Source: Loxodes magnus
Taxonomy: Eukaryota; Ciliophora; Karyorelictea; Loxodida; Loxodidae
Length of the DNA: 64,000 nucleotides
Reading direction: 5' to 3'
NCBI GenBank assembly: GCA_946699065.1
Contig: CAMPDV010000432.1
Span: 186,001-250,000, forward strand
Under the pieces are notes generated by a model, which saw nothing but the letters and a program-made list of their open reading frames with translations, searched no databases and was not told the origin of the DNA. The translations under genes and the position numbers were made by a program. Positions 1 through 64,000 of the stretch are shown in pieces (the first letter of the stretch is position 1; every line of letters starts with the position of its first letter).

Positions 1-60
1 AGATATGAAATAAGGTTGTAATAGATAATAAATAGAATATTTATTTATTCCTATAGGATA

Positions 61-942
61 TCATTTTAAAAACTAACTAGCCGCAACTGCCAGCACTACT
101 ATTGTTACTACTAGCAAAATAATCAATAAAATTCATCTGAATGTTACTTCTTACATTTTTCTTTTTGATTTTTTCTAAATATTTTACGCTTTAAATAACT
201 CGACGTTTGCATCTGAAGTATTTGCTTCAGCGTTATCTACAAAATCTTCTATTAATTAAAGATGTTCACCCTATTCTTTTACCAGCTAAGAAGTATCTTT
301 CATCATTTCATTAATTTCTACAATATCTTTTTCTATTTTCTTGATTTCAACTTCTCTCTCCTAAAGCATATCTTCTTAGAACTTTAAATCTACAAAAGAT
401 AATTTTTCAGATTATAATCTTTCGATTATTGATGGAGTTTAATCACTTGAATCTTAATCCTCTTCTTAATTTTATTTCTATTCCAACTCATATTCTTGAA
501 CTTTGCTGTTTCTACTCTAATATTCCTGTTAATTTTTAAGCAACTTCTGAATATCCTATGCATTTTTATCTAATTTATGGATTTCACTTTAAAAGTCTGC
601 TTTTATTTTTTTTAGAAAGATTTTCTTATCTTCCATCCACTTCTAGTCTCCAATCTTTTACGATTCAAGTTCTTTTATTTCTTTTTAAATTAATTGAGCA
701 ACTTCTTTGCAAATGTTAAGTTAACTGTGGTTTTTAATTGATTTATTTATTCTTTGCAGTTCCTTAAGATTCATACTTATTTTTTCCATAAGATATTGTT
801 AATTTGTACTAAAAGCTGCCTGATTTTGAGATGTCTAATTTAATGAAATCTCATTTTATTATCCCTAATTTTGTGATATTAATTAGGTTTTTTTATTTAA
901 CAGATGTACTGAATAGTTTTTGTCAGACTCGAAATACGACAT
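61..942 (-). CDS. Syntaxin-like Qa-SNARE
   Basis: A 293-residue protein that fits the syntaxin family of membrane-fusion proteins. The C-terminal third shows a Qa-SNARE helix (about residues 194-255) with EREVEIKKIEKDIVEINEM followed by LVKEQGEHLQLIEDFVDNAE, in which the central-layer Gln is present. A basic linker (KKSKRK) and one hydrophobic tail anchor (about 268-290, rich in Leu, Ile, Val) follow. The N-terminal half is Gln-rich and helical, as expected for a regulatory Habc region. The frame is open from the ATG at 942 to the UGA at 61-63, with no intron. UAA/UAG occur many times as Gln and one internal UGA supplies the Trp just before the membrane anchor. It should act in vesicle fusion on an endomembrane; the compartment cannot be told. 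Confidence 0.9.
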
Positions 943-1333
943 CTTTTAGCTAACTTAATTTTATCATTTAACTAGTTTATTAGCTTTTACCTTTTACTCT
1001 TATTTAAAGAGTTAACTAAATGTAAGTATTGCTTAGTTTGTTACTTCTAAAAGTTCTATTTTCAATTAAATAATTAAGCAGTAATTCCTTAGTTAAATTG
1101 ACGCTCTTTATTTATATATTTGTATTTTGAAACTAATAATTGAAAGCTTTTGTTGTATATCCAGTTGCATGTAACATTAACTTAGAGCTCTCTTATGCTA
1201 TAATTAATTATTCTAACTTAGTAGATAAAACTATTTTTCTTCAATGAAAGCTTTTAATTCTATCTATTTATAAAGAGTAGATGATACTTAAATGCACTTT
1301 GATATTGTAGAAGATAACTAGAAAAGTGATAGA
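943..1333. other. Intergenic, AT-rich
   Basis: About 390 bases between two minus-strand genes. It would hold the 3' end of the glycosyltransferase transcript and the promoter of the syntaxin. The glycosyltransferase frame stays open past its UGA at 1334-1336, but the sequence loses protein-like character. I see no RNA gene. Confidence 0.4.
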
Positions 1334-3547
1334 TCATATAAACTTAGATTGATTAGATTAATTATTTCTGATTTTAAATTTCCTCAATTTCTTTCCATAT
1401 CTGTCTCTGTCAAAGAAATAACTTTATATATAACTATCAATGCATTCCTTACTTGTACAGAGATGTAAACATTCATCGCTATCTGTTAAAATAGCAGGCA
1501 AAGATGGCTATCCGTTAACAAAATAAGGATAATTACCCTAAGGTAGTTCCATTCTGTTTTTCTTTTCTTATTCCTTGTTTTTTAGTATTTAAAGCTTTTG
1601 GAGATTCTCTTCACTATTTTTTTTCATGTACTCAAAATGGGTTGATTCGTTAAATCCTAGATGTAAGCATCTTGCAACTACTGGAGCAATATGTGGTCTT
1701 TGATACAATTTTTTGAATACATTTTCTAAAAAAAGAGCTTAATCAAGTCAAAAAAATTCAGATTGTCAAGATGAATACATATACTAAGGTAAAATCCATT
1801 ATGTTTTCCTAGTACTTTTTGTATGAAATCAATTTCACTTTTAGTCTACATCAGGCTATACTTTTATGCATTTTCTATTATCTGTTGAAGATATCTACAC
1901 AAATGACACCATTTTCCCCATCTATGGATTATAGAACCAGTAACTGTATGAGTATAGTAAATATTCATATAAATCTTCAGAAAACTCCAAATCATCATCA
2001 GAGAAAACTACTGCAGGAGGATTTATATAGTTTAAAGTGAAGTTCATAGCAAACATTATATGACGATTTATTCTATGAACCCTTAAATAAAGATGCTCGT
2101 TAATAGCTGAAGCTTTAGCTTCAGGGTAATCATTTTATTGAGGGTATTAAATGTACATAATATGAAGGTTTTTAGAATTTCTTTATCAATCTAATACGAA
2201 ATTTTTAAGTTCCTCACTTTCCCCTGCTTATGATACTATAAGCAACGTTTAGTTTATCTTTCTTACCTTTTCTAAAGATTTCAGTGTTTTTTCTAGCATT
2301 TTTATTCTTTTAAATGTTGTTATAACAAAAGGAATGAAGAACTAGGGAAGTTTCTTTCTAATATCTAAGTAAGTTTTATAGTACTGAGTATATAAACTAG
2401 TAGCATCTAAGTCGAAAAAATTGGAGATATTTTGGATATTTTTACTTCAGCTATCATAATGAATAGTTCCTTAGTCATAATCTGTTTCTATAAGATGCAA
2501 GTTTCTTCCTATCTAATACGAAACCTCTACTGAAGTATTAGTAAAAGGCATTTTATCATATCCTCAGAAAGAAAGATTTCATCATTAAATTGTTCTTTCA
2601 ACTCATTTTGAGTATTGAAAGTGAGTTATTCCATAATGACCATAGGGTAAATCAACTTTCTAGATACTTTAGAAGTTAGTGAAAAAGAAATGTCTTAACT
2701 TGACTATTTCATTGTTAAGGATTTAAATAATTTGGCTTTAGCTTAATATACAATCTGTAAGTAGAAAATCGCTATAAAATCCTTTAAAATAATGACCAAC
2801 TTTTTCCTTCATTCCTTGTATATAAGTTTATTTGCTTATAATTCAGCTTCCAAGTCTGAAGAATAGTCCACTCTATACAATTCTATAAATATCAAATTTT
2901 TGATACTTAAGCTACCCGTCCAATCAAAAATTGATTTATTACTAACTTTCTAAGGTACCCAAAGAGGTAAAAGCAACAGTTAAATGAATTCAAGTGTTAA
3001 GTTTAATATTCTAATAAAGAAGCAGTTATGTGCATTTAAGGTCATTACCTAGTTCTATATAAATATCTGAATTGTTTAGATAAAATGAATATCCTCAGTA
3101 GTAAATTGATTATCCACATCCATACAAATTGTTTGAAGCTAAAGTTCCTATTTTATATCTTTCTGATTTATCTCTCCTCACCTATTATTGTTTGTAATCA
3201 ACTTCTTTCATACCCTCCTAAGGTTTAATTTTAATTCAAAACATTAAGGTAACTTCTGGAAAATCCAAAGAACGTATACCCTTTCCAGCAGTTCTTAGTT
3301 ACTTATTAGTTTTAGTAGCGTAATATTTAGAACTATTAAAATATTACTTATAAAACTAATTTTCATCAGGCTAATTCTCTTATGAAGGACTATCTTATCT
3401 TAACGTAATAGAGTATAGTTATGTATCTTTAATTTTCTATAGATAAACAATAGGAGTGCTTATTTTATAGCTTTGCTAAAAACAGTTTAATAGGTAAAAG
3501 TTTAATAGAGCTATTACCGCTATAGCAAGCATCAGTACTTTAATCAT
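1334..3547 (-). CDS. GnT-I-like glycosyltransferase with N-terminal LamG-like domain
   Basis: A 737-residue predicted type II membrane glycosyltransferase. A short cytoplasmic start leads into one membrane segment (residues about 4-20). A jelly-roll, lectin-like region lies at about 90-240, with FWIKIKP, WIHLTVAFTS and NFWLDGQ reminiscent of LamG/concanavalin folds. The catalytic part starts near 400 (FFIPFVITTFKRIKMLEKTL) and carries FSDDDLEFSEDLYEY with the acidic triad at 517-519. This resembles the metal-binding EDD region of MGAT1 and POMGNT1, which transfer GlcNAc to glycans in the Golgi. The frame is uninterrupted from the ATG at 3547 to the UGA at 1334-1336, and many internal UGA codons read as Trp. 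The acceptor is unknown. The lectin-plus-transferase layout parallels POMGNT1, but homology of the N-terminal domain is inferred from pattern only. Confidence 0.8.
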
Positions 3548-4050
3548 TTTTTTCTAGATTTAAATTACCTTTCTACTTTTATTTATTACCTAAACTAATC
3601 CAATACTTTCTATTACCTTGCTCTCTAACTATTCTCACTTCTCTCTAGTTTAGGTAGATCTTCTAAACTTACTCGAAGGTTTTAAGATCAGCAGAGATTA
3701 TAAAACCTGAAGACTAATACTTAAATCAGATTCAATTAAGAGTTTAGGTGTATAGCTTAAATAATATATACTAAGAGGTTACTTACATTTCAAAAAAAAG
3801 CTTTAAAAAAGGTAAGGAAAATGATTTAAAAGCTAATAAGATCGAAAATAAACTAAATACCCAATTAATTTAGTTTATGATAGTTAGCTGCTATTTAATA
3901 AAGTTCTTACTATAAAATACATAGTTATGCTCATTCATTTCTTATCAACCAATAAAGATTAAATTAAATGCATTCTTCATAAATAAATATCTAATAAATA
4001 AAGCGATAAAAAGCATTAAAAAGGCTTTAAAATTGAGTTGTTAGATATTA
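3548..4050. other. Intergenic, AT-rich
   Basis: AT-rich sequence separating two minus-strand genes, with no conserved motif, RNA gene or clear repeat that I can see. Confidence 0.4.
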
Positions 4051-5322
4051 TCAATTCCTCCTAACCAATTATTTCATTAAATTAATACTCAGATGAAAGC
4101 TATTTTCATAAGAAAAATATGTTATGGTTATCCAGCAAAATTTTACCTACTTAAAGGTGATGATGTTCAGAAGATAGTCCAATAAATAGTAGAAAACAGC
4201 TTTAATATATAAAAGAGAATGCTACAATTAAGAAACCATTTTAAATGATTAATTAAATATGACTGAATAGCATCTCTTGACATAAATTACTTAATAATTA
4301 GCTTCTAAAGGAGCTTAATAAATGCTATCTAACTTTAGAAAATTAATAAACATAAATTAAAATTTGAATGTAATGTCTTTATCTTAGCAGCAGAGCTCTA
4401 AAGGACCAAGGATTGATTCTTGAAAATCTTTCACATCCCATGCTTGCAAATCTGTTTTGCTTTAGTGTAAAAATTGAGTTTCTTTTTTCTTGTAAATTAC
4501 TGATCTGTTTTAGTGGAAAAATCTAGGCTTTCTTTAGAAAATTATGCTTTAATCCTTTATCTTATCTCTTAATTTCTTAACATAAGGAGTTTTACTTATT
4601 GGGCTCTTTATGTCTTAAGTAAAAGTCAAGGATTAAATTTAAGTCGCTGAATTCTCTAGTTTAAGTAATTTTTCATTCAAAAGGGATTTATTTGAAACTT
4701 TGAATGACTAACCAATTCTATCAAGCTTCGCGTCACTATTAATTATAATAAGTTTATTGTTAGAAGGACTAGATGGTTATCTGATGCCTTAAAACTAGCC
4801 AATTTTCTATTATGTATCTTAAGATATTACAATGTTAGGGTATATTTTTCTGAACAAGCTATCATTTTATTATATTTATTTGCTGCCCTTTACATTAAGA
4901 CCTCTAACTTATTTAGTGACATACTCTTTGTTAGGCATTTGATAAAGATTAAAAGAATCAATTGAGAACCTTTTATAAAGGAGTTGCTTATGTTTGCTTT
5001 TATTATCCTACACTTTCTGATTAATACTTTCGTCTAATTTTCTATTAATTTTAATTAATTAAGGCGACTGTATTCTTGTAACTAGCTATATTTTCTTCAA
5101 GTGCTAACGCTTCAAAAGCTTGATAGGTTAGATTTAGTCTTTAGATTTTCTATGATAATTTTTTAAGAATGGTACTTGGTTACTTTTCATACATAAGTCT
5201 TTTATTTTCGTCTTTTTAAATTGCTTCTAATTGAGATGTTCTGCTCTGGTCATGAAGATAAGAGAAGGTTATTCAAGGAACTATAAATTTAAGCTTTTGT
5301 TTTAGTAGTTAGTTAATTTCAT
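4051..5322 (-). CDS. Hypothetical basic, Gln/Lys/Ser-rich protein
   Basis: Not recognised. One minus-strand frame runs 423 codons from an ATG at 5322 to a UGA at 4051-4053 without any in-frame UGA, which is unlikely by chance in DNA of this composition. The most protein-like part is the middle (about 4400-5000), with segments such as SPISKTPYVKKLRDKIKDQ and IRQPSSPSNNKLIIINSDAK, suggesting a disordered basic protein. The first third also reads well in another frame (EAIQKDENKRLMYEKQ and on), so a short intron near 4985-5010 is possible. The last 110 codons look less like coding sequence, and the true 3' end may lie nearer 4380. No membrane segment or known domain is visible. Confidence 0.45.
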
Positions 5323-6960
5323 TTTATTTAGTATAATTATATCTATTAAAAATAAAACTCACACTATATACTTAAAATATTACCATTACTATTATACACT
5401 CTTTATCTTATCTTTATTACTTAACTCATAATTATACCAATACTTTAAGATAGCTAATTGTGACTGTTCTATATATGAGCAGAATGGAATTATGCTTAAT
5501 AAATATTAAGATGCTTATAGTATTATTTTATTGTATATAGCAATCAATTTAAATGTACTACTTCATTAGCTAGTTAAGCTTATTGGAATATCTAACTTTC
5601 TTTTCATTTCATCTTAGCTTATTATCTATATCCTTCAGTTATTCCTGTCTCTGCTAGTACTTATAAACCTTCCAGATTAAACCATTTAAGCTAGTCAATT
5701 TCATAGCTACAAGGTAAAAAATTATGCTTTTGATTTAAGAGTAGAAAATAAGATGAAATGACTAAAGAATAATTTGGAAGAAGTATTTATAAGTAAGATG
5801 CAGGTATTTTATCATTTATATTAGATAAAATCTTTCTTTATTTGTTAATGATACTATCTATAAAAATAATCGATTAAGACTATTTAGCTCTAAAGAATAA
5901 ATTAGAAATAGTTTGTCTAAATAAATGATATTTGCATATTATTAAGCAAAATAAGGATTCTAGCCATATCAATTTTTAATAATAATAGAAGTTAAGTAAG
6001 TTAATTCTACACTTCTACAAAGCTAATTCTTATCTAACCGTAAAGCAGTTTGTTAGATATCTTTCTAATCTGCTCTATTTCTATACTTTTGCATTCTTCT
6101 CTAGGAATTATTCTAAGCTTTCTATTTATCTTAAAGTTGGAGATGGGTTGTAGGAATTATTTTTTAAAGAGGTAGAATGCATTTAATTGAGTTAGCATGC
6201 TAAAGCTTGACATAATTTAAGCATGTAAAGGTTAATTTATTATCTATAGTCTGCATTTAGTTTACCCATCTTTTAGAAGCTTAAAATAATTATAAGGAAA
6301 ATTAAATTTAAAGCTTAGTATGCAATTGCTTAACTATTCAGTTTTAACCTCAGAAAGCTCTTTCTTATAAAGACTATTAAAATAAATACTTATATATAAT
6401 TCTCTCTTGGTAACGTAGATAAAGGGATAACAGGAAAAATGAACAGTAGAAGGTAGAGTTGTAAACATAATTAAGGAACAATTGAATAATATAAAAGTAA
6501 AAAGTCCTGCTTATTTAATAATTAGCAATACTAAATCTACCTATTAAATAATTAGTAATCAAAAGACCATTTTAATTGATTTCTATTAGATGAAGCTAGA
6601 TAAAGCTAAGTGAATAAATAGTTTGCTTAAGTGATATGTTTATTCATTAATTCATTAAATTATCTTTTATTAGTTAATCTTTTAAGTTTCAACTTATATA
6701 AGATATTACTACCAAAGTTAGAGTCTCCTTCTTATAAATTAGATTTATCTAATCATTTTAAAGAAAGTTAGGCAATATGGTACAATAAAGTTATATTGAG
6801 ATGTAAAAAAAAGAGAGTTGTAATTAGAGATAGTTATAGAATAAAGACATAAGATAAAAGAAAAGAGAGTAGAGAATTATTAGAAGGGGTTAAAATAATA
6901 ATGTTCAGTTTAATGTTAATAAAAAAAACCAGTATTAGTCTTACAAAATCGATAACAAAA
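5323..6960. other. Long intergenic region
   Basis: About 1.6 kb of AT-rich sequence upstream of two divergently transcribed genes, a hypothetical gene on the minus strand and a Myb gene on the plus strand. No convincing reading frame, RNA gene or tandem repeat was found. Confidence 0.4.
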
Positions 6961-7831
6961 ATGGAAAATTATAGCTCTTATTAGATGACTCCTATGTTTT
7001 ATTACTTACCGGAATGTATTCCTGTTCCTTTCTATTATCCAATTTCTACTCCAATGTTTATGCCTTAACAAACTACAAATTACGAATAGGAATAGTCTAC
7101 TGTAATAAGAAAAAGCAAGAACCACTGAAAGGCAGAAGAAGATGAATTTTTGCGCTAACTTATGGCAAATAACTGTAAAGGAACTTGGAAGAGGTATAGT
7201 AAATTAATAAATGATAGATTTCATTAGTCTAAAAACATCAGAACACCTAAAATGGTAAGAGAAAGGTGGAACAACTTTTTAGATCCAGCTCTAAAAAGTA
7301 AGAGTTAATTTAGAAGAAAAATGGTCTCGTAAAGAAGATATTATAATCCTGACGGTACATAAAAGAGTAGGAAACAAATGGGCTTTTATCTGCCAATTTC
7401 TAAAAGGTATTAATACTATTGCAGGAAGAAATGACAACTAAGTAAAAAATAGATATTTTTGCTTATCTAGAAGACAAATTTTCAATCTTTAGGATTTTTT
7501 CTCAAAGTAAGGAGAGTAGACAAAGCAAGATTTTGAAACGGTTAACATAATAAATGAAAAACTTTAAAGTCTTGAAAAGGAGAAATCAAGCACTAAAGCA
7601 CTAAAGAAAAATAACAATACAACAGGTATCAATTTATAATGCAAAGAAACGAAGCAATGCTAAGAATATGATTGAATGGTATAATCTTTTAATAAATCAA
7701 CCATTTATTTTGAAAGAGTCTTACCCTATATCACTAAAACAAGCATAAAATAAGCTATTTATAAATGGTTACTTGATATTTCTATTTAAACTACTGACTT
7801 ATAATTATCTTAAGCATTTAAAACAGATTGA
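6961..7831 (+). CDS. Myb-like DNA-binding protein (two SANT/Myb repeats)
   Basis: Putative transcription factor with an N-terminal Pro/Tyr/Gln-rich stretch and two Myb-type helix-turn-helix repeats. Repeat one: HWKAEEDEFLRQL with CKGTWKRYSKLI and MVRERWNNFLDPAL. Repeat two: KWSRKEDIIILTVHKRVGNK with AFICQFL, then AGRNDNQVKNRYF. The spaced Trp residues are the Myb hallmark, and the first is encoded by UGA. A 16-nt intron at 7298-7313 splits a Lys codon between the repeats; removing it restores the frame exactly. A UGA at 7673-7675 could end the protein at 232 residues. The frame then stays open and protein-like to a second UGA at 7829-7831 (284 residues), which I chose. Acts in the nucleus; targets unknown. 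Confidence 0.8.
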
Positions 7832-8305
7832 TTAGCAATAAGTAAAGATATGTTAGTACTAATATGTATAGTAGTGACAATAGTAATATTTGCAATATAT
7901 ACGAAATATAATAAAAGCTATCTATTTAATTGCTCAAAGATATCAATATGTATTTTGATATTAGTGAAATATTCAAGTATATTTAATGCATTCTTTATGG
8001 AAATTATCATAATACTAATGACTACTATATATGCTAATGTCTGTATATTTAGATAAGTATTTAAATGAACAGTAAGTTATAATAGATAGAAAGGCTTTGA
8101 ACATCTAATAATTGCTGATTTATTAAGTTGAAAGATGAAAATTGGATAAGAAGGAGTTTAAGCTGATTGATATGAAAGGGGAAATAAAAGTAGATTGTAT
8201 TAAAATAAATAATATAGGATTTAAATAGAGGAATTGTATTAAACTTAAAGCTAATTAAATCTTCATTTTTAAATTTAAAGTATTGTGTATAATCTAAATT
8301 AACAA
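7832..8305. other. Intergenic, AT-rich
   Basis: About 470 bases between two co-directional genes. A 68-codon standard-code frame here is rich in Ile and Tyr and looks like chance. No RNA gene seen. Confidence 0.4.
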
Positions 8306-9434
8306 ATGTTGCTGAGAAGATTTATATCGAGAACTTTCTCAACAGCAACCGTCAAGTTGCCTGAATTTGAGTTCTATAAGCTTGATACTAAAGTTCTCCC
8401 TTCTCAAATAGAAGTCAGTAAAGAAGAACTACTTAAATACTGGGAATAGTTAGTCACGATAAGAAGACTTGAACTTGCTTCAGATCATATGTACAAAAAT
8501 AGAGAAATCAAAGGTTTTTGCCATTTGGCTATTGGTCAAGAGGCAGGAAACGTAGGAATTGAAGCTGGGTTAACGAAAAAAGACCATTTAATTACAGCTT
8601 ATAGATGTCATGGTAATGTTATGTTAAGAGGATTGGAACCCAAGGCTATTTTAGCTGAAATGGCTTCCAAAATTACAGGATCAAGCAAAGGAAAAGGTGG
8701 ATCTATGCACATATTTTCTCCAAAAAATCATTTCTGGGGCGGAAATGCAATTGTTGGTGCTCATATTCCTGTTGGAACAGGTATAGCATATGCAATTAAA
8801 TACAAATAAGAAACTGATGCCTGTGTTGCTATTATGTTTGGAGATGGAGCTTCTAACTAAGGTCAAGGATTCGAAGCAATGAATATCGCTGGTCTAAATA
8901 AACTCCCTGTTATTTATATTTGCGAAAATAATAATTATGCTTATTCAACTGCATAAGACAGACATTCCCACAACCCTAAATTTTATACTAGAGGAGATAA
9001 AATTCCAGGAATAAGATGCAATGGAATGAATGTACTCTCCGTGAGAGAAGCCATAAAATACGCAAGAAGTTATTGCTTGAATAACGGACCTATTATAGTA
9101 GAAGTGATGACATATAGGTATCAAGGTCACAGTATGGCTGATACTGGTGCAGGTTATCGTACAAAGGAAGAAGTTGATGAAGTTAGAAGAAATAGAGATT
9201 GCATAAATATTTTGCAGCACATTATAGAGGAAAATAATTTCTCAACCAAAGAAGAATTAAAGGTAAATCATAATATAGGAAAAACAAGCTCAAATTAGAT
9301 TAGACATTGAAAAATTAGTTTAAGAAGTAAGGAAAGAACCAAGCACTCCAGTCTCTGAGCTTTTCACTGATGTTTATGTAAAGCCAATTGGATTTATAAG
9401 AGGAGTTGAATTACCACTAAGCCACCACTATTGA
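8306..9434 (+). CDS. PDHA1: Pyruvate dehydrogenase E1 component, alpha subunit (mitochondrial)
   Basis: 370-residue thiamine-diphosphate enzyme subunit that, with E1-beta, decarboxylates pyruvate in the mitochondrial pyruvate dehydrogenase complex. The start [14 protein letters not shown] is a typical basic mitochondrial presequence. The family signatures are intact: [29 protein letters not shown], the ThDP motif [11 protein letters not shown] to [11 protein letters not shown], and [17 protein letters not shown] with the phosphorylation-loop region. A 16-nt intron at 9263-9278 (GT...AG) joins EELK to EKQAQIRLD. The gene ends in UGA at 9432-9434. Length is close to the usual 360-400 residues. 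It needs UAA/UAG as Gln at several conserved Gln positions, which fixes that part of the code. Confidence 0.96.
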
Positions 9435-9883
9435 GTTCTAAACTAATTTAAACTTTAATTACATTTACAATTTTATCACATTATATTCTTTAAATCATTC
9501 AGCAACTAAATATGTCTTAGTAGTTTAACTTACCTAAACAGTCATCAATTTACACTTTTGTGGTATAAAAATATTAGCTTAATAAAAATACTCTTTAATA
9601 TGTTACTGTTATGCTTGAATAATTTCAAATCCAATATGAATTATCAAGATGCTAAATTGGTTTAAGTAATCCATTCAAAATACAAGTACTAAGATTTCTA
9701 AATTCTCAATAGCTTACGTATTTATAACTTTCTCTATTTCAGTATAAAATGTTGCATAAACCAATTTTCTAGTATATTATAAGCAATAGAGGAATATAAT
9801 AGGAGTGCATAAATATTAGATAAGTTCTCCATTTTTAATTTTATTAAAGATAGATAAATTAAGAGCTAATTTATATCTACTAT
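9435..9883. other. Convergent intergenic region
   Basis: About 450 bases between the stops of two convergent genes, presumably the two 3' untranslated regions. AT-rich, with no hairpin or RNA gene that stands out. Confidence 0.4.
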
Positions 9884-11365
9884 TCACACCCAAATCTGTC
9901 TGCTATTTAGATGAAAGTTTCTTTTATTAGGAATATTTAAAGGCTAATAAAAAGCAGGTCCTGGTGGTTTTCGTCTAAAGTTTTAGCCTCTTAATGATTC
10001 ACTCATAAACATGCTGCTTGAAATAGGTTACTTTTCTTGATTATTGTTATATATTTCATAATATCCAGGTCCAAGTCTTTAAGAATTTTCTATTTTTCCT
10101 TTTTAAATTTTACCAAATCTATCAATATTACTATGAACAAACATAGAACTAGGTTAAGATCAGTATTCTTACTTTTAATAATTGTCTACATTAATTTAAT
10201 ACTATCCTGGCCCTATGCTATTTTCTGTTTCTAATGGTTATTTTGCATGTGGTTCATAGAGATTGATTTAATACCTTTTAGCATTAACTGGAAGCTTGAA
10301 AGAACTTTAAATTCCATTCTATGGATTTTTTATATTATCGAATTTTTCTGGGCTATACTATCATGGAGCTGGATTTTAAGCTTATTATTTATCTAATGAC
10401 AAAATTCTACTTGAAGTAGATTTAAAAGAAGCAGATATAGACTTATTCTTAAAACTTTACTATTTAGGACTATATTAACCAGGTCCTGGCGATGCTTATT
10501 TAGTAATAAGTGAGTTGCTTGTTGGCTTACTAAACATGCTTGAAGTTATTAATTGGTCTCTGCTAGTTTATAACTGAAATTAAGAATCTACAGAATAGGT
10601 TCCAGGGCCAGGAGATGTTGTATTGTATTAGAAAAGTTTAAATCGTTAGTCTTTGCTTATAAAACCATTTCCATAACCTTTTTTACTTAAACTATCTTCA
10701 AAAACTGGAAATCTCTATTCATATTAGCCTGGACCAGGAACATCAACTACTTGTTTGTTAAATCTAAATGATTTAGAACCAAAACCTTTAGTATGTCTAT
10801 GATTAGTAATTAAAACAGTTTCATATTTAGTTGGAATTGTAGGAGTATTGTGATTATCATAGGCATTATTAGCTATACCCTTTTTCAAATTTCCTTATAA
10901 ATTTTTACCAACTTAGCGAAAAGAAAGTTTTTCCATCTATAATTGAAAATAAATAAAACAAAAAAGTTAGTACTATATAGGAGGAAGCTTTCTTCTTGTA
11001 TCTCTGCTACTAGCAGGTCTCTCTTGACTATCTTCTAATCTATTAAGATTTCCCAGTTAGACATTCTTAAATTAAAAAGAAGCCAAACCCTAAAGTTATT
11101 TATATTTAGACTGACTCTTAGTGTTTGAAGGGCTTATTTAAATGCTTTTTATTGAATCTTAGGGATTAATTCCATGCATTACCCTCTATAAGATGTAATT
11201 ATTGCCTTTTCTCCATAAATTATCTATTTTAGCTTATAACAGTCTAATAGTTTCTTTTTATTGCTTACATTATCTGCCTTTCTCACTCTTTTTGTCATTT
11301 ATATTTAAAATCTAAATTTACCTTTAAAGCTAAGCCTTTAAAATTGAATACTCTATCTAAAGCAT
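9884..11365 (-). CDS. Sperm-tail PG-rich repeat (STPGR/SHIPPO) axonemal protein
   Basis: Predicted ciliary protein. It carries PGPG-Y motifs typical of STPGR proteins, many of which bind inside or along axonemal microtubules: VDVPGPGQYEQRFPVFED, TSPGPGTYSVD, ASPGPGQYSPK, SIGPGQYQIN and RLGPGYYEIY. The C-terminus FHLNSRQIWV followed by UGA is the usual end of this family. The repeat part alone starts at the ATG at 10936 (350 residues). The same frame is open upstream to an ATG at 11365 (493 residues) and reads well, with QQKETIRLLQAKIDNLWRKG and RLEDSQERPASSRDTRRKLPP, so I chose the longer form. A short AT-rich interlude at 10937-10980 leaves the exact start unsure. Confidence 0.85.
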
Positions 11366-11917
11366 ATAATAAGCTAGTGGTAGATAATATAAGCATTTTG
11401 AATTAATTAAAATAAGCTTTTAAAATGCTATCATAGATAACTTCAAGTTACTAGCTAAATAAGACAAGCTAATGAGTTGATTCTTTAATGCAAATCTAAT
11501 TCTAGAAACTCTTTCAATTATAAGAATGAATAAGCATATAAACAGAATCCTTAATATTATTATTGGATTAATAAAGTGAATATCATACTTCTCTTTGAGG
11601 AATTAAATCTAAGAGCATAGCTTTATAAGTAAAACAGGAGCTAAAATAAATAATTTTAGTATAGCTTAAAAGTTAAATATTAGTGCCTAGCTTTAATAAA
11701 TTGGTAATTTATTATAGAAATCAAGTACCTCAGATTTAAAAAATTAAAAGGGTTTATTAAATAAAATGTAGATAGCATGCTAGCATTTTATAAGTAAGTC
11801 TTTAAATATCTAAGTAATAATATAAACCTAAGAGGGAAAATTATTATAGTGTTACTTTTATTATTATAAAAGACTATTAAAGTTAGCAAGTTTTAAATAC
11901 CTTGTAATCAAAAATAA
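11366..11917. other. Divergent intergenic region
   Basis: About 550 bases of AT-rich DNA between two divergent genes, likely holding both promoters. No clear motif seen. Confidence 0.4.
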
Positions 11918-12724
11918 ATGTATATAATACTAATTTTTATTTTGCTTCATGCAAAAGGATAAGAAGACTCTCATGATTCATGTAAATGAGAATCAGGCAA
12001 CTATGCTTATGACTATTCTGCAATTTGCTAGATTAAAGAACCTTTTCATGTATTAGAAGGATAAAATAGTGATGCTTTGCTAAACATGGAATACATATTT
12101 GGGATTGGCTAAAATATACCTGATTCATGTCATGGATAATCTTCGGCTGCTATAGAGGTATTAGATGTCTTGGGTTCTGCTACTGACACTTGCTAGATTA
12201 TAGGCAAATATGAATAAAGAACTGTAAAATTTGCAAATCCTATTTTTCCAGATACAGGAATAAAAGTAACTTACGCAGGAGGGGATACTTGCATAACAGA
12301 TAACTTACTAGAAACTAATTTACCTAGAACTTTTACTTTCATTTTGAAATGTGGAATTGACACAATTCCCGTTTTTAGATTAGCAGGTTAATACAGCATG
12401 TTAGAAACTATTTGTCATGTGGAAGTAGAATCCAGCTGTATATATGGTTGTCCCATTAATTATTAGAAGAGTTTGAATGAACTTAATTCAAATCACTATT
12501 CTTCAATAATTTTATTGTGCTTTATATTCTACTTCTTAGTAGGATATGCTTACAACCTAAATTACTACAACTTAGTAGGAGTCTAAGCTTTACCTCATTC
12601 TTAATTTTGAGCAGAGTTGCCAGCTTATGCAATTGATGGATTTGAATTTTTCTACAAGAAAGTTAATTAGCTCTACTTTTATATGATGCAAAGACTTAAA
12701 AGTTCTACTTATGAAATAGTTTGA
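11918..12724 (+). CDS. MRH-domain type I membrane protein (cation-dependent M6P receptor / Atg27-like)
   Basis: 268-residue predicted sorting receptor of the secretory or lysosomal pathway. It has a signal peptide (MYIILIFILLHAKG) and a Cys-rich lumenal domain with the pattern of mannose-6-phosphate receptor homology domains, including VTYAGGDTCITDN, FILKCGIDTIPVF and a late CHVEVESSC. A membrane helix (SIILLCFIFYFLVGYAYN) follows. Just after it comes the family-typical juxtamembrane block YYNLVGVQALPHSQFWAELP and a short cytoplasmic tail. UGA codes Trp in CKWES and QFWAEL. The frame is uninterrupted and ends at UGA 12722-12724. Whether it binds phosphorylated mannose cannot be told from this reading. 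Confidence 0.85.
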
Positions 12725-13983
12725 CTTTATTTAGTTTATAGCATAATTAATACTAACACTTACTTTCTCCTTTATGGATTTATCAAAATATAGTCTTCTA
12801 CAGCAAAAATAATAGGCCATTGTAATAGAGTCTCTTATTTTTTGTTAATCTTAGTTATCTGGCTTGCTAAGTCTAGTTAATATAGCAAGAAAATGAAAAG
12901 TTTAATAAAGAAGCTGTATGGTGATTGTAATTACTTCCTTTCTAACTATAAAATAATAAGCTAAAGGCTTGATATATTTAGATAGCTATTTAGTAAGGAA
13001 ATAATAAATTATAGATAGTACTAAGATTAAATTCTATTTTATTGCCATTTCATGCTTAATACCATAAATGTTATCCAATACATCCAGATCTTCCTTATTA
13101 TTTAGCAATCTGATTAAGGCAAAGTTAGCTTGCTATATCTAAATTTGGTAACTGCTTTAGAATAAATAACTAAAAGGCTTTATGGTCATAATATTTAAGA
13201 AGATATAGTTTAAAGTGGTTTAATTTAAATCTAATTAGATAATAGGAAATAGAAGGATTAGAGCAAGGCTATTTCACTAAAAATAGTACTAATTAGTTGA
13301 AAAGCTTTAACTTGTAAATAATAATACAGATGGTAGCTTTTTAAGTTTGTGTAAAGGATATTTAATAAATCAACAAATGGTATATTTCATAACTCTATTT
13401 TAGATAAGGGTTTATTATGTTCATTAGTAATTTAATTATTTCATTTTAGTCAACATTTAGAAAAGGTATCAGAATGAACAAATATTAGAAAGAAGCATTG
13501 CTTATAAAATATAGATTCTCCAACTTAACTATTATAAACTTAATTCGAAGCTTATTAGTTAACTTAACTCTTAAATTTCCTTCATTAAAGACCTATAGGA
13601 ATACAAGGTAAGAAAAATTCAATATAGCTAATTAAAAAATTCCAGTTAATAAGATTTGAGTAAAAAAAATAAAAAGGAAAATGAACTTTTAAGCTTAAGG
13701 AGCTAAAATATTAAAAGCATATATTAATTTAACTTTTAATTAGAAAATTAACTTCATAACTTACATATCAGCTAATAATATATGAGTGCTATAAATCTTA
13801 TCTATTCTAAAGGTTCTCTTCGTTATAGCTAGTCTTTTAATTCAATTATTCAAATTTTTGATATTTAACCCACAGGAAATTTTAGCTATCGATTATAAGA
13901 ATAATCTTCAGAACTTAAGTGTTTTAGCTAAAAAGAAGAAAAAACAAATTTTAAACAATTTTATCACTTAAATGTTGATTTTT
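12725..13983. other. Intergenic, AT-rich
   Basis: About 1.26 kb between convergent genes (MRH protein and HNH protein). I found no convincing frame, repeat or RNA gene. Confidence 0.4.
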
Positions 13984-14445
13984 TCAATTTTTTTTGTCGT
14001 CTTCTCCTTTTTGTGGAAATCTTTTGATGTTTCCATACAAGCATTTTTCAAGAAAATCGAGCTCTTCTTATGAAACTTCCATTAGTTTACTGCTCTGCTT
14101 CAGATCATCGAAAGTTAGATCACTACTGTTAGATTTAAAACGGTTTACACTTGTTTATAAAACAACGCAATTTTTAGTACTTGTTCTTCCTCCTTTACTA
14201 TATGGATGAAAATGATCATATTCATGACAAAATGGTCCCGAACAACCACGTAAAGCACTACAAACTATATTACCAACATAATCATATCTCCAACGTGTTG
14301 GATCTCTATTAGGAACAGTGGCCATTTTGCTTCAGCATTTAGTTTTTTGTTTTTCAGTGAACAATCTTCTTCTTCACTTCTCTACTTTCTCAGGACTTTC
14401 TTAGCTTTATTATACGTCAACTGGTACAAATTGATATTCTTACAT
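13984..14445 (-). CDS. Small HNH endonuclease-fold protein
   Basis: 153-residue protein dominated by one HNH-type fold: NRDPTRWRYDYVGNIVCSAL, then CHEYDHFHPYSKGGRTSTKN and VVLQTSVNRFKSN. This fits the HNH pattern D-H-x-x-P-x-S-K-G-G...N, with Asp-His and downstream Asn/His as metal and phosphate-contact residues. The N-terminal part (EKVEKWRRRLFTEKQKTKCW) uses two UGA codons as Trp, so the start is the ATG at 14445 rather than the internal Met at 14325. It ends in UGA at 13984-13986. Stand-alone HNH domain proteins of this sort occur in algae, plants and protists, mostly with no known function. DNA or RNA cleavage is possible but not shown. Confidence 0.75.
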
Positions 14446-15077
14446 TTTAAATCTAAAATTCTATCTAAATTATTTATATAAGATATTGCTAAATTAGCTT
14501 ATTTAATAAACTATCACTTTAACTAGCAAATTTATTTCTTCTAATGCTTTTATTACTCCTTCTTCTACTCATCTAACCTATCTTTCATCTACTTCATATA
14601 ACTCAATTTTTCACTTTAATTCTTTTTAAGGGTCCTAGAAATAAAAATAAAACCTAACTTGACATTTTTGTACAAATAAGCATAAATAAAGATAGAGATG
14701 CATATGAGGATAGTTATTGATTGATATGAATACTGAATCTAATATAAATGATAAGCATACTTATATCATTATTTAAGCATCTCATTTTACATAATTTTAT
14801 TTGGTTCATTTAATTATTTCTACTAGAAGACAAGCACAGCAATATTTAGAGATATGCTATCTATTATTATATTATTAAAATAAGAGTAGCAAGCTAAATA
14901 TTTATGGTCAGCTAGTCTATATTGATAATAAGAGAGATAAAAGTAACTTAATTATTTTTAACTTACAGAGAAAAAGCTTAGATAAGATTTGATTTTCATA
15001 GATAATGATGAGTAATAGCTTAAGATTTATGATGTTATCTATATTTAAGGATTTAAGTTTGTAAATTAGTTCATTCT
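14446..15077. other. Intergenic, AT-rich
   Basis: About 630 bases between two minus-strand genes. Off-frame readings here look coiled-coil-like but conflict with the true HNH frame; I see no gene. Confidence 0.4.
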
Positions 15078-18000
15078 TCAAACACCTTTTGGCATAAGAC
15101 TTTCGTTTACTTCTTGCCCTTATTAATCCACAAATACAAAGATATTCTCTAAAAATGTATAGAAACGGTTAGCATAATTTTAAGGACTTAGTACTGAAGG
15201 ATTTTTTTATCTCTAAATGTATTTTTTCCAGAATAGTTCAACATGTCTTCTAAAAGTAAATAGAGCTGTGTAGTCTATTATACCAAACTTATACCCATCA
15301 TTACAGACAAATAACAGAAAGGAGTAGTCAAATATATTAAACCGCTAAAGAAACTCGATATCAGATTTTATTTAAGGTAATAGATATTAGTACTCACTCC
15401 AAGGCAACCGGAGCTTCTAAATATAGTGGAGAAAATCATCCTCTTTATAAATCTCACTTTTGACTAGTTACTAACCTGTATTGAAGTCTTTAACTGTAGC
15501 TCTTTTGCTTCCCTTCAAATCGAACTTATATAAATAGCTTCCTTCACATATATTCTATATTAGCACTAGATATTAAGTCTCTTTGTGCTAAAATTTAATG
15601 CTGTAAAGTCCAACAAATACACTAATCAAAGATTTTTCAGATTTAATCAAGTGTTAATGATAAGAGTGCAGCAACTCATATAAGAAGTAGAACTCTTGCT
15701 TGCTAATCGTTTTCAGTAAAAATTTTTTATCGTGAGATACCATAAAAAAGGAATCAGAAGCTCCAAGGTTTTGAATTTCATAGATAGCTTATAAGTTTTT
15801 TTTAGGATCAAGAGAACTAAAGATATTAAATGTTCTTACTTCAAAACTGCTTCAACGCTAATTTACTTCTTGGTCATTAAATGGTAGAATATTTTAGGAG
15901 CGATAAAGTTAGTTAGTATTTCCTGCTTCACATTTTCCATTTCGCCAATTGTTGTCTCTTCAAATTTCTCTTCGTAGCAAAATGCTCTAGAAATAAAAAA
16001 TTACGGAAAGTTTCCTTAAGACTAATATCCCTAATCATTTATATCCTAATCTATGGAACTTTTATACTTTTACAGAGTGAAATGAAGGGAATAAAATGTA
16101 TAATAAATAGCTTCCTTTTATAGAACATTGTAAAAGGTTGCTTAATCAGATTTCTATATCTCAGGCTTTGGAATAACATTGCTAAGCTTTTTATGAAGAA
16201 CAAACTAGCCTAAAATATTTGAGCTTAATTCAGATTATTCCTATTTAGGCTTGTAAATAAGTCTAATAAGCAATTCCTAAATAGTAGGGTCAATAAGTTA
16301 AATTAGCATGATTAAAAACCCTGAAAATGCTGTAAATACCTAAATAGTCTTTTTTTAATAAACTTACATGAACAAATATCTTAGCATTGTAAAAGAGGTG
16401 CAGAACATAGCTAAGTGCTGGAACTACTATTATTAAAGAAAATGTTATCACAAAAATTGTATACCTCTTTACAAATTATTCTATGAACTTCTAGCTTCCC
16501 TTCCCTTATCCAGTAACTCTTCTTGATTTAATTAAAAAAATAAAAGAAATAAGCATCTATAGCACAGGGATTAAAAGCAAATAGGTTCCTTTGGAGTTTT
16601 CTTTAATGAAGCATGAATTAATGATTGATTCACCAAGACTATCTGATTTATAAAGAACGTAAGTGATTAAAGCAGATACTAACCCTGCTTAAATATGATA
16701 TCTAATTGTTCTTTTTCAGTAAGCTACTAAGTGCAACGGATTATTTATTCTATAACTAGTCTCCATTACCATAAACAGCACATAGATAGGAATTTAGAAA
16801 TATAAGAAGCATTATACTAACGACTATACAAAGCAGAATAGCTCAGTTTTGTTATGCTAGTTAAGTATATCAACAATGAATTGCAGTGAAATAATGGATT
16901 GGAAAAGGAAAATAATAAATACTAAATTCATTGGAGGTAATCTAACCTATCTGAATTTCAGGTAAATGTAAATCCAAAGTACAATAGCTACTATACCTAG
17001 AAAGCTAGCTAAGATTAGTATAATTTAAATATAAGAGTCTACTTATATTGCTATCGCTATCTTGTCAAACAGTAATACAAAAATTAGTAAATATCGCAGC
17101 AAGGATAATGTTATATCACTAGGTATAAAGGCTTAATCTTACTATTCCAAATTTAATAGTTAAGTCCCTTAAGTTTCAACGCTTTAGTTTAGGTCTAAAT
17201 TTGATTGTTAATTTGATTGCTAATTTGATTGCTAATTTGATTGCTAATTTGATTTGATTTGTAGTTCATAAAGATTTATTATTACCAGCGTAATAAAGGT
17301 TCCTAAAAAGAAGCTGATAATTTCCTAATATCCTACAAGCAGTTTTAAATGTAGAATAAGTAAAATAGAAACAGTGATAGGAGCTGCTTTGTATCTAATT
17401 ATTGTTTTTACTAGTTTATCTTATAGAATGAAGTAATACTTTTGTTGAAGGATGCTGTTTGTCAAGTTGAGGTGAGCTTATATAACAATTTTTTCTTTAT
17501 GCAAGTTAGCTAAGTAATTATATACTATAGTAACTATAACTCCTATTAACAATAAAATTGCCTTTTCAAATTCAAAGTTAATGTATGTGAAAGGAATATT
17601 GTTGCTTTTGAACAAGCATACTATGATTGAAACAATTATATTATAGTAATGGATCTAGTTAGAAATAATACCCTATGAGTAGCTTACTGTACAGGTTGCT
17701 AAAGCTATAAAAATTATTCCTTTCCAGTTGTAAAAGTATGAACTTAAAACGATCTATGCAGTAATTAAGCAGCAGGGAAATATTACTTTTAGCACCACTT
17801 TTTAAATAATGCTAATAGAGTTAATTTACCTTCGTTCCTAATTTTGCTGTATCCATAAAAAGGCTTAAAATAATATTTATGAAACTATACCTAAAGCTAA
17901 GCAAACCCACTTTGAATAATTGTCTTCATCTTCTATAAAATGTAATATCAAAGAAACAGATATTAAATTTAAAAGGTTACTAAGCAAATACTTTATAGCT

Positions 18001-18779
18001 GTTTACTTTGAAAATAGAACCTCAAGGATTAAGTTAATGAAGATTGAAGTTAGGATTATGATGTAATAGTAATCAAGATCCAGAGTAAAACTAAATAAGA
18101 ATGCTAGCTAAATTATTGTTACATAAAAATCGTTTCCCAATATATCTAATATTTAGTTCAAATCTTGCGTCACTTTTAAACTATTCAAGACGTTATCTAA
18201 TATAGCTCCTTAAAAAATTTAATTATACTACCTGGTTTAATTTTAAGCTTAAGTTTAATATATAAATCTCGTTTTCTTTACTATAGAATAAACAGTAAGA
18301 CTTAAAGTAAAAATAGCTAAGGAAAGCTAGTTGTTTTTAAGTTTATGTATCAGATAGAAAATTAAGAGAGATACAAGACAATCAATAAAGCAGACAAAAC
18401 TCTACTAAGGTATTTTAAGATTTTTCAGATTCCAGAAAATTATGAAAGCATTTGATATATGGATAACCAAAGAAATCAAAGTTCCTACTAAATAATAAAT
18501 AACTACTTCTTAATTCTGCTTTCAGTCCATAAAATTCATCAGAACTAGAAAAATTATAATGCTTATCAAAAAGTATCATTTTAAGATTGTCTAAGAACAC
18601 ATTTTTATAAGTTTTTCTATAATTTCTTTGTAAGTTTTCTGAGTATTTTAACTTTACTCTTCACTTACCATTGATTCTTTATCTTATATTTAAATGGGCT
18701 AACTTTTCAAAAACGAAAATGCAAAGGATACTAGCAGTGAGATCGAAGAGGATGCACATATGAAAATAGGTTCAACCAT
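15078..18779 (-). CDS. Multi-pass membrane phosphatidylinositol phosphate kinase
   Basis: 1233-residue fusion of a long hydrophobic membrane region (about residues 1-880, many predicted helices) with a C-terminal phosphatidylinositol phosphate kinase domain (about 1000-1225). PIPK signatures: GASDSFFMVSHDKKFLLKTI (about 1007), LYKFDLKGSKRATVKD with DLKGS (about 1086), FLQRFNIFDYSFLLFV and FGIIDYTALF (about 1168), ending in NYANRFYTF. These enzymes phosphorylate PI phosphates to make signalling lipids such as PI(4,5)P2. Membrane-PIPK fusions (GPCR-PIPK) are known in Dictyostelium, oomycetes and ciliates, but this membrane part has far more than seven apparent helices. A short tract at 17200-17255 encodes a repeated Ser-Asn-Gln-Gln loop. 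No intron; many UGA codons as Trp; UGA stop at 15078-15080. Confidence 0.88.
17200..17255 (-). repeat. In-frame 12-nt microsatellite (Ser-Asn-Gln-Gln) inside PIPK gene
   Basis: Four to five head-to-tail copies of a 12-base unit, reading TCAAATTAGCAA on the coding strand, give an SNQQ tract between membrane segments of the lipid kinase. It stays in frame and uses UAG as Gln. Confidence 0.8.
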
Positions 18780-20852
18780 TTCTATAATGATTATTTAAGC
18801 AATTAATTAAATAGCTCTTTTACTTAATTTAAGTTTAAGCTATTATTAATAACTTTTGAAACTTCCCTAATTTATTTTATTTAACTTCTTTCGGAATACT
18901 TTTGCAGTATTTTTAAAATTAAATCTTTAATAGCATTGCAAATAGCAGCATAAGCCATAATATTTAAGATTAAATGCATTGAGTGCTTTTGGATAATTAA
19001 ACAAATAGGTTTTAAAAAGCTTTATTAAGAAGAAATACTTTCAGTTAAAGCACCGAATCTTTAGTAACTTATCTAAATATTAATTACTCTAGCTTATAAA
19101 GAGTTTTACCATGGAACTTATTATCTTAGTTGTTTTATTAATAGATTGAATAACTTCATTTTGATAGCTTAAGAACTAATAATTAGATATTATTCCTACC
19201 TAGTATAAATCCTCTATTGCCTAACTATTATATATTCTATTAAAACTTAATTATATCACTATTAAGATAATCAACTGGTTTCTAGTTAATAAGAAAGGCT
19301 AGATCTTTACTAGAAATCTATAGATATTATACTAAAATCATAGATTTTTAAGAGATAGTTTTATTAATAGAAAGCTAACTGGCATTTATTTTTATAAAAG
19401 CTAGTAAGCTTCTATTAGTATATAATTATAAAAGATTTAGAAATTTAAAATCTTATTATAATAAATAAAATACAAATATGCTTTTATCTTTAAGGCTACT
19501 TATTTTAAATTCTTGCTTAGTAAATAAAAGGTATAGTGTTTTATCAATATTTTAAATTAAATAACTAATTTAAAATTTCAATGTAGGACTTTATAGAAGT
19601 ATTTAGACTATCATATTAGCATCATTTAAAAATTCATTTATTTGGTTTTTTATTTCTATGTTTAGGCTAATACATTTACCTTTCTATTGTGTTCTATTTT
19701 CCATATTAATATATCAATTATAATTATTCTATTTATCGTAATTTTCAAACTAGCAATTGATAAGCTTTTACTCTTAAAGCTTAATTCTTTCTTCGTGGTT
19801 CAGCTAAATAATTACATATAGTTTTTAAAATTTGCTGGAGCTTATTAATAAGTATTTGATCTAAACTAAATCCTTCTTAGTAGTTTATATTCTACCCTCC
19901 ATTTAATTAATTACTGAATCTGAAATAAACTTTAAACCTTCTTTTTGCTTCACTACTCAATTTTTAATTGTTTCTTTAGTCATTAAAAGAAGCGTATTTA
20001 TGCCCAAAGGCTAATAAACCAGTTAAAGTTTATAAAAGCAAAAATAATACTAAAATAGTATAGAAATGCATTTAAGCTATTATATCTCATAAATCTCTCT
20101 CTCATCTAATTAATTATTATCCTTTAGCACCCATTTCCCTTAACTAATTTCTAAGATTTGACACATTAATACCAAACTAGCAAAAGAGACACAAAGTAAG
20201 ATATTAGATTTAATCATTATAGCTTCTATAGAAATATTAATTTAAGTATAATAAGAATATTTGCTGCTTTGCTTAAACTAGAAACTTTATTGAATAGTTT
20301 ATAACTTCTATTGCTTTTTGTTTCCTTCCTTATTCAAATTAAACTATTACTTATATGATAGTCATATAAAATAATATCCCTTTTTTTAATTAAAGTAAGA
20401 GGGTATAACCAGAAAAGCTTATTTTTAATAATGAATCTTACTTATTGAATAGGACTTCTAAATTTAGTGTGATAAGCTGAATGTTAAATATAAAAAAGTA
20501 ATTTAAAGAAGCTAAACTAGATCTCTAGATTATAAGGCAAGAAATAGGAAGATTATAATTAAGGAGAGCATTATTTAAGATCTATTTATCCTTATACCTT
20601 TTATACTACTTGCTTTATAATCTGCTACTTCAACTGCTTATTTAAGTTGTATTTGCATAGCTTTAGTTAACTGAAGATATAAGTGAATTACCTAGAATTA
20701 AATACAAATCTTTTGCTTTAGGTACTATTAAGAGCATCATACTTAATATAGATATTTAGTCTTGAGTGTATTCATATCTATAAGGTTTTATTAAGTTTAA
20801 AAGTGAAGGTTGTTATGCAAATATAAATTTTGTGTTGGTGCTTCAAACAAAA
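18780..20852. other. Divergent intergenic region
   Basis: About 2.1 kb of AT-rich DNA between the divergent PIPK and cytochrome b5 genes. No convincing coding frame or RNA gene. Contains probable promoters of both neighbours. Confidence 0.4.
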
Positions 20853-22343
20853 ATGGGAAATCTTTGTGGAAAACAAAATAGTAAATAATAAGGAAATGGC
20901 AAGAAAAATAATTCCTCTTCTTCTGGTTGCTGCGGATTAGCTTCTTCATAATCTGAGGATAAATAAATGAAAAGTTTCTCTGCGTCTTTAACAAGCATTG
21001 AATAGTTTGAACAGGAGTGCTAGAGTAAAAAGTTAGCTCTTTTTGATAATTATATCATACAATTGGATTAAGTACTATAGAATCATCCTGGTGGTCCTTA
21101 AATTATATAGAGTATAATAGGTAAAGATATAAGCAAGTACTTGAATGGAAGCTAATAGCTATCTATATGAAGCAATAAATTTTAACATGTACATCAGATT
21201 AATACTTTCGAATCACTAAAGAAAAATATTCAAAGCTTGCTAGATAACAAAAACTTTGCTTTTACTGATAAAGTTAATTGAGATTCTTTATCTTAAAAAC
21301 CTGAAAAGGAGAAGTTAGAAATTGTGTCAGTAAGAAGTGATTCAATTTATATTGATGTTGGAATTAATTTTGAAGACTTAGTTACAAAAGATTGCTCGCA
21401 TTGAAATCTGGCATTTAAATATAATATTTCAAATAATATGATTCAGTTTTGCTTCTATAGTAACTCTAAGCAAATAAATCATGATATTAAGTAACTTGGA
21501 ATCAATTGGCTGAATGACTGTGGCAAGCATTTCAAAATTTTTGTGGATTAAGAAAAAATATAATAAAGTTAAAAGAGCGAAGAAAAGGCTTCTTAAGAAT
21601 AAAGGAAAAAGTAATACAGACATTATTCATTAGTTAGATGCTTGAATCCTTAAAACATAAAACTAATATCAAGTGCTATTTTATCTTATAATAAAATAGA
21701 CTAATTTAAGAAAGGATTCAATGTTCAGCCTTCAGCAAAAATAAATGAATAAATAAATGGACAATCTCCAAACTATTATTTGCTGGATGTTTTTATGAAA
21801 GTCTATCCAGATGGATAAGTTTCAAAGTACTTAAATCATCTAGAATATGAAAACTAAATTCTAATCAGCAGTTTAAAAGGTCCTGGACTTAAACTTAGTA
21901 CATAGTATTTAGAGAGGTTCAGTGGTTAGTATATAAATATAGTCATTTTTTCTGCAGGAACTGCTATTAATGCTTTCATTGATTTTATATTTTATGTGCT
22001 TGTATAAAAAAATTAGCAAGAATGGAAATACAAATTTAGAGTTATAATATTTGCTGCTTTTAAATGTGAAGATGATTCATATCCGTTAGACATTCTTCAA
22101 AGCGAACTAAATTAAGACGATATCAAAACCTATTTATACTTTAGTCAGTAAAATACATAGCTAGAACAAAAAAATAGCCAAAAGTTTTCGAGGTAAATGA
22201 TAGAGAGTAATTTGAAATTCCAAGATTTTAAAGATAAAGTAGATAGAGTTTATATAAGAGGCCCTATTGCATTTGAAAGTTAGATAGAAAGTGAGTTAAA
22301 GGAGATTAAGAGTCTCCATGAAAAAATAACATGGCTCTGCTGA
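20853..22343 (+). CDS. Cytochrome b5 domain / reductase-like protein
   Basis: 496-residue protein. The start MGNLCGK is a good N-myristoylation signal with a nearby Cys, so it may be membrane-attached, and this decides the start over an ATG about 40 bases upstream. A cytochrome b5-like heme domain is marked by NHPGGPQIIQSIIGKDISKY (HPGG at residues 78-81) with a second candidate heme His near FQHVHQ. A middle segment (about 190-260) recalls a CS/HSP20-like beta region. The C-terminal third (KGPGLKL, NIVIFSAGTAINAFIDF) resembles the FAD/NAD part of cytochrome b5 reductases but is divergent and lacks a clear FAD-binding RxY(T/S) motif. Electron transfer is inferred; it may be degenerate. Uses UGA as Trp; ends in UGA at 22341-22343. 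Confidence 0.7.
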
Positions 22344-22690
22344 GAGATTCTATCTACAATAACTCTTATTTAATATTTAAAAAATAAAACTAATATCAAA
22401 TCCTTTCTATGCTTTATCTATTAATATTGATTATATCATTAGTGTCTATAAATCTTTAATTGATCTTAAAATGATTCTAATTAAAGGATGCATATCATTT
22501 AACTTAAATAAAAAAGCAAAGAGTTTTAATTCAAAATAAAATTATTGGTAGTTCTTAGTAAGATAGTACCTTGATATAAGAGACTGAGTAATAATAAGGA
22601 AATAAATGATTTGCAATAAAGGATTCAATTAACTTTTATTTTATTACTGACTTTCTTTTTTTTGTTTAATAGCAAAAAGCAATAAATTTA
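22344..22690. other. Intergenic, AT-rich
   Basis: About 350 bases between co-directional genes; nothing recognised. Confidence 0.4.
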
Positions 22691-23764
22691 ATGGAAAATA
22701 TCGCAAGCTTAAACGAAAAATAAAGCACAGATATAGATATGTTTAAATTATTTGAATCAGACACTTTGGATAATTAAAAAGTTCAAGAAAAACCAAAGAT
22801 AGAATGGAAGTCTAATCTGTTTAACAATGCTTAACCAGAGTTTCGTTTAAAAACCAAAAAATTGTATATGATGAATATGATTTTCCTTAGGAAGTAATGC
22901 AAGTATGAAAGTTAGAATTGTCAATAATCCAAACTTTTGGGAAGAATTCCATTAATGATTCTAAAATACGAAATATGTCCTAATTTATGTTATGAAAGAT
23001 AAAGTATAATTACCTTTGCAAAGAACTCTAATAAATTATTGATTTACTAACTTTATTCTTAGAAATCATCAGCAAAGTAAATTTCTACAGAGTCTACAAA
23101 AGATCATAAGACATTCATTGATTAATTAAATTAAAACATACTACTTGCATCAGGAGGAAACTCTTAAAGATTCACAATAATCGAAAATTAAAGCATCTAA
23201 GATTTTAAAATGAATCACCCAAGAAATTGACATAGAACAATCTTTGATAACAAATAGAAAGTTTATATTATTGGAGGAGAAGAAATTCAAAATGAGTATT
23301 TCGATTTTTAAAAATAAGAATTCTCCACTGACATGGATATTTTAAAATTTAAAATAAAGACTTATGGAAGATGCTTTTAAAACAACCATCTTTGATTAAT
23401 AGGAGGATACAATATTTCTACGAATAGAGCTTAAGAACTATTATTTAGATTTGATACTTTATAAAATAGTTGGACCTAAATACAAGTAAATTTACCTGTT
23501 CCTAGCTCTGTTTCTGCAGTTCTAATACCTGAGATTTAAAAATGTTTGATTTGGAATAGCGGAGGAAATCTCTAATCAACACTTTCCTTTGATTTCAATG
23601 AAATTCATCAACATGGAAAAGGATTGAATGAACTCAGCCATGTATATACTTCTCCAGTGCAATGAAAGATGATAGTATATTTTTGGAAATACAATAACGA
23701 ACTTTGGTTTTACGATATTAAAGTTGCAGATTGGAAAATTCTCTCAAAAGATTTTAGAGTTTGA
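22691..23764 (+). CDS. Kelch-repeat protein
   Basis: 357-residue protein whose C-terminal two thirds look like kelch beta-propeller blades: LASGGNSQRFTIIE, VYIIGGEEIQNEYFDF, LWLIGGYNISTNRAQELLFR followed by FDTLQNSWTQI, and a last blade ending NNELWFYDIKVADWKIL. The recurring hydrophobic-GG and downstream Tyr/Trp spacing is the kelch pattern; blades are divergent. The N-terminal part contains Cys pairs (KQCKYESQNCQQ, EICPNLCYER) that might bind metal. Kelch propellers usually mediate protein contacts; no partner domain is visible. UGA is Trp in several blades and the stop at 23762-23764. No intron. Confidence 0.75.
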
Positions 23765-24358
23765 TAAGAATATTCAACTATTACTTTTATTTTAATGTTT
23801 AATATAATACTAATATTCATTATCAACCTTTACCCTACTAAGTTCTTATAAAATATCTAGCTCTATTTCTTGGATAATCATAGCAATCTAATCATATCTT
23901 GAAACTAGTATATGACTATAGCAATGGAAAATTAAAGTAAAGCTAAATGCGAATATGAATCTTACAGATAGAAAGACACAAGTAAATAGTAGCTACTATA
24001 ATATGCAAATATATAAGCATATTAAATAACTAGTCTATCAAGATGTAGATTAAATAGACTTTAATCTACTTATCTTTTATCAATTTTTGATTATGCCACT
24101 AAAAAGCTTGACTCTTAAATTTGATAGACTACATTTAAAAATAAAATACTAAGTTTAATTTGAAAAAACTATCTTAAAGACATGCATTATAATAACAGTC
24201 TATTTTTAAAGGTATTATTGGATATAATAAATCAATCCTATCACATCTTAACTCTATTACCATTCTTAATTAAACTAATTTAATAGTATAAAGAAGCAAC
24301 TAAAATACTAAAGACTTAATTTAACTTTTATATCCTAATTTAAATCAAAAAATTTAAA
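23765..24358. other. Intergenic, AT-rich
   Basis: About 590 bases of AT-rich DNA; nothing recognised. Confidence 0.35.
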
Positions 24359-25600
24359 ATGGGAAAATTAAATCTAAAATAAGAAGCAGTTTTATTAGAG
24401 GATTTTTAATAATTATTACTAGGAATTGATATAAAAGTAAATGATAATAAAAATAAAGAAAACTTAGTTATAACTTAAATATATGATGCTTTGGCAATAA
24501 TTTTACATATAATAGTCATATTTTAGTATTTAAATTAAATAGAAAAGCTAAATGAAATAAATAATATAAATAAGAACTGCTTAACTAATGAAGATAAATA
24601 TATAGCTCAATATTACTTTCATGAAGGTACAATTTAGCTAAGTAAATTAAAAGAAAGTATTGTGTTTATAATAGTAATGAAATCAATAAAACTTCTTTCT
24701 TTTTATATCATTAAAGGGCTAATATATTTAACTCTTATATATCTCTAACATCTAAAACTAAACCATTCTTAGTTGATTCTTTATTAGTTTAAAATAGGCA
24801 GTACGAATGAATTGCAAGGCAATTTTTAAGTAATAAAAATAAGAGAATAAGCTTATATAAAAACTCAACGTTTTCTAAACTATAAGCATGAGATACAAAC
24901 TCTATTGATTAGACTTTAAAAGCATCTAAAGCATTTTATTATCTTTCAATAATATAAGGAAATTTAACTTTATTATAGCATTCAAAATAATTTCAGCTTG
25001 TAAAGACTTAAATACTAGAAGTTCTATAAAAGATAGGAAAGTGATTAAAGTTAAATTAGCGAAAATAATAATATATAAGTAAATATATAAACTTTTATAA
25101 CCACAAAAGTAATCAAGGGTATTCAATTTTCTTTTGAAAAATTCAATCATTTTATACTAAATGCTTATTCAATAAAATTTAGCCCCAAAATTCTAAATAA
25201 AATACAAATGAGCTTTAATTAATTTGCATCTAATTTGATATAATAATATCTTTTAAAGATTATTGTACTATTAATTTAATCATATTTAGCTAGATAAATT
25301 AAAATAGATTTTTATTATTTATTAAATCAATCTGAAAGATACTGGGAAAGCTTCTAACTGAGGAATATGTTTATAGCAAATTAAATATTTGCGTTAATTA
25401 ATATACAGTAGGATATAATTATATAGGCTAATATCTTTAAGATATTCTGTATAGTAAAGACTATTTAATAATATAAGATTTAATACTTAGCCATTCCATT
25501 AATTTTTATTTTGAGACTTTAATCAAAGCTATTCTATTTAAGAAATCATGCAGCTTTTAGCTTATAAGATAACAGCTTAGGGTATATAATTAGAATCTGA
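24359..25600 (+). CDS. Doubtful long open frame (hypothetical protein)
   Basis: Not recognised. From the ATG at 24359 the frame stays free of UGA for 413 codons, to 25598-25600, although about twenty TGA triplets occur in the other two frames. That is more than expected by chance. The translation is Leu/Ile/Gln/Lys-rich, with hydrophobic stretches (IVFIIVMKSIKLLSFYIIKG) and a basic helical part (YKHEIQTLLIRLQKHLKHF). No domain is visible, and AT-rich DNA read with one stop codon often looks like this, so it may be noncoding. Confidence 0.3.
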
Positions 25601-26289
25601 ATGATACTGAATAATAATCCTTGCATATGCTGATTATTAACAACTAATGGTTTAGTAATGATAAGATACCTTTGTTTAATTAATTCTCTACTTATGCTAC
25701 TATTATTTACTAATTAATATGATCAAATAGCTAAAAATATAAATTCCAGTTTACCAATTCACACATAATAAGCACTTATAAAATTAGCTTTTAAAAGATA
25801 AAGATAACTTAAAACAGCCTTCCTAGTTGATTACTTATTTGAATTTAAGTATTTTTGTCGTTAAGCAATAGTAGTAATATAATTGAAAGCTATGTAAAAG
25901 AAGTAAAATGCTATCAGTAAATTATATAGAATCATGTAACCTTTTCTATCTTCTCTGCTTTGTATACATTTCATATAACTTATTGCTCTGCTATTTAGTT
26001 TTGTATTAGAAAAGATGAAAATTTAATCTTTAAACTTTATATTTAAAGATGCTTTTTAATCAAATTCAATCTGATAATTCTATTATCGTATTTTCTAACT
26101 TGAAATATAGAAGTACCCTAGGAATAATTATATGTAACTTCATAAGTTAATATAGTAAGAGTATGAGATAAGAAAGAGGATAGAAATAGCGTAGTAAAAG
26201 GATTGAATAATGAAGAGAGGTATATTTGAAATAGGATGATTTAAATACAGCAAATAAAATCATTTTTAAACTATTTACTTAATAATATA
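25601..26289. other. Intergenic, AT-rich
   Basis: About 690 bases upstream of the GDH-like gene, with no clear gene or repeat. The previous doubtful frame remains largely open here if UGA is read as Trp. Confidence 0.35.
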
Positions 26290-27775
26290 ATGATTAGATT
26301 CTAAAAATTAGTTCTTAGATAAATTGCCAGTGCTGAACTCAAGAATGTTTATTCCAACACACTCAAATTTTTTAATGATGGTGCATCTTTAAGTACTGTC
26401 CAACCTAACTTACTGGAGTGAATTGGATCTAATAGTAATATTTTAAGAATCACCTTTCCCGTAAAAATGACCCCTAATCCTGTAACTAACAAATAAGCTA
26501 CTAAAGTTTTTATAGGATATCGTGCTTAATAAAGTCTGCATTTCTTGCCAACAATGGGAGGTACTATGATAGCACCAGATATTAATACTGAAAAAATTTT
26601 GGCACATGCAACAATTAATACTATTTAAGCTGCTGCTTTAAATATACCAGTAGGAGGAGCTAAAGGAGGTATTCGTGCTGACCCTAAAAAATTGACATAA
26701 GAAGAACTTTAAAACTTAATCAGAAGATATGCAAAGGAAATTATCACAAGAGGCTATTGCAATCCTGCTTTTGATGTATTAGGTCCTGGATTTGGAGTGT
26801 CTACATAGGAAGTTTCTTGGATAATAGATACATACAAATTCTTTAAAGGGTAGAAAGATGTTCATTATGCAGCTTGTGTTGTTGGAAAAGAAGAAGAAAA
26901 CCACGGATTGGAAGGTTCTTTAGAAGCTACCGGAAGAGGAATATATATAGTAACTAATAACGCTTTACAAGATAAATATTTTGTTTCCAAAAATCCTAAA
27001 TTGTCATTAGGGTTATAGGGCAAATCTTTCATAATAAGCGGATTTATGTTTAGAGGATATGAAGCTGCAAAATGGTTGGTAAATGAAGGAAAAGCTGTAT
27101 GTACAGGAATTTATGATTTAGAAGATGGAATTTTTAATGAAAAGGGAATAGATGTTGAGTAAGCATACCAATTCTACTAAAAAAGGAATAGTTTCAAAGA
27201 TTTCCCTGATTGTGAATATTTGTCAGATTTCAACTAATTCATTTCCAAAGAATGTGATATTTTAATTCCAACTCTTGGAACTCTAACTTTACATTCTAAA
27301 AATACAGAATTAGTAAACTGTAAAATGCTTGTTGAAGGATATGATGGAGCTCTTTCTTATGGCAGTTCTTAAATCTTGGAAAGCAAAAAGATTCCAGTAA
27401 TTCCAGATGTACTTGCTACTGGTGGAGGAATGATTTTCAGCTATTTTGAATGGCTCCAAAATTTAAGTCATTAGAAATGGGGTTAAATGACTAAACAGGT
27501 AAGATATTATTCAGTGGGAACAACAATCAAACTTAGTTTTTGCAAGATAAATAGTTGAAGAAATTTTCTAAACTTCATTAACAAAGAACTTTACTGTAAA
27601 AGGTGCATCTTAGCTTGACTTAGTTAGGAGTGCTTCCGAAGATATAATTACTGAATCTTATCAGAGGATTAGTGAATAAGCTAAATCTCTTAATTCTGAT
27701 TTAAGAAAAGTAACTTATTTGCAAGCATTAAACAAAATAGCAAGAATTTATCATTTGTTTGGAATTACCATTTGA
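26290..27775 (+). CDS. Glutamate dehydrogenase-like protein with altered substrate-binding residues
   Basis: 489-residue member of the Glu/Leu/Phe/Val dehydrogenase family, with a basic, mitochondrial-like N-terminus (MIRFQKLVLRQIAS). Conserved: [20 protein letters not shown] with the catalytic Lys at 125, [18 protein letters not shown] with the catalytic Asp at about 162, [11 protein letters not shown] to ATGRGI, and a Rossmann region ([20 protein letters not shown]). Odd: where GDHs have KGG (glutamate-binding Lys) this protein has MGG (Met at 89), and the second substrate Lys is Gln at 113. DVPAPD is changed to DVLGPG and the Rossmann GxGxxG is weakened (SGFMFRG). A 16-nt intron lies at 27499-27514. 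UGA ends it at 27773-27775. It may act on another substrate, or be a non-catalytic subunit. Confidence 0.9.
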
Positions 27776-28493
27776 TTAGGAATTTCTAACTTCATTAATT
27801 TCTAAATTAAAATAAAAAAGAATTTATCTACAGATGCCTCTAGCTTTATTAAGTGCTAATCCTTTACTTTATTTAATTTACATTCTCCAGTTATATTGAT
27901 TGTCATGATAGAGGATGAATTTTCATTTATCAGATAACAAATTTTTTAGTTTACTCTATACAATATAAGTATCTAAGATGCTTTCAAACATCTAAACTTA
28001 TAAGTTTGAAACTATTCTAGAATTTATTAACTTTCTATATTTAATCACTTAACTCACTATTTTAATAGATTAATAGTTTCCACTTCAGAATTAAAAATAC
28101 AACTATCTAATAATAAAATCATTATTAATCTTGAAAGTCTAGAAAACAGAAATTATATCAAAACGTTAAAAATAAAGAGTTATACATCCTAGATTAATAT
28201 GTAAAGTAGTTCCTATAATTGAGTGCAAATCATACTATAATAGTATTGTATCTATAAATATTCTTATTCCATTATTACAACTACTACAGGTATCTCAAGT
28301 TATTATTTGCCAATAGTTGATAATTAACATAAGCTTGCTAGAATCCTTTTTAATTTATGAAGTATTATTTTTCATACCAATGAAGATTATTATAAATTTA
28401 ATTAACTAGAAAGTTTAAAAGTTACTCTATAAATTCAAAATTGTGTAAGAAAGATTGGAATAGTAAATAATTAAGATTGTTTGGTGATGCTAA
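27776..28493. other. Convergent intergenic region
   Basis: About 720 bases between the stops of two convergent genes; AT-rich, nothing recognised. Confidence 0.4.
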
Positions 28494-28889
28494 TCATGAG
28501 TATTTAGTTCTACTTTCGTAGTTCCACATTTTATATGCGTTTAGTTTTTCTGGGTCTAATAAAATTTCTTTCTCATTATTATTCAACTCGTTTTCATGCT
28601 CCCAGATCAAACTTGGAGTTGTTAGATTTTCTTTAGTATTCATGCCTATTCTTTGCAGTGTTTCGTATATAGCGGCTCAGCATGTTACTACGCCAAACAA
28701 AACAGTATAATATGTAATTCTTGAAAAAGGATCCGTCTAATACCTTGAAATGTAAATTAGTCATTAGTAATACCAAACGTTTGTTGATCCAAAAGCTCTT
28801 CTTCCAGCTTTCTAAACGATCTTGTGGATTCGCTAATACTAGAATGATACTGATTTATCTAGTTTTAAGAAAAGTTTCTAGAAATTCAT
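28494..28889 (-). CDS. Small probable mitochondrial membrane protein
   Basis: 131-residue protein that I do not recognise by family. The start is basic and amphipathic (MNFQKLFLKLDKSVSFQYQR), like a mitochondrial presequence. One membrane helix follows (ITYYTVLFGVVTCWAAIYE, with Trp from UGA). The C-terminal half is soluble and acidic (LIWEHENELNNNEKEILLDP) and ends in YKMWNYESRTKYS before the UGA at 28494-28496. Size and layout (presequence, single helix, charged tail) are like small lineage-specific subunits of respiratory complexes in ciliates, but that is inference. A plus-strand 68-codon frame over the same DNA is a shadow. Confidence 0.65.
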
Positions 28890-31800
28890 TTTTATTAGAC
28901 AGGAATATTCTACTAAAAGCAGCTTAAATTTTAAAAGCAACTACTCTATTTCTTAAAACCTATTAATCTAAGTAATAAACTGAATAGTAAAGCTTAAGCA
29001 TTTGTATAAATTAAAATAAGAGTAGCTAAAAGCTTTGAATAGGCTATCATTAATATAACTAAATAGAGATATTAGATTTATTAACATTCCCTCATTTTAG
29101 TATTTTTTATTCTATTCTTATTAAAGTTTATTGATAAGTTTGAACATTATCATCTTAGTTACTAATACTCTGGCATATATATCTCATTTTTTTAACTTTA
29201 TATCCTTTCTAAATTTTATATCTTTTAAATAGAAAAATCTACTCATTTCATTTCCCACTTTTTTACAATTAATAAGCTTCTTAGAAAATCCCCTTTAAAA
29301 ATAAACAAGCATATAAGTAAGACCTTAACAATAATAAATATAGGTAGTTGCTCTTGGATAAGAAGCTTTGGTATATTTAAAGTAATTGCTAAAGGAAAGG
29401 CTTATAGATATAAGTATTAAAGCTAATAAAGCATTAAAGTACATTTAATTAAGCATTGGTACTGCTTTTGCTTATTTCATAGATTCTTTAATTCTTCTTC
29501 TTGCTATTTACCTTAGTCTTCTTCATATCATTCTATATAGTATGATAAATTAAATAAACTAGCTAATTTAAGAGCAGCTTTCCAAAGTTTTTAGCTCGAA
29601 CTTTGATAAATCTAGTTAAAAAAGTTGTAGGTATGTAAATAATAAAGGCTTATAAAGATAATCTGGAAAGCTATGCTTGATAAAAGTTAAAGATACATTA
29701 AGCCATTATTTAGCCTATAATTACTAATGAACTAGAGAAGACTATAGAGCAGTTGTAGGTACCAAAGAGTTGCTTCTAATATATAAAGAAATTGAATAAT
29801 ATAGTATCTAATTGGAAATATTTTGGCTTTATGTTTTAAAATTAATAACTTGTCTCTTTTATCTCTTTAAGTACTTAACTACCATATAAATTACTAAGTC
29901 AATTGCTTACAAATAGATGCTTCATTTAGATGATTAAACTGCATAACTTATATTGTATAATTTAAGTTTCATTCATGATTAATAAAGAAAATCTTTGGCC
30001 AGCACGATAATGTTTGCAACTTTGAACTGAAAGGAATTTTAATTTTTTTGGGACTGAAATAATAAAACTTTATCTTGTGGATATCTATATTAAGAAATTC
30101 AAGTATTGACTTAAATATTAAACATTTAATTTCTTAGTGACTAACTTATCTCATTTTAAACTAAAAGAGATTCATAAAAAATCAATAAATTCACTTAATT
30201 TGAGAAAAGCAGGTTATTTAAAGAAAAAATTTGGCCAAATTTAATTGCAAAAGCAAATATAAATTCCTTTGATATTCTATCTGAATTTATTTCTTCCATA
30301 ATAAGCATTTTACTCCTTTTAAATAACTTCTAAATAATGCTGCTAATTGCATACCAATTTATCCTGCTAATTAAAGCTTGTGACTATAAAAGTAAACTAT
30401 ACTTCTTTATAAAATTTATTAATTACTTTGTCATAACTCCTTTCTCGCATGCTTATGTTTATCAGTCTTATATCCTCTTTAGCATTTTAAGAGTATTTCT
30501 TAAAATGTTTAAAAATATATCAAATTTGCCTTCTTCTAGCTAGTGAAATTTAAAAAGGAAGAATTTTGGATAACTTAGTTTAAGTTTAGCTTTAGACTAC
30601 TAGCTAAATAAAATTTATTTAGCTATTTTTACTTAAAGTATTGGCTTGACATATATAGATAATACCATACTTAGGATCTTATACTTAATTACAATTGGAG
30701 TCTGTTTTGTGAATCCAATAATGATTTCCAATTCTAAACACACAATGCTAAACTATAAGAAAGATATAGTAGCAAGTAAAAAAATTGAATGCTTTTAAGG
30801 ACAAGGATCCAAGAACTTTCTATTATATTATATTTAATTTCTAAACTAATAATTAAGAATGTCATTAAGGGACCTAAAGCTTTTTAATCAAGGAATTCAA
30901 TTTATATTATATTTTTTAATTGTTCAATTACTTTCAGGTAATTAAATATCATATCTTAACTTTAAATTAAGCAATCATTTTATAATTCTAAAGAGCAAGT
31001 TAAACCATTTTTGCTTTAAAAACTACATTAGCCATATATATGATCTATTCATATAGCTTTGTGTTTATTGTTTTAAATGGCTTTGTTATTTGATTCTTTT
31101 TCCTACTATAATGTATAAGAAGCGTATTCAAGTCCATCTAATTTTTGATAGTTTCTTTAAGTTTAACTAGTAATGAAATATTGCTAAATTTTCTTATTCA
31201 TAAATTTGATTTTTAAAATTAGTTTCCGAATGAGACTCTAATAAAGCAATAATTTTATTTCCAAACCGTTTTAACCAAGTTACAAATGATCTAGAATGAT
31301 ATAAATTAATTGTCTAAAACTTATAAACCCCCATTTTATTGATCAAACAAGAGATAGATAAACCTTAGCTAGAATGTTGTATTGGTTTATTTTTAAAGAA
31401 TATCATCCTTAAGTTCATGTTATTAAGAAAGAATTTTGACTGCATAATGCTAGCTTGTTTATGTGCTATTTATTTAAAGATTAAAGCCTAATTAAAAGCT
31501 TTCTTGCTAATCTTATAGTTTCCTTACTTTAAGCTTAATCTTCTTTATTAATCTCTATACTAGCTTCTATATCCCTTCTTTGTATTTTCCTTCTATCTTT
31601 AATTAGAGAAACTAATTATCCTCTTAAACTAATTCTTCTACTTTAATTCTCTAATTTATAGTAAATATATAAAATGTACCTAAATACATCAGTAAAATAA
31701 AAGTGACTGAAAGCTTCCTTAAAGACAAGAAAGCATATATAGTAAAATGAAAAGAGTAATAAACTTTCTGATTATAAGCTAGAAATAATAAGGAATCATA

Positions 31801-33044
31801 ATGAGTTTGCAATAAGCTTAGCCTTAAGCTATTTATTATTATATCTAACTAACTAACACTTTCAATTAAGTCAGATTCATTATTGTTGCCTAATTTAATT
31901 TTATTAGCTAAGATAAAGAAAAGTTTAGAAGAGGAATAATGGTTCCTAGCCTTTAATATTTTACATACTGTATTTTGTATCTAAATTTATAGTAATTTAG
32001 CTAAATACTTTCAGTTAAAAATACTTAATCAAGATTATTATATTTAGTAGCAAGAAAATAGCGAAGGAAAGAAATAAAGTTTAGCATATAAACAGTGATA
32101 CCTTAATAAATATTAGAAAGCTAGCTAATTTATTACGATGGATAACATCTTTAATCTACTAAATTCTAAAAAAGCTTAATTTATTAGAGTCTTAATAACA
32201 GTTTATGAACACTAGCTCCTTTTATTAACTAGCCTAACTAAATACTTGCTAAATTAACTAGGAAACTTAATAGTTTTCTACTTAATAACTATTAAACATA
32301 TAATCTAAACTAACTCTTATACAGTTTTAATAGATTAATAGTTTGAACTATTATATCAAACTATTAAGATTAATAGAGAACTTAAAATCTTATGCTAATC
32401 CTTATAGCTATTAAAAGCATTTTAGTAAATGAAAGGAATATTAAGTAATAAATAGCTAATAGTCATTTAGACTATTCAATTAACTCTAAAGTTGTTTCTA
32501 ATAGAGATCTAGTTCTTTTATAAAATACTAACTATTACTGACTTTCATTTAAATAGCCCATTAAATAAATTCTATTGAACCATTTAAAGAGATCCAAAAG
32601 TGTTTAAAGTCTTTTTTATATTAATTAGTATTTTAAGTATACACTACACTAAAACTTGGTAATGCTAAGGAAGAACTTAACTATATTAAATTATAAATTA
32701 GTTGAATATCTTGCTTATAACTTTCTTTTATCAGCATAGAAAAGGATTTCAGATGAGTCAATTGTAATTTAACATATTAAGTAATACATTTTTTAAGTAT
32801 AGCTTTCATTTTATTGCTTCATTTCACTAATGGATCTTAAAAGATTAACGAGATAGTGATGAATAAATGGTTTTAAATAAAGGGAGATATATGAATTTAG
32901 TAAATGGTTTAAGAAGTCTTCTTATATTCTAGAAGTTGCTTTAAATTGAATTAAGTTGCTTTAGACTTAAATTTGGCTAAGAAAATTAAATTTTTATAGT
33001 TATTAATTTAACTTTATGCTTGAAGTCCTATATTTCCAGTTAAA
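28890..33044. other. Long gene-poor AT-rich region
   Basis: About 4.2 kb. Parts of 29.3-30.0 kb read without UGA on the + strand but without any motif, and a 68-codon frame at 30337-30543 is low complexity. I could not support a gene, RNA or mobile element here. Confidence 0.35.
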
Positions 33045-34633
33045 ATGGAAATCTAAAATTCAATAAATACAAATTAAGCTTAACTTGAAGCTTAATCAAA
33101 AGCAAAAGGATATGAAATTTGAAAAGGCAAAAATAGAATATTTTGTAAAGGGAAATTAATGCTAGGACCTGATTTTAAAACAGTTTTCGCTACGTTTTTC
33201 CTACTTAATGCACCATGTGTTCTTTATTATATTTTCGTAGCTAGCGTAAGATATTAATATATATTTAGTGGTATATAGCGTAGAATACTAATCCTGCTTT
33301 CGTAATAGTCACAGCTTTACTTTAGATTATTTCAAATTTGCTTTGAATCATCACAGCATTAATGGATCCTGGATATATACCTAGGCAAGAAATACCATTT
33401 GCAAAGGGTCCTAAAAATATGAACTTGCTTAAGAATTTTAATAAGCAATATATATCAAGGAATGGTTTCTTGAAAGGAAATCTGATTAAGATTAAATATT
33501 GTACAACTTGCTCTATTTATAGACCGCCAAGATGTTCTCATTGTGCTATTTGTGACGTCTGCGTCGAAAGATTTGATCATCATTGTCCTTGAGTTGGAAA
33601 CTGCGTTGCTAAACGCAATTATCGCTTTTTTTTAAGTTTTTTATGAACGATTTCAATTTTAGGCTGGTTTGTATTCATAACATCCTTAGTATAGCTTTTA
33701 TTGGAAGCAGATTAATTAAGAGACGACAATAATAAATCTTACTCTAAGGCCTTCAAAGAAGCTATTGAGAAGTACCCTGTATCATTACTGTTAATGGTAT
33801 ATATTGTAGCAGGAATTTGGTTTGTTAACGGACTTTGTATATACCATACATTCTTAACTACAACAAATTAGACTACAAATGAACACTTGAAAAAGGTATT
33901 TAAAAACACAGGCTACGGAAATCCATACTATAAATAACGTAAAAAGCATTGATTCGATATATGTTGTATTCCCATTCCAGAACCAACATTTAATTTAAGA
34001 ACTGAAGGGGATATTAATTAATAACATCTTAACCCTATAAATATTTAAGAAGATTTCGAATGCGCAGAAATTGTTTAGAGTAGCGAAAATATTTAACAAG
34101 ACGAGGAAATCGAAATGCAAGCTTTAAATTAATAAAAAAAAGGTGCATTTAAGGAAAAATAAGATTATAACATAACAAATAGTGAAGCAGTTAACTTAAT
34201 CATCGATAACAAAGACTAAGTAGAAAATATTTAAAGTTAATCTTATTTATTAAATTACTTCTGCCTAAAATTTAGCTAGCACTACTTCATTAATCAATTT
34301 ATAACTGCAAACTATACACATTTAATATAGAAGCATATTGTTTAAGTTTATTATTCTTAATAGTATTCTATTTTATAAATTATGGATGCTTTTCAATAAG
34401 ATGGTAATCTTTCTTACTAAAATCTAGTATATTTAGTATTAATAATATCTGGATATAACCTTGCTTACCTTAAGATAATACCTTAGAAGGTTATTTAATC
34501 AAGTATTTACTAATATCCTTTACTTTATATTCTCTCTTAAGTTATTGCGAAAGATTTTTCTTATACTTTATTCACATTCTATCAAAAGTCATATATTAAG
34601 CCTTTATTTGCTTAAATGAATTAAGATATTTGA
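33045..34633 (+). CDS. zDHHC-type protein S-acyltransferase (palmitoyltransferase)
   Basis: 521-residue multi-pass membrane enzyme that attaches palmitate to Cys of target proteins. Two N-terminal membrane helices precede the Cys-rich domain: [20 protein letters not shown], then the catalytic [20 protein letters not shown], in which the invariant Trp after DHHCP is encoded by UGA (33590-33592). Two more helices ([17 protein letters not shown] and [15 protein letters not shown]) and the family TTxE-like motif ([12 protein letters not shown]) follow, then [16 protein letters not shown], a PaCCT-like region. A 23-nt intron at 33246-33268 restores the frame between the first two helices. The Gln-rich tail after about 34260 is poorly supported, and the true stop may be earlier than the UGA at 34631-34633. 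Confidence 0.88.
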
Positions 34634-35228
34634 AAAATGAATTTAATGATGATAAGTATAACCATAATTCCTTATCTTCTTTTACTTTTATTTAAGGGTT
34701 TCTATGTTTTTGATTCCAATCAATCTTTGAGTTCGCTTAAGTTCTAAAACTTCCTCTAACTATATGGTCTACTTAAATATTTTTCTATAATAGGTATTTT
34801 TTAATTTTCTTAATCTTAAGTTTAATTACAAAAATTCAGTATAAATTAATTAATTAATTAAAATAGCATGGAATCATCATTGTTTGATTCACCACGAAAA
34901 ATATTGAAGCTAAATTTAATTATTAATAATAGGCTAAAAATGCATCTAGCTTCATCTGATCTCTTTGCTTCTTGTCTTTTTCTCTCTTTTTTTATAATCA
35001 AAATTGATTGAATTCACTCTTCAAATTCTTATATCTCTTCCAAAGGCTGGAGTTAGAGAACATTCCAATATTAGTATCAAATAACTCAATTAGGCTAATT
35101 CTTCTAAGTAATCATTATTTTAATGTCCGTCATGTCTTTGTTGTTTTCTATTTTCTTATCAGATTAGCGACATTTAGAATCAGGATAACTCTGAGATATG
35201 GATTTCAGTTCCCTCTAGATGAACTCTC

Positions 35229-35365
35229 GTATCGATAGAGAGAACTCTCGAACAAGTAAGATTTATCACACAATAGGCCCCTTTCTGTCTTGTTTGTGGT
35301 GGCATCTATTGCAAGAGTACTTGTAATGCAGACATAACTGCACAGGATTACCTATTCGGACGACT
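35229..35365 (-). repeat. GC-richer element, copy A of a diverged direct repeat
   Basis: Shares about three quarters of its bases with 38291-38436 in the same orientation. Best conserved are a GAGAACTCTC block, a GGTGGCATCT block, an AATGCAG block and an AGGAT block, in the same order. It lies just past the stop of the Gag-like gene. The shared GGCATCT...AATGC part can fold as a hairpin. Could be the remnant of a long terminal repeat or a structured RNA. Confidence 0.55.
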
Positions 35366-35422
35366 AGAAACCAGAATCCATTTTAAAAATGAATATATGA
35401 TATCTTTCCTAAACCTTACATC

Positions 35423-36298
35423 TCAACTGAGTTAAAAAAAAGTTAAAAGTTAAAAAGCTTTGTTAAAGCCTTAGTAGTCAGCCATCTGACCTTTTCTATC
35501 AGCTTGTCTCCATTAGTTTGTCTTGAATTTCTACTAGGCTTAGTTAGGTGGTGTAGCACTTCATTAGCGCACCATCCTTTAATATTCTGAATAGTTTTCA
35601 TCTTGCATGTAGCGTTCCTAATTATTTCTCCAAGGATTAAGATTTGAATTAAAGAATTTTTTTCTATAAATGTTTCCGCTTTATGTTGGATATATCCTAA
35701 ATAGTTTTCTAAAAATATCTTATTTATTCTTTCTTTAAATTTCGCTTAGTTAGTAGCAGTATTTTCATTGGTGTTATTTATTGCACATGTAGCATTTTAT
35801 TCTTCTTTTAAACTATTATTCCTGTAACACTTATTTAATTTAAATTTACTACTTATTTTAAATAAACGTTTACTGTTTATTTTAATTTGAGGCTTCATTT
35901 TCTAATTCCATAGGATCTGATTAATTCTGTTAAATCGAAAATGGCGTAACCTGAATTTATTATTAAATTTAAAGAATTCTTTGTTCCAGTTTGTTTTCTA
36001 TTTCTTATGATTATTAATATTGTTTCTCAAGTAAAGACGTTATTAGTTTTTCTAATTTTTCTACTTTATCAGTGAGGTATCTATTTTTAAACATAAATTC
36101 TTTTAATGACTTAGATAATATTTCTATTTGAGTTTGTGTCGGAAGTTTTTTTAGTTCTGGATTTCTAAGTGGTTAATGTTCGTCACATCAATCATATTTC
36201 TCACTTTCACTCATTGTAATTATTTCGTTTTTTTATTTTTTAGAGAATTTTCCTGTTTAAATGTTTTGTTCAAAGTTCTGTTATTTCTTAGAAGCCAT
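35423..36298 (-). CDS. Coiled-coil protein with CCHC-like zinc knuckle (retroelement Gag-like)
   Basis: 291-residue protein. The N-terminal part is charged (MSESEKYDWCDEHQ). A coiled coil follows (FMFKNRYLTDKVEKLEKLI onward, then EIENKLEQRILQIQQQ), then a Gln-rich linker. A zinc-knuckle-like motif CYMCNKQHQWKYC (C-x2-C-x3-H-x4-C, close to the retroviral C-x2-C-x4-H-x4-C) is next. The C-terminus is basic (RKKFFNSNLNPWRNNQER, QWRQADRKGQMADYQG). This layout is that of a Gag/nucleocapsid protein of a retroelement. Stop UGA at 35423-35425; the frame continues open beyond it into the repeat element. No reverse transcriptase, protease or integrase is visible within the window around it. Confidence 0.65.
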
Positions 36299-36466
36299 TT
36301 TTTATATAATTTAATAATTGAGTTTAATCTCCTAAATTTATATGATCATTATAGATTATTTACAGTTGTTCAGAATATAACTTTCTATAATGAATCTATA
36401 AGACAAATATGATTAAATTGGTTTAAATATATTAACTGCTTTTCCTTTTTTTTTGATAAAATTAAG
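36299..36466. promoter_or_regulatory. Short divergent intergenic region (likely bidirectional promoter)
   Basis: Only 168 bases separate the start codons of the Gag-like gene (minus) and the membrane protein gene (plus), so both promoters must lie here. AT-rich, with a poly-T run just upstream of the plus-strand start; no specific motif identified. Confidence 0.4.
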
Positions 36467-37492
36467 ATGAAAAACATTAAAAAATGTCTAGGTTAGATTT
36501 TCTATCATTTTTGCTTATTTTATAGGAGCAACTATGAACATTTAAAATTTAAGCAAAATGTTTTTCCAAAACTCGCAAAAAGAAACTATTAGAAGCGCTT
36601 ATTTTTTCAAAAATTTATCTGTATATCTTACTGGCTAAGGATTTCCTTTTATAATTTTTGATGTTTTTATCTCACTTAGAAATTCCTTAGTAATATACTT
36701 TTATGAAAGTAAAGAACTGCCACATAATTAGATCTAATAGCATTTCTTATTTTTTATAAAGAGAACAGAAAATATACTTAAGCTTATGATAAAAGTATAA
36801 AAGTGGTCAATTTCTGCAATATTTTCATACTCTTTAATCTTTCTTACATTAAGAGTCAAAATATAAATTTTTGAAAGATCATCAAGAAAAATAACCAAGA
36901 AAGAAGATTACTAATAAAGCATCGAAAATTTAGCAAAAAATGTTAAGAAGATAAACTATAGTAGAAGAAAAAGAAAATCCATTGAAATTTTGGTAAAAAG
37001 ATTAATAATTAGACTAAAAGTAATTAAATTAGTATTACGATAATAGAAAAAGACGATGAAGCATATGCAACAAGAAAAATAAAAAATTTCAAAAATCTTT
37101 TGGTTATTAATTTAAGGCATATCACTGTAAATTTTTCTATCTTTAGTTACTTTATGATTTGGGTAGTGCTAACTTGCTTTTTGGTATGAAACAAGTATAA
37201 TTTCAAATGCGATGATAATAGAGTTGAAAAAATCTTAAAGGCAATATGTATTTATTACTGGATAGAATAACTTTGCGTCATTATTTTATATGTTCTAACA
37301 GGTTTTTTTGGTGTAAAAAAAACTGTCAGTTAAGATGTTCGTACAAATTATATTGAAAGAAAAGAATTTTTAGAAAAATGATTTCAAGATTCTTTATTAA
37401 TAAGAATTATCAATAAAAATTATTTAAAGAGTCTTCTTATAATTATTTTTTTAGATATAAATCTTTATTTTAAGAACGAATAAAGCTAGTGA
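36467..37492 (+). CDS. Multi-pass membrane protein of unknown function
   Basis: 341-residue protein, not recognised. Hydrophobic segments: FICISYWLRISFYNFWCFYL, LDLIAFLIFY, VVNFCNIFILFNLSYI, then after a basic loop ITVNFSIFSYFMIWVVLTCF and IYYWIEQLCVIILYVLTGFF, with LLIIIFLDINLYF near the end. Charged loops between them (QERRLLIKHRKF, EKDDEAYATRKIKNFKN, VRTNYIERKEFLEKWFQD) speak for a real protein. The frame needs seven or more UGA codons as Trp, and stops at UGA 37490-37492. It starts 168 bases from the divergent Gag-like gene and lies between the two copies of a diverged direct repeat, so it could be cargo of a mobile element. Two other frames are also long, which lowers certainty. Confidence 0.5.
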
Positions 37493-38290
37493 ATGAAATA
37501 ATAATATATATTTAATTCTTACTTTCTTAATTAATAAATAATGAGATTTATATTTATATTTATTATTATTTTTTCTTTTTTATGAATATTACTGAAAGCA
37601 GACGTTCACTTTGCTTTCTTCAAATTTTTCTTAATGCTATGTTATAGAAAACTATTATCTTCCGTTTTAAAGTCACATTTCAGGTTTCTTCATACTCACC
37701 GATTTTTTTAATTCGTTTAATAAGTTTCAGATTAGTATTTTTCAGTTTTTACTCCATTATAAAGATAATAGACATCATTACTACTTAATCAAATTCAAAT
37801 GTCCTGCTCACAAGTCAAACGCGCAATTGCTCATACATGACATGTTTTAAATTTTTAGACTTTCAACTGCTTTAGGAGTTTCTGTTATTTGTTTCTGTCT
37901 CTTTCAAGTTTTTATTTAAGGTTTTTTAGGCTTTCCTGCAAGAAGATTAATTAGAGGAAGATGTGTGATAATTATTTAACGTTTCTTAACTTTTCTCTTA
38001 CTTTAAGAGGTTATAAAAAAGTATTTTTTGAAACTTTCTTTCATTTTTGTTATAAATAAATAAATTTGATTAAAGAGCGCGTAGTACTGTAATGGAGCGC
38101 AGCCCATTTAATATTAAAAAGCGCTCTCATATTTTATTTTTCCAATGAATAATCTCGCTTTTTTCAAATGGAGAACTTGCTTATTAAAGTTTATTCTTGA
38201 TACTTGAACCTAATTCTCAAGTCTTCTTGAATAAAAGTTAACTAAGAATTTGTAATTAAGTCATTGTCAGGCACTTCATTCGAACGTTCA
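37493..38290. other. Intergenic with a GAGCGC inverted repeat
   Basis: About 800 bases. On the minus strand between about 37560 and 38000, several overlapping frames read as coiled-coil or basic protein, but none is clearly best. A 7-bp inverted repeat (AGAGCGC at 38074-38080, GCGCTCT at 38121-38127) encloses a GC-richer loop. Confidence 0.35.
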
Positions 38291-38436
38291 TACTGCTAGT
38301 GAGAACTCTCAGAAAAGTTAGGCTTATTTCTTCCGAGCTCGTTCACACTTCCCCTTGGTGGCATCTAGTGCGAGATTACTAGCAATGCAGTATAAACTGA
38401 ACCAGGATATCTATTAGTTCCCCCAACCGCGGTTGA
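38291..38436 (-). repeat. GC-richer element, copy B of a diverged direct repeat
   Basis: Second copy of the element at 35229-35365, about 3.1 kb away and in the same orientation. It keeps the GAGAACTCTC, TGGTGGCATCTA, AGCAATGCAG and CCAGGATATCTATTAG blocks. GCATCTAGT...ACTAGCAATGC can form a hairpin. The local GC content is well above the flanks. With copy A it frames the Gag-like and membrane-protein genes. Confidence 0.55.
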
Positions 38437-38836
38437 CATCCATATTTTTTATATATAATATAATTTATTTTATTGAAAATTATTATCCATTTTATTTCTG
38501 CTAACTTTCGTAAAACAAAATTCAATTAAATTTTTTAAAAATTTTTAAGAAAAATTTTTTTTTTTTTCATTTTCATAAATAAATAAAAATAGTCTTTCAA
38601 CATAATAAATAAGAAGCTGTTAAAAATTAAAATCAAAAAAATAATCAAAATCAATAAAATTAAAGAAACTATAAAGTATAAATTTTATTATTTCTACTAA
38701 CTGCAAATAAAATAGCGATTTTTTTATTTTATAACTGTTTTAAATAAGGAATCAAATTAAAATTTAAGTTTGCTTCTTTTGAGATTATTTAATTCATTTT
38801 GTCTTAATTAAAAAATTAAATTATTTTAAAAAAAAG

Positions 38837-39597
38837 ATGGAAATGAAAAAGAATTTTATCTGTCTATATATTCAGCAAGAAATGCAAATCGAAAAGAGAA
38901 TAAAGAACTAGAGAAGAAGTAGAAAGGAAAAGCACTATCATAAAGTTCCTCTTTAGAAGGCAAAATAGAGGTTGGACAAATTGATGCAAGCACTTCGATC
39001 TTAACCGAAATGAAAAGGTTGAAAAATTTAATTTCTAAATATGAAGAATAAATATAAATTTAAGGAGAAAGAATTAGAGAATTTAAGAATAACATTGAGG
39101 ACTAAAATAGTGATTTATTAATTATTAGGTAATAACTTATATAAAAAAATGTTGTGAAAGAACAATAGCTCAATATCATCTTCCAGAAAAATTTCAAGTA
39201 AGGAGTAAATTTGATTATTGAATTCATCACTTCTTAAACGTAAGATCAAGAAATAATTATTGAATAAAAAAATGATATAAGTTTAATTCAAAGAATAGAA
39301 GAAATAGAAAAATATATTTTACTGCGTGAATTAGAAAAAATAGACAAAAAATTGTAAGCTGTAACTCGAAATATCACTTATTAAAAAATTGCAAAAAATG
39401 ATAAAATTTGAAAAAAAGAGAAAAAAAAATATGAAGGATGTTGAAAAAGCTTTAGATAAACAATTCTGGAATTAAAAAATGAAAATTATTTAATAGATAC
39501 ATGAAAAATTTTTTGTGTAGCCAGTCACACTCAAAAAAATGATGATGTGTTCCTCCATGTAAAAAAAAGAGGAAGCGAAATCGGTTGGAATAATTGA
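38837..39597 (+). CDS. Coiled-coil protein of unknown function
   Basis: Not recognised. The body reads as a charged coiled coil: LEGKIEVGQIDASTSILTEM, KNLISKYEEQIQIQGERIRE, NNIEDQNSDLLIIRQQLIQK and IQRIEEIEKYILLRELEKID, ending VFLHVKKRGSEIGWNN before UGA at 39595-39597. No ATG lies at the start of this frame. A start at 38837 (MEMKKNFI) joins it if a 14-nt intron with GT...AG ends (38862-38875) is removed, giving 248 residues; otherwise the first in-frame ATG is at 39010. The giant WD40 gene begins 125 bases downstream in a different frame, so the two could be exons of one gene if an intron was missed. UGA is Trp at several places. Confidence 0.6.
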
Positions 39598-39721
39598 GAG
39601 CTCCAAAAATTTTTAACATTTAGTTAATATTATTATAATTTAAAAAAAAAATTATTGTTGAATTTGATCTTGTTTGAGACTAACTTATTATTTAAAATAA
39701 ATAATTTTATTATATATAAAA

Positions 39722-42700
39722 ATGGCAATAAAGAAAAATTTAATGCTTAACAAATTCAAATAACTTGCCAGACCTTTCTAACGACGTCTTTTTGCAGCAA
39801 TTGGAATTCTAAAAGATAGCAAAAAAAGTTTTAGACGTGAAGTAAATAACCTAATCATTAATGCTAACAATTAAACATTTGTTAAATTAATAACATCAAT
39901 ATAAAATTTAAAATAAGCAAACATCTTCTTTAGAGATGAAAAAATAAATTATACTAAATAAATGGAATTAAAGACAAAAGTTTGACCAGAGAATAAATTA
40001 ACATAAAAAAATTCAACTTAATATACGAATGGAAAATAATGAAAAGGAATGTAGGATCCGTCTCTGCAATATTAAAATAGTATAAAAGATGTTGAAACTG
40101 TAAAAAAACATTAAAGGTAAAACAATGCAAAAAATCGAATTGAAAAAATATTCACAAACAAACATAAAAAACTATTTAAGATCTATTGCATAACAAAGGA
40201 ATGAATATATAAAATAATGAATTTTAAACTTTCGTTGAATTTATAAAAATTAGCTCTGCTTGAAATAATTTAAGAAATAAAAATAGAATTTAATATCCAA
40301 GAATTAAAAAAAAAAACGATACGTGTATGGAATTTCCAATCTGGCAGTTGTACGAGAACCTTGACTGGACACGAGAAGTCAGTTTTAGCGATCGCTTTAA
40401 GTTAGGACTTGAAATGGATTGTCTCAGGCAGTTGAGATACAACGATACGTGTATGGAATTTCCAATCTGGCAGTTGTACAAGAACCTTGACTGGACACGA
40501 GAAGTCAGTTGGAGCGATCGCTTTAAGTTAGGACTTGAAATGGATTGTCTCAGGCAGTTGAGATACAACGATACGTGTATGGAATTTCCAATCTGGCAGT
40601 TGTACGAGAACCTTGACTGGACACGAGAAGTCAGTTGGAGCGATCGCTTTAAGTTAGGACTTGAAATGGATTGTCTCAGTCAGTTGAGATACAACGATAC
40701 GTGTATGGAATTTCCAATCTGGCAGTTGTACGAGAACCTTGACTGGACACGAGAATTGAGTTGGAGCGATCGCTTTAAGTTAGGACTTGAAATGGATTGT
40801 CTCAGGCAGTTGAGATACAACGATACGTGTATGGAATTTCCAATCTGGCAGTTGTACGAGAACCTTGACTGGACACGAGAAGTCAGTTGGAGCGATCGCT
40901 TTAAGTTAGGACTTGAAATGGATTGTCTCAGTCAGTTGAGATACAACGATACGTGTATGGAATTTCCAATCTGGCAGTTGTACGAGAACCTTGACTGGAC
41001 ACGAGAATTGAGTTGGAGCGATCGCTTTAAGTTAGGACTTGAAATGGATTGTCTCAGGCAGTCTCGATACAACGATACGTGTATGGAATTTCCAATCTGG
41101 CAGTTGTACGAGAACCTTGACTGGACACGAGAAGTCAGTTTTAGCGATCGCTTTAAGTTAGGACTTGAAATGGATTGTCTCAGGCAGTTGAGATACAACG
41201 ATACGTGTATGGAATTTCCAATCTGGCAGTTGTACGAGAACCTTGACTGGACACGAGAAGTCAGTTTTAGCGATCGCTTTAAGTTAGGACTTGAAATGGA
41301 TTGTCTCAGGCAGTTGAGATACAACGATACGTGTATGGAATTTCCAATCTGGCAGTTGTACGAGAACCTTGACTGGATACGAGAATGCAGTTTGAGCGAT
41401 CGCTTTAAGTTAGGACTTGAAATGGATTGTCTCAGGCAGTCTCGATACAACGATACGTGTATGGAATTTCCAATCTGGCAGTTGTACGAGAACCTTGACT
41501 GGACACGAGAAGTCAGTTTTAGCGATCGCTTTAAGTTAGGACTTGAAATGGATTGTCTCAGGCAGTTGAGATACAACGATACGTGTATGGAATTTCCAAT
41601 CTGGCAGTTGTACGAGAACCTTGACTGGACACGAGAAGTCAGTTGGAGCGATCGCTTTAAGTTAGGACTTGAAATGGATTGTCTCAGGCAGTCTCGATAC
41701 AACGATACGTGTATGGAATTTCCAATCTGGCAGTTGTACGAGAACCTTGACTGGACACGAGAAGTCAGTTGGAGCGATCGCTTTAAGTTAGGACTTGAAA
41801 TGGATTGTCTCAGGCAGTTGAGATACAACGATACGTGTATGGAATTTCCAATCTGGCAGTTGTACGAGAACCTTGACTGGACACGAGAATTGAGTTGGAG
41901 CGATCGCTTTAAGTTAGGACTTGAAATGGATTGTCTCAGGCAGTTGAGATACAACGATACGTGTATGGAATTTCCAATCTGGCAGTTGTACGAGAACCTT
42001 GACTGGACACGAGAATGCAGTTTTAGCGATCGCTTTAAGTTAGGACTTGAAATGGATTGTCTCAGGCAGTTGAGATACAACGATACGTGTATGGAATTTC
42101 CAATCTGGCAGTTGTACGAGAACCTTGACTGGACACGAGAAGTCAGTTGGAGCGATCGCTTTAAGTTAGGACTTGAAATGGATTGTCTCAGGCAGTCTCG
42201 ATACAACGATACGTGTATGGAATTTCCAATCTGGCAGTTGTACGAGAACCTTGACTGGACACGAGAAGTCAGTTGTAGCGATCGCTTTAAGTTAGGACTT
42301 GAAATGGATTGTCTCAGGCAGTTGAGATACAACGATACGTGTATGGAATTTCCAATCTGGCAGTTGTACGAGAACCTTGACTGGACACGAGAATTGAGTT
42401 GAGCGATCGCTTTAAGTTAGGACTTGAAATGGATTGTCTCAGGCAGTTGAGATACAACGATACGTGTATGGAATTTCCAATCTGGCAGTTGTACGAGAAC
42501 CTTGACTGGACACGAGAAGTCAGTTGTAGCGATCGCTTTAAGTTAGGACTTGAAATGGATTGTCTCAGGCAGTTGAGATACAACGATACGTGTATGGAAT
42601 TTCCAATCTGGCAGTTGTACGAGAACCTTGACTGGACACGAGAAGTCAGTTGGAGCGATCGCTTTAAGTTAGGACTTGAAATGGATTGTCTCAGGCAGTT

Positions 42701-45083
42701 GAGATACAACGATACGTGTATGGAATTTCCAATCTGGCAGTTGTACGAGAACCTTGACTGGACACGAGAATTGAGTTGGAGCGATCGCTTTAAGTTAGGA
42801 CTTGAAATGGATTGTCTCAGGCAGTTGAGATACAACGATACGTGTATGGAATTTCCAATCTGGCAGTTGTACGAGAACCTTGACTGGACACGAGAATGCA
42901 GTTTGAGCGATCGCTTTAAGTTAGGACTTGAAATGGATTGTCTCAGGCAGTTGAGATACAACGATACGTGTATGGAATTTCCAATCTGGCAGTTGTACGA
43001 GAACCTTGACTGGACACGAGAAGTCAGTTGGAGCGATCGCTTTAAGTTAGGACTTGAAATGGATTGTCTCAGGCAGTTGAGATACAACGATACGTGTATG
43101 GAATTTCCAATCTGGCAGTTGTACGAGAACCTTGACTGGACACGAGAATGCAGTTTGAGCGATCGCTTTAAGTTAGGACTTGAAATGGATTGTCTCAGGC
43201 AGTTGAGATACAACGATACGTGTATGGAATTTCCAATCTGGCAGTTGTACGAGAACCTTGACTGGACACGAGAAGTCAGTTTTAGCGATCGCTTTAAGTT
43301 AGGACTTGAAATGGATTGTCTCAGGCAGTTGAGATACAACGATACGTGTATGGAATTTCCAATCTGGCAGTTGTACGAGAACCTTGACTGGACACGAGAA
43401 TTGAGTTGGAGCGATCGCTTTAAGTTAGGACTTGAAATGGATTGTCTCAGGCAGTTGAGATACAACGATACGTGTATGGAATTTCCAATCTGGCAGTTGT
43501 ACGAGAACCTTGACTGGACACGAGAATGCAGTTTGTAGCGATCGCTTTAAGTTAGGACTTGAAATGGATTGTCTCAGGCAGTCGATACAACGATACGTGT
43601 ATGGAATTTCCAATCTGGCAGTTGTACGAGAACCTTGACTGGACACGAGAAGTCAGTTGGAGCGATCGCTTTAAGTTAGGACTTGAAATGGATTGTCTCA
43701 GGCAGTTGAGATACAACGATACGTGTATGGAATTTCCAATCTGGCAGTTGTACGAGAACCTTGACTGGACACGAGAATTGAGTTGTAGCGATCGCTTTAA
43801 GTTAGGACTTGAAATGGATTGTCTCAGGCAGTTGAGATAGAACGATACGTGTATGGAATTTCCAATCTGGCAGTTGTACGAGAACCTTGACTGGACACGA
43901 GAAGTCAGTTTTAGCGATCGCTTTAAGTTAGGACTTGAAATGGATTGTCTCAGGCAGTTGAGATAGAACGATACGTGTATGGAATTTCCAATCTGGCAGT
44001 TGTACGAGAACCTTGACTGGACACGAGAATGCAGTTTGAGCGATCGCTTTAAGTTAGGACTTGAAATGGATTGTCTCAGGCAGTCTACGAGATACAACGA
44101 TACGTGTATGGAATTTCCAATCTGGCAGTTGTACGAGAACCTTGACTGGACACGAGAAGTCAGTTGGAGCGATCGCTTTAAGTTAGGACTTGAAATGGAT
44201 TGTCTCAGGCAGTTGAGATACAACGATACGTGTATGGAATTTCCAATCTGGCAGTTGTACGAGAACCTTGACTGGACACGAGAATTCAGTTGGAGCGATC
44301 GCTTTAAGTTAGGACTTGAAATGGATTGTCTCAGGCAGTTGAGATACAACGATACGTGTATGGAATTTCCAATCTGGCAGTTGTACGAGAACCTTGACTG
44401 GACACGAGAAGTCAGTTGGAGCGATCGCTTTAAGTTAGGACTTGAAATGGATTGTCTCAGGCAGTTGAGATACAACGATACGTGTATGGAATTTCCAATC
44501 TGGCAGTTGTACGAGAACCTTGACTGGACACGAGAATTGAGTTGGAGCGATCGCTTTAAGTTAGGACTTGAAATGGATTGTCTCAGGCAGTTGAGATACA
44601 ACGATACGTGTATGGAATTTCCAATCTGGCAGTTGTACGAGAACCTTGACTGGACACGAGAATGCAGTTTGAGCGATCGCTTTAAGTTAGGACTTGAAAT
44701 GGATTGTCTCAGGCAGTAGAGATACAACGATACGTGTATGGAATTTCCAATCTGGCAGTTGTACGAGAACCTTGACTGGACACGAGAAGTCAGTTGGAGC
44801 GATCGCTTTAAGTTAGGACTTGAAATGGATTGTCTCAGGCAGTCTCGATACAACGATACGTGTATGGAATTTCCAATCTGGCAGTTGTACGAGAACCTTG
44901 ACTGGACACGAGAATTGAGTTGGAGCGATCGCTTTAAGTTAGGACTTGAAATGGATTGTCTCAGGCAGTCTCGATACAACGATACGTGTATGGAATTTCC
45001 AATCTGGCAGTTGTACGAGAACCTTGACTGGACACGAGAGAAGTCAGTTACGTTATGGCGTAATCGCTTTTAACTTTTTTTGA
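39722..45083 (+). CDS. Giant WD40-repeat protein with 38 near-identical, hypervariable repeats
   Basis: From the ATG at 39722, about 200 residues of unknown basic sequence lead into 38 tandem WD40 repeats of 42 residues. Each repeat reads DTTIRVWNFQSGSCTRTLTG, then HExxVxAIALSQDLKWIVSGSx, with the classical GH, structural Asp and WN (WD) positions. The repeats are almost identical in DNA. Changes fall mainly at four codons: Lys/Asn, Ser/Trp/Ala and Leu/Gly/Trp/Val around the V after GHE, and Trp/Leu/Arg just before the Asp. Trp is UGA in nearly every repeat. Three indels break the frame: one base lost near 42399, one gained near 43536, and two lost near 43583. Thus only the first 17 repeats are in one frame with the start. 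The last repeat is truncated and ends in UGA at 45081-45083. Thirty-eight repeats would make five or more propellers. Confidence 0.8.
40317..45052 (+). repeat. Tandem array: 38 copies of a 126-nt WD40 unit
   Basis: Period 126 bases throughout (copies begin about 40317, 40443 and so on, last about 44980). Exceptions are a 125-base copy ending near 42400, a copy with one base added and one with two removed near 43536-43583, and a 129-base copy near 44090. There are 17 copies before the first frame break, 9 before the second and 12 after. Copies also lie at 57925-58526 in another gene. The antisense strand is also free of standard stops for long stretches, which is a by-product of the period. 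Confidence 0.97.
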
Positions 45084-48000
45084 AAAAGATATTTATTTTT
45101 TTGTAAATTTTTCGAATTTTTCAAACATATTCAATTCTTCGCTTGTTTTAATTTTTATTATCTTTTTTTTTTGAATATTTTTATATTTTATTTTTTTTTA
45201 TTTTTTTTAATACTTTTACAATGTTAATTTTTTACTTTTTATTTAATATACATACTTGATTTAATTTTTTAATTTTTTACGAAGTATTTATTAGTTTATT
45301 TTATATTCTTCTTTTAATTTTTTTCTCTTTCATTTACTTTTCCATTAAAAAAAATCATAAAAGATTACACACTATTTTCAAAAAATCTCAAAAATTAAAT
45401 TTATTCTTTTTGATTTATGCTCTATTTTAAAAACTCATTACAATCGATAAGAACTTAAAGTAAGAGCATTTTTTTTAGATGAAATATTTTTTAATCACTC
45501 ATATCTATATATCTTATAATTTGCAGATGTTCAAGTTGTAAAGTTATTTACTCATGTCTATTTTTATGAACATTTCAATTTTTATAAGGATGATTGAGCA
45601 TTGCATTGACAAGACGAAAAGTAAATTAGAAATTTAGTTTTAAGACTCAATATTTAAAAGAAAACCTTTGAAAACTCATATATGGAACTCCAATCGAATT
45701 TTATTAATATGAAAAGACTTTTTCTTTAACAAGAAATTGATTCTGCGTTTGCAACAGCACTTTATTTTTATGACATTAAAATCCTCTAAAAAAATAGAAA
45801 TGTGTATTCGAAGAATCGTTTTCTAATCACAACTGAAGATGCTAGCTACTTAATTCTGCTCGTCATGAAAGGGGAAAATCTGACAATAAAATTCTAAATT
45901 CAGATTATATAAGATAGAAGCCAAGGAAAAAAACAATGCAAAGACAGGACATACATGAACGATGATTTTATACATTTAAAACTTAGATCAAGCCGAAAGG
46001 CGAACTGTTATTAAATGTTTTATTTTTTTTAATAAATAAGTGGATAAAAGATTTAGAGAATTTTACGACATGTTTTAGATCTAGATTTATTCAATGTTTT
46101 CAGTCACATCTATGTTTTTACATGCACCTTTTTTTGTTTTTTTTTATACAAGCTTAACGTAGTTATACATTTTTTTCTTTTTTCAACAATTTTTTTCCAT
46201 TATTTTTTTTAAAGTTTATCAAATAAAATTTTATCTTTAAGAATATATCTGAGATGTAAAGAGAGAGTCTTTACTTTTCAGAGTCTTATTTAAAAAATAG
46301 TTTCTCAGTTTTTTTTGACTAAAAGATATTTTGTTCATTCTTTGATTTATTCTTATTTTTTTATTAGAGTTTAATTTTTTTTTCGCTTTTATTTAACATT
46401 TTAGTAGAAATTTTATTAACGTATTTACTTAAATATTTATATTTCTTTAACTTTTTTATTTTTTTTATTTATTTACCTTTGTTTTTCGATGTTCAATCTT
46501 TCATTTTTTTTCTTAAGTTATTTTAAGATACTATTATTATGTGTTTTTTGTTCCTCTTTTTTAAATGTAAAATATTTCTAAATTTTTCACTTTTACTACA
46601 ACAATAAAGATCTATACATAATTCGATGTAATTTATCTCAACTATTGGATTCTGCAAATTTAAAATTTATGTTTATAAAGTTGAGTCTTTTATTTAAAAA
46701 AAAAAATCATCTTTTTATTATTTTTTTTATTTTTACTCAAAAACTTTTATTTTCTTTTGTTGAGTGCATTGCATCAAACTTTTTTTAAAATAAAATACTC
46801 AGAAGATGATTCTTTTATAAGTCTTCAAGCTTTGATTATTCTATAGCCTTTTTTAAGATTTATATCATATAAATCATTTTATTTTATAATTTATTTTGTT
46901 TATTAAATATTAATGGAAAATTATTTATATAAGGATAACCTATTAACCTGAACCAAGATTAGATATCTTTTGATTTCCTTTCGAATCAAGTTTTTCCTCA
47001 ATCTATTATTTTTAAAAGATTTGATTTCTATTTTTTACATTTTTTTTCATTTCTCTATCTAACTTTAATTTGATTATTCAGTCTATAAGTAGCAATTTCC
47101 TAATTTTCTTAAAAATTATGATATCAAACTTTAAATCCTTTCCTGTATTTTAGGAGCTTAAAGTATGATTCATTCACATGATAAATGCTTCTCATTATAT
47201 AAACTTTAATTTATATTTCTATATTTAATGAATGGAACTCATAATTGTAATTTAATTACTAGTTTTCTAATTATTAGTTAATATTTTGTAAATAAATTAA
47301 AAGTTTTATTATTTTATTAATTAATGTGTGAGAAATTCCCATTTCAAAAGTTTATTTTAGAAGGTTTAATTTTAGTTTTGTATAAGCAATATGATTTATT
47401 CCCAAATTATCTATATTACTAAGAAATTAATTTATTGATAAAGCATTTATTATTTAAATGTAAAACTTGATGCTAAATGCTTTAAATTATATTATTGAAT
47501 ACTTATTCATATGGAGGTTTTTGTATCTCATTTTTTTTTATTATATAAGATTTTTTAGCTCAATTAAAAGTTTAATCATAGTCTTGCTTGATTATTTACT
47601 TTCTTTATAGTTCAAAGAATTTTTAGAAAAATTATTTTACTATTAATAGTTTCTTATTTATGCCTAATATTAAGAATTTTAAGAGCTCTATATATTGACT
47701 ATTAATTCATAAAAGTTTTACTTATTTTTCTTCCTTGCTCTTATTTTATATTTAATCTTAATATTCAAATTATTGTCCTATAGAACCTTATTTTGTTTCA
47801 TCAGCTATTTATTACTTAAAAACAGCAATATCTAATATTTAAATTTTTTCATTGTAGAATTTTTTTTGGCAGACAACTATCAATGGTTTTTTTTAATTTC
47901 ACTTGAAAAACCTATTTTTTCTATATAAGCAAATTTCATTATTTAAGCATTTGTTTAAAGATCTAAATAGAATAATCTTTCATTTTATACTACTATAGTT

Positions 48001-49039
48001 ACGTTTGCTAAATATCTAATATCATTTTTTTATTATTACACAGTTTATGCATCCTTCATTAATATGATTTTTAATTCAAATATAGTAACATTAGTTATGG
48101 TTCAGATTATTCATTTTCATCTAAAATAATATTAAACGATTTTTATCTCTACGAATCAAATCGATTTAATGAAGTGCTTGAATCCCGTTAGCTATTTAAT
48201 AAACCAATTACGACTTATTATTAAATCTTAATTAAGGGTTTCATACTTTATCTTAAAATAGTTTCTTATAATTTGTTAATCATATTAGTTAACTTTAGAT
48301 ATGTATTCAGTAAACAATATTTTTATTATGTTCTTAAGAGGAATCATTAATTACACCCAGCATTCTTATTGCTCTTAAACTATCAACACATAAAAGTCCT
48401 TTACACTTTGATAAAAGTCTTCGACTAATTCTCTGGGATTACTCTTCTCGTTTTCTTATTCTTATAACCTTATTTCTATCCTTCTATTAATTATTGTAAC
48501 TAAATTTCTCTAATTAATGGGAATTTTTATCTTTTTTATATAGCTTTCACCAATTACAAGTCGCTGAAATTTAGTGTCTGAGCTTAAAGTAAAAAATTCC
48601 ATAAAATATCTTAATTAAAAATCTAATTTCCAAAAGCTTATCTATCTATTGCTTAGCATAAAGCTAATAGTCTTATTGACTCTTTTATTATTCTTATGTT
48701 TCGTTCTAGAGTATTTTATCTCTTAAAATACTCTTCTTTAGTAAAGTATTACTCTAACTAAATACCCTTCCTTCTTTTAAGTTTTTGGCTATCATATTAT
48801 CTACTTTATTTAATATCTGAATCTGATTTAGTAAAATATGAATAGCAATATAATAGCTTAAAGTCTATGAAAATATAGTAACTTTACTAAGTTATTTTTA
48901 GATTATTTAATACTATTAAAAGAGATATTTAAGCTATCATTACCTTAAGAGAATAATACTATTTAATTAAATCTAGAATTCTTTATAACTTCATAGAAGC
49001 TAAAGTATCTCGCTGCTAGAAAAAGAATCTAGTAGCTAA
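45084..49039. other. Long T- and A-rich region, no clear gene
   Basis: About 4 kb. A less AT-rich stretch at 45600-46000 has several competing frames on the plus strand, none decisive. 46-48.9 kb is dominated by T-tracts. No RNA gene or mobile element recognised. Confidence 0.35.
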
Positions 49040-51072
49040 ATGTTAAGAGAGAAAGTATAAATTATTATCTGGAAAGAAACTAAAGAATCGCTTGAAATTT
49101 TTAGCCTTTGCAGTTATAAGACTCAGGAGTTTATTAATAACAAGCCACAAGTTAACTACTTTGATATTGAAATTGTTTAGCATCCACAAGTAATTAAAGG
49201 AAAAATATAATAAAGTTGTAAGTTTATTTGATAGGAAATATCTGAAGGCTTCGAAATAGTTTGTGGTGTAACTGGAAATAAACATTTAAAGAACAGAAAC
49301 TTTCAAAGTCAAACTCAGATCTATCGAGCCTAAATGAAATTATAGATAGAGGTAGTAAAATTAAAAGTTTGGAAAGAGATAAAAGAAGAAACAGTGTTGG
49401 TTATCTATTTAGTTAAGATAGTAAATAATTCCTTTTAACTATTATAGGAAGCTCTATTTTATAAAATTTTAATTAACCCAGAAGATTATCATATGTTTAT
49501 ATATCTCTCTTTTAGTAACTAATAACAATATAATATTTAATTAGAAGCAAAGAATACATTTCTCACTTTAATAATGTAATAGTTAAATGTAACTAAGAAA
49601 CATAAATAATGAGGCTAAATATTAATAAAAGAGATCTAATAAAAAATTAGAACTGAAGCATAATAATAAATAGTAGAAAGCTATTTAATCAAAAAAGTTT
49701 TAATTTATTAGTAATGTTTAAATAAGGCTATAGTAATTACTAGTCAAATATATGCTCCAATTGTAATTAGTGAAGTTTAATTATTTCCCTTTAAATTAAA
49801 AAATAAAAGATACAGATAAAAAAAATAGAAAACTGAGAGAAAGACTTTAATCTCTTATTTACTCTTAGCTCTTCATAAATTGATTAAGAAATGGACTTAA
49901 CTTCCCTCAACCAAGAACTAATGATTAAGCTTAAATTATTTGAGAGATGATAAATCAGAAAGATCATGTTAAAAACTAAACAGAAAAACTTTACTCAACC
50001 CTTAATAAAAAAATTATACTTCTAGATTTTATGAAAATACTGGAAGTGATTGAAACTAAAAGAGTTATAAAATCGATTGAGAGGAAAGCGTATAAACTTT
50101 GGCAGAATATCATACATAAAATAATCAGAAAAAAGAGAGACTAAGTAGTTAGGGATAAAATAAAGATAGTTCTTCTATCAATTCGTATTTTTATCCGAGG
50201 AAAGCAAAAAATTATGGAAATTATTTTGGATTTACTCAATAAAATTTTAAAATGCTATAGACAATTAAAGAAAAACAAAAAATTAATTGCAAAACCTTAA
50301 AGTAAATTTTCCTTTAACTGGAAAAAATATAGAAAAAGTGATTTATGAAAGAAGTAAGAAAAATATGGGCAAAATTATAATAAAGCGCAGATATAAATAA
50401 AGCTAAATTAGATAATTAACCTAATGCTATCTAAAGTAATTTTGTAATTTTCATCTATAGGGAAAAAATGTAGAACTTATAAACAAAAGCATTACAAAAT
50501 CCAAGTAGGTTTTTTAATAAATCTAAAAAACACCAAAAATTTATTTTTATCCTTGAAAAAAGGAAGATCTTAAAGAAACTGGTTTCAGTGTGAAATTCTT
50601 TAATAATATTTACCAATAGAATTAAAAGGCATTACGAAAATTGATAACAGTGGGTAAATTTTCAATTCTTCAAGTAAATAAAACGTAAATAGATAGTTCA
50701 TAAGTAAAAAGTATCCAGTTTTATTTAGTAATTAAAAGTTAAAATAAGAGACTTAAACTAAACTTAAAGAAAGATTAGACAATTAAAATGTTCTTTTAGT
50801 TAATCCTATTACTATAATCAAAAATTTTATTTAGTAGCTTTAATAATCTTAATAAGTCTAATTATCTTTAACTAGTAATTTCAAATGAATATTCGTATAT
50901 TATAGTTTAGATTATAGTAGGTCATATTGCTATTATTATATTCATTAATACTTAATAGCAATTCCCTTTGTTGAATTAATAATATTGTTTAATTCAAGCA
51001 AGAATATTTATAAAGGAGAGCTATAATCTTGAAATAAAAGGAAATTGTCTTCAAAACTTTAAATGCAAATGA
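49040..51072 (+). CDS. Doubtful hypothetical protein
   Basis: Not recognised. From an ATG at 49040 one frame can be read for 468 codons to 50443, with UGA as Trp. A GT...AG segment of 17 bases (50444-50460) then joins it to a second block that reads well (KNVELINKSITKSKQVFQQI, WKKEDLKETGFSVKFFNNIY). The part around 49,900-50,400 is the most protein-like (KLNRKTLLNPQQKNYTSRFY, KKERLSSQGQNKDSSSINSY). Around 49,300-49,430 another frame is better (SNSDLSSLNEIIDRGSKIKS), which would need two more short introns (29 and 19 bases). The stop could be UGA at 51070-51072 but the end is weak. The exact structure is not determined. Confidence 0.35.
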
Positions 51073-54000
51073 AAAAGGTAGAAGACAGTGATATGAAACC
51101 TTTACTAAGAAGTTAATATATCTAAAAAGAGAAAACCAATAAACCATAAAATATCCTATTATTATGGCTATTTAGATTTGTAACATATAATCTTAAACTT
51201 CTTTATTTATAAAAGTGTGCTCTTTTAATAATCATTATAGCAAGTGAAAATATGTCCCTCTAAAGTCTTTAGTAGAAGGGAAAGTAAGTATTATATAATT
51301 TATGATGTTGGTATAAAGAAACATTAGTAAGGATTACCAGAAGTTTTAAAAAATAATATATTAGAAGCATAAACAACAACAAAAAACAAATATTAGGTAT
51401 CTATGTAATAATAGAGTAAAATCTAACTAATATAAGACATTATATTTATTTAGTATTAATTCTTCATTTCACTTTTATACTAAATTATTAAAGCAAATAC
51501 CTTAAACATTTACTCTCTTATTTTTTTATATTAAAAAATTGATTTAGTTCAAGAGTTTTAGATAAGTTTGGAAAAAACATTATAAATAAAGATAAAAATA
51601 TAAATAAATAAAAATTTAGCAGTATAGATAATAATCATTAGAGATAGATTAATATTAAACTTAAAGTTCTAAAGTTTAATTAAGATATTTTTATACGATT
51701 TTATCTATAAATCTAAACAAATAATTATATTTGTATTAATAAGGAAGGCTCTTATATATAATTATATCAACAAGTAGTTTTTTAATTAGGTTTAGTTTTT
51801 TCTACTTTTGTAATTAATAATTGTTTCTCATTTCTGTCTAAAAATTATAATAATTCTCTTTATTGGGCTTTTCATCTTTTGATTATAAGCTCTACAGTCA
51901 GTAAGAAATATAGACTCTTCTGTATTTTTATGGATCATTTAGGAAAGTTATTTTTTCTATTCTGTCTTTGATATCAGTAAGTTAAACTTAATGTTTCGAA
52001 TTTGAATTTCTTATTGTGTTAGAGAGGAGAGAATTAGTTGAAATTCAATAAAAAATTTTTATATTTAACCCTCTTGTAATATTTATAGCTTAGGCTTTAA
52101 GTATTGCATTATGTCTCATTAACTAAACAATTAAACTTTTTATTTTTATTAAAGATGTTTTATATTTGTGTTTATAAATTTCCATATGCAAGTTAAGTCT
52201 AAGCTAAAATTCAATTAATTGCTTTTCGTAGATCTAAACAGATTTTAAGAATGTTCTTAGACTAAGTTGATTGTACTTTTTTAAAATAAAAGTTTTGAGA
52301 ATAGGGTTTAAGCTCAATCGGTTTACTAAAGCATTCTATTATTTCTCTGTATCTTAGAAAGTTTTAAGATTTCTCCTTTACAAATTTAGCCTTAAGATTT
52401 TTTCCAAGGACTTGATTGACTGATTGTGTATTTTGTCTTATATTTATTTCTTTTGGATTGAACCTTTAGTGTTAATAGAACTTAAGTAAATTACCTTATA
52501 TTTGCTAATTAAAGCTCTTAATATTTTTTTTGATACCTCAGAGAAATTCCTTTATTACTATATTCTTATAGATTTAAAAAATTTACTTAAAAGCTTCATT
52601 TAAACATGTTTTTTGGTTCTTCAAGCTTTTATAATTTAATAATAAAAATTTGAATTTATATTTAAAGAGTGAAATTTAAAGAAAAAGGAGAGGTTTAATC
52701 GTCAATAAATAGCTACAACAAACAATTAAGATTAAAAACTGAAGAGAATGTTAAAGCTAAAGAAAGAGAAGTAAAAATAGACTAGAGATGACTTAATTGA
52801 GATATCTAAAGATTAAAAATTTTATCATGCGGAATATTTTCAAAAGATTTATAGATTTTGATCTATGATCTCTTCTTTATGACTTGCTCACTTTTTAAAA
52901 GTGTAAGCTGCTATAATATGGTTAAGCAAATATTAAGGCTTTAATTTTCCTCTAATGTTTATTATTTTAAAATTTACTAGAGAAGTAGTTTCCGTATCAA
53001 TAGGATTAAAAATATTTTTACTAAGGAATTCATTTTTGTATTTGGTAAATAGTTTCTTACATATTCGCAAAGTTATCGACTGAAGCAAATATTTTTAATA
53101 AACTTTATGCTTTTCTGAGTGATTTCTCTATTTATAAACAGATCTAAATTATACGAAGTATTTTATTCAAAACATCATTTCAGCAAGTAGAAGTCCAAAT
53201 ATAAATAATACTTCACATACTATTGCCTACTTCTTAATCTCAAAGCTTAAATCATCAAATTCAAGTTTTAATTCGCTTTTTAGTTCTGCTATTTAGTTAA
53301 TAATACTTATTTCTTTTAATTAATTTACTGATCAATAGATTCTTAGACTCAACTATTTATTCTTCCTAGGATATTGACTGAAATTCTAGAAATTTCAATT
53401 AAGTTTAGTGTATTCTTAATCTTGCAAGCTTCGAATACCTAAGCAAAAAATAAACTTCATAAGTAATCCTCCTATAGCCAGGAAATTATATACCTCTAAT
53501 GACTGTCTTCTCATTTTGTTTGATCTTTTTCTAGGATTTCTTTTTTTGATTGGTTAAAAAGCTAAATTTCCTTGTAAATTTCTTACCTACTAGCTAGTAC
53601 TAATTAATAAGTTTCTTTTTTTAGTCTACTTTATGATCGCTAATATTTTTGTTTTATTTTAGCTCTTTTTAGCTTAGTTATCTTAGATATTTCAAAGTAA
53701 CTATTTTATCAGCTTATTCAATCTTTAGTCTTGGATTTAGCCAAGTAATTTTTATTCTTGCTTTAACTATTTTTATGGTTTTCTTTCAATAAAATGATTG
53801 GGGTAATTAATTTCCGCTATATAGTCTAGTAAAGTAATAGAACGCACTAGCTTAGCTGATTAATAATTTGAGTGTCTTATTCTTTCATCTGTAATTTATT
53901 AGAAAACTCTATTATTTTCTTAAATTATCTAAGTTTTGCTTATCAAGAGAGCTATTTACCATTCCAAAATCTTACGCTTTAAAGAAAATTTTGGTTATTC

Positions 54001-56956
54001 AAAAGGCATAGTATGCTGAATTAACTTAGGAGAATCTCTTCTAAAGTTAAAATTAACACAACATTAATAAGTTATCTTCTTTCTCCCTTGGCTAAAAGCC
54101 TTTTTGCCTTACAACTACTACTTTTGGTATATTTCTTGTAATAGGTAACTAGTGAAAATATGCTTCTTCCTTTGACACTTATATAATTATTCATCTAGTT
54201 TATAATTTTTCCTCTAAAAGTTCAAAATAATACAGCTGTCTTATATTAACTTCTATTTACCTTCTTTAAGTATGTAGACTTAACCTTTGAGTTCAGCTTT
54301 GAAAGTTAATCAGTCAATGGTTGATGTGACAAATTGTAATTATAGTAAAGCCAAAAAAGAAAACAAGGTTTCATCTTAAGTTGCTTCTTATGCAATTATT
54401 CCTGTTTTATTTCCCTTAATAGTTCAGTCTCATTAAATTAATTCTTATATATTTCTTGTAGCATCTTAAAACTTTAAAGTCAGCGTCTAATATTAATTAT
54501 TTAACTCTTCTTTCTTTTTATATCTTTACACTTTTCGTGAAATTGAAAATAATCTCATAATTATGTCTTAAAGATTATCTTTATTATTAGTCAATTCATT
54601 CACTTTATCTTTAAATAATTCTAAAGAGTTTGGCTTATAGAACGTTAATACAGACTTTTTATAAAAGATTTATATTTCTTCGAATTAAATAACAAGAAGC
54701 TATTAAAAATTTTATATATGTTTAGAATTCTGTTAAATTTAATTATTACTCAAAATTTTAAAAGACCAAAATAAAAGAACTCAAAAAGATCTTCCTGATT
54801 TACAAATGTAGCTTAAAGTAATTTTTTTTTTTTGCTAATAGCTTTTATATAATTAAAAAACTTACGATCTAAAGGCAAAAAATATTTTAGTTGAAACTAC
54901 AATGTTGAAATCATAAAAAACATATTCTTTTAATTAACTTATGCTTTTTAAAACATTTCCAATTTGGTAGAGAAATCCATTTTCAAATCAAATTCTTTTT
55001 TTAATTATTTAATAAGTCAATTCTAATTTTATTTTGATGGTCCTCTTTAATATTACATTTTAAGTTATAAAGTAGCAACTTTAAAAATTGAAGTTAACTT
55101 GACTTATTCTTCAATTATTTTTTACTAAAAAGAAATAAAATAATTGTTTATTTTTAAAGAATTATTTTTAAATTAATTATGAAATTGACTAAATACATTT
55201 CAATTTTTAAAAGGAATCAAGATAATTTTCCTTAGTTTTAAAAGATATATTTCCTTAATTATTGTAATTTTGTATTTTTCAATGTATAATTATAAAAATT
55301 TTATTATTAAAAAAAAAGAGTTTTAAGAAAACATGATAAAAACGTTATTTTAATCTAATTTTGTATCTTTAGATATTTTAGTTTTTATTTATTTTCTTTT
55401 TCATGATCTTAATACTTTATTGATTAAAAAAATAAGAATTTGATTTTTTCATTTTGTGTACATCTAAGGAGCTTTTTTATATTTTTTAAATTCTATGATA
55501 AGTTTTTTTTGATTTTAATATCTTTTATTTTTTTTTCTTTAATGAACTTCTTTTAAACTTGTAAAAAAAATATTTTAGTGTTTTAATTCATAAGTTTGAG
55601 TATTTACATTAGAGGTATAATTAAGTTTAAATGTATATGAAGAATTCTAAACATTTAGTTATTATAGATTACGTATTTTTAGTTAAATAATTATTCCTAT
55701 TTTATTTATTAAGAATGTAAGCATATTACAAGCAATACAAACCTTTTATTTATTATTTGATGTTTATTAAACTATTTGTTAATAGCAAAGGGGTATTAAA
55801 TCTTAATCTTAATTAAGCTTTTAAATTTTATGGTTTTATTCATTCTATGTTTTATATAGTCATTTTTACCTTTTTATATAGTCTCAGTAAAAAAGCAATT
55901 TATTTAATCCATAAATGTTTTTGGATTTTATTATGTTTATTTATGAAGCAAGTATATTTTTTTATCGAAAGTTTCTTATTTGATTATAATTATAAATCAG
56001 CATCTTATTATTTAATTAAGTTCTAAATTTTTATAATTAGTTCCAAGATTTTAATTGTTTAATACCATTTACATTCTTTTATTCTTAGTCAAAGTGTATT
56101 ATAATTATTTTTATGTTTTTCATTTATATTTTTAATTATATAATTTAGCTTCTTAAGATTTTAGTAAGAGTTATTTAATTATTAAGCCTAAAACTTAAGC
56201 TTTAAATTAGGTATTTCCAAAAAGATTTATTTTATTTTTTATTAGGTCGCTTAATAAATTTTATTGAAAGAATATAAATTTATATATCAATTTTTTGTGT
56301 TAAAACTAAGTAATTTTAAATTAATTAAAAAAAAGAGTAGATTCTTTTTCAGGATCTATAATTTTTGTTAGTTAGTTAAAAGAATTTCATTTAGAAAGTT
56401 TATTATTAATTAAAATAATTTCTACAAAATTAAAATTTTAACCTTTCTATTGTTTTAGTAACTTTGATTTTATATTCTAAGACATTGACAATTTCTTTTT
56501 TGTACGTTTGTTATTAATAAATTTAATGTTTATTATTTCTTTTTTTTAATTTATTTTATTATTTTATTAAAGGAACCATTTAGTTTATTTATTAAATAGT
56601 TTTTTGTAAAACACATTATGTAAGTTAGTTTGTTTTTTAATTATATAATCAATGTTTTTTAAATCTAAATTATTTTAGTGATATTAATAATTAATTTCCA
56701 ATGTTTGTTATAAGTTGCATGAGTTTTTATCATTTTAATAAATTTTGCAAATTATTTTGTTTTTTTAAACAATAATGAGAATTGTAGTTTCAATGCTCTT
56801 TTCATAAAAGTTCAGCATTTTATTAGTTTATTTAGTTTTTAAATATCTAAATTAAAATTAAATAAAATTTGTTTAATAAACTTAAGTTAATAAATATTAT
56901 TAAATTCTGGTATTTTTAAGTATTTATAAATTCGAGTGAATGAAAATTATAAAAAA
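51073..56956. other. Long AT-rich region, no supported gene
   Basis: About 5.9 kb. Between about 53.1 and 54.4 kb the minus strand has several overlapping frames that resemble coiled-coil protein, one of them with QEIYKEIQLFNQSKKEILEK; a gene with small introns is possible there but I could not choose a frame. 54.7-56.9 kb is T/A-rich with no gene. Confidence 0.35.
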
Positions 56957-58799
56957 ATGGTTTCGGCAAGAGAAAGTGAATACATCATTTAAGGTTCGTA
57001 AATTTAAGAGTTAGACAAGATTGATGAGGGTAGTTTCGGTGTGGTTTACAAGGGTCTGATGTAAGGTTGTATTAAGGTAGCGATCAAGAAGCTTTACAAC
57101 TAAAGTATATCTTAATAAGCGAAAAAGGATTTGGAGTAGGAGATAGCTTTGACTTAGAAAATGAGGCATCCGAACATCATAACAGTATATGGTTACTGTT
57201 TATCTCCATTGTAATTGATAATGAAGTATTTGCCTTAAAATTTATTTAGCTTGTTGCACAACGAGTAGGAGTTGTTGTGGGAATTGCGTTACAAAATAAG
57301 TTTGGATATAGTTCTTGGTTTGTAGTACATTCATCAAAGAAGTATCATCCATAGAGATCTAAAAAGCAACAATATCATGTTGAACGATAAGTTTAAGGCT
57401 AAGATAACGGATTTTGGTTTATCGAGGGTGAGAACTGAGTCTAGGTCAATAAAATCGAACAGGTAGGTGGGCAACATTCGTTGGATGGCGCCGGAGTTAA
57501 TGGACATAGAGCCAAACTATAGTCAGTAATCTGATATATTTGCCTTAGGGGTAATCTTTTGGGAGATAGCAACTCGCGAGGTACCTTTTCTGCATTCGGA
57601 AGATCGTTACATAGAAAAGGGGATAAAAAAGGGTAGGAGAGAAAAAATTCCTAGTGATTGTCCCTGTGAGTATGGTTAGATAATATAAGGATGTTGGTAA
57701 TAAGATCCTTTATAGAGAGTTGAGCTTGAGGTAATAAAAGGTCAGTTGGTAGAGTTGTTAAATCTGAATCGGGGTTAGTAAGTTGTGGTAAAGCCAGTTT
57801 TGCCAAATATATCTTCCAATCTATAAAATTTGAAAATAGTGGAAGAAAATAAAACTTAATTTGAAGGCTAAAAAATGTACGAAATAGGTTACGATTAAAG
57901 TCAAGGTAAGCATTTAAAATTTAGATTAAGTTTTGACTGGACACGAGAATGGAGTTGGAGCGATCGCTTTAAGTTAGGACTTGAAATGGATTGTCTCAGG
58001 CAGTCTCGATACAACGATACGTGTATGGAATTTCCAATCTGGCAGTTGTACGAGAACCTTGACTGGACACGAGAATTGAGTTGGAGCGATCGCTTTAAGT
58101 TAGGACTTGAAATGGATTGTCTCAGGCAGTCTCGATACAACGATACGTGTATGGAATTTCCAATCTGGCAGTTGTACGAGAACCTTGACTGGACACGAGA
58201 ATGGAGTTTGAGCGATCGCTTTAAGTTAGGACTTGAAATGGATTGTCTCAGGCAGTCTCGATACAACGATACGTGTATGGAATTTCCAATCTGGCAGTTG
58301 TACGAGAACCTTGACTGGACACGAGAAGTCAGTTTGAGCGATCGCTTTAAGTTAGGACTTGAAATGGATTGTCTCAGGCAGTGGAGATACAACGATACGT
58401 GTATGGAATTTCCAATCTGGCAGTTGTACGAGAACCTTGACTGGACACGAGAATTCAGTTGTAGCGATCGCTTTAAGTTAGGACTTGAAATGGATTGTCT
58501 CAGGCAGTAGAGATACAACGATACGTGTATGGTCTTTCTCAACTGGTGAGTTAATTCGAACTATCAATGGGCATTCGGACGTTGTGCGAAGTATTTGTTT
58601 AAGTAACGACATGAACTTTATATTTTCTGGATCTTACGACAAAACAATCAAGATTTGAAATTTTAATACGGGTGATTGTATATAGACATTATAAGGACAC
58701 ACAGGTGAAATAATTTCAATAGCATTGAGTAAGGACAACAAGTGGTTGGTATCTGGTTCTGCTGACACAACAATAAGAAAGTGGAAGGTTTCGAATTGA
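56957..58799 (+). CDS. TKL-like protein kinase fused to a seven-blade WD40 propeller
   Basis: 607-residue fusion. The N-terminal kinase (about residues 18-285) is complete: DEGSFGVVYKG glycine loop, VAIKKLY Lys, SIIHRDLKSNNIML catalytic loop, ITDFGLSRV, RWMAPELMD, SDIFALGVIFWEIATREVPF. The sequence is of the TKL/receptor-like type and should phosphorylate Ser/Thr. A 19-nt intron (57906-57924, GT...AG) shifts the frame into the WD40 part. Seven WD40 repeats follow, the number for one closed propeller. The first five are the same homogenised 126-nt unit as the giant array, differing at the same few codons (NG/NW/NG/KS/NS after GHE; Leu, Leu, Leu, Gly, Arg before Asp). The last two (NGHSDVVRSICLSNDMNFIF and LQGHTGEIISIALSKDNKWL) are ordinary diverged blades. 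No membrane segment. Stop UGA at 58797-58799. Codons are richer in G and C than in neighbouring genes. Confidence 0.93.
57925..58526 (+). repeat. Five homogenised WD40 units shared with the giant array
   Basis: Period 126; almost base-for-base the same as units at 40317-45052 except at the variable codons. The first unit begins right after a 19-nt intron; the fifth grades into diverged sequence at about 58527. Confidence 0.95.
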
Positions 58800-58829
58800 G
58801 ATTTGTGAAATAAACATTTTAAGTTTTAC

Positions 58830-59452
58830 GTTTAAAGTATCAAAGTATTAAAGTATTAAGTTATTAAAGTATTAAGTTATTAAGTTATTAAAGTATTAAG
58901 TTATTAAAGTATTAAGTTATTAAAGTATTAAGTTATTAAGTATTAAAGTATTAAAGTATTAAGTTATTAAAGTATTAAGTTATTAAAGTATTAAGTTATT
59001 AAAGTATTAAGTTATTAAAGTATTAAGTTATTAAAGTATTAAGTTATTAAGTTATTAATTAAAGTATTAAGTTATTAAGTTATTAAGTTATTAAGTTATT
59101 AAAGTATTAAGTTAAGTTATTAAGTTATTAAAGTATTAAAGTATTTATTAAAGTTATTAAGTTATTAAGTTATTAAAGTATTAAGTTATTAAAGTATTAA
59201 GTTATTAAAGTATTAAGTTATTAAAGTATTAAAGTATTAAAGTATTAAAGTATTAAAGTATTAAGTTATTAAAGTATTAAAGTATTAAAGTATTAAGTTA
59301 TTAAAGTATTAAGTTATTAAAGTATTAAAGTATTAAAGTATTAAGTTATTAAAGTATTAAGTTATTAAAGTATTAAGTTATTAAAGTATTAAAGTATTAA
59401 AGTATTAAAGTATTAAGTTATTAAGGTATTAAAGTATTAAAGTATTTAGTAA
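58830..59452. repeat. AAGTATT/AAGTTATT short-motif satellite
   Basis: About 620 bases made almost wholly of mixed 7- and 8-base units, TTAAAGTA and TTAAGTTA variants, with no G/C clusters. Starts 30 bases past the kinase-WD40 stop. Noncoding; perhaps a structural or matrix-attachment-like tract, but no function is shown. Confidence 0.95.
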
Positions 59453-59658
59453 ATTAAAAAATATGTTAAAGTTTTTTTTTATTTTGTGTTAATGGTTTTT
59501 TTAAGATTTAATAGTTATTTATTAAGGTTGAGTTAAATTTAAGTTAAGTTTATATTTCTATAAAAAAGGAGTCAACGTACTTCATTAAAGTTTAAAGTTT
59601 AATTGTTTTTTTTTTAGTAGTTTGTATTTGTAATAATTAGTTAAGTATTTTATTTAAG

Positions 59659-59817
59659 TTTTAAAAAACGGCTAGTTAAAACTGTTATTTTTTTTAATTT
59701 AGGAATTTTTTAGGTAATTTTATTTTAAAGTGTATGTGATTTTTTTTAGACTTAAGTTCTAAGTAAAGTTTTTAAATTTAAGTAATGAGTTAGGATTTTT
59801 TTTGAATGGACAGTTTA
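59659..59817. repeat. Imperfect direct duplication, copy 1
   Basis: About 155 bases, beginning AAAAAACGGCTAGTTAAAAC and ending near GAATGGACAGTTT, repeated with few changes at 59930-60093. Noncoding. Confidence 0.9.
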
Positions 59818-59929
59818 GGATTTTTTTCTAGTTTAATGGTTTAATTTCTAGTTTAAAGAGTTTAATTTCTAGTTTAATTTCTAGTTTAATTTCTAGTTTA
59901 ATTTTTTAAAATTTTTAAAATTTTTTTTA

Positions 59930-60093
59930 AGTTCTAAAAAACGGCTAGTTAAAACTGCTATTTTTTTTAGCTTAGGAAATTTTTTAGGTAATTTTATTTT
60001 AAAGTGTATGTGATTTTTTTTAGACTTAAGTTCTAAGTAAAATTTTTAAATTTAAGTAATGAGTTAGGATTTTTTTTTGAATGAACAGTTTAA
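59930..60093. repeat. Imperfect direct duplication, copy 2
   Basis: Second copy of the element at 59659-59817, separated from it by a GTTTAATTTCTA-type microsatellite. Confidence 0.9.
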
Positions 60094-60279
60094 GATAATT
60101 TATATTTTAATTTTTTTAATTTTTCCATTAAGTCAAGCATTGTAATATTTTTTTAATTTGAGTGACGTAGCATATGTTTTTTTTAAGTAAGTTATTAATT
60201 TTGAGTGTATTTCCGATAGTAAAAAGTTTTGATAATTTTTTTTCTATTTTTTCATGAGATAGAAGCCTGAAAATGGTAA

Positions 60280-60393
60280 AAAGTGTCAAAGCCTTTTTTT
60301 GCTCAGCGTTTTACACTATAGGGCTGAGTTGGGACGGAACAACTTGGGGGGTTTCGGGATTGATTCAGTCAGAAAGGAATAAAATGAAAAAAA
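60280..60393 (+). repeat. Dispersed GC-richer motif, copy 1
   Basis: Contains TTTTTTTGCTCAGC, TTTTACACTATAGGG, a GGGACGGAACAACTT block and CAGAAAGGAATAAAAT. The same blocks in order return at about 60955-61050 and, shorter, at 61290-61345. Stands out from the AT-rich flanks; could be a small transcribed element or a transposon end. Confidence 0.7.
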
Positions 60394-60400
60394 GTTTTCA

Positions 60401-60760
60401 TTATTTAAAAGGGTCTTGAAAATTTTTGAAATTGGTTTTGAAAATTTTTGAAATTGGTTTTGAAAATTTTTGATATTGGTTTTGAAAATTTTTGAAATTG
60501 GTTTTGAAAATTTTTGATATTGGTTTTGAAAACTTTTGATATTGGTTTTGAAAATTTTTGATATTGGTTTTGAAAATTTTTGATATTGGTTTTGAAAACT
60601 TTTGATATTGGTTTTGAAAATTTTTGATATTGGTTTTGAAAACTTTTGATATTGGTTTTGAAAATTTTTGATATTGGTTTTGAAAATTTTTGATATTGGT
60701 TTTGAAAACTTTTGATATTGGTTTTGAAAATTTTTTAATTGGGATTTGAAAATTTTGATA
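60401..60760. repeat. 22-nt minisatellite
   Basis: About 16 copies of a unit like TTTTGAAAATTTTTGATATTGG. Its minus strand is open for 150 codons under the standard code (KNFQNQYQKFSKP periodicity) only because of the repeat; not supported as a gene. Confidence 0.9.
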
Positions 60761-60954
60761 TTTGAATTGAATATTTTTGACTTTGATTTTGAAAATTTTG
60801 ATTTTGGTTTTGAATTGTGTCCATATTTTAAATTTATATTTTGAAATTTTCATGTTTTATTTTTTGTGAATTTTTTTTTAAAATAGGTTTTGTCAAATTT
60901 TTGATTTAAATCTTATTTTAGCGCTATTTGATTCAAATTGAAAAAATAAAAAAG

Positions 60955-61050
60955 TCTTTTTTTGCTCAGCTTTTTACACTATAGGGACGAGCCGGCACGG
61001 AACAAACTGAGAGAATTTGGAATAGAAAAAGGTCAGAAAGGAATAAAATT
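60955..61050 (+). repeat. Dispersed GC-richer motif, copy 2
   Basis: Repeats TTTTTTTGCTCAGCTTTTTA, CACTATAGGGACGAG, GGCACGGAACAAAC and CAGAAAGGAATAAAAT of copy 1, with several substitutions. Confidence 0.7.
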
Positions 61051-61289
61051 TTAGAAAAATTTAAAAATCGAAAAGAGTATACAGAAAAAAATAGATAACA
61101 ATTTTTTTGAAAATTTTGATTTTGGGTTGTGATACTCTTTAGATTTTGTATTTTACATTTATGATAATGGATGTTTTTAAATGTATTGGATCAAGATGAT
61201 AAATTTTTTGATTTAAAACAATTTTTTTGGCTAAAAAAAAAAGGAAAATAAGAAAATATAAAGCTCTAAATTGAGAAAATTTTAATTTT

Positions 61290-61345
61290 GTTTTTTTGCT
61301 CAGCTTTTTACACTGCAAGACTTTTTTCGGACGGAATAAACTTAA
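61290..61345 (+). repeat. Dispersed GC-richer motif, partial copy 3
   Basis: TTTTTTTGCTCAGCTTTTTA and CACTGCA, then CGGACGGAATAAAC; shorter and more diverged than the first two copies. A fainter trace (GTGTCAAAGCCTTTTTTTAT) occurs near 61438. Confidence 0.55.
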
Positions 61346-61562
61346 AAATTTAAGAAACAGAGACTTAAAGGTATCTTTTAGTCTATTTTTTTTAAAATAT
61401 TTGAAAAAAAGTTAAAGATTGTTTAAAAATCAGAAAAGTGTCAAAGCCTTTTTTTATCCGAGTTTAGCTATAAAAGAGATTTTCTAAAAGGAAAAAATAA
61501 AAAAATATAAGTTTAAAAGAAAAGAAATTTTTATTTTAAAAAGTTAAATAAAAAGAGAAAAT

Positions 61563-64000
61563 GAAAAAGGAAAAAAAATAATCAAAAACTCTGTTTTTAA
61601 AGGTAAAGATAAAATTTTGGAGAGCAAGAATAAAAAAATTCGAGGCATAAATTAAAAAAAAAAGTAAAAAACTAGTAAAATCAAAAAAAAGGTAAAATAT
61701 ACATATTCTTTAAATAAAAAAACAATCAATGAAAAGTAAGAAATAGAATCTGAGTATCAATTTCACTAAGTAATTGAAAGTTATCAAATACTGGAAGTTA
61801 AAAATGAAAAGATTTGTAAGAAAATTGAAGAAGAAAAGTAAGAAATAGAGTCTGAGTATCAATTTAAAAAAGTAATTGAAAGTTATCAAATACTGGAAGT
61901 TAAAAATGAAAAGATTTGTAAGAAAATTGAAGAAGAAAAGTAAGAAATAGAGTCTGAGTATCAATTTAAAAAAGTAATTGAAAGTTATCAAATACTGGAA
62001 GTTAAAAATGAAAAGATTTGTAAGAAAATTGAAGAAGAAAAGTAAGAAAAAGAGTCTGAGTATCAATTTAAAAAAGTAATTGAAAGTTATCAAATACTGG
62101 AAGTTAAAAATGAAAAGATTTGTAAGAAAATTGAAGAAGAAAAGTAAGAAAAAGAGTCTGAGTATCAATTTAAAAAAGTAATTGAAAGTTATCAAATACT
62201 GGAAGTTAAAAATGAAAAGATTTGTAAGAAAATTGAAGAAGAAAAGTAAGAAAAAGAGTCTGAGTATCAATTTAAAAAAGTAATTGAAAGTTATCAAATA
62301 CTGGAAGTTAAAAATGAAAAGATTTGTAAGAAAATTGAAGAAGAAAAGTAAGAAAAAGAGTCTGAGTATCAATTTAAAAAAGTAATTGAAAGTTATCAAA
62401 TACTGGAAGTTAAAAATGAAAAGATTTGTAAGAAAATTGAAGAAGAAAAGTAAGAAATAGAGTCTGAGTATCAATTTAAAAAAGTAATTGAAAGTTATCA
62501 AATACTGGAAGTTAAAAATGAAAAGATTTGTAAGAAAATTGAAGAAGAAAAGTAAGAAAAAGAGTCTGAGTATCAATTTCACTAAGTAATTGAAAGTTAT
62601 CAAATACTGGAAGTTAAAAATGAAAAGATTTGTAAGAAAATTGAAGAAGAAAAGTAAGAAAAAGAGTCTGAGTATCAATTTAAAAAAGTAATTGAAAGTT
62701 ATCAAATACTGGAAGTTAAAAATGAAAAGATTTGTAAGAAAATTGAAGAAGAAAAGTAAGAAAAAGAGTCTGAGTATCAATTTCAAAAAGTAATTGAAAG
62801 TTATCAAATACTGGAAGTTAAAAATGAAAAGATTTGTAAGAAAATTGAAGAAGAAAAGTAAGAAAAAGAGTCTGAGTATCAATTTCACTAAGTAATTGAA
62901 AGTTATCAAATACTGGAAGTTAAAAATGAAAAGATTTGTAAGAAAATTGAAGAAGAAAAGTAAGAAAAAGAGTCTGAGTATCAATTTAAAAAAGTAATTG
63001 AAAGTTATCAAATACTGGAAGTTAAAAATGAAAAGATTTGTAAGAAAATTGAAGAAGAAAAGTAAGAAAAAGAGTCTGAGTATCAATTTAAAAAAGTAAT
63101 TGAAAGTTATCAAATACTGGAAGTTAAAAATGAAAAGATTTGTAAGAAAATTGAAGAAGAAAAGTAAGAAAAAGAGTCTGAGTATCAATTTCACTAAGTA
63201 ATTGAAAGTTATCAAATACTGGAAGTTAAAAATGAAAAGATTTGTAAGAAAATTGAAGAAGAAAAGTAAGAAAAAGAGTCTGAGTATCAATTTAAAAAAG
63301 TAATTGAAAGTTATCAAATACTGGAAGTTAAAAATGAAAAGATTTGTAAGAAAATTGAAGAAGAAAAGTAAGAAAAAGAGTCTGAGTATCAATTTAAAAA
63401 AGTAATTGAAAGTTATCAAATACTGGAAGTTAAAAATGAAAAGATTTGTAAGAAAATTGAAGAAGAAAAGTAAGAAAAAGAGTCTGAGTATCAATTTAAA
63501 AAAGTAATTGAAAGTTATCAAATACTGGAAGTTAAAAATGAAAAGATTTGTAAGAAAATTGAAGAAGAAAAGTAAGAAAAAGAGTCTGAGTATCAATTTA
63601 AAAAAGTAATTGAAAGTTATCAAATACTGGAAGTTAAAAATGAAAAGATTTGTAAGAAAATTGAAGAAGAAAAGTAAGAAAAAGAGTCTGAGTATCAATT
63701 TAACTAAGTAATTGAAAGTTATCAAATACTGGAAGTTAAAAATGAAAAGATTTGTAAGAAAATTGAAGAAGAAAAGTAAGAAAAAGAGTCTGAGTATCAA
63801 TTTAAAAAAGTAATTGAAAGTTATCAAATACTGGAAGTTAAAAATGAAAAGATTTGTAAGAAAATTGAAGAAGAAAAGTAAGAAAAAGAGTCTGAGTATC
63901 AATTTCACTAAGTAATTGAAAGTTATCAAATACTGGAAGTTAAAAATGAAAAGATTTGTAAGAAAATTGAAGAAGAAAAGTAAGAAAAAGAGTCTGAGTA
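61563..64000 (+). CDS. Repetitive coiled-coil protein (34-residue repeats), partial
   Basis: A plus-strand frame reads a Lys-rich lead (KDKILESKNKKIRGINQK) and then about 22 tandem 34-residue repeats of the form EEEKQEKESEYQFKKVIESY followed by QILEVKNEKICKKI, with UAA as Gln, and runs off the window. The repeat is highly charged with spaced Ile/Leu/Val/Tyr, as in long coiled coils. Variation is small (EI or EK after Gln; FKK, FHQ, FNQ or FQK), so the array is recent or homogenised. The 5' end is not determined: no in-frame ATG lies just upstream and the start given is only where the frame becomes convincing. The minus strand is also open under the standard code (a Phe/Leu-rich 739-codon frame), but that translation is low complexity and I reject it. 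A structural role is inference. Confidence 0.5.
61740..64000 (+). repeat. Tandem array of a 102-nt unit
   Basis: About 22 nearly identical copies with a strict 102-base period (34 codons), continuing past the window end. Two of the three plus-strand frames contain no UGA. The main variable sites are AAATAG/AAAAAG and a TTTAAAAAA/TTTCACTAA switch. Confidence 0.97.

Follow-up and report, generated by a model that had tools for sequence, protein, structure and literature searches.

The HNWD genes of Podospora anserina (het-d, het-e, and het-r) carry WD40 units of 42 amino acids that are homogenized by exchange within and between genes, and inactivated members of the family also keep intact repeats (available text of PMC1805685 and PMC2873952). 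We describe here a locus of the ciliate Loxodes magnus with WD40 units of the same length and variable residues at the same sites. It differs from HNWD in that a kinase replaces HET and NACHT, the host is a ciliate, and the intact gene holds one propeller accompanied by a very long orphan array. Repetitive blades also occur in the highly repetitive WD40 protein of PDB entry 2YMU, which we take to be a Nostoc protein. Fusion of WD40 repeats to a kinase is shared with prokaryotic kinase-WD40 proteins (as far as described in the available part of PMC5587647); relative to these and to 2YMU, the locus described here has an apparently TKL-like kinase, TGA as the codon for variable-site Trp, and a separate array of 38 units. 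In the LRR genes of Tetrahymena, 90-bp exons are repeated in long rows, an example of expanding, fast-evolving repeat-domain genes in a ciliate, and WD40 and kinase are among the domains of its species-specific genes; unlike the present case, these are LRR and exon arrays, without a homogenized top-face pattern in the text of PMC6564038 available to us. Judged by title, none of the papers listed in literature searches that covered few subscription journals dealt with Loxodes WD40 proteins or ciliate WD40 kinase repeats.

In the window, by which we mean the whole stretch of 64,000 nucleotides that was analyzed, Tandem Repeats Finder detected a long array of a WD40 unit (Table 1), in agreement with the 38 near-identical units counted in an earlier note on this DNA. 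We anchored 37 units, of which 32 have the full 126 nt, 4 carry indels (125, 127, 124, and 129 nt), and 1 is terminal and degenerates toward its 3′ end; a partial unit lies upstream of them. The unit translates as DLKWIVSGSWDTTIRVWNFQSGSCTRTLTGHEKSVGAIALSQ if TGA codes for Trp and both TAA and TAG code for Gln. The array begins and stops abruptly, and its bulk has a GC content of 40 to 44%, compared to 19 to 29% in other 2-kb bins outside 40 to 46 kb. Internal conservation is high, with a mean pairwise identity of 94% among 16 protein units (ORF P0123). Higher-order repeat structure among the blades never rose above shuffles at lags 1 to 12, and an exact 25-base core of the unit was absent from the viral contigs searched.

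Table 1. Positions of the repeat arrays, array indels, and genes within the window
Feature	Coordinates	Strand	Details
WD40 unit array	40315..45049	+	Period 126 nt, 37.6 copies, 96% matches (Tandem Repeats Finder)
1-nt deletion, array unit 16, R1 codon	42401..42402 (approximate)	+	Closes the first WD40-frame stretch
1-nt insertion, array unit 25, R1 codon	43535..43537 (approximate)	+	
2-nt deletion, array unit 26, D-1 codon	43583..43585 (approximate)	+	New WD40 frame kept to the last unit
3-nt in-frame insertion, array unit 30, D-1 codon	44085..44090 (approximate)	+	
Kinase plus seven-bladed WD40 propeller gene, 607 aa, intact-looking	56957..58799	+	Stops with TGA at 58797; putative start codon and intron, read from sequence
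Kinase domain	57011..57745	+	PK_Tyr_Ser-Thr, E 1.3e-55 (Pfam); GSFGVV, VAIK, HRDLKSNN, DFG, APE
Putative 19-nt intron, GT...AG	57906..57924	+	Would join kinase to WD40 frame; propeller on its own exon
Copies of the array's WD40 unit in the kinase gene	57933..58532	+	4.8 copies
Last part of blade five and two further blades, all diverged	58533..58796	+	GH at 58569 and 58695; TGA at the conserved WD tryptophan of blade six
102-nt unit array	61731..64000	+	34-aa unit resembling a coiled coil by eye; 98% matches; extends beyond the window
GNT-I-like glycosyltransferase frame	1472-3319	minus	15 TGA and 2 TGG codons

Variation was counted in the 32 full 126-nt units; the four with indels and the degenerate terminal one were excluded. 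Twelve of the 126 columns vary, 8 of them within codons 10, 33, 34, and 36, which make up 12 nt, and 4 in the remaining 114 nt (Fisher p = 1.7e-7, for codons that the earlier note had named from these same data). These four codons hold 65 of the 71 variant cells, and the 6 cells outside bear out the remark that change elsewhere is rare; an even spread over codons was not seen, and 1 of the 4 outside columns is synonymous. Variation is common at unit nt 28 to 30 (D-1), 99 to 101 (beside and at R1-2), and 106 to 107 (R1). Provided that TGA is Trp, the residues listed earlier were read correctly: W, L, or R at D-1, KS, NW, NA, or NS after GHE, and G, L, W, or V after the following Val. The comparison of nonsynonymous and synonymous change proposed in that note gave mostly nonsynonymous differences, with pairwise means of 3.09 and 0.25, respectively (pN = 0.032, pS = 0.0086, pN/pS = 3.7). 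There are 13 unit types. All four combinations occur in 20 of 45 column pairs in a four-gamete test, and therefore recombination has taken place inside units.

The motif GCGATCGC, which is presumably the cyanobacterial HIP1 palindrome, lies at unit nt 109 to 116, and all of its 42 occurrences in the window fall in the array (37) or the kinase gene (5); this pattern may reflect chance within one amplified unit or hint at a foreign origin.

R1 is located near the point where strand a begins, with R1-2 preceding it by two residues and D-1 preceding the tetrad Asp by one (PMC3419727, available text). Codons 36, 34, and 10 correspond to R1, R1-2, and D-1, confirming the assignment of the variable codons to published top-face hotspots, and codon 33 adjoins R1-2. 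In HNWD, codon 8 has codons 7 and 9 as neighbors, and codon 26 has 25 and 27 (PMC1805685, available text). Because the Val-Asp spacing in the Loxodes unit is also 18, its codons 34, 36, 10, and 12 can be equated with HNWD codons 7, 9, 25, and 27. The first three vary commonly in the array, and the last (codon 12) does so in 2 of 32 units. Seven codons vary nonsynonymously, and the probability that these include all four HNWD sites by chance is 3e-4. The earlier comparison with fungal HNWD/HET NLR receptors thus holds for the unit and its variable sites and fails for the remaining domains, as HET, NACHT, and NB-ARC were not found in the kinase gene or beside the array.

We also compared the array with 74 other tandem WD40 proteins taken from the matches listed, each with four or more gap-free 42-aa units; this set was retrieved by words in common with the query, which may favor conserved positions elsewhere. 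The same four positions were the most variable in this set, followed by the equivalent of codon 12, and the rank order of the five positions was unchanged in the 28 proteins whose mean unit identity is 0.6 or higher and in the 16 that reach 0.7 or more. Since the codons vary likewise in these proteins, they mark the binding face; this alone is no proof of a diversifying receptor.

The array of 102-nt units in the same window behaves alike. Its 21 complete units have 4 variable columns, all nonsynonymous, 3 of which lie in two adjacent codons (KK, HQ, QK, and NQ). A weak DnaJ match in this array fell below the cut-off. Recent expansion from few founders may thus yield focal variation here in the absence of any known binding face, and so it may explain part of the WD40 pattern. 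Extended to the whole locus, a neutral account would start from a handful of founders whose top-face residues were already unlike; unequal crossing-over would have copied and mixed these few differences during a rapid recent expansion, with no current selection for diversity and with the kinase gene encoding an ordinary signaling protein. We regard this as possible though rather unlikely. The small numbers of variable columns and unit types and the decayed 3′ end of the array agree with it, as do the 102-nt array and the other tandem WD40 proteins that vary at the same sites. Founder differences at the four most variable WD40 positions would, however, still imply past selection on the binding face, and the kinase gene has additional combinations at the same sites.

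The variable columns have 13 alternative bases, of which 10 are transversions, and one three-base change, TGA to CTC, coincides with substitution sites. At codons 34 and 36, the third base is A in 32 of 32 units. Diversity-generating retroelements make substitutions at template adenines and have a reverse transcriptase and a template repeat close by; columns in the array alternate between several bases (G/T, C/G, and A/C), and no reverse transcriptase was detected in the stretches of the window scanned for domains. A local DNA-level process that makes substitutions and indels at these codons, with selection merely filtering its products, would account for the coincidence of indels and the TGA-to-CTC change with substitution sites, for the many transversions, and for the constant third base. 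However, the sites coincide with positions set by the protein fold, they have no common DNA motif by eye, and a consensus artifact is a simpler account of the indels; such hypermutation is accordingly very improbable.

The earlier note took the array to be a receptor gene, a view that its frameshifts and surroundings weaken. The WD40 frame is open from 40317 to ~42402, so that about 16 units share one frame, before the first of three frame changes; these changes, a further 3-nt indel, the degenerate 3′ end, and the second locus described below go beyond that note. All four indels in units 1 to 36 fall in variable codons (p of about 8e-5 under random placement). They could have arisen by wrong repair between unlike units or be a consensus artifact of mixed units. 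If the latter, the array might be an intact giant WD40 gene of about five propellers whose indels are assembly or consensus errors from mixed unit reads. Averaging of variants would place the indels in variable codons, and the long first stretch in one frame would be expected. Against such a gene, nothing above the Pfam cut-off lies beside the array on either strand (six frames of 37400 to 40314 and 45050 to 47700, where NACHT and NB-ARC were likewise absent; the array itself was matched), and the array has an abrupt start and end and a degenerate 3′ end. AlphaFold2 gave no confident fold for 728 residues from 40217, in the first array stretch (pLDDT of 44), a weak argument because a low score says little for long identical repeats. 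We consider the giant gene unlikely; the array is probably not translated now as one intact protein. Sub-threshold matches beside the array were to DcuA_DcuB (13.6 bits; cut-off, 27) and DUF7448 (15.2 bits; cut-off, 27).

About 12 kb downstream of the array, a kinase-WD40 gene contains the same unit; a search for further genes carrying it had been proposed in the earlier note. Its four full units that were compared differ from the array consensus at 0 positions outside the variable codons. Only 1 of its 5 top-face combinations is also found in the array. Further copies in the 64-kb window, sought more than 200 nt away from the arrays, were limited to chance-level matches of 14 to 15 nt, and the 1-kb flanks of the two loci share matches of 14 and 22 nt alone. 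The proposal that the repertoire was built by repeat exchange is supported by the recombinant column pairs. The recurrence of the unit 12 kb away would be expected from exchange between the loci and equally from a recent copying event.

The catalytic motifs of the kinase domain are present. TKL, STY, and Blepharisma kinases are among the 120 matches listed, and their names (Saprolegnia TKL and plant STY kinases) suggest a TKL-like kinase. Pfam recognized seven WD40 stretches in the gene and no HET or other cell-death effector, NACHT, or NB-ARC. AlphaFold2, run without an alignment, modeled the propeller with 28 strands and a pLDDT of 93 in the best of five models (the others scored 90, 84, and, in two poor cases, 47.9 and 36.1). 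The predicted structure resembles those of LIS1 and WDR5 (TM of about 0.95) and is also close to designed WRAP propellers, and its variable residues are located where strand a begins and just past strand b. The model is consistent with a closed seven-blade propeller, which the putative intron would place in the same reading frame as the kinase. A diversifying receptor, as envisaged in the earlier note, is thus better sought in this gene than in the array, though the gene is no NLR.

Several other repeats lie downstream of the gene. An 8/16-bp minisatellite (58832 to 59446) starts about 30 nt past its stop codon, a direct duplication of ~230 bp (59618 to 59847 and 59894 to 60122) is 88% alike, and a 22-bp repeat present 18 times at 60412 to 60814 has minus-strand open frames.

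Introns in the E1 and GDH genes and the putative one in the kinase-WD40 gene are 16, 16, and 19 nt long, and all three genes end in TGA. The E1 protein had 92 matches, the best with 55% identity, and fungi, Strombidium, and Paramecium were among the sources, without pointing to one group. Loxodes magnus introns have a mean length of 19.3 and a mode of 17, with those below 16 negligible (PMC11441545, available text). TGA usage and the short introns fit genetic code table 27 and the L. magnus or karyorelict type described there, and TGA seems to be read as Trp or stop. Within the 32 full array units, conserved Trp is encoded by TGG in 64 of 64 cases and variable-site Trp by TGA in 39 of 39. Were TGA a stop here, both WD40 stretches would be dead. 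The counted E1, GDH, and kinase stretches have no in-frame TGA (the GDH stretch starts right after one), and the Pfam-matched part of the GNT-I-like frame holds just 1 of that frame's 15 TGA codons, as such a reading would have it. Nevertheless, TGA stands where blade six has its conserved Trp and also at hotspots prone to Trp, that one codon does lie within the GNT-I-like match, two more lie inside the Pfam-matched part of an ATG27-like frame, near its ends, and the kinase-WD40 gene is otherwise open. We therefore find a stop-only TGA scarcely credible. The scan of the window for tRNAs and for Rfam families at the gathering score returned none.

We give an even chance to the explanation that the kinase carries a WD40 module whose repeats are shuffled as in HNWD and that the array alongside is an orphan. 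The sequence itself shows unit identity across loci, focal nonsynonymous variation at the top face, within-unit recombinants, and an open kinase-propeller gene. The array and the kinase gene would draw on one homogenized WD40 unit, with TGA as Trp or stop; the kinase gene, its blades one to five built of the shared unit, would be the working member, and the 38-unit array an expanded orphan from the same unit pool. Through exchange of units inside each locus and from one to the other, the scaffold would stay identical and the residue combinations at R1-2, R1, and D-1 would be reshuffled. We infer that the top face of the propeller binds a partner and that the kinase then relays the signal; selection for diversity and continuing exchange are conjectured in the same way. 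The limited overlap in top-face combinations, the likeness to the 74 proteins, the 102-nt array, and the 13 alternative bases all count against this explanation. In a variant that we consider improbable, the array serves as a silent reservoir from which top-face variants reach the kinase propeller by gene conversion. Frameshifts would be harmless in such a reservoir because it only feeds the kinase gene, and the reassignment of TGA would help because, at the variable codons, the mixes of G and T at positions one and two followed by A are all sense (Trp, Leu, Val, and Gly) only if TGA is Trp.

HNWD-type repeat shuffling is already known in fungi as a route to recognition repertoires. If the shuffled module on a ciliate kinase is real, homogenized WD40 units with a free top face would seem to be a more general solution. 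The use, in the full array units, of TGA for every variable-site Trp and of TGG for every conserved one would tie repeat diversity, testably, to the reassignment of a stop codon, and the locus offers a concrete place to ask whether single-celled eukaryotes maintain diversifying receptors.
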